The notes under the pieces: model-generated
The model's database searches: none
Seen by the model: only the letters and a program-made list of their open reading frames with translations
What the model was told of the DNA's origin: nothing
IMG/VR virus record: IMGVR_UViG_3300031857_001329
Coordinates: 1-24,395 of that record
Strand: one strand, 5' to 3'
DNA from: a virus
DNA length: 24,395 nucleotides
Translations under genes and position numbers: made by a program
In this document: positions 1 to 24,395 of the stretch, one piece after another
How positions within the stretch are numbered: the first letter of the stretch is position 1
How the letters are laid out: each line of letters starts with the position of its first letter

Positions 1-32
1 GACCAAAAGTGTTAAAAATTAGATGTTCTAAA

Positions 33-1217
33 TCAAACACTTACAAGTTCAGCCTTTCTACCTGTGAAATCTTCCCAACGCTTGACGATAACGTCACAAT
101 ATTTAGGGTCTAACTCCATAAGTCTTGCTTTTCTACCTATCTTTTCACAAGCCATAAGAGTTGATCCTGAACCACCAAATAGGTCTAATACAATATCCAT
201 GCCTTTAGTGTTATTTAGTATTTGATACTCCATAAGTTCTACAGGTTTCATAGTAGGATGTAAATCGTTCTTGGTGGGTCGTTTGCATAGGATTAAAGTT
301 GTTTGTTTGCGATCCGTAGCCCATAGATGAGCCGCGCCGTCTTTCCAGCCGTATAAACAAGGTTCATGTTTCCAATGATAATCTTGTCTTCCCATAACCA
401 TAGTGTCTTTTTGCCATATTAGGCATTGACGCACCTGCCAGCCTGCATCTTTACAAGCGCCTCTAAAGTTATAGCCTTCTGAATCTGCGTGCCATATATA
501 AAATACTGCTCCAGGCTTCATAACTACGTCGGCAGCCGTAAAAGCGTCTCGTAAGAACTGCCTAAAGGTGCTGTCATCCATAGAGTCGTTTTGTATTTTT
601 AACGCGTCTTTAGTTTTACCTGTGTAATCTACGTTGTAAGGTGGGTCGGTAACTAATATATCGACTAGGCCGTCGGTTAGCTTTTCAACTGCCTCAATGC
701 TAGTTGAGTCGCCACACATAAGCCTATGATCACCCAGCTGGTATATATCGCCTAATTTAGTTTTAGGCTCTTCAGGCACAGGTGGGATTTCGTTTTCATC
801 GGTTAAACCGTCTACTTGTTCAGGCTGTAATAGATTAGCTAGTTCGTCTGCGTTAAAGCCTGTAAGGTTTAGATCAAACCCTAGTTCTTGTAGGTCGGCT
901 AGTTCAATAGATAATAGATTAGTATCCCAATCAGAGTTTAGGGCTAGTTTATTGTCGGCAATAATTAAAGCCTTACGTTGCTCTTTGGATAGGTGGGCTA
1001 GTTCAATTACAGGGACTTCGGTCATTCCTAGTTTTTTTGCTGCCATTATACGACCATGGCCCGCAATAATACCGTTATCACCGTCAACCAATATAGGATT
1101 AGTCCAGCCAAACTCTTTAATTGAGGCGGCTATTTGGCTTACTTGGTCGTCAGAGTGCTTCCTGGAATTGTTAATATACGGAATTAAATCCGCTAACAAA
1201 CGCTTTTCGATTTGCAT
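33..1217 (-). CDS. ParB-like nuclease domain / DNA adenine methyltransferase fusion
   Basis: A 394-residue two-domain protein. Residues 1-130 look like a ParB/Srx-type N-terminal domain: an N-terminal stretch with PYxNNSRKH, the motif GIIAGHGR at 49-56, then the helical part with ADNKLA. Residues 155-390 are a SAM-dependent DNA methyltransferase. DPPY (catalytic motif IV) at 191-194 comes before the SAM-binding LDLFGGSGST (motif I) at 344-353, an order that fits the beta class. HPTMKPVELM at 320-329 is typical just before motif I. DPPY favours N6-adenine methylation, but the target site cannot be read from sequence. No cognate restriction nuclease is visible, so self-protection or modification of host DNA is the likely role. 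The ATG overlaps the stop of the upstream gene (TAATG) and has no clear Shine-Dalgarno site, which suggests translational coupling. It is the last gene of the leftward operon in this window. Confidence 0.93.
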   Translation of the reverse strand: MQIEKRLLADLIPYINNSRKHSDDQVSQIAASIKEFGWTNPILVDGDNGIIAGHGRIMAAKKLGMTEVPVIELAHLSKEQRKALIIADNKLALNSDWDTNLLSIELADLQELGFDLNLTGFNADELANLLQPEQVDGLTDENEIPPVPEEPKTKLGDIYQLGDHRLMCGDSTSIEAVEKLTDGLVDILVTDPPYNVDYTGKTKDALKIQNDSMDDSTFRQFLRDAFTAADVVMKPGAVFYIWHADSEGYNFRGACKDAGWQVRQCLIWQKDTMVMGRQDYHWKHEPCLYGWKDGAAHLWATDRKQTTLILCKRPTKNDLHPTMKPVELMEYQILNNTKGMDIVLDLFGGSGSTLMACEKIGRKARLMELDPKYCDVIVKRWEDFTGRKAELVSV

Positions 1218-1435
1218 TATTCGTTTGTAGTGCTGTCAGAGTTAGCTTCAGCTTCATCAACTTTAGCTTGCGTTTCAGGGTTGTCCTCTACTTTATTGAT
1301 TGTATTTTGAACTTGAGGAATAGCCTGCCCTTTTACTTTTGCTACTAAAGGTTCAGCGTGTTCCATAGGTAGTTTATAAAGACCTGCTATTAATAATTCA
1401 ACTTCTTTGATTTCAAGCTCCAACTTAATGGCCAT
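1217..1435 (-). CDS. small phage protein of unknown function, 72 aa
   Basis: An acidic 72-residue protein that I do not recognise by function. The N-terminal half (about 1-40) is amphipathic and helical, with LLIAGLYKLPMEHAEPLV. The last 25 residues are acidic and low-complexity (Glu, Asp, Asn, Thr) and probably disordered. AAGGAG lies seven bases before the ATG, so the start is well supported. Its stop overlaps the methyltransferase start by one base, so the two are probably translated as a coupled pair. No membrane segment or metal-binding cluster is present. Confidence 0.75.
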   Translation of the reverse strand: MAIKLELEIKEVELLIAGLYKLPMEHAEPLVAKVKGQAIPQVQNTINKVEDNPETQAKVDEAEANSDSTTNE

Positions 1436-1461
1436 GATTTGCTCCTTGGTTAGTTAATCAG

Positions 1462-1620
1462 TTATTTTACTCTTTTTTTTGCTGTTTTTGCAGCCTCTTT
1501 AAAAGCTTCAGCAGTAGGCGCGCCTTTTGTGCCTGGCTTTCTCATCGTTTCTTTACTGCCATGCTTAATTCTCTCTTGTTTAGCATGAATGTTTGCGTAT
1601 AAACCTGGTTTAGTTGCCAT
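1462..1620 (-). CDS. small basic conserved phage protein, 52 aa
   Basis: A 52-residue, strongly basic protein starting MATKPGLYANIHAKQERI and ending in a Lys/Ala-rich helix (FKEAAKTAKK). It has a glycine-lysine middle part, GSKETMRKPGTKGAP. I recall very similar short proteins (LYANIHAK, then MRKPG, then GAPTA) from many aquatic phages, without a known function. The charge suggests nucleic-acid binding, but that is inference. The start overlaps the end of the GroES-like gene by 11 bases, in line with tight packing of the leftward operon. Confidence 0.75.
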   Translation of the reverse strand: MATKPGLYANIHAKQERIKHGSKETMRKPGTKGAPTAEAFKEAAKTAKKRVK

Positions 1621-1915
1621 TCTCTTCCTCCTCAATAAAACATACGTCTTGCCAAGACATTATAAGATACTTCTCACCGTTGTCGGTCACTTGTTGGTAT
1701 TTTAAATACTCGTCTTTGCCCATAGTGCCAAATCTAACTTTGTCGCCTACGTTTACAGGCATAGGTTCATACCTGCCTTCTTTTATCTTTTTACCTTGAC
1801 CAACTGCAATCACTGTTCCCATATTATATTCCTCGCTCATAATAAAGCCAGGGATAACAGACTTCTCACGCTCAATAGGTTTTACTAATATCTTGTCGCC
1901 AAACGGTCTAATCAT
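1610..1915 (-). CDS. groES: GroES-like co-chaperonin
   Basis: A 101-residue protein with the size and blocks of the 10-kDa co-chaperonin: IRPFGDKILVKPIE at 2-15, GTVIAVGQG at 33-41, VNVGDKVRFG at 54-63, and the end EYLIMSW-type block at 83-95. Between 16 and 30, where GroES has its mobile GroEL-binding loop, it carries a divergent loop ending in the hydrophobic triad FIM, compatible with chaperonin contact. It presumably caps the host GroEL to help fold phage proteins, as phage-borne GroES homologues do (for example T4 gp31, which is far more diverged). The start overlaps the upstream stop (ATGA) and AAAAGG precedes it. Placing this gene in the early arm suggests the cap is made before structural proteins. 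Confidence 0.9.
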   Translation of the reverse strand: MIRPFGDKILVKPIEREKSVIPGFIMSEEYNMGTVIAVGQGKKIKEGRYEPMPVNVGDKVRFGTMGKDEYLKYQQVTDNGEKYLIMSWQDVCFIEEEENGN

Positions 1916-2157
1916 TTTTTAATCCTTTTTGGTTTGTTTTCAATTTGAATAGGTTTAGATTCTAATGCAGGCATAGAAACAGGATCAGGTATGATCTCGT
2001 CTTTAGTTCTAGCTACGTTAGCAAAAATAAACTCACCGCACCAATCAGATGGTGATTTATTTAACGTTGGAGGATATCTGTGACAGGTTCCAAGTTGACC
2101 GCCTGTAATAAAGAATTTACAAGACAAACAACTGTCTGTAGAATTTGATGTAGCCAC
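1912..2157 (-). CDS. small Cys-rich protein with GTG start, probable metal-binding
   Basis: An 81-residue protein whose N-terminal half has CLSCKFF at 10-16, GTCHRYPP and DWCGEF, a spacing of Cys and His that suggests one zinc site. The C-terminal half is low-complexity and lysine-rich, ending KPKRIKK. Homologous short proteins with C-x2-C, CHRYPP and WCGE are common in phage and bacterial genomes, function unknown. The start is GTG: GGAGG sits eight bases upstream, and no ATG is available. The stop overlaps the GroES-like start by four bases. Confidence 0.8.
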   Translation of the reverse strand: MATSNSTDSCLSCKFFITGGQLGTCHRYPPTLNKSPSDWCGEFIFANVARTKDEIIPDPVSMPALESKPIQIENKPKRIKK

Positions 2158-2190
2158 TTAATAAACCTCCATTATTATTTGGTTAGAATT

Positions 2191-2228
2191 CCCAATCAGT
2201 CTAGGGCTGGTTGGGTTTTCGTTTTATT
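2191..2228 (+). terminator. intrinsic terminator pointing rightward inside the leftward operon
   Basis: On the + strand CCCAATCAG (2191-2199) pairs with CTGGTTGGG (2207-2215) over nine positions, eight Watson-Crick and one G-U, with a seven-base loop. It is followed at once by TTTTCGTTTTATT. On the - strand the wobble becomes an A-C mismatch and there is no U-tract after the hairpin, so the signal is directional and opposed to the surrounding genes. It lies in one of the few gene-free gaps of the arm (2158-2226). Confidence 0.5.
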
Positions 2229-2409
2229 AACTATACTTCTTGTGTTCGTAGCAAACTTTTTCAGAACTTCCGCCTTTGAATTGCTTGTCAGCACCAACTG
2301 CGTCTTTTTTACCCATAGCAACGCCGCCTTTTAAACTGCCTTTTTTCTCGCCTGAAGCGTCTGAAGCAGTAGCGCCTTTAGGTAATACTTCTTTGTTGTA
2401 ATATCCCAT
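2227..2409 (-). CDS. small Gly/Lys-rich phage protein, 60 aa
   Basis: A 60-residue, low-complexity hydrophilic protein rich in Gly, Lys and Ser (GEKKGSLKGG, GKKDAVGADKQFKGG). It looks intrinsically disordered, and I cannot assign a function. AAAAGGA precedes the ATG at normal distance, and the gene fits the gap between the NinG-like gene and the Cys-rich gene. It ends just before a gene-free gap that holds a rightward-pointing terminator. Confidence 0.65.
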   Translation of the reverse strand: MGYYNKEVLPKGATASDASGEKKGSLKGGVAMGKKDAVGADKQFKGGSSEKVCYEHKKYS

Positions 2410-2432
2410 AATTTTTCCTTTTAGCTAAAAGA

Positions 2433-2981
2433 TTAACCTTGGTTATCAAGATTAAGAGCCTTTATTTTATCAGAAAAAACCTTCTTGAGAACCTTTATTT
2501 CATCTATTGTTAATTTTATTGTGTCGTTATTAGACTCGAGTGTTTCAACAGCGAGTATTCCAATTTTTCTAATAAGTCCAAGTCGGTATCGGATGAGGTT
2601 ACCAGATAAATGGGTGTTACAGGCAGCGCATTGTCGGTGGCAGTTCTGCTCGTTAAATCGTAAGTGTCCTGCACTTCCAATGCTTCGGTAATGGCCTGCA
2701 TGATATGCGCTGGCACTTTTTGACCCACAACTAATACAACCGTCATCTTGATCCCTTAATCTAATATATTTATTAAAAACTATTTGTGTGTCTTTTAACC
2801 AATCTGATCGGCTTTTAATTTTTAACTTTGCTTCTTTAACTTCTTTTTTAATCTTTTTAATTTTTTGGTTGTTTGCAAATTCAATCGCGCACTTCCATTG
2901 GCACACTAGCTGAAGCGGTTTTTGAGGTGTAAAGTATGCTTTACATATTCTACACTTTTTAGGTCGTATGGTCGATTTCAT
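2433..2981 (-). CDS. ninG: NinG-like recombination protein (Rap family)
   Basis: A 182-residue protein matching the lambda NinG/Rap family, a structure-specific endonuclease acting on recombination intermediates. An N-terminal zinc cluster uses C10, C13, C27 and C31. After a Lys-rich helix (35-60) comes a second Cys/His part: CISC at 82-85, HAGHY at 94-98 and CHRQCAAC at 114-121 followed by THLSGN, as in the HNH-like NinG core. GGAG is about nine bases before the ATG. The start overlaps the end of the NinB-like gene by 23 bases, keeping the lambda order NinB then NinG. Confidence 0.9.
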   Translation of the reverse strand: MKSTIRPKKCRICKAYFTPQKPLQLVCQWKCAIEFANNQKIKKIKKEVKEAKLKIKSRSDWLKDTQIVFNKYIRLRDQDDGCISCGSKSASAYHAGHYRSIGSAGHLRFNEQNCHRQCAACNTHLSGNLIRYRLGLIRKIGILAVETLESNNDTIKLTIDEIKVLKKVFSDKIKALNLDNQG

Positions 2982-3414
2982 GGAACATTACTCCAAGCTC
3001 TGCGCCATAAGCTTCTATTTGCATTAAATATTCGCTAAATCCTTTTTTAGTTAGTTTAGATGTAGAGCCAATTAATATTTTTTTACCATTTGGCGTTTCA
3101 TCGTATTTACGATATCCCTCTTTGGTTAGTTGCTCGTCAAAGTATTCAGGTAAAAACTGTTCTTTAAAATATTCGTGCCAAACTAGTGGCGTGTATTGCT
3201 TACCATGAACCCATGCTTGTTCAGATATATCGCGCAAAGGCCCAGCCCACATTCTAGCATTAGCGTCTATTGATCTAGTTTTACGTTCCTCGCGAATAAC
3301 TACTTCTATTGGATGTTCTTGGTCTAGCGGTGCGTTTTTTAAAGCGTTGATTGCTGTTTCTTGTTGTATAGGGCTTACTAATCTTATTGTGCGCGTTTGA
3401 TATATATTTCTCAT
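2959..3414 (-). CDS. ninB: NinB-like recombination mediator
   Basis: A 151-residue protein with the features of the lambda NinB (Orf) family, which binds single-stranded DNA and helps load annealing proteins onto SSB-coated DNA. Seen in the sequence: EVVIREERKTRSIDANARMWAG in two pieces (38-49 and 50-58), then the DISEQA and GKQYTPLVWHEYFKE stretch, and a C-terminal TSKLTKKGFSEYLMQIEAYG helix, all in the family order and of normal length. It lies directly after the Cys-rich gene and SSB, its expected partner. The start overlaps the previous stop by four bases. Confidence 0.9.
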   Translation of the reverse strand: MRNIYQTRTIRLVSPIQQETAINALKNAPLDQEHPIEVVIREERKTRSIDANARMWAGPLRDISEQAWVHGKQYTPLVWHEYFKEQFLPEYFDEQLTKEGYRKYDETPNGKKILIGSTSKLTKKGFSEYLMQIEAYGAELGVMFHEIDHTT

Positions 3415-3608
3415 GAGCGTTTTAGTCTTTCCTGAAAGTCGTTGCGACAGTCTATATCGCAGAAGCGTTTTAATTTTGATATAGGTTCACGACAATTAAG
3501 ACAAAAGCCAGTGGGTTCAAAAATTTTAGATTGTGACCTGACACGTTCAATTGCAAAGTCACGCACTGTCTGTTCTAAATCGCTGGCTTTGTCAAAATCG
3601 TCCTGCAT
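3411..3608 (-). CDS. small zinc-finger protein (DksA/TraR-like)
   Basis: A 65-residue protein: an N-terminal helix starting MQDDFDKASDLEQ, then FCLNCREPI and, twelve residues on, FCDIDCRNDFQE, forming a likely four-Cys zinc site. Short TraR/DksA-type zinc-finger proteins of phages have this helix-plus-finger layout, but I do not see enough to claim RNA polymerase binding. The start is placed at 3608 because this ATG follows the SSB stop by one base (TAG-T-ATG), and family members usually start with an acidic MxDD. A longer in-frame ATG at 3626 exists but has an AAGG directly abutting it, too close for normal initiation. Confidence 0.75.
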   Translation of the reverse strand: MQDDFDKASDLEQTVRDFAIERVRSQSKIFEPTGFCLNCREPISKLKRFCDIDCRNDFQERLKRS

Positions 3609-3609
3609 A

Positions 3610-4026
3610 CTAGAACGGAATGTCATCCTTCATATCGTCAAAATCTTTAGGCGCTTGTGTTTCAGCTGGAGCTTTAGGTGCTTCACGTGCCTCTTCTTTG
3701 CTGCCTAACATTTGCATTTGATCTGCTACGATTTCAGTTGTATAACGGTCTGCGCCTTCTTTGTCTTTCCATTTGCGCGTTTGAAGTCGACCTTCAATAT
3801 ATACAGGCCTGCCCTTTTTTAAATACTCGCCAGCTATTTCTGCAAGCTTTCTAAAAAGAACTATATTGTGCCATTCTGTTTTATCAAGTTTTTGTCCGTC
3901 TTTATCTTTCCAGGACTCTGTGGTGGCTAGACTAAAATTACAAACTGCGTCGCCGTTGGGTAGAAATCTTACTTCAGGGTCTTTACCTAAATTACCTAGA
4001 ACTATTGCCTTGTTTACTGATGCCAT
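3610..4026 (-). CDS. ssb: single-stranded DNA-binding protein
   Basis: A 138-residue SSB of the bacterial type. The OB-fold starts [20 protein letters not shown] and continues through the block [38 protein letters not shown] and YTTEIVAD. A Pro/Ala/Glu linker then leads to the acidic tip DDMKDDIPF, the conserved docking tail for replication and repair partners. The start at 4026 is preferred over an upstream in-frame ATG at 4059, because GAGGAGAG lies just before 4026 and homology begins there. It protects ssDNA during replication and probably works with the NinB, annealing and exonuclease proteins of this phage. Confidence 0.96.
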
Positions 4027-4186
4027 GTTGCTCTCCTCTGTTGTGAATAGATGTGACATTAAATAATATATATTTATTGCCTAATTGTCTTTTTAATTCT
4101 TGAACTTTAATATTCCTTTTTTCCACAAACTCAATATCTTTTGTGGTAATAGGAAGATTAGTTCCATAAAAGCTATGTAGTAACAT
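3992..4186 (-). CDS. small hypothetical protein overlapping the ssb start, 64 aa
   Basis: A 64-residue protein beginning [17 protein letters not shown] that matches nothing I know. It is supported by a strong GGAGG seven bases before the ATG and by filling the gap between the ssb gene and the 57-residue gene upstream. Its 3' end overlaps the ssb coding start by 35 bases in another frame, so part of its tail is dictated by the ssb leader and first codons. Residues 17-45 ([21 protein letters not shown]) look helical. A role as a translational leader for ssb is possible. Confidence 0.6.
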
Positions 4187-4197
4187 ATTTTCGCCTC

Positions 4198-4371
4198 CTA
4201 AAATAATGGTTCTTCTTTAATTAAATCAAATACGTTTTGTTTTGGTGCTTTAGTTAATTTGATAACTTGTATATCTTTGTGCGTGTCTTGATACCATTTA
4301 GCTTCTTTGTTTGACCAACGGTATTTTCTAATCATTTCACCGTTATCCATTACAGCATGAGTAAAGTTCAT
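4198..4371 (-). CDS. small hypothetical phage protein, 57 aa
   Basis: A 57-residue protein starting MNFTHAVMDNGEMIRKYRW, with a C-terminal VFDLIKEEPLF. Function unknown. The start at 4371 is chosen over an in-frame upstream codon at 4395 because GAGGA lies six bases before it, and the ATG follows the upstream stop by one base, the same stop-N-ATG arrangement seen at the SSB and zinc-finger junction. No membrane segment or metal site is visible. Confidence 0.7.
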   Translation of the reverse strand: MNFTHAVMDNGEMIRKYRWSNKEAKWYQDTHKDIQVIKLTKAPKQNVFDLIKEEPLF

Positions 4372-4372
4372 A

Positions 4373-4663
4373 TTAATCCTCGCAGTTTCCGCCAATACAC
4401 ATTTTGTTTTTTAACACAGCCTCTTCAATGTCGGCAATAGCATCTTTACCTATAAAGTCATCAGATGCAACACATAATCGCTTGTATAAACTATGTTCAA
4501 TTTCAGTGACAGAAGTTTTTAATAATAAACCTCTATCGCGAGCATGGTCTGAAATTATAGACGCTATATAATCGGAAGGCGCTACTCCCCACGACTCTAC
4601 TTCATCATATTTTTTTTGATCTAGTTCCACTTCAATGATAACCGAAAACTTCTTAAGCATCAT
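4373..4663 (-). CDS. hypothetical phage protein, 96 aa
   Basis: A 96-residue acidic protein starting MMLKKFSVIIEVELDQKKYDE, with a helical middle (PSDYIASIISDHARDRG) and a short C-terminal MCIGGNCED. The first 45 residues suggest a small alpha/beta fold, but I do not recognise a family. The ATG at 4663 is preferred because GAAAGGG is seven bases upstream. The longer reading at 4678 would start with TTG inside that ribosome-binding site. It overlaps the upstream gene by 11 bases. Confidence 0.7.
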   Translation of the reverse strand: MMLKKFSVIIEVELDQKKYDEVESWGVAPSDYIASIISDHARDRGLLLKTSVTEIEHSLYKRLCVASDDFIGKDAIADIEEAVLKNKMCIGGNCED

Positions 4664-4856
4664 TTTTAACCCTTTCAATAAGTTTTAACATTTCACTTCT
4701 GCCATGCTTGGCTTGATACCTTTCAAGTATTGCTTTTGCGTGAGGTTTAAACGCTTTTTTTAGCCAACGAACCCAGCAGCATTCGTTAGAAAAGTTATAA
4801 AGACCTCCTTCTTTATAACAAAAATCACACTTTGTGTCGGAGCGCTTCTCTTGCAA
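4653..4856 (-). CDS. small Cys-containing phage protein with TTG start, 67 aa
   Basis: A 67-residue protein with CDFCYKEGG near the N-terminus, a second pair ECCWVRWLKKAF, then a basic helix (AILERYQAKHGR, LKLIERVKND). The C-x2-C plus CC spacing suggests a zinc site. Similar short proteins recur in phage replication regions, function unknown. No ATG lies upstream of the conserved part. A TTG at 4856 with GGAG six bases before it is the likely start, and this overlaps the end of the loader-like gene by 32 bases. Confidence 0.7.
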   Translation of the reverse strand: MQEKRSDTKCDFCYKEGGLYNFSNECCWVRWLKKAFKPHAKAILERYQAKHGRSEMLKLIERVKNDA

Positions 4857-5262
4857 ACTTCACTCCAATCTCAAATTTATATTTACCCTTGTCGTAATCA
4901 TTAATAATTTTTCTAGCCCAGGCTTTAGGATCAATTTTAGGCTTTGAAGCTATTTCGTTTGTTATAGCTTTCATTTTGTCGTGATAAGTTTTAAGTTCAT
5001 CGTTTGTGGCTAGCCTAGGCAGTGCCTTTATAAACTCTTTAGGTTGGCTGGCTTTTATAGTTTCTAGTATATCGGCCACCGTAGGCATATATTTATTTTT
5101 ATTTACCCAATCATCAAAGGCTCGGCTTACTTGCATAAATTCATATTTTTCTAGTTTAGCCCACCATACGCGTAACGTGTCTTGCATAGGTTCAGGTTTG
5201 GAATAAATACTCGCTATCGTATTCATCATGTCTTTAAAGCCTTTTTTCTCGGTTTCAATCAA
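4825..5262 (-). CDS. putative replicative helicase loader (lambda P position)
   Basis: A 145-residue protein. The N-terminal 75 residues have VWWAKLEKYEFMQVSRAFDD followed by NKNKYMPTVADIL, a pattern I associate with phage helicase-loader/inhibitor proteins of the G40P-loader type, where short helices end in a proline before a DIL helix. The C-terminal part (80-145) is helical and basic. It lies directly after the DUF1376 initiator-like gene, as P follows O in lambda, so delivery of host DnaB to the origin is the best guess. The start is TTG at 5262: GGAG is eight bases upstream and TTGA overlaps the upstream stop. An internal ATG at 5229 is an alternative. No ATPase motif is present. Confidence 0.65.
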   Translation of the reverse strand: MIETEKKGFKDMMNTIASIYSKPEPMQDTLRVWWAKLEKYEFMQVSRAFDDWVNKNKYMPTVADILETIKASQPKEFIKALPRLATNDELKTYHDKMKAITNEIASKPKIDPKAWARKIINDYDKGKYKFEIGVKFAREALRHKV

Positions 5263-5948
5263 AATGACTGCTCCTGTGGTTTTTCGTCTAAAAATCTATG
5301 TTGATTTAGCCATGTGGAAGGGTTAGGGATATATTGGCCGTTGTTTTTAAACCATTGTGGGCTTACCTTTTGCCATTCCAACGCATTTAATACCGTAGCT
5401 AGATCAGGGTTAGCTTTAGCCCAAGCTTTTCTAGCTGCCTCTTTACCAACTTTTTTAGGGTATGCAATCCAAAACATATCAAAATCCGACAAAGGTTTTA
5501 TATTGGTTAATGGTTTATGGTTAATGGTTAATGGTTTATGGTTAGCATTGGGTTCGCTATGCGTTCGCATACCAAACGCAGTGCGTTCGCTAACTTTTTG
5601 CATTCTATCAGAAAAACTAGCCATTTCCTCTTTATTCCAGCGAATTTTGGCTGATTTTGAAGCTAACTCGGATTTAGCCCTAAAAGCCTCGATTTCAGCC
5701 TCGCAACGTTTGTGGATATATCCTTGCTCGGTTTTCTCAAAAAAGTCGGCCAAAACGCTTAAAACTGCCTTTATTTCGCCTTCTTCTCTGGCACAGAGTA
5801 AACGCATAAGCTTGGCCTCATCTAAAGGCAAAGGCGCTTCATTTAGGTAATATTGGTCTAATAGCTGCCTATATGCGCCATGCTCTAATAACGTTAGGTG
5901 CGCGGTGTCCTTGCGGTAGTCGGCTATATTGTGCTGAAAATAGTGCAT
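5259..5948 (-). CDS. DUF1376 replication-initiator-like protein (lambda O position)
   Basis: A 229-residue protein. Residues 1-105 match the DUF1376 (YdaU-type) domain: MHYFQHNIADYRKDTAHL, HGAYRQLLDQYYLNEAPLP, and a C-terminal KSAKIRWN. A linker (110-155) contains NHKPLTI-type repeats, and residues 156-225 form a second conserved unit (FWIAYPKKVGKEAARKAW, YIPNPSTWLNQ) typical of phage primosome and initiation proteins. It follows the Cro-like gene and precedes the loader-like gene, so it is the probable origin-binding initiator. AGAGGA sits just before the ATG. The linker DNA is a run of tandem heptamers and may itself be the origin, as in lambda O. Confidence 0.85.
   Translation of the reverse strand: MHYFQHNIADYRKDTAHLTLLEHGAYRQLLDQYYLNEAPLPLDEAKLMRLLCAREEGEIKAVLSVLADFFEKTEQGYIHKRCEAEIEAFRAKSELASKSAKIRWNKEEMASFSDRMQKVSERTAFGMRTHSEPNANHKPLTINHKPLTNIKPLSDFDMFWIAYPKKVGKEAARKAWAKANPDLATVLNALEWQKVSPQWFKNNGQYIPNPSTWLNQHRFLDEKPQEQSF
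5500..5541 (+). repeat. tandem TTWATGG heptamers, candidate iteron origin
   Basis: Five perfect tandem copies of TTWATGG run from 5507 to 5541 (TTAATGG, TTTATGG, TTAATGG, TTAATGG, TTTATGG), with a degenerate ATATTGG just before. Every three units (21 bp) make one in-frame repeat of NHKPLTI in the DUF1376 protein. A 21-bp period is two helical turns, as is common for initiator-bound iterons. The setting, a linker inside a putative O-like initiator gene, matches the place of ori in lambdoid phages. The origin role is an inference. Confidence 0.5.
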
Positions 5949-5955
5949 AGTTCCT

Positions 5956-6132
5956 CTAGTCTTTAAATTTACGTTTTAGGAAAATTTCAGGAAATTGAAG
6001 CTTTACTTTAGCTGGTATGCCTCGTTTTTTCCACTGATGAACCCTAATTTCAGAATGTTGTCCTTCTAGGCCTAAAAGCTTACATAAAGCCTTTGAACCT
6101 CCGTAAAACTCTATAATTTCGCTATCTGTCAT
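5956..6132 (-). CDS. Cro/YdaS-like helix-turn-helix regulator, 58 aa
   Basis: A 58-residue protein. Residues 9-42 make a Cro/YdaS-type helix-turn-helix: FYGGSKALCKLLGLEG, then VHQWKKRGIPAKVK. The recognition-helix end QWKKRGIP is characteristic of this family. It is the first gene of the leftward operon, directly facing the operators at 6159-6203, and is followed eight bases later by the initiator-like gene. Like lambda Cro it probably binds those palindromes and reduces early transcription in both directions. No partner CI-type repressor is found on the other side, so a strictly lytic use of this switch is likely. Confidence 0.85.
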   Translation of the reverse strand: MTDSEIIEFYGGSKALCKLLGLEGQHSEIRVHQWKKRGIPAKVKLQFPEIFLKRKFKD

Positions 6133-6158
6133 CTAATTTACCTTTATTAAAAATAATC

Positions 6159-6171
6159 TAACAATTTGTTA
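6159..6171. promoter_or_regulatory. operator palindrome 1
   Basis: TAACAATTTGTTA: perfect six-base half-sites TAACAA/TTGTTA around one central base. It lies 27 bases before the Cro-like start codon, where it could block leftward transcription. Its centre is 32 bp from that of operator 2, about three helical turns, so two bound dimers could contact each other. Binding by the Cro-like protein is inferred from position. Confidence 0.75.
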
Positions 6172-6179
6172 AATATGTG

Positions 6180-6207
6180 TTGACTCTACCTAACAACTTG
6201 TTATGAT
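6180..6207 (+). promoter_or_regulatory. rightward early promoter (sigma70-like)
   Basis: TTGACT at 6180-6185 and TATGAT at 6202-6207 are separated by 16 bases, each one or two mismatches from the -35 and -10 consensus. Transcription would start about 25 bases before the first rightward gene at 6241. Operator 2 fills the spacer. A leftward promoter must also exist here, but I see only weak candidates on the other strand. Confidence 0.75.
6191..6203. promoter_or_regulatory. operator palindrome 2 inside the rightward promoter
   Basis: TAACAACTTGTTA, with the same half-sites as operator 1 and only the central base differing. It sits between the -35 and -10 boxes and touches the -10, so a bound repressor would exclude RNA polymerase from the rightward promoter. 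Confidence 0.78.
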
Positions 6208-6240
6208 GCAACTGTAGTTTTTAAATTTATGGAGGAAATT

Positions 6241-6345
6241 ATGAAAACAAAAGGCATGATCGTAACAGTTCTAGCAGTATATCTATATGGAGCGCTTTGG
6301 CTTTACTTCTTATACCCAATACTTTCTAAACACTTTGGAGGCTAA
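6241..6345 (+). CDS. first rightward gene: 34-aa membrane peptide
   Basis: A 34-residue peptide starting MKTKGMIVTV with one hydrophobic stretch (MIVTVLAVYLYGALWLYFLY, residues 6-25) and a short polar tail KHFGG. GGAGG lies five bases before the ATG. It is the first gene after the early promoter. A one-span inner-membrane peptide in this position could act in exclusion of other phages or host takeover, but nothing in the sequence proves it. Confidence 0.7.
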   Translation: MKTKGMIVTVLAVYLYGALWLYFLYPILSKHFGG

Positions 6346-6346
6346 T

Positions 6347-6631
6347 ATGACTATTCAACAAGAATACGCGGAAGACTTAATTGACACAGACCCAGTGGAA
6401 GTTTTAGCCCACATGGATATGGAACAGCTAGCTGGCACAATTCGTGCTTTATATTGGGCTAATCAAAAAGGCGATATGTTAAGCGTTAACCTTTTTGCTA
6501 AATCAATAAGCAATGCCTTTTTTGAGGAAGCGATGGGTATTACAGAAAAAAAGCTAAATGAGGCTAACGTATATCAAGGCCCATACGATGCCATGTATGA
6601 CGCAGGCCACCAACATGGAGACTTTTTCTAA
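6347..6631 (+). CDS. hypothetical early protein, 94 aa
   Basis: A 94-residue acidic protein, mostly helical: MTIQQEYAEDLIDTDPVEV, MEQLAGTIRALYWANQKGD, then a Gly/His-containing tail ending QHGDFF. No family recognised. The ATG at 6347 is preferred because GGAGG is just upstream and the preceding gene ends two bases earlier. The longer frame, which begins at 6287, lies inside the membrane-peptide gene and has no ribosome-binding site. The stop overlaps the next ATG (TAATG). Confidence 0.8.
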   Translation: MTIQQEYAEDLIDTDPVEVLAHMDMEQLAGTIRALYWANQKGDMLSVNLFAKSISNAFFEEAMGITEKKLNEANVYQGPYDAMYDAGHQHGDFF

Positions 6632-6720
6632 TGTTTAAATACATCCGAAACGTTGTGTTTTTATATTGCAAAGGCTTTACTTTTAAAAAATCTATTCAAC
6701 TAGCAAAGGGCATTAAATGA
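6631..6720 (+). CDS. 29-aa basic peptide
   Basis: A 29-residue peptide starting MFKYIRNVVFLYCKGFTFKK, net basic with a short hydrophobic centre. It is coupled to the upstream gene by a TAATG overlap and to the next by ATGA. It has no function I can name. Tight overlaps on both sides are the main support for it being translated. Confidence 0.45.
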   Translation: MFKYIRNVVFLYCKGFTFKKSIQLAKGIK

Positions 6721-6788
6721 TTACTTTTAGTGTATGTTTGATTGTAGGCATATTTATTTCTATTTTAATAAATAATAATGGGGAATAA
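6717..6788 (+). CDS. 23-aa membrane peptide
   Basis: A 23-residue peptide: MITFSVCLIVGIFISILI followed by the polar NNNGE. It is almost entirely one membrane span. It is joined to the previous peptide by an ATGA overlap, and its stop runs up to the next start within one base. Translation is plausible from spacing, but the length makes it uncertain. Confidence 0.4.
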   Translation: MITFSVCLIVGIFISILINNNGE

Positions 6789-6789
6789 A

Positions 6790-7212
6790 ATGAAACAACA
6801 TAAATGGCATAAAGAAATAAAAGCTTGGGCTGATGGTGCAGAGATACAAGAAAGATTTATGACTGAAGATATAAAAGAAATTAAATGGAGGAAAACATTA
6901 AGAAATCCTTTGTGGGATTGTGATGATATTGAATTTCGCATTAAAACACAAAAAAAAGAACCATTAATTATTTCTGAAGAACCTGTGGCGATTGTTTATT
7001 CAATGCAAGATGGTTATGTAGGGCAAATGATTAAAAAGGGTTTGCCACATAAGACTTTGCTATATGCACATTTTGATGAATCACAACCTAAAGAGCCACA
7101 ATATTTGTATGTGTATGTAAATTTTAATGGAAACTATGAATTATGTATGTCAAAAGAAACAAAAATAAATCGTGCATACATAGGAAAAATTAAACTAGAG
7201 GAAACTAAATGA
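6790..7212 (+). CDS. phage protein with KAWADGA-type domain, 140 aa
   Basis: A 140-residue protein. The N-terminus has HKEIKAWADGAEIQ and, later, NPLWDCDDIEFRIK, two blocks I know from a widespread short domain of phage proteins (KxWADGA, then NPxW, then IEYRIK) with no known function. The C-terminal half (70-140) is a Lys/Tyr-rich extension. The start at 6790 is chosen because the next gene begins with the same nine-residue stretch MKQHK-x-HKE and because GGGGAA precedes it. An in-frame ATG at 6778 lies in that ribosome-binding site. Confidence 0.8.
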   Translation: MKQHKWHKEIKAWADGAEIQERFMTEDIKEIKWRKTLRNPLWDCDDIEFRIKTQKKEPLIISEEPVAIVYSMQDGYVGQMIKKGLPHKTLLYAHFDESQPKEPQYLYVYVNFNGNYELCMSKETKINRAYIGKIKLEETK

Positions 7213-7457
7213 AACAACATAAATTGCATAAAGAAATAACAAGAAGCTATAAAAAAACTATATTGGAAAGACTAGAAAGTGATAATGAATTTTGGGATAT
7301 TATTTTTAAAACTCAATATCCATTAAGTGATGATGAAATAAGAGATATAGTAATTGAATGTAATTCTGTTGATTTAATTGAAGAAGTAATGCCTGAAACA
7401 TTAAATGAATTTGCAAGAGCCATAGAAAAAGCACATGGCATAGGAGAAGATAAATGA
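7209..7457 (+). CDS. hypothetical early protein sharing an N-terminus with its neighbour, 82 aa
   Basis: An 82-residue helical acidic protein. Its first 31 coding bases are identical to those of the upstream gene except for one base (MKQHKLHKEI against MKQHKWHKEI), while the rest is unrelated. It ends FARAIEKAHGIGEDK, an ending I recognise from other small phage proteins. Function unknown. GAGGAAA precedes the start, which overlaps the upstream stop by four bases. The shared leader suggests a local duplication of start region and ribosome-binding context. Confidence 0.75.
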   Translation: MKQHKLHKEITRSYKKTILERLESDNEFWDIIFKTQYPLSDDEIRDIVIECNSVDLIEEVMPETLNEFARAIEKAHGIGEDK

Positions 7458-7990
7458 TTACTTTTAACGTATTAAAAAAGATCAACGTCAACAATCATAC
7501 CGAAAAGAAAGGAAACTTAACTTATCTTTCTTGGGCATGGGCAGTAGATCAATTATTAACTAATGATCCAGCAGCCACCTGGGAATACAAAGAGCCTAAA
7601 CAATTTAACGACACCTTAATGGTGTTTTGCTCGGTGACGGCTTTTGGTAAAACTATGACCGCCCAGCTGCCTGTATTAGATTACAAAAATAAAGCGGTAG
7701 TAAACCCTGACGCCATGGCAGTTAATACAGCTATGCAGCGATGCCTGGCCAAGGCTATTGCTTTACATGGAATTGGTTTATATATCTACGCAGGCGAGGA
7801 TGTGCCTCAAGAGCAACCAGCTTCAGACGAGGAAATAAACCAAGTATTAGAAGCTATAAATGAAGCAGAGTCTATTGAGTCTTTAAAAGAAATATTTAAA
7901 GAGGCTCAAAAAAGGTTTGGTAGTCAGCCTGATGTAATAACGACTATCCGTTCAGCACTATCAACTCAAAAAACTAAATTGGAGGAATAA
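7454..7990 (+). CDS. single-strand annealing protein, Sak3/DUF1071 type
   Basis: A 178-residue protein of the DUF1071 family, the Sak3 group of phage single-strand annealing proteins. Diagnostic blocks: GNLTYLSWAWAVDQLL at 22-37, WEYKEP, the middle FGKTMTAQLPVLDYKNKAV, and MAVNTAMQRCLAKAIALHG at about 88-106 followed by GLGLYIYAGED-like residues. The C-terminal 45 residues are a variable helical extension. It anneals complementary ssDNA during recombination. The exonuclease gene two genes downstream is the usual partner, giving a Red-like pair. The start overlaps the previous stop (ATGA). Confidence 0.92.
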   Translation: MITFNVLKKINVNNHTEKKGNLTYLSWAWAVDQLLTNDPAATWEYKEPKQFNDTLMVFCSVTAFGKTMTAQLPVLDYKNKAVVNPDAMAVNTAMQRCLAKAIALHGIGLYIYAGEDVPQEQPASDEEINQVLEAINEAESIESLKEIFKEAQKRFGSQPDVITTIRSALSTQKTKLEE

Positions 7991-8206
7991 ATGAATCAAC
8001 AAGAACGCTTAACAAAGTATTTAGAAAAACATGGCAAGATTGATCCATTAAAAGCATGGTCTCAATTAGGCATATATCGGTTAGCAGATACCATTTTTAA
8101 CTTACGCAAAAAAGGTTATGAAATTAAAACCAATACTAAAAAAGTTAAAAATAAATATAAAGAAGTTTGTCATGTAGCTGAATACAAGCTGGAGCCTCAA
8201 AAATGA
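7991..8206 (+). CDS. small helix-turn-helix protein, 71 aa
   Basis: A 71-residue basic protein: LTKYLEKHGKIDPLKAWSQL, then GIYRLADTIFNLRKKGYEIK, then a Lys-rich wing ending AEYKL. This is the winged helix-turn-helix found in many short phage proteins (helix, 'GIxRLAxxIxxLRxxGY'). DNA binding is likely, the target unknown. It lies between annealing protein and exonuclease genes, GGAGG is seven bases before the ATG, and its end overlaps the exonuclease start by four bases. Confidence 0.8.
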   Translation: MNQQERLTKYLEKHGKIDPLKAWSQLGIYRLADTIFNLRKKGYEIKTNTKKVKNKYKEVCHVAEYKLEPQK

Positions 8207-8838
8207 TTGCTAACGATTGCACACATTTAGAGCAAGGCTCAACTGAATGGGTTATGGCTAGGTTGGGCTTTGTTAGTGCCAGCAATATAGCAGAGGTTAT
8301 GTCAAAAGGTAAAACAGGCGAGGCAATAGGTCGTAAGAAATATAAAACTCGCCTTGTAGCTGAAAGACTAACCATGCAACCTTTAGAGTCTTATTCTAAT
8401 GAAGCGATGGCGTGGGGAGTTGAAAACGAACCGTTGGCAGCCATGGCTTACGAAGCAGCAACAGGCACGTTTTTAGAAAAAACAGGATTTTGGAAGCATC
8501 CTGAAATTCAATGGCTTGGTGTTTCACCTGATCGTTTACTAGGCGACAAACATTTAATTGAAATCAAATGTCCGAATACGACAACGCATTTAGATTATAT
8601 TTTTGAGAATAAAGTGCCTGGCGATTACTATAAACAAATTCAATGTCAATTATGGGTTACAGGTCGCGAGTGGGCAGATTTCGTTTCATACGACCCACGA
8701 CTACCATTTAAAAATCGCTTGTTTATTAGCCGCGTTGAAAAAGACCAATCAATGATTAAAGAAATGGAATTAGAAGTAAAACAATTCCTATCTGAAGTTG
8801 AAGAGTTAATTTTACGTCTAGAAAATGACAAAAATTGA
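8203..8838 (+). CDS. YqaJ-type phage recombination exonuclease
   Basis: A 211-residue lambda-exonuclease-type nuclease. In order: QGSTEWVMARLGFVSASN (11-28), the helix with WGVENEPLA (71-79), GVSPDRL (106-112), LIEIKCP (118-124) and QIQCQLWVTGREW (145-157). D110, E120 and K122 form the PD-(D/E)xK metal-binding site. The enzyme degrades one strand of dsDNA and exposes ssDNA for the annealing protein encoded just upstream. Length is normal for the family. Its end overlaps a possible extended -10 promoter for the next gene. Confidence 0.95.
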   Translation: MIANDCTHLEQGSTEWVMARLGFVSASNIAEVMSKGKTGEAIGRKKYKTRLVAERLTMQPLESYSNEAMAWGVENEPLAAMAYEAATGTFLEKTGFWKHPEIQWLGVSPDRLLGDKHLIEIKCPNTTTHLDYIFENKVPGDYYKQIQCQLWVTGREWADFVSYDPRLPFKNRLFISRVEKDQSMIKEMELEVKQFLSEVEELILRLENDKN

Positions 8839-8842
8839 AAAA

Positions 8843-8851
8843 TGGTATAAT
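8843..8851 (+). promoter_or_regulatory. candidate extended -10 promoter for the hydrolase gene
   Basis: TGGTATAAT is a perfect -10 box (TATAAT 8846-8851) with the extended TG at the right distance. No good -35 lies 15-19 bases upstream. A GGGAGG ribosome-binding site follows at 8871-8876. It could give the hydrolase and later genes their own transcript, separate from the recombination genes. Confidence 0.4.
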
Positions 8852-8882
8852 CCTATTTGGCAACTACACAGGGAGGTCTTTT

Positions 8883-9272
8883 ATGATCGACCAGGCGTTA
8901 CTATGCCTCGCGCAAACCATATTCATGGAATCTAGCGTTGAGTCAAAAGAAGCACAAATATCAGTGGGTTACGTTCTTATGCGGCGCGCTGATTTTGATC
9001 CAAAGCAAGTGTGTTATGAAATGAAAAAACCTTATCAATTTACTTGGTATGGAAAAATTAAACCACCTGAACGTAAGGAAATTAATCCACACTTTATTAA
9101 TTTAGCATGGCGCATTATGCACAAACTAGAGCCTGATTATTCTTACGGCGCAACACACTTTCACGATAACTCAATCAAAAAACCTATAAGCTGGTTTAAG
9201 CTTAAAAAGACTGCTCAATGGTCTCGCATGGTTTTTTATAAACACGAGGAAACAAAATATGCACAATTTTAA
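8883..9272 (+). CDS. SleB-like cell wall hydrolase
   Basis: A 129-residue protein of the SleB/CwlJ (Hydrolase_2) type: LAQTIFMESSVESKEAQISV (9-28) with the probable catalytic Glu at 16, VGYVLMRRADFDPKQVCYE, PYQFTWYG, then YGATHFHDNS and W near the C-terminus. The family cleaves peptidoglycan glycan strands. There is no signal peptide. The start at 8883 has GGGAGG seven bases before it. A longer TTG reading from 8835 would begin within the exonuclease gene and lies outside the conserved region. It is odd to find a wall hydrolase in the early recombination operon, far from the endolysin at 12016-12450. Confidence 0.85.
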   Translation: MIDQALLCLAQTIFMESSVESKEAQISVGYVLMRRADFDPKQVCYEMKKPYQFTWYGKIKPPERKEINPHFINLAWRIMHKLEPDYSYGATHFHDNSIKKPISWFKLKKTAQWSRMVFYKHEETKYAQF

Positions 9273-9525
9273 TCTTTACGCTAAACAACTTAATGGATTA
9301 GATTTACAATCCATGTTAAATCCTAAAAAAATGCAAATACCAAAACCTGATGTTACTTTGGAATATTATGTTTACAGAGGTAAAAAAGGATTTGCTAGTT
9401 TTATATCTGCCAACACTAAAGAGCGCAAAAGAGGATGTAATTTACAATTAATATTTGACGGTGAAACTAACCTTTTAAAAGATGTTATTTTTGTTGAAGT
9501 GAATCATAAAAATAATCAAAAATGA
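9259..9525 (+). CDS. hypothetical phage protein, 88 aa
   Basis: An 88-residue basic protein: NLYAKQLNGLDLQSMLNPKK, then a beta-rich part (EYYVYRGKKGFASFIS, CNLQLIFDGETN). No family recognised. GAGGAAA is well placed before the ATG, which overlaps the hydrolase end by 14 bases. The stop overlaps the next start (ATGA), giving a coupled chain. Confidence 0.7.
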   Translation: MHNFNLYAKQLNGLDLQSMLNPKKMQIPKPDVTLEYYVYRGKKGFASFISANTKERKRGCNLQLIFDGETNLLKDVIFVEVNHKNNQK

Positions 9526-9635
9526 AAATATTTGATATAGTAATCAAAGTTTTAATGTTTTTTGGTTTTGTCGGTCTTTTGATCGGCATTTTTTTCACGC
9601 TTGAACTTTTATTTGGAACTTACATATGTCATTAA
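9522..9635 (+). CDS. 37-aa membrane peptide
   Basis: A 37-residue peptide starting MKIFDIVIKVLMFFGFVGLL with a single span (about residues 5-28), ending LFGTYICH. It overlaps the previous gene by four bases (ATGA) and the phosphoesterase gene by ten, so it fills the gap exactly. It is the third one-span peptide of the rightward operon. Function unknown. Confidence 0.55.
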   Translation: MKIFDIVIKVLMFFGFVGLLIGIFFTLELLFGTYICH

Positions 9636-10840
9636 AAAAAGAACAATTGTTGGAGGCGGTTGACGCTTTTAATAAGACAGGAAGTGAAACCAAAGCAGCA
9701 GAGTTACTAGGCATTAAAAGAGCTTGTTTACAGGGAAGGTTAAAGGCAGCTAAACTAGCAAACCTATTCACAGCACTACCACCTGAAACTCAAATCCCAC
9801 CTGAAATAGCTTTAAAAGATAAAATACGAACCCTTGAAGCGCAAATAGCTTCATTCAATCGTGACGTATTAAGTGAAAATTACGTTAAGTCTAAAATTCT
9901 TAAAATGGTGGATAAGAAACCTTCACCACCAACATGGCTAGTTAAACCTAGCTCTAGTAAATCCGCTCCAGGCGTGCCTACATTGTTTGCATCAGATTGG
10001 CATTGGGGAGAGAACGTAGACCCTAACCAAATTAATAATGTCAATTCATATAATATGAAAATAGCTCACAAACGAGCTAAAAAAATGATAGAGGTGGCTA
10101 TTGATTTATTAAATAATCACATGGTTAACCCTAAATATCCAGGAATTGTATTTGCGCTAGGCGGCGATATGGTGTCAGGCGATATTCACGAGGAATTGAT
10201 GGCCACCAACGATGCAGAGATTATGCCTGTGGTTATAGACTTATTCGGTGTGCTAATTTGGTGTATATCTACCCTAGCTGATCAATTTGGAAAAGTGTTT
10301 GTGCCATGCGTAGGCGGTAACCATGGCCGTAATACCCACAAAATTAGAAACAAAGGCCGTAACTTTACGTCTTTTGATTGGCTAACCTATCAATTTTTAG
10401 CCAAACACTTTGAATCAGATAGCCGAGTATCCTTTCACATACCTGACGGCCCTGACGCTATATACGCTATTTACAACCATAAATACCTATTAACCCATGG
10501 CGATCAGTTTAGAGGTGGTGACGGCGTTATTGGCGCTTTAGGCCCTATCATACGAGGCGACCATAAAAAGCGGTCTAGGAACGCACAAATAGACATGGAA
10601 TACGATACAATGATTATTGGCCATTTTCACCAGCTAATACAATTAGAGCGTTTAATAGTAAACGGTTCGCTAAAAGGTTACTGTGAATATGCTTATAGTA
10701 ATAACTTTGGTTTTGAACCGCCAAGGCAAGCTTTATGGATAACGCATCCCTATCATGGCATAACATTTTCTATGCCTGTCAACGTGGATGTATCTTTTGA
10801 AAATTCAGATAAATCAGAGTGGGTAAGCTGGAAAGGCTAA
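9626..10840 (+). CDS. HTH-metallophosphoesterase fusion protein
   Basis: A 404-residue protein. Residues 5-45 look like a Fis/HTH DNA-binding unit (EAVDAFNKTGSETKAAELLG, then IKRACLQGRL). Residues 115-375 are a calcineurin-like phosphoesterase with the five metal motifs in order: DWHWG (124-128), GGD (179-181), GNHGR (231-235), THGD (290-293) and GHFHQ (332-336). Phages often carry such proteins in the recombination region, sometimes compared to Mre11/SbcD nucleases, but the substrate (DNA, nucleotide or other) cannot be told here. The DNA-binding end favours a nuclease or DNA-bound phosphatase. It overlaps the upstream peptide gene and is followed one base later by the SprT-like gene. Confidence 0.88.
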   Translation: MSLKKEQLLEAVDAFNKTGSETKAAELLGIKRACLQGRLKAAKLANLFTALPPETQIPPEIALKDKIRTLEAQIASFNRDVLSENYVKSKILKMVDKKPSPPTWLVKPSSSKSAPGVPTLFASDWHWGENVDPNQINNVNSYNMKIAHKRAKKMIEVAIDLLNNHMVNPKYPGIVFALGGDMVSGDIHEELMATNDAEIMPVVIDLFGVLIWCISTLADQFGKVFVPCVGGNHGRNTHKIRNKGRNFTSFDWLTYQFLAKHFESDSRVSFHIPDGPDAIYAIYNHKYLLTHGDQFRGGDGVIGALGPIIRGDHKKRSRNAQIDMEYDTMIIGHFHQLIQLERLIVNGSLKGYCEYAYSNNFGFEPPRQALWITHPYHGITFSMPVNVDVSFENSDKSEWVSWKG

Positions 10841-10841
10841 A

Positions 10842-11186
10842 ATGTCTGCAATTATTACAGAGCAAAGCGTAAAAATGATTTATTCAATGCTTCGTAAATT
10901 GCCGCCATTTGATTCCTGGAAACTTCCACCTGCATCAAAAATAAAATTTAAAGTTGACCCTGATTTTAAGTTTATGGGCGAGTTAGATGTAAAACCTTAC
11001 AAAATGACCTTTGGCACTAAACACCAAGAGCATTTTTTAAGCATAGTAACAACCGTGGCTCATGAAATGGTGCATTTGCATTTATACCTGGAAGGAGTCG
11101 CGTCTTACAACCAACACAGGCGCATTTTTAGGCAAAAATCTGCTGAAATAGGGTCATTATACGGATTTGACAGAAAAACCCTGTAA
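10842..11186 (+). CDS. SprT-like metallopeptidase-fold protein
   Basis: A 114-residue protein with the zinc-peptidase motif HEMVHLH at 74-80 (H74, E75, H78) and a later ASYNQHRRIF that may give the third ligand (H92), then SAEIGSLYGFD. This is the layout of SprT-like proteins. The family is linked in eukaryotes to digestion of DNA-protein crosslinks (Spartan). In phages the role is unknown. GGAAAGG precedes the ATG. It follows the phosphoesterase gene closely, which suggests joint handling of blocked DNA ends, as an inference only. Confidence 0.85.
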   Translation: MSAIITEQSVKMIYSMLRKLPPFDSWKLPPASKIKFKVDPDFKFMGELDVKPYKMTFGTKHQEHFLSIVTTVAHEMVHLHLYLEGVASYNQHRRIFRQKSAEIGSLYGFDRKTL

Positions 11187-11238
11187 AAGCCCACAAAATG
11201 CGTTTTAGGGCTATATATTACTTTTATGGAGGAAATAA

Positions 11239-11511
11239 ATGAAAAATACCACTGAAATAAATACTATTTTAGATGAAAGAGGTAAAAATTACGGTGAATT
11301 TAAAACTCATGCCGAAATTACTATGATGTTTAAAAGAATATTAGCTGATTATCAAATTGAAAAATTTGATGATGATCAAATAGAAGCTTTGCACATGATA
11401 TTTCATAAAATAGGTCGTATTATTAATGGCGATCCTAATTATATAGATAGCTGGATTGATATAGCAGGTTATGCTAAATTGGTGTCAGATAGATTAGAAA
11501 AAAAAGATTAA
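11239..11511 (+). CDS. DUF6378-like phage protein, 90 aa
   Basis: A 90-residue helical protein: ILDERGKNYGEFKTHAEIT, FDDDQIEALHMIFHKIGRII, then NYIDSWIDIAGYAKLVSDRL. These blocks match the DUF6378 family of phage proteins as I know it. It contains His and Asp residues on helices (H24, H47, H51, D66, D69), reminiscent of all-alpha NTP-pyrophosphatase-like folds, though that is a guess. GGAGG lies before the ATG. A 52-base gap separates it from the SprT-like gene, and 86 bases separate it from pqqA. Confidence 0.8.
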   Translation: MKNTTEINTILDERGKNYGEFKTHAEITMMFKRILADYQIEKFDDDQIEALHMIFHKIGRIINGDPNYIDSWIDIAGYAKLVSDRLEKKD

Positions 11512-11551
11512 TGATTTTACTGATGGTTTTGTATTGCAAAAAAGCCATAAT

Positions 11552-11582
11552 TTGCGTAACAAGTAATTTTGCTTGTTATAAA
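11552..11582 (+). promoter_or_regulatory. candidate pqqA promoter with inverted repeat
   Basis: TTGCGT at 11552-11557 and TATAAA at 11577-11582 are a possible -35/-10 pair (19-base spacer, or 18 to TTATAA). Between and over them lies an inverted repeat TAACAAG (11557-11563) and CTTGTTA (11572-11578) with an eight-base loop. Its ends carry the same TAACAA/TTGTTA half-sites as the two main operators, but ten bases apart instead of one. It could be a regulatory site or simply a hairpin. Confidence 0.35.
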
Positions 11583-11597
11583 TGAAAGGCTAAAATT

Positions 11598-11669
11598 ATG
11601 TGGACAACTCCAGCTGTATCAGAAATGAGATTTGGTTTTGAAGTTACTATGTATGTTATGAATAAATAG
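11598..11669 (+). CDS. pqqA: PqqA: PQQ precursor peptide encoded by the phage
   Basis: A 23-residue peptide with the full signature of PqqA, the ribosomal precursor of pyrroloquinoline quinone. It begins MWTTPAVSEMR and continues FGFEVTMY. W2, P5, R11, G13 and the E15-V-T-x-Y19 core are in register with bacterial PqqA of 23-24 residues. Glu15 and Tyr19 are the two side chains that PqqE, with PqqD, crosslinks before PqqB, PqqC and a protease finish PQQ. GAAAGG lies eight bases before the ATG. It is the last recognised gene of the rightward operon, just before a strong terminator. No other pqq gene is in the window, so it would depend on host enzymes. This suggests a PQQ-using host such as a methanol-oxidising methylotroph. 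Confidence 0.9.
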   Translation: MWTTPAVSEMRFGFEVTMYVMNK

Positions 11670-11718
11670 TAGCTTTAAAAGGTGGATAGCGTTCCTCAGA
11701 AAAACATATCCAATTAAG

Positions 11719-11747
11719 AAAGGGCAGAAATGCCCTTTTTTATTTTA
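11719..11747 (+). terminator. intrinsic terminator ending the rightward operon
   Basis: AAAGGGCA (11719-11726), GAAA loop, TGCCCTTT (11731-11738), then TTTATTTT: a perfect eight-base stem with a GNRA-type tetraloop and a U-rich tail. It lies between pqqA and the convergent late operon. On the other strand the stem is followed by a weaker U-rich stretch, so it may also slow leftward late transcripts that end at 11745. Confidence 0.9.
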
Positions 11748-11855
11748 CCAATAGCAAATAATGTATTCTAAAGCCAAATGTAGAGGCAAATAGCACATAC
11801 ATAAAAGGCTAATAACAATAGTAAACGCAACAAATACGTCAAAGTTATTGTCCAT
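11745..11855 (-). CDS. 36-aa membrane peptide, last late gene
   Basis: A 36-residue peptide starting MDNNFDVFVAF with one hydrophobic span (about residues 7-26) and a Tyr/Cys-containing tail. The ATG overlaps the stop of the 54-residue gene (TAATG), and its own stop falls in the U-tract of the shared terminator. It follows endolysin and holin, so a part in lysis is possible, but no motif shows it. Confidence 0.5.
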   Translation of the reverse strand: MDNNFDVFVAFTIVISLLCMCYLPLHLALEYIICYW

Positions 11856-12019
11856 TACTTTTTAGGATGTGCTTTAGACATTGGCTCTCTTTCGTGAGCT
11901 TTTAGTTCACGAGCCAATCTTTCAACTTTAGCTTTTTCTTTTTCCCAATCCTTCATCATAGCCATTTCTTTTTTCTCGTGACGAATAGATGGTTCACATT
12001 TTTCTAGTTTCATTTTCAT
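11855..12019 (-). CDS. 54-aa charged coiled-coil protein after the endolysin
   Basis: A 54-residue protein that is mostly one very charged helix: RHEKKEMAMMKDWEKEKAKV, then ERLARELKAHERE, ending SKAHPKK. The start overlaps the endolysin stop by three bases. A second in-frame ATG two codons downstream is possible. It has no membrane segment. Small charged helices in lysis cassettes are sometimes spanin parts, but there is no lipobox or anchor here, so I leave the role open. Confidence 0.65.
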   Translation of the reverse strand: MKMKLEKCEPSIRHEKKEMAMMKDWEKEKAKVERLARELKAHEREPMSKAHPKK

Positions 12020-12450
12020 TTTTTAAAAGTCCTCGTTCCTGATTTATCAATAATTAAATTTTGTTTCCTTGGGGTTTCTTTGCTAAATGCAATATGAACC
12101 CATCTGTCAAATTCCAAAATAAGTTGATCGTAAATGACATCACTATCCATAAGACGAATAACAATGCTCCTAGGGCTACCAAAGGCAGGGCAAACAAAAT
12201 CAGCAGCCAAACCTTTAGTATGTGCGCTTGTAGGTTTGCTTCCAAGTGTTGCGTTAACGAGAGGACTACGATAAGCGCTGTTAATATGTATAGGTTTGCC
12301 AAGTATAGACCTCACTTTTTCTAGATTATCAGCCAAAAATTTAATGTTATTTAAAATTTCAGGATTGTCAGGCATATTGTTTATGTCTAAACGATCAGCA
12401 ATTTCAGAGGCATATAGTTCCTCTAAAGTAAAATGCGGAGTTAATTTCAT
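12016..12450 (-). CDS. endolysin, M15 family D-Ala-D-Ala carboxypeptidase/endopeptidase-like
   Basis: A 144-residue peptidase of the M15 (VanY/M15A) type. Seen: HFTLEELYASEIA, SAYRS at 58-62, SAHTKGLAAD at 75-84 and WVHIAFS at 117-123. H77, D84 and H119 are the zinc ligands. The family cuts peptide stems of peptidoglycan. There is no signal sequence, so it needs the holin encoded immediately upstream. The gene begins four bases inside the holin end. Length is normal for small phage endolysins. Confidence 0.93.
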   Translation of the reverse strand: MKLTPHFTLEELYASEIADRLDINNMPDNPEILNNIKFLADNLEKVRSILGKPIHINSAYRSPLVNATLGSKPTSAHTKGLAADFVCPAFGSPRSIVIRLMDSDVIYDQLILEFDRWVHIAFSKETPRKQNLIIDKSGTRTFKK

Positions 12451-12839
12451 TTAAATTTTAATTTTTCAACAGTTCTTAATGTTCCCATACCTAATAAACC
12501 TAATAAGACTGTTAAAAGAGTGTCCATTTGAAAAGGCACAATAATTGGTTGCTGTCCGCAAAGCATAAGAACCCAATTGAGTATAGGGAATATGACGAAG
12601 TGTAATCCAAAAGCCACAGAACATATCCAACCAACGCTTGGCCTCCAGCCTGATTTAAAAAAGCTGTTAGATTGAGCTTCAATAGCATTAACTTTAATCT
12701 GTTCAATAGCAATTTGAAAATCTTGTCCTGCTAATATAGTTTGTAATTGTTCTTGCGCTTCTTTACGTTTGTTTGTATCAGGAATAACTTTTTCTAATAC
12801 AGAACCAACAATACCTACAACGGAGTCAATAATACTCAT
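12447..12839 (-). CDS. holin of the three-TM type
   Basis: A 130-residue membrane protein. After an amphipathic N-terminus (1-60, ending in KVNAIEAQSNSFFKSG), the conserved GWRPSVGW occurs at 64-71. It is followed by long hydrophobic stretches at about 69-95 and 100-122 and a short basic tail, TVEKLKFK. This is the layout of the 'holin of 3TMs, for gene-transfer release' family. It would form the membrane lesion that frees the M15 endolysin encoded right after it (ATGA overlap). It overlaps the upstream gene by one base. Confidence 0.9.
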   Translation of the reverse strand: MSIIDSVVGIVGSVLEKVIPDTNKRKEAQEQLQTILAGQDFQIAIEQIKVNAIEAQSNSFFKSGWRPSVGWICSVAFGLHFVIFPILNWVLMLCGQQPIIVPFQMDTLLTVLLGLLGMGTLRTVEKLKFK

Positions 12840-13075
12840 TATTTTTTATCAGCCTTTGATTCTAATTTGTCAAACAAACGTTCAAGAATAGATTCAATCT
12901 TATCAAAACGAGCTGTAATATCTACTTTTTTAACATAATTATCTGCTACGTTTAATTCTAATTTTTGCACATCGTCTTTTAAGTTTTGAGTAGCTTCCCA
13001 TAGTTGTCTTGCAAACCAACCCATAACAGTTAAACCTGCGCCAGCTAAAATATTAAATAAAGATTGAAATTCCAT
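12839..13075 (-). CDS. membrane-anchored coiled-coil protein of the lysis cassette, 78 aa
   Basis: A 78-residue protein: N-terminal hydrophobic span (FNILAGAGLTVMGWFARQLW, 7-26), then a long charged helix (QNLKDDVQKLELN, ARFDKIESILERLFDKLESK). One anchor plus a coiled coil fits a holin-associated, XhlA-like or i-spanin-like protein. No outer-membrane lipoprotein partner is seen. It lies directly before the holin and overlaps it by one base. Confidence 0.7.
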   Translation of the reverse strand: MEFQSLFNILAGAGLTVMGWFARQLWEATQNLKDDVQKLELNVADNYVKKVDITARFDKIESILERLFDKLESKADKK

Positions 13076-13083
13076 GATAGTCC

Positions 13084-13827
13084 TTATGATTTCATTATGT
13101 AAGCAAGTGAATAGTATGGAGGCAAGTTAGCGTTAGTGCCACTTGTTCCTGCTGTTGCGTTTGTTGTAGCAACTGTAACGCCTGTTGTAACACTTGATGT
13201 AACATTTGATGATGTGCCTGATGGATGAGTTCTACCGCCACCGCCTGATACGTCAGTAAGGTAAGAATTTCCTGTTGTTCCTGTGGTATGAGTATGGCCA
13301 GGGTCTGTTACTACAGAAGTTGCAGTATGAGTATGAGATACCACGATTGCATCAGCAGAACCGCCTGTGGCATTAACAGCATAAGTGCTACCTGAACCAA
13401 CAATAAATCTATTTCTTAAATCAGGTGTGCCATTTGTGCCGTCACATAATAAATAACCAACAGGAATAGAACCGATTGATCCTGACCATAAAAGAATCAT
13501 GCCTGAAGGCACAGTAGATGTTGAAGTAGGAATAGTTCCTAAAATGCCATAAATATTGTCGTAGGTATAAATTAAAACGTCATTAGCGTCTGTTAAAACT
13601 AACTTGTAGTTAAAGCCATAAGTTAACCATAGCTCATCAGGAAGTTTACCGTCAGAACCTAAAATAATAGGATTAGCGTGAGGAATGTTTCCATTAATAG
13701 TTGTGTATGATGCAAGCGGAGTAGATGAGCCAGCTTGATAGGTATATAACTTGCCTCCTGCTAATGGTAGACCTGTCGTGCCTAAAAAGCTTATTCCGTT
13801 TCCTATTGGTGATAGATTAACTGCCAT
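13084..13827 (-). CDS. tail fibre/spike protein with tail-collar domain
   Basis: A 247-residue protein. Residues 1-95 (GNGISFLGTTGLPLAGGKLY, LWLTYGFNYKLVLTDANDV) look like an N-terminal adaptor seen in podovirus fibres and spikes. Residues 107-145 (PSGMILLWSGSI, GYLLCDGTNGTPDLRNRF) are a phage tail-collar domain. The C-terminal part is Gly/Thr-rich with HTHT and GHTHTT, resembling the metal-binding tips of trimeric fibres. It ends PPYYSLAYIMKS, the normal end of collar-type fibres. It is the second fibre-like protein of the window besides the SPRY protein and likely has a receptor role. Confidence 0.88.
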   Translation of the reverse strand: MAVNLSPIGNGISFLGTTGLPLAGGKLYTYQAGSSTPLASYTTINGNIPHANPIILGSDGKLPDELWLTYGFNYKLVLTDANDVLIYTYDNIYGILGTIPTSTSTVPSGMILLWSGSIGSIPVGYLLCDGTNGTPDLRNRFIVGSGSTYAVNATGGSADAIVVSHTHTATSVVTDPGHTHTTGTTGNSYLTDVSGGGGRTHPSGTSSNVTSSVTTGVTVATTNATAGTSGTNANLPPYYSLAYIMKS

Positions 13828-13828
13828 T

Positions 13829-15973
13829 TTATTTTCCTATATCTGAAAGTTTTGTTTTTGGTTGTGGGTTTAAAGACTTTTTAACTTCTTTAGCTATTTT
13901 ACGTTGTTTTAAAATTTGTGATGCAGGTTCTACAATACGGCCAACAACAGGCAATCCTCTAATTACTTCACCACCATATTGTTTAGCCATTGACCCAATA
14001 GCTGTAGCAGTATTAGATTCATTAACAAAAGAACCTTTTGGTCTAGCCTCTACAATTTTTGCAACTTCAGCTAAATCTTTTAATTGTTTAGAGTTTTCAC
14101 CAAACAACACATCTAATTTTTTGTTTACATTAAGATTTTCAATTAATTTTTGAAATTTAGCGTTACTAAAGTTTCCGCTTGCGTCTGTAGACTCTCTAAT
14201 AATATAGTCCAATGTGCCTGAACGCAAATGTTCTAATGCAACAGGATCGTTTTTAAGTAAATCCATTGATTTCATAAAGTCTGCATTTTTTGATCTAATT
14301 ATAAAAGTTTGAATTAAATCTTTGCTATCAGCAGATTCATTTAATATTTTACTATAAAGAGGATTAGATTTTTCTAAGTCAAAGTCTGCTTTAGCTGTTT
14401 TTCTAGCTTTGTCCGCCAACGCTTTTAATACAGCGTCACCTTCTTGCATAGGCAAGTTTTCTAACTCATCTCTTACTACGCTTAAAACGTGTTTCATATT
14501 ACCGTCACCAGCTCTATCCGCTTTACGCATTTCAGCCGCTAAATCAGAGCGTAAATTTTCAAATAAATTAAAATTCATTTCTTTTGAACCTGACGCATAA
14601 GCATCTAATTTACTTCTAATTGTAGCTGGCAAATAATCTAATCTATCTTCGCTTGTAAGTTTTTCAATTGCGTTTTTAGCAAATTTAATACCATCAATAG
14701 GAAACTTACCACCAGCTGCGTCTTCTAATGCTTTGTAAGCTTCTTGTGTTTTAGTTTTGTTAGCTTCTTTAATAGTTTTAACTGTATCTATTAAGTTTTC
14801 TGCGTCTGCAACGTAATCTGTTGTTGTTACATTAGGCGCTGAATTTTGTTTAATAATAATAGCGTTTTCTTGTAGCGCTTTGTTTTGCTCATTAAAGCGT
14901 TCTGCGTGTTGCTCTTTAAATCCACGTTCATTACGTTCACGAGATATAAGAACAGGGTCTTGAGATGCTTGTCCTGCTGTTAATTTTATAGGAACAGGAA
15001 GTTCTGAAGCAGTTTTAAGTCTTATGTCGTGTGCAACATCTTCAGGTTTTTGTGATTTAATTACGCCGCCTTCAGCAGATTTACGTCTAGCAAATTGCTC
15101 TTTAAGGTCACCTGCTTTAACTCCTACTTGCGCTTTAATAGGAACTGATAATTCACTTAAAGTTGTTAATTCAGGAGCTAAACCTGGCAAGGCTTCAGTT
15201 ACTTTATTTATGCCATATTCCTCTGATATTTCTGCAACTTTAGGTAAAACTTTTTGAGCTATTTTGCCTCTTGGTTCATAAGTATATTTTTCTGCAAATT
15301 TAGCGGCTTCTTGTTCTGCGGCAGTTCCACGCTCACCGTAATGTTTAATAGCACCAATTACATTACCAATAGCAGTTGCGCCAAGTGCCGTAGCTGCTTG
15401 TATGGGCGGTTCAGTAATAGCTAATAATGGTTCTCTAACGTATTTGTCAATTACAGTTTGGCTGTTTTTGGTTGGTTTAACTTTTGGTTTAGGCGCTTCA
15501 GGTTTAACAGTTGCTTCAGGTTCTTTTGTTAAAAAGCTAACAAAGTCATCCGTAGGTTGTTCTTGCGGTTGTTGTGTTGGTTGTTGCGTTGTAGCTTGAG
15601 GCGTGCCTTTTAATCTTTGAAGGCCTTGCTCTTGTAAAATAATAGGGCCACTAATAACGTGACGAATAGTAGGATTAGAAAGGTCAATTTCTTCATCAGG
15701 TTTAATTCCTGTTCTTTGAGATACGTTTTTTATGTATGCTTCTGTGTCGTTTTCAGAAGGCGGCGCCCATCGAGATATAACTTCTCGTAATGTTTTTAGT
15801 TTATGTTTTGAACCATAAATTCTTAATTGATCGTCAACAGCTTTAATACCTGCTTCAGGCGTGTCAAATTGTTGAAAACCTGTGGAGCTACCAACAGGTC
15901 TTATATTACCAACATTAGTAGGCACAGGTGATTTATTTGAGCTACTTGTTAGGAATTGAACGAAATCATCCAT
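13829..15973 (-). CDS. large internal virion/ejection protein (gp16 position)
   Basis: A 714-residue protein. Residues 18-120 form a compact domain with VGNIRPVG, GFQQFDTPEAGIKAVDDQL, SRWAPPSENDTEAYI and QEQG. I know it as a recurring domain in phage virion proteins and peptidoglycan-related proteins, but its activity is unclear. A Gln/Pro/Lys linker (125-175) carries a second copy of the peptide DDFVxFLT (2-9 and 142-149). The rest (180-714) is long and helical, ending in a basic tail. By size, composition and order (third of three, before the fibre) it matches P22 gp16-like DNA ejection proteins, which enter the host envelope with the genome. Family identity is by position, not by a motif. 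Confidence 0.75.
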   Translation of the reverse strand: MDDFVQFLTSSSNKSPVPTNVGNIRPVGSSTGFQQFDTPEAGIKAVDDQLRIYGSKHKLKTLREVISRWAPPSENDTEAYIKNVSQRTGIKPDEEIDLSNPTIRHVISGPIILQEQGLQRLKGTPQATTQQPTQQPQEQPTDDFVSFLTKEPEATVKPEAPKPKVKPTKNSQTVIDKYVREPLLAITEPPIQAATALGATAIGNVIGAIKHYGERGTAAEQEAAKFAEKYTYEPRGKIAQKVLPKVAEISEEYGINKVTEALPGLAPELTTLSELSVPIKAQVGVKAGDLKEQFARRKSAEGGVIKSQKPEDVAHDIRLKTASELPVPIKLTAGQASQDPVLISRERNERGFKEQHAERFNEQNKALQENAIIIKQNSAPNVTTTDYVADAENLIDTVKTIKEANKTKTQEAYKALEDAAGGKFPIDGIKFAKNAIEKLTSEDRLDYLPATIRSKLDAYASGSKEMNFNLFENLRSDLAAEMRKADRAGDGNMKHVLSVVRDELENLPMQEGDAVLKALADKARKTAKADFDLEKSNPLYSKILNESADSKDLIQTFIIRSKNADFMKSMDLLKNDPVALEHLRSGTLDYIIRESTDASGNFSNAKFQKLIENLNVNKKLDVLFGENSKQLKDLAEVAKIVEARPKGSFVNESNTATAIGSMAKQYGGEVIRGLPVVGRIVEPASQILKQRKIAKEVKKSLNPQPKTKLSDIGK

Positions 15974-17313
15974 TATAGTGAGCCTGTTTCCTCAAGTTTT
16001 TTAATATTCATATATTTTTCAATAAAGACTTTGCGTTCTTTTTCGCCTTTAGGAAATAATCTAGCTTTTGCAGCTTCTTTGTCTTTAGCACTTAATTCAG
16101 GGTCTTTTGCTATGTTATACAATTCAAATATTTTAGAGTCTGCATTTTTAGACCACATTTGTTGAAAAGCTTTAAAGTTATTATCACCAAATTTTTGGCT
16201 AAACTTTTGAGCCGCAGTAGCTTTTAAATCAAGCTCTGTCATGTCAGCTTGCGCTCTACTAATAATGTTAAGTAATACTTTTGGAGGGTATGTTTCATCG
16301 CCATTAGCCATTTTAGTTAGCTGTTGGCCTGCTACTGTATCCAACGATCCACCTTTAGCTTGAATATTAGATATTTGAACGTTAGCTAAATCTTTAGATA
16401 GCTGTTTATATTTTTCGCCCATTTCTGTGCCTAAAAATGTAGATATATTTCTACCAGCCATACCCATAAATCCAGCTCCTCTATTCCATTCTTCTGACAA
16501 TAATTCTTTAGCAACCTGTTTTGCTTCATTAAGGTTTCTGCGATCAGTAGTTAAATTAGATTGTCTATCAACTAAAATATTTCTGTTTTTAAACCCAGCG
16601 TCTTGATCAACTTTTTCAGTAGGCGCATAAGGCGTAACTGTGGTTGGTGTTCTTACAGGGTAAGGTAGCTGTGAAGGTTGGCTATGCGCAGGTTTATTCA
16701 TATTTTCTGAAGTTACGCTTGATGATGCCACAGGTTGTGTAGGTGCATTTTGTGGCTCAACATTAGGTAATTGTGATGGATAAACACCTGCTGGAGCTAG
16801 CTTATCTAATTGACTTTGAGCGCCAATAGCTTTAGTTAAGTTTTGTGCAAGCCATGATCTGTATGCAGTAATGTCACCTTTTTCAGGTAAACCTGCTAAA
16901 GATTGATTTAATGACTGTTCGTTTCCGCCTGCGTTTTTATTAATTTCAGTAGCACGAGCAATAATATCGTCACGACTTAAATCAGGTTTAGTCATTAAAG
17001 TAGAAATATTTTGAATAATGTTTTCAGTATGTTTTCTAGTGTTTTCTAATTGTTGTGTATTTAATTGTGTGCCAGCAGATTGAGTTTGAAATTTTTGTTG
17101 TTCAATTTTAGGTTGCAAAGTTTTCTTTGCTAATTCTTCTGCAGCCAAGTTTTGCTCTAATACAGATTGAGCTTGTTGAAGTTCAATAGGGTTTAGCTTT
17201 TGTCTTTGTTTAAAGTCTTGAGCGCCACGAGCAATACTTAACATATCTGCTAAAGACATTTGTTGCGGTGTATTAACTTTTAAAGCAATACTAGGGTCTA
17301 TATTAAAAGCCAT
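15973..17313 (-). CDS. ejection protein (gp20 position)
   Basis: A 446-residue, Gln/Asn/Ala-rich helical protein with a Pro/Ser/Thr linker (about 175-235) between two helical parts. The first has FKQRQKLNPIELQQAQ and long Gln-rich helices. The second has VDRQSNLTTDRRNLNEAKQV and a basic C-terminus. No enzymatic motif is seen. Its place between the 252-residue and 714-residue virion proteins matches the gp7-gp20-gp16 order of P22, so it is likely an internal protein ejected with DNA. It overlaps the next start by one base. Confidence 0.75.
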   Translation of the reverse strand: MAFNIDPSIALKVNTPQQMSLADMLSIARGAQDFKQRQKLNPIELQQAQSVLEQNLAAEELAKKTLQPKIEQQKFQTQSAGTQLNTQQLENTRKHTENIIQNISTLMTKPDLSRDDIIARATEINKNAGGNEQSLNQSLAGLPEKGDITAYRSWLAQNLTKAIGAQSQLDKLAPAGVYPSQLPNVEPQNAPTQPVASSSVTSENMNKPAHSQPSQLPYPVRTPTTVTPYAPTEKVDQDAGFKNRNILVDRQSNLTTDRRNLNEAKQVAKELLSEEWNRGAGFMGMAGRNISTFLGTEMGEKYKQLSKDLANVQISNIQAKGGSLDTVAGQQLTKMANGDETYPPKVLLNIISRAQADMTELDLKATAAQKFSQKFGDNNFKAFQQMWSKNADSKIFELYNIAKDPELSAKDKEAAKARLFPKGEKERKVFIEKYMNIKKLEETGSL

Positions 17314-17322
17314 AATCTATCC

Positions 17323-18081
17323 TTATTGTCCTAAAATACGACTTAATGCAAACATATTTCCTGCGTTTTGTATTCCACCTGAAATAGCGTTTGCAGCACC
17401 AATTCTACCAGCTGCTTCAGCCGCTGCGCCACCTGTAGCAAGATTAGCTACGTTTGTGCCATAGTTTTGAATTGCATTTCCTGTTTGACCCACAGAAGTT
17501 TGACCAATACCAGCTATGTTAGCTAAAGTATTGTAAATATTACCACGTTGAGTTTGAAATTGATTGAACGCATCGCCATAAGCATTTTTAGCAAAGTTTA
17601 AAGTGTAATCTTGCAATCCTGTTAAAGCATTACCGCCAACAAGACCGCCTGTAGCATTAAATTGATTTCTTAATGCGTTTTGACCTTGACCTAATTGAAA
17701 TGCGTAATTAGGAGCTAAATATTGATTTAGATCAAGGTTAGTAAATTCTTTTGTAAGATAACCTGTGCCTGTGCCTGTTCCAATAGGCTGCCCTTCTGTA
17801 TCATATTTTGTGTATTGGCCTGGAAGTAAATTACCTATTTGATTTAATGCGGTATAACCTGCGCCTCTAAATGGCGCTTGTTGTTTGTTTTGTATATCAA
17901 ATATTTCTCTTTGTAATCTAGCTTGTTCCGCTGTTGCGTCAGTTTGCATCCTTGCGGCATCCTCTGCTGCGTTGGCTGACATAGCACCGCCAATTAAAGA
18001 ACCGCCTACAGCTATTGCAGCCGAGAACGGATCGTTATAGCCTGGATGTTTTAAAATACCTACAAATCTTGGATTAAACAT
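17323..18081 (-). CDS. DNA transfer protein (gp7-like)
   Basis: A 252-residue Gly/Ala/Asn/Gln-rich protein of a common podovirus type. An N-terminal glycine-alanine stretch (AIAVGGSLIGGAMSANAAED) could insert in membranes. Then come a helix (AEQARLQREIFDIQNKQQAP), FRGAGYTALNQIGNLLPGQY, and a C-terminal half with GQGQNALRNQFNATGGL and many Ala/Gly helices, ending NAGNMFALSRILGQ. I match it to P22 gp7-like DNA-transfer proteins by composition and order. It is the first of three ejection genes, overlapping the GNAT-like gene by eight bases. Confidence 0.82.
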   Translation of the reverse strand: MFNPRFVGILKHPGYNDPFSAAIAVGGSLIGGAMSANAAEDAARMQTDATAEQARLQREIFDIQNKQQAPFRGAGYTALNQIGNLLPGQYTKYDTEGQPIGTGTGTGYLTKEFTNLDLNQYLAPNYAFQLGQGQNALRNQFNATGGLVGGNALTGLQDYTLNFAKNAYGDAFNQFQTQRGNIYNTLANIAGIGQTSVGQTGNAIQNYGTNVANLATGGAAAEAAGRIGAANAISGGIQNAGNMFALSRILGQ

Positions 18082-18445
18082 AATTGCACCTATCGCATTT
18101 TAAATAAAGTCTGTCTTGATCCTCTTTTTCTACTTCAAAACCAAGACGTTTACAGAAGTTAATACCTTTTTCATTTCTTTTCATTACAGTTGTTCTTGCT
18201 GAACCGTATAAATCTATTGTTTTTCTTAATGTATCTCTTAAGTGCTTTCTAATACTAAATTTAGGTTTTTTAGAATAGCCTATGTGCAATTCGTTCTCTT
18301 TTACCATTACAGCGCCAATTACATCGTCACCTTCTTTAAGTTCTACAAACTCCCAATCTTGCATAGCCTCTGCAAACTGTTCAGGTGTGATGTTTAATCT
18401 GTCTTTTATAGACAAATAGATAGCATTTATAGCTTTATTACTCAT
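18074..18445 (-). CDS. GNAT-like acetyltransferase-fold virion-region protein
   Basis: A 123-residue protein. The middle has a GNAT-like strand and helix (IGAVMVKENELHIGYSKK, then a basic helix), and near the end RTTVMKRNEKGINFCKRLGF, the typical NEKGxxFxxxLGF segment of the fold. A clear acetyl-CoA-binding Q/RxxGxG/A motif is not obvious, so activity is doubtful. GNAT-fold proteins in this position, between tail-accessory and ejection genes, are known from podoviruses and are often structural. It overlaps both neighbours by eight bases. Confidence 0.72.
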   Translation of the reverse strand: MSNKAINAIYLSIKDRLNITPEQFAEAMQDWEFVELKEGDDVIGAVMVKENELHIGYSKKPKFSIRKHLRDTLRKTIDLYGSARTTVMKRNEKGINFCKRLGFEVEKEDQDRLYLKCDRCNYV

Positions 18446-18674
18446 TATAATACGGAATCTTAAACGGCTTTCCGTTAACCGTTACATTAATAAAGCCTGC
18501 TGGTTTAGCAGGTAACGTTGCTGTTCCTGTAGTTGCTGTTTGTGAACTACTAAAATTAAGCAAGTTTAAAAAGAATTGTTGCCAAGCACGAGTTGGTCTT
18601 TTGGTCGTAGAATCTAAAAACTCCGACTGTGGATAAGGGTTTTGTTGGCTTGTGCCATAAATGTTATTAGCCAT
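18438..18674 (-). CDS. small structural protein, 78 aa
   Basis: A 78-residue protein with SEFLDSTTKRPTRAWQQFFL (17-36), a Thr/Ala/Pro stretch (TGTATLPAKPAGFI) and an end NGKPFKIPYYNE. Short proteins with exactly this pattern (FLDxxTxRPTRxWQxFF, then PAGFIxVxVNGxxxKIPYY) are common between tail and ejection genes of podoviruses, and are probably virion components of unknown role. It starts one base inside the gp10-like stop. Confidence 0.78.
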   Translation of the reverse strand: MANNIYGTSQQNPYPQSEFLDSTTKRPTRAWQQFFLNLLNFSSSQTATTGTATLPAKPAGFINVTVNGKPFKIPYYNE

Positions 18675-20788
18675 TAATTCTCACCTACGGTTGCTTTTAG
18701 ATTAGCAGATATTATAACCGCATTTATAGGGTCTGTAACTACTACCTCAAAAACTCTATCTCTAGACCAACCTAATCTGCGCCAAATAGCACGATTATTA
18801 TACTGACCAACCTTACCAATAGAAGTCCAATGCTCATAAGACCAAGTAGAACCGCCGTCATTAGACCAACGAAGCATAGCTTGAGGTATTTTACCTGGAT
18901 CAACTTGATTGCCTACGCCTGGTTGAAATTGGATTTGTAATTCCTCTAAATACTGACGTTGTAAGTCGCTTACAATATGAGGCGCTCTGCGTAATCTACG
19001 AATCTCACCACCGTTGTCGGTATAGTTAGAAGGGTCAAGTAAATAGATTTGACCGTTAGAATGATCACCTACATATACCTTGCCTTGAAATACAGCAGAG
19101 CAATTACCACGATGTCTATGATAAGTATTAGTGGTATCTACCCATAACCATTTATGCCACATTCCTGTAGATATGTCATATACCCAAGTTAAGTCTAATG
19201 TTGGGAATGAAACCACATAACATTCGTGACCTTCTTGTTGATAAGTCCAAGCTACTGCGTCATCTATATATTGATTTAACAATGTTTGCTCTACAGCGTG
19301 AGTTGAAATGCGTGTGGGAACGTAACCTTGCATTTGCATAATTTGCGCTTCACCACGATTGTTTCTAGATACATAAGCAAATGAATTACCTAGTCTAGAC
19401 ATAGAAAATTTGGCTGCTATGCCATGTTGTGTGTTTGTGCCAGGTATTCTTTGGAAAGGGAAAGGGAACGTTCCAACGTTAACCCATACTTCAGATGAAG
19501 CTTCACCAAGTAAAAATACTTCACGATTAACTACAATTAAAGATACTAAATCGTCAGGCGATCCGTCTTTAGATGAAAAGCTTAATGGTGGCGTAATAGG
19601 GCTTAAAGGGTTAGAAGCTGCGTATTGTTGAGTGCCGCCTTTATTAAATACAAAATAGTTATCTACAATATCAAGCGTATTACCACCTTCAAATGCACCG
19701 TCAGATGAAGGTAATACACTAAAGTTTAAAGCATACATTGTGCGTGAAGCTACAGATTGGCTTGTGCTTATAAGGTAATTACCTGTGCTACCAGCTCCTG
19801 TTCCAAATGTAATTGTTAATGTTAAGCCTGTGCCTGATCCGCTTGAGGAAGTAGAAACATTATTAGCTGGGACAGAAGTATAGTTACCTGAATTGGTTAA
19901 TAGAAGAGTTGTTACAGCTCCACCAGCGCCAATAGCTGTAACTGTATAAGTTGCAGGTGTTGTTCCAAAAACACCGCCTAAAACGGTTACAGTATCGTTT
20001 ACAGCGTATCCTGTTCCAGCCGTTGCAATAGTTTGGCTTAATACCGTGCCTGAACCCAAAGCTGTAATCATGGTATTAGCTATAACACTAGCGCCTTGAA
20101 TAGATTGGCCAGGGAATAAAGTGCCTGTGGTAGCTGTTACAGTTAAAGTAGTGCCTGACATTGAAGCTGTTAATACTGAAGCTACAGCGGCAGAATTCAT
20201 TAATGTAGAAGCTACAGTTTGGCTTAAATTAACTGAATATGTGCCAATACCACCTGTTGTTCCTGTTAATTGGCCTGTAATAACAGTTTGCTCGGTAACA
20301 TTTAAACCAAATAAAGATTGGCTTGCACCAATTGTGCCTTGTGTGACTGCGGTAACTGTTAAAGTTGTGCCTGAAATAGAGCCTGTAAACAAAGCGCTTG
20401 AAGGAGTAGATATACGCCATGTGTAGCGATATGATCCGTCAACAATATAAACATTTAAGCCATTGTCAGATATACCTACACGACCTGTTGAGGTATTTAA
20501 TTGACCCACCATAGTTGGCGTTAATTCATTGGTTAAAACATATACATATTGTCCGACCACAGCCACCATGTAATCGCCACCTGAAACGGTTCGCATACCA
20601 CGAACTTCTTGGGCGTTTTGAAACGTAATTTTAGAAGATAATCCAGGTGTGGGATATAAAGCTACAACACCTCTTTTGCCCTCGCCTTTTAATGGATCAA
20701 TTTCAGGCCTAAAGTTAATACACTCTTGGCCATCTTGATAAATGGAAGGTGCTTCATAACTTGGGCCTACAAATCCAAAATCAGCCAT
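18674..20788 (-). CDS. P22 gp10-like packaged-DNA stabilization protein with inserted beta modules
   Basis: A 704-residue protein. The N-terminus (MADFGFVGPSYEAPSIYQDG, CINFRPEIDP) and the long C-terminal part (MWHKWLWVDTTNTYHRHRG, the LDPSNYTDNGGEIRRLRRAP stretch, then RWSNDGGSTW) match the P22 gp10 family, a tail hub protein closing the portal channel after packaging. Between residues about 134 and 351 there is an insertion of Thr/Ser/Gly-rich beta modules that is not part of the usual core. The protein is therefore longer than the usual 470-500 residues by about the size of the insertion. It overlaps the gp4-like gene by one base. Confidence 0.92.
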   Translation of the reverse strand: MADFGFVGPSYEAPSIYQDGQECINFRPEIDPLKGEGKRGVVALYPTPGLSSKITFQNAQEVRGMRTVSGGDYMVAVVGQYVYVLTNELTPTMVGQLNTSTGRVGISDNGLNVYIVDGSYRYTWRISTPSSALFTGSISGTTLTVTAVTQGTIGASQSLFGLNVTEQTVITGQLTGTTGGIGTYSVNLSQTVASTLMNSAAVASVLTASMSGTTLTVTATTGTLFPGQSIQGASVIANTMITALGSGTVLSQTIATAGTGYAVNDTVTVLGGVFGTTPATYTVTAIGAGGAVTTLLLTNSGNYTSVPANNVSTSSSGSGTGLTLTITFGTGAGSTGNYLISTSQSVASRTMYALNFSVLPSSDGAFEGGNTLDIVDNYFVFNKGGTQQYAASNPLSPITPPLSFSSKDGSPDDLVSLIVVNREVFLLGEASSEVWVNVGTFPFPFQRIPGTNTQHGIAAKFSMSRLGNSFAYVSRNNRGEAQIMQMQGYVPTRISTHAVEQTLLNQYIDDAVAWTYQQEGHECYVVSFPTLDLTWVYDISTGMWHKWLWVDTTNTYHRHRGNCSAVFQGKVYVGDHSNGQIYLLDPSNYTDNGGEIRRLRRAPHIVSDLQRQYLEELQIQFQPGVGNQVDPGKIPQAMLRWSNDGGSTWSYEHWTSIGKVGQYNNRAIWRRLGWSRDRVFEVVVTDPINAVIISANLKATVGEN
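19736..20173 (-). other. second beta module of gp10, interrupted by another module
   Basis: Residues about 206-351 of the gp10-like protein. The first half, SMSGTTLTVTATTGTLFPGQ then ANTMITALGSGT, and the second half, GSTGNYLISTSQSVASRTM, together make one copy of the module. Between them (about 19790-20044) lies another recurring module starting TIATAGTGYAVNDTVTVLGG and ending SSSGSGTGLTLTITFG. The copy is thus split by a nested insertion. Confidence 0.72.
20189..20389 (-). other. first beta module inserted in gp10
   Basis: Residues about 134-200 of the gp10-like protein: FTGSISGTTLTVTAVTQGTI, then LTGTTGGIGTYSVNLSQTV. The pattern, a Gly/Ser/Thr-rich repeat with SGTTLTVTAVxxGTI, GTIxxGQxI and GTYxVxxSQTV, recurs in many phage tail proteins, and the gp4-like neighbour has a copy too. 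Confidence 0.75.
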
Positions 20789-21777
20789 TATCTAAAGAAT
20801 CCGCCTGTTAGTATCCAGCCTGCATCTTTTTGACGGCTAGATAATAGTGCATCGTTAAATCGTGCAGATTGCATAGGTTTCATATTGGTGCGTTTTAATG
20901 TTGCTTTAGCTTGTGCAGCAAACGCTACAATCATCGCTATTTGGGTTTGTGAAGCCTTACCATACATAGGCATCAAACGTTCGGCTAAACACCAACGTAG
21001 CGCCATAGAATAGCCTTGTGGAAGGTTTATATCGTCATTAATAGAAGCGTAGTTTCTAAACAATGTTTGAGCAAACATATGGATTTCACCTTGTGCAGGA
21101 TTAGGCCATACAAATACGTTTCCTGAATCTGAATTAGGATTGAAATATAGGGCTTTTGGCCATGGGCCATTTAAAGTCTTTAATCCAATCATGTTGTAGT
21201 CATCCAAAGCTAATATAGCTATTGGGTAATCTAAACCACCGTTTACAATAGGTTGGCCGTTTGAATTGGTATTAATACGAACATACGCAGAATCAATATT
21301 AAGAGGTTTTTGGTAGTAAGCTTGAATAGTGGTTGATGCGACAGGGCTTGGGTAAGTTACGCTTAATAAATATGTGCCTTGAAAGTTTACATTACCACCT
21401 GCGCCTGTTAGGTTTTCTAAAATACGAGTGCCAGCAACAATACCTGATCCACTTATAGTTTGACCTTGTGCAACTGCGCCTGATAATACGTTAGTTACGG
21501 TTAAAACATTACCTGTGATAGAACCTGTGAATTGAGCGCCAATAAAGTTAGGTGATGCGTGGTTAGGGCCAATAGTGTATTGAACTTGTCCTGCAATAAC
21601 AGGCCAAATAATCTCTGTAATATTAAAAACAATCATGTCCTCATTTGACCATTGGTCAATAAGGTCATTTAACATATCAAAAGCGTCTTGTGCTTCCTCT
21701 GCCGTTGGAACTTCACCTGAAGCTAACGCACCTATGTCTTTCATTGCTCTTGAGATAATATCTATTGGTTTTGCCAT
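20788..21777 (-). CDS. P22 gp4-like tail accessory factor with inserted beta module
   Basis: A 329-residue protein. The N-terminus (KPIDIISRAMKDIGALASGE, EEAQDAFDMLNDLIDQWSNE) and the C-terminal part (DSAYVRINTNSNGQPI, LPQGYSMALRWCLAERLMP, SRQKDAGWILTGGFFR) are those of the P22 gp4 family, which binds under the portal and starts tail assembly. Some 70 residues (about 82-152) are an insertion with a beta module. P22 gp4 is 166 residues, but many homologues in other podoviruses are longer. It is followed by the gp10-like gene with one base of overlap, the usual gp4-gp10 order. Confidence 0.9.
   Translation of the reverse strand: MAKPIDIISRAMKDIGALASGEVPTAEEAQDAFDMLNDLIDQWSNEDMIVFNITEIIWPVIAGQVQYTIGPNHASPNFIGAQFTGSITGNVLTVTNVLSGAVAQGQTISGSGIVAGTRILENLTGAGGNVNFQGTYLLSVTYPSPVASTTIQAYYQKPLNIDSAYVRINTNSNGQPIVNGGLDYPIAILALDDYNMIGLKTLNGPWPKALYFNPNSDSGNVFVWPNPAQGEIHMFAQTLFRNYASINDDINLPQGYSMALRWCLAERLMPMYGKASQTQIAMIVAFAAQAKATLKRTNMKPMQSARFNDALLSSRQKDAGWILTGGFFR
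21322..21534 (-). other. beta module inserted in gp4
   Basis: Residues about 82-152 of the gp4-like protein: FTGSITGNVLTVTNVLSGAV, then QTISGSGIVAGTRILENLTG and GTYLLSVTYPSPVASTT. It has the same start (FTGSI-S/T-G-x-x-LTVT) and end (GTYxLSV, V-AS-TxM/I) as the two modules of the gp10-like protein. It interrupts the core right after YTIGPNHASPNF. Confidence 0.75.
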
Positions 21778-21785
21778 GATTTGTC

Positions 21786-22103
21786 CTAAATATTAGGTGT
21801 AAATGTGTTAGCGAGCCATGGAAAGCCAACTTTTTTGTCTTTTTTAAGCTCTGATAATTGTTCGTCTAAACGAGATTTTATACTAGAAACGCCATCTACG
21901 GTTGTTTCCTGATCAATCCAATCTAGAATTGTTTTTTCTCTGACATCTGCATAAGGAATAGTAATTTCTTTGCCTTTAAAATAGTGATTGCTTTCTGTTT
22001 CTACAGTATTCTCACCGTCAGTTGCAGTTACATGAAAATAGGCATGAGTAATTAGATCATCCTCTGCGGTTACCTCTAAAAGCTTCCAATTATAGTTGTT
22101 CAT
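21786..22103 (-). CDS. small virion-associated protein, 105 aa
   Basis: A 105-residue protein starting MNNYNWKLLEVTAEDDLITH, with a beta-rich middle (AYFHVTATDGENTVETESNH, YFKGKEITIPYADV) and a helical Lys-rich part, ending WLANTFTPNI. This type recurs in marine and freshwater phages near tail fibre genes, with no known role. The start at 22103 is preferred to the ATG three codons upstream (22112), because GGGA lies eight bases before it and family members begin there. It overlaps the upstream gene by 14 bases. Confidence 0.75.
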   Translation of the reverse strand: MNNYNWKLLEVTAEDDLITHAYFHVTATDGENTVETESNHYFKGKEITIPYADVREKTILDWIDQETTVDGVSSIKSRLDEQLSELKKDKKVGFPWLANTFTPNI

Positions 22104-22458
22104 TGATTGCATCCCAAGTTAGTGTTTCTTCATTCCATGTGTAGCGACCACCGTCTGTAGGATAGTCAACAGGTGCTTTCCATTGTGCTGTTTCCTCATC
22201 TAATAACCATGAAGCGTAAGGTTGAGGCGGTATAAATGCGTCTAAATCTGCATCATACTTATACCCAATACCTGCATAGTTCTTACGGATGTTACCGTTG
22301 TAAGATGTTTGCTTCCAATTGCCACCAAGTAAGTTAGTGCAGAAAGCAATACCTATTGCTTCGTTTTCTACACCGTCTTTATCGGCTGTGTCTTGGTTAG
22401 CAACTACAATTACTTGTGTTACTATGTTTTCTTCGTTAAGTTGTGCGAAATGTGCCAT
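22090..22458 (-). CDS. conserved aquatic-phage protein of unknown function, 122 aa
   Basis: A 122-residue protein starting MAHFAQLNEENIVTQVIVVA, followed by GIAFCTNLLGGNWKQTSYNG, YAGIGYKYDADLDAFIPPQP and YASWLLDEE, with a final TWNEETLTWD. This pattern is highly recognisable from many cyanophages and other aquatic phages (MAHFAxLxxxNxVxxVIVVxN, then NWKQTSYN, YAGIGYxYD, FIPPQPYxSW). Its role is unknown, and the context near fibre genes suggests a virion or assembly function. It is followed by the 105-residue gene. Confidence 0.82.
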   Translation of the reverse strand: MAHFAQLNEENIVTQVIVVANQDTADKDGVENEAIGIAFCTNLLGGNWKQTSYNGNIRKNYAGIGYKYDADLDAFIPPQPYASWLLDEETAQWKAPVDYPTDGGRYTWNEETLTWDAINEQL

Positions 22459-22467
22459 ATTTTTCCT

Positions 22468-24395
22468 TTATCTTGCGTTACTGTTTTTAAATGGGTTTTC
22501 TGCAAATGCTGCATAAATTATAGTATTTCCGTTTCCATTAATAGCAACATCGTTTCCTATTAAACGAAAACCATTACTTAATATATCAATTTGCACATCG
22601 TTTCTAGCTGTTAATTCTGCAGTTGCATTGTTTGGTTTTAAAACATTGCATCCAGAATAGTTATATGGACTCCTAACAGAATCAAAAGTATGCCAATCAT
22701 AATTTACAGTATTTTTAATTAAAACATATTTAGGCCTAAATCCTGTGTATATAAATGGGCCTGCATTTTGAATTTCGTTACCAACATAACTACCAAAGCG
22801 ACTAAATCCTGGTATTTCTGCCCAGCAATAAGCTACCATAGCTGTTGCAGCGTTAGTTGGATTTGATGAGCCAACACTAAATACACTTGAAGTTGGTGAT
22901 GTGCTATTCCACCATGTTGCACCAGTAGCAACAGCCGCTGTTGAATTTAAAATTAAATATTGTGTGTTTGCTATTGATGTATGCCATACTGCCCAATCAG
23001 TAGAAGCTCCTCTACATTTTGTTATAATAAATCTAGGCGCAACGCCAAGTCCATGACCTAATGTTCCATTAGCCGCAGTTCCTGTCCAATAAACCTGACT
23101 AAATCCTGAAGTAGTATTAACATTAATAAATGATGTTATTGAACCATTAGTATTAGTTGTAGTTCCTGTAGTAGCTCCAGCTAACCATTGCCATGCTACA
23201 TAAGTATTTCCATTGATATTAACACCAATAGAACCAGAGTCAGAACCTAAAGTAAATCCATTTGAATTAAATGTGGTTACTGCATTAGTAACTCCAACAA
23301 CACCGTCAGTAGAGTTAGATTTTAAAATATTAGAGCCTGATAAAACTGAAGTTAATAAATTATTATTAGTTGCATTGCTTCTTGATTTAATCCAAACTAG
23401 ATCAGGATAAAATTGACCGTTATTTACAATAGTTTGACCTGCACCATTACCTGTATAAAGACTTGCATCCATAAACCTATTGCCCTGTAATATAGTAGGA
23501 GTAGGAAGGTTAAATGTGTTTAGTGCTACAAAGCCTGTAGGAGGTGTGTATGTGAATGGTCTTTGACCAAAGTTAAAATTAACTGTTTGACTATATGTAT
23601 TAATAAAAGGAAATAAGTCAGCTGGTAATGATGACCATGTAGCATTAGTGCCAGCAACAGGGTCGCCAGTAGCTGCAAGAGTTGAGTTATACCAAGTGTT
23701 ATTTCTACCAAACCATGCTCTGTTATTATCTCTATCTATAGCAATTTGTAAAACATCTCCTGCTGTAAATGTAGAACCAGAACCAGATTGAGAACCAGCA
23801 GTAAGAACATTAGATGATGATGTTGCATCTACACTATATGATGCGGTATTACTATTACCACCAACATTTAATGGGTTAGCTGCTGTAGCCAAACCAAAAT
23901 TAACACCTATAGAACCAGATGTTGTTGAAGTTATAATACCTTCAAAATAAAACTTACCAGATGGTATGGTCATTGTTCCACGAGCAGACTGCCAAGAAGC
24001 ACCAGATGACCATTGTAAATTTGCTCTATCTAAAGTTCCAGAAGTTCCTTTATCTAATGGGTTCAACACAGCATAATTAGCCACAGTCGCACTTGTATTA
24101 GTAGGGACATCAGTCATAGCATCATAAGTGACACCTGCTGTTAAGCTAATGTTGTTAGTTGTCCAGTTATTACCGTTACCTGAACTATCATTACCTAGTG
24201 TTGTGGTAGATGTTGTGTTGCTAAAGTTTAGGTAGAAACCGTTAGTGCCATATGTGCCTCTGTATTGGATTGGTTTCCATACACCGTTAGCGTCATTGTT
24301 ACCAAAGTAATATGGTTCTAGTGCTTGACCGTCAATGAAGTTAATGTCAGTCATGTAACCATCAAATGGTAAAGTTGAACCATCTCTAGCACCAA
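22468..24395 (-). CDS. tail fibre protein with SPRY domain and three tandem repeats (5' end cut by window)
   Basis: The reading frame is open to the right edge, with no stop between 24354 and 24395. The upstream residues read GARDGSTLPFDGY before MTDINFIDGQALEP, so the true start is outside and the ATG at 24354 is internal. Numbering from that ATG: residues 1-20 end a LamG-like part (FIDGQALEPYYFG). Residues 132-265 are a SPRY-like domain (SGKFYFEGI, VNFGLATAAN, VLQIAIDRDNNRAWFGRN). Residues about 297-622 are three repeats of a beta-rich unit (PDLVWIKSRS, PRFIITKCRG and PKYVLIKNTV starts; VAWQW, VAYCWAE and YAAFAENPF ends). It is probably a receptor-binding fibre. Confidence 0.88.
   Translation of the reverse strand, partial: GARDGSTLPFDGYMTDINFIDGQALEPYYFGNNDANGVWKPIQYRGTYGTNGFYLNFSNTTSTTTLGNDSSGNGNNWTTNNISLTAGVTYDAMTDVPTNTSATVANYAVLNPLDKGTSGTLDRANLQWSSGASWQSARGTMTIPSGKFYFEGIITSTTSGSIGVNFGLATAANPLNVGGNSNTASYSVDATSSSNVLTAGSQSGSGSTFTAGDVLQIAIDRDNNRAWFGRNNTWYNSTLAATGDPVAGTNATWSSLPADLFPFINTYSQTVNFNFGQRPFTYTPPTGFVALNTFNLPTPTILQGNRFMDASLYTGNGAGQTIVNNGQFYPDLVWIKSRSNATNNNLLTSVLSGSNILKSNSTDGVVGVTNAVTTFNSNGFTLGSDSGSIGVNINGNTYVAWQWLAGATTGTTTNTNGSITSFINVNTTSGFSQVYWTGTAANGTLGHGLGVAPRFIITKCRGASTDWAVWHTSIANTQYLILNSTAAVATGATWWNSTSPTSSVFSVGSSNPTNAATAMVAYCWAEIPGFSRFGSYVGNEIQNAGPFIYTGFRPKYVLIKNTVNYDWHTFDSVRSPYNYSGCNVLKPNNATAELTARNDVQIDILSNGFRLIGNDVAINGNGNTIIYAAFAENPFKNSNAR
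22489..23466 (-). repeat. three tandem fibre repeats
   Basis: Protein-level repeats of about 95-105 residues in the SPRY fibre. Each has a strand of type P-x-[FLY]-[VI]-[IL]-I-K, a Trp/His-containing stretch, a Gly/Asn-rich segment with FxSNGF or VFSVG, and an aromatic end (YVAWQW, MVAYCWAE, IIYAAFAE). The first copy runs about 23179-23466, the second about 22804-23106, and the third about 22489-22767. Confidence 0.7.

Follow-up and report, generated by a model that had tools for sequence, protein, structure and literature searches.

A phage-encoded PQQ precursor peptide, PqqA, as a likely substrate-only auxiliary metabolic gene of methylotroph phages

Introduction

Why would a phage carry a 72-base gene for the precursor peptide of the cofactor PQQ? 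In PQQ synthesis, PqqD binds the leader of PqqA and PqqE joins a Glu and a Tyr of the peptide (PMC10906245). The gene considered here lies in a viral stretch of 24,395 nucleotides (IMG/VR record IMGVR_UViG_3300031857_001329), which we call the window. The original prediction was that this single small gene could raise PQQ output, and so flux through the PQQ-dependent methanol dehydrogenase of a methylotroph, at very low genome cost. We examined the gene and its surroundings, its occurrence in cultured and environmental phages, its conservation among relatives, and the PQQ genes of the probable hosts.

Results

The pqqA gene in its phage operon

The features of the window referred to below are as follows.

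6180-6207, +: sigma-70-like promoter match (10/12) before the first rightward gene; a weak candidate operon promoter
7454-7990, +: SAK-type single-strand annealing protein (Pfam and PHROG)
8203-8838, +: YqaJ-like recombination exonuclease (Pfam and PHROG)
9626-10840, +: phage exonuclease / metallophosphoesterase-like protein (phrog_284), the query for fetching syntenic relatives
10842-11186, +: SprT-like protein (match below the curated cut-off)
11239-11511, +: DUF6378 protein (PF19905, E 6.5e-10), directly 5' of pqqA
11536-11555 and 11558-11577, +: two short leader hairpins between the DUF6378 gene and pqqA, from the sequence of relatives
11585-11589, +: Shine-Dalgarno-like AAAGG, 8 bases before the ATG
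11598-11669, +: pqqA, 23-residue PQQ precursor peptide MWTTPAVSEMRFGFEVTMYVMNK, crosslink pair E15/Y19 (PF08042 and TIGR02107)
11682-11712, +: stem-loop GGTGGATA-GCGTTCCTCAGAAAAACA-TATCC with loop GCGTTCCTCAGAAAAAC, between pqqA and the terminator
11715-11742, +: rho-independent-type terminator hairpin that closes the rightward operon (predicted to form 12 pairs)
12016-12450, -: M15 peptidase endolysin of the converging operon (Pfam and PHROG)
12447-12839, -: holin of the converging operon (PHROG)
18674-20788, -: head-closure Hc3 / packaged-DNA stabilisation protein, a virion hallmark (PHROG)

The ORF at 11598-11669 encodes a complete PqqA, as had been proposed, with W2, P5, G13, E15 and Y19 all found in the sequence, E15 and Y19 being the Glu-x-x-x-Tyr pair that PqqE crosslinks. 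Its identity is borne out by scores of 41.6 bits against PF08042 (E 1.1e-10, cut-off 21.1) and 44.2 bits against the NCBIfam equivalog TIGR02107 (E 1.1e-11, cut-off 20), about two-fold over the cut-off in bits for both curated models, and a six-frame search of the whole record returned this single PqqA match (E 2.9e-11). No PHROG match was found for the peptide, so phage annotation that uses the PHROG library cannot name the gene. Comparison with Methylophilaceae genomes places the ATEMRFGFEVTMYVMNK type of peptide as the Methylophilaceae type, and the window PqqA is, judged by its sequence, the Methylophilaceae form. This agrees with the methylotroph host that had been suggested, a host that for this 24-kb fragment is assigned from the peptide type.

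The neighbourhood, which had been described as entirely viral, has phage genes in both flanking operons by Pfam and PHROG matches. The rightward operon encodes the SAK annealing protein, the YqaJ exonuclease, a cell-wall hydrolase/endolysin, the phrog_284 exonuclease, the SprT-like and DUF6378 proteins and, as its last gene, PqqA, while the converging operon beside it includes the M15 endolysin, the holin and Hc3. The ribosome-binding site and the terminator attributed to pqqA were likewise found, the former as the AAAGG at 11585-11589 and the latter as a hairpin that folds well (MFE of the 81-nt region -22.1 kcal/mol, z -3.6). A simple terminator scan did not list this hairpin; related GC-rich hairpins with T runs stand 3' of many syntenic pqqA copies. 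Promoter matches near pqqA were weak, and their number in the region was not above that in shuffled sequences.

Two further elements flank the gene. Hairpins with altered stems also precede the Shine-Dalgarno site in syntenic relatives (L362-L408), and those of the window are possibly a leader element. The stem-loop at 11682-11712 is near-identical in ten relatives (including L306, L349, L363, L371, L372, L373, L375, L395 and L408), one of which, L373, retains it where pqqA is deleted, and a related stem-loop occurs in the cultured phage P19250A. Rfam gave no RNA family match in the window. At 33-1217 on the minus strand the window also encodes a DNA methyltransferase with a ParB-like start, whose counterparts in Vibrio phages, D93 among them, are about 66% identical.

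Cultured phages carry unannotated pqqA genes

A tblastn search with PqqA matched 12 of 50,697 phage records. Nine come from Methylophilales/Methylophilaceae isolates (P19250A, Venkman, MEP301, MEP401, MEP402 and four Melnitz strains), one from a Manatee Spring virus, and two are Acinetobacter contigs; the tally covers the isolates reached by the search and leaves aside MEP431-434, HIM624-A and others in the taxonomy. The pqqA-bearing isolates differ in size, taxon and gene neighbours, and the hosts of those from Methylophilales are known methylotrophs. One Acinetobacter record, CAKLQF020000010.1 (L007, 5001-8255; labelled Acinetobacter phage MD-2021a), is host chromosome with a pqqABCDE operon.

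In the isolates the pqqA ORFs are all complete and have purine-rich Shine-Dalgarno-like sites. The expectation that gene callers would miss so short a gene proved correct for every matched isolate. The spot carries no annotation in P19250A, Venkman, MEP301, MEP401 and MEP402, and in the Melnitz phages and the Manatee Spring virus an ORF is annotated over pqqA on the opposite strand: MelnitzEXVC044M_152 over 76140-76205 of MZ577097.1 (L005) and UOF77531.1 over 2119-2187 of MW202481.1 (L006). Both opposite-strand ORFs are probably spurious. In P19250A, pqqA lies unannotated at 28085-28153 of KX815270.1 (6001-6069 of L001). Searches of the publications that describe Venkman, Melnitz, MEP301 and MEP401/402 turned up no mention of a phage pqqA.

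A large environmental set

We scanned IMG/VR with degenerate DNA patterns for the PqqA core residues. The core FGFEVTMY alone gave at least 120 matches, and all 120 listed were complete PqqA ORFs of 23-25 residues. Together with the syntenic fetch described below, the scans yielded 306 viral loci on about 300 contigs among the matches listed (a few contigs were fetched twice), comprising 229 distinct DNA sequences and 100 distinct peptides. With the cultured isolates, these show phage copies to be widespread, as the original prediction had suspected. E[VI]TxY, and with it Glu-x3-Tyr, is kept in 306/306 of the loci among the matches listed, although for those from the pattern scans, which fix eight core residues, conservation of the core is by construction. 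An SD-like tetramer lies upstream of all 304 copies with enough sequence, against 12% of random positions.

An exhaustive IMG/VR scan for one exact 24-mer found 64 contigs. This 24-mer accounts for 15/120 of a sub-pattern which in turn accounts for 13/120 of the first sample (among the matches listed), and extrapolation gives a few thousand pqqA contigs in IMG/VR, on the order of 4,700, uncertain by about a factor of two or more in each direction. The control core IGFEVTMY, of the Pseudomonas/Acinetobacter type and seen in Acinetobacter, occurred on 2 viral contigs, both of which encode Methylophilaceae-type peptides with one residue changed. Three contigs (L027, L078 and L318) encode MKWETP/MKWDTP-type peptides like those of Methylomonas, and may belong to methanotroph phages on this resemblance. 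A phage-specific PqqA clade (the ATEM...VMNK form) was considered and dropped, as the same peptides occur in Methylophilaceae genomes.

Such a set could consist of bacterial fragments labelled viral, and mislabelling does occur: two Acinetobacter 'phage' contigs were matched, and the one examined proved to be host chromosome in which pqqBCDE lies next to the gene. This explanation is refuted for the isolates and the window. Complete isolate genomes carry pqqA. Capsid, terminase, portal and endolysin genes adjoin the viral copies, and neither pqqBCDE nor xoxF was found in the fetched DNA of any of the 306 IMG/VR loci among the matches listed. We therefore assign host contamination a negligible probability as the source of the set.

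Conservation and loss among syntenic relatives

A set free of the motif bias is provided by relatives fetched through the neighbouring exonuclease and not through the PqqA motif. Of the close relatives whose sequence continues for 0.9 kb or more downstream, 33/39 have pqqA in the same slot. The 23 distinct pqqA genes of this syntenic set have a pN/pS of 0.16, and 64% of their differences fall at third codon positions. A lack of conservation in related phages, which would have counted against a functional gene, is thereby excluded: the gene is kept, and under purifying selection.

The remaining six close relatives lack pqqA with their flanks intact, so the gene is dispensable in some settings; in L373 a deletion fuses the DUF6378 gene to a pqqA remnant. 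A more distant clade (L411-L438, 67-70% identity in the exonuclease) also lacks pqqA, which was not found anywhere in two of its 36-kb records. This sister clade may infect a non-methylotroph. No relocated pqqA was present in four records of 33-36 kb from relatives that lack the slot copy.

Gain and loss of this kind would be expected if pqqA were a passive passenger, whether the remnant of an attachment site or a neutral cassette spread by recombination. The remnant fusion in L373 fits such a reading, as does the leader plus pqqA that P19250A and a window-type phage have in common. Purifying selection contradicts it, however, and so do the intact ORF, preceded by an SD site of its own wherever this can be judged, the recurrence of pqqA in many lineages and slots, and the fact that the best host copy is not identical across the whole gene. 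A passenger origin of this sort is thus highly improbable, and the comparisons describe pqqA as a cassette that is gained and lost but kept by selection.

Genomic slots, exchange and peptide types

Among the matches listed, pqqA lies 3' of a DUF6378 gene in 39 viral loci, 3' of a phrog_371-type major head gene in 25 and 3' of a phrog_267-type major head gene in 24, and other viral loci place it near endolysin, SSB, primase or Hsp20 genes. In MEP402 it stands before structural genes, and in the Melnitz phages it adjoins a tRNA gene. The leader and pqqA are nearly the same in P19250A and a window-type phage, which points to exchange between phages. At the DNA level the window pqqA is identical to other phage copies at up to 65/69 positions and to sampled host copies at 61/69 at best, and phage PqqA peptides are often letter-for-letter those of Methylophilaceae.

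The phrog_267 lineage carries more than one peptide type in the same slot. Most members (for example L255, L264, L265, L317, L328 and L334) have a EYTEMRFGFEVTMYIATK-like PqqA just after the major head gene, a type that resembles PqqA of PQQ-dependent betaproteobacteria other than Methylophilaceae, and a minority have ATEM Methylophilaceae-like forms (three) or a methanotroph-like form (one). Two betaproteobacterial genomes with the EYTEMRFGFEVTMYIANR form encode PQQ alcohol dehydrogenases. Because one slot holds differing types, the viral peptide seems to track the presumed host group of the contigs, and the EYTEMRFGFEVTMYIATK-type phages point to one more group of hosts that depend on PQQ.

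A regulatory role is common among short phage peptides, and the viral PqqA might accordingly have a moonlighting regulatory or RiPP function unrelated to PQQ. The constraint falls, however, on the PqqA family signature itself, and comparison of the neighbours of the viral loci revealed no partner genes conserved with pqqA across lineages, so we rate a role outside PQQ synthesis as very improbable.

Host PQQ genes and the fate of the peptide

In many bacteria pqqA is linked to pqqBCDE, but this linkage is not a defining feature in Methylophilaceae. PqqA occurs in 149/150 Methylophilaceae genomes, with 1 to 12 matches each, and multiple pqqA copies beside single-copy pqqBCDE are an established trait of the family (PMC4109929). 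The three pqqA genes of OM43 strain LSUCC0665 lie at least 100 kb from a pqqBCDE operon that has no pqqA of its own. PQQ synthesis in such hosts therefore already draws PqqA in trans, and the absence of linked pqqBCDE was not counted against the viral peptides. PqqE scored over the cut-off in 7/8 host genomes, and PQQ alcohol dehydrogenase over the curated cut-off in the 2/2 tested. Since hosts already have 1-12 pqqA matches, any dosage effect would require that the host be shut off or that the phage copy be highly expressed.

A phage peptide would bind the same host proteins as the host's own, and could in principle serve as a decoy or competitor, occupying PqqD/PqqE so that host PQQ synthesis is stopped or diverted. 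Nothing would oblige a decoy to retain the Glu and Tyr that become crosslinked, yet both are kept in every copy, including those of the motif-independent syntenic set, and in many cases the phage sequence matches the host substrate exactly. We consider a decoy quite improbable.

PQQ might also be made for other ends, such as redox protection, or be released to occupy an outer-membrane PQQ receptor and so block superinfection. PQQ does block infection by a PqqU-targeting coliphage (PMC12124388), and in two lineages pqqA directly follows a major head gene, a position that suggests expression late in infection. Methylophages, however, are not known to use PqqU, and methanol dehydrogenase accounts better for the strong link with PqqA of the methylotroph type, which leaves these other ends unlikely.

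Discussion

A host-type metabolic gene is thus found within genuine phage genomes, as shown by the isolates, the hallmark neighbours and the host-type peptide, and selection maintains it in phage lineages. We consider it likely that phage pqqA is functional and acts as a 'substrate-only' auxiliary metabolic gene in phages of PQQ-dependent methylotrophs, which in the present case are Methylophilaceae. Each molecule of PQQ uses up one PqqA, while the enzymes PqqB-E are reused over many turnovers. A phage that halts host transcription would exhaust PqqA first. Expressed during infection, a 72-base phage gene could restore it, giving in trans only the consumed component to enzymes already present, with host PqqD/PqqE expected to process the phage peptide. 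Purified PqqA added to cell extract gave PQQ in 70-80% yield, according to work cited in PMC9851590. Sustained PQQ would keep the PQQ-dependent methanol dehydrogenase (XoxF/MxaF) supplied with its cofactor as host transcription breaks down, with a presumed gain in methanol oxidation that keeps the host's energy supply running.

The broader reading is that phages of PQQ-dependent methylotrophs, in many unrelated lineages, have time and again acquired just the peptide that is consumed in making PQQ, matched to the host, and so form a large, annotation-invisible class that controls cofactor supply and methanol oxidation; we hold this to be somewhat more probable than its opposite, with less confidence than the role of the gene itself. 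Methylophilaceae (OM43, LD28) are abundant methanol consumers of coastal seas and lakes, and should most of their phages prove to have pqqA, infection by viruses may regularly influence methanol oxidation. The genes belong to a class of auxiliary genes overlooked by standard gene callers and PHROGs. As peptide type seems to follow host group, PqqA also offers a marker for host prediction. The cultured phage/host pairs Venkman/H5P1, MEP401/FZCC0133, P19250A/IMCC19250 and MEP301/FZCC2181 make the proposed role directly testable.

Phage PqqA was already known from one case and from a brief mention in a sediment survey. The former is the T4-like population VP_266/VP_139 of Lake Baikal (2020), which encodes PqqA and methanol dehydrogenase and for which an aid to methanol oxidation by phage PqqA was proposed (PMC7678222). 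The same paper states that P19250A has none of those methylotroph auxiliary genes, a statement that the pqqA of P19250A contradicts as regards PqqA, so that the published view of this phage is corrected. The phages described here resemble VP_266/VP_139 in being Methylophilaceae phages with PqqA, but that was a single T4-like case with methanol dehydrogenase, whereas here there are many lineages, with no xoxF or pqqBCDE in the fetched flanks. The available part of the reservoir sediment report (PMC13188868) describes viral pqqA, pqqD and pqqE and lists viral pqq genes as phosphate-solubilising, with no analysis of the PqqA family or matching to hosts in that part. A marine ribosomal-peptide survey (PMC11118758), in the text available, filtered out mostly viral contigs and does not cover phage PqqA. 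New here are the presence of pqqA in all Methylophilales isolates matched, the large environmental set, the lack of any further PQQ gene in the vicinity, the variety of slots, and the match of phage pqqA to host type.

Compared with the PqqA of Methylophilaceae themselves, the phage copies often encode the same peptide, keep the E-x3-Y pair and are unlinked to pqqBCDE as in OM43, but they lie in phage operons with other leaders and neighbours and with no other PQQ gene in the fetched DNA. Cyanophage psbA and similar genes replace a fast-consumed part of host energy metabolism, and phage pqqA may, by analogy, do the same. Unlike genes of the psbA type, which encode an enzyme or protein subunit, the part that phage pqqA would replace is a 23-residue ribosomal substrate, consumed one-for-one.
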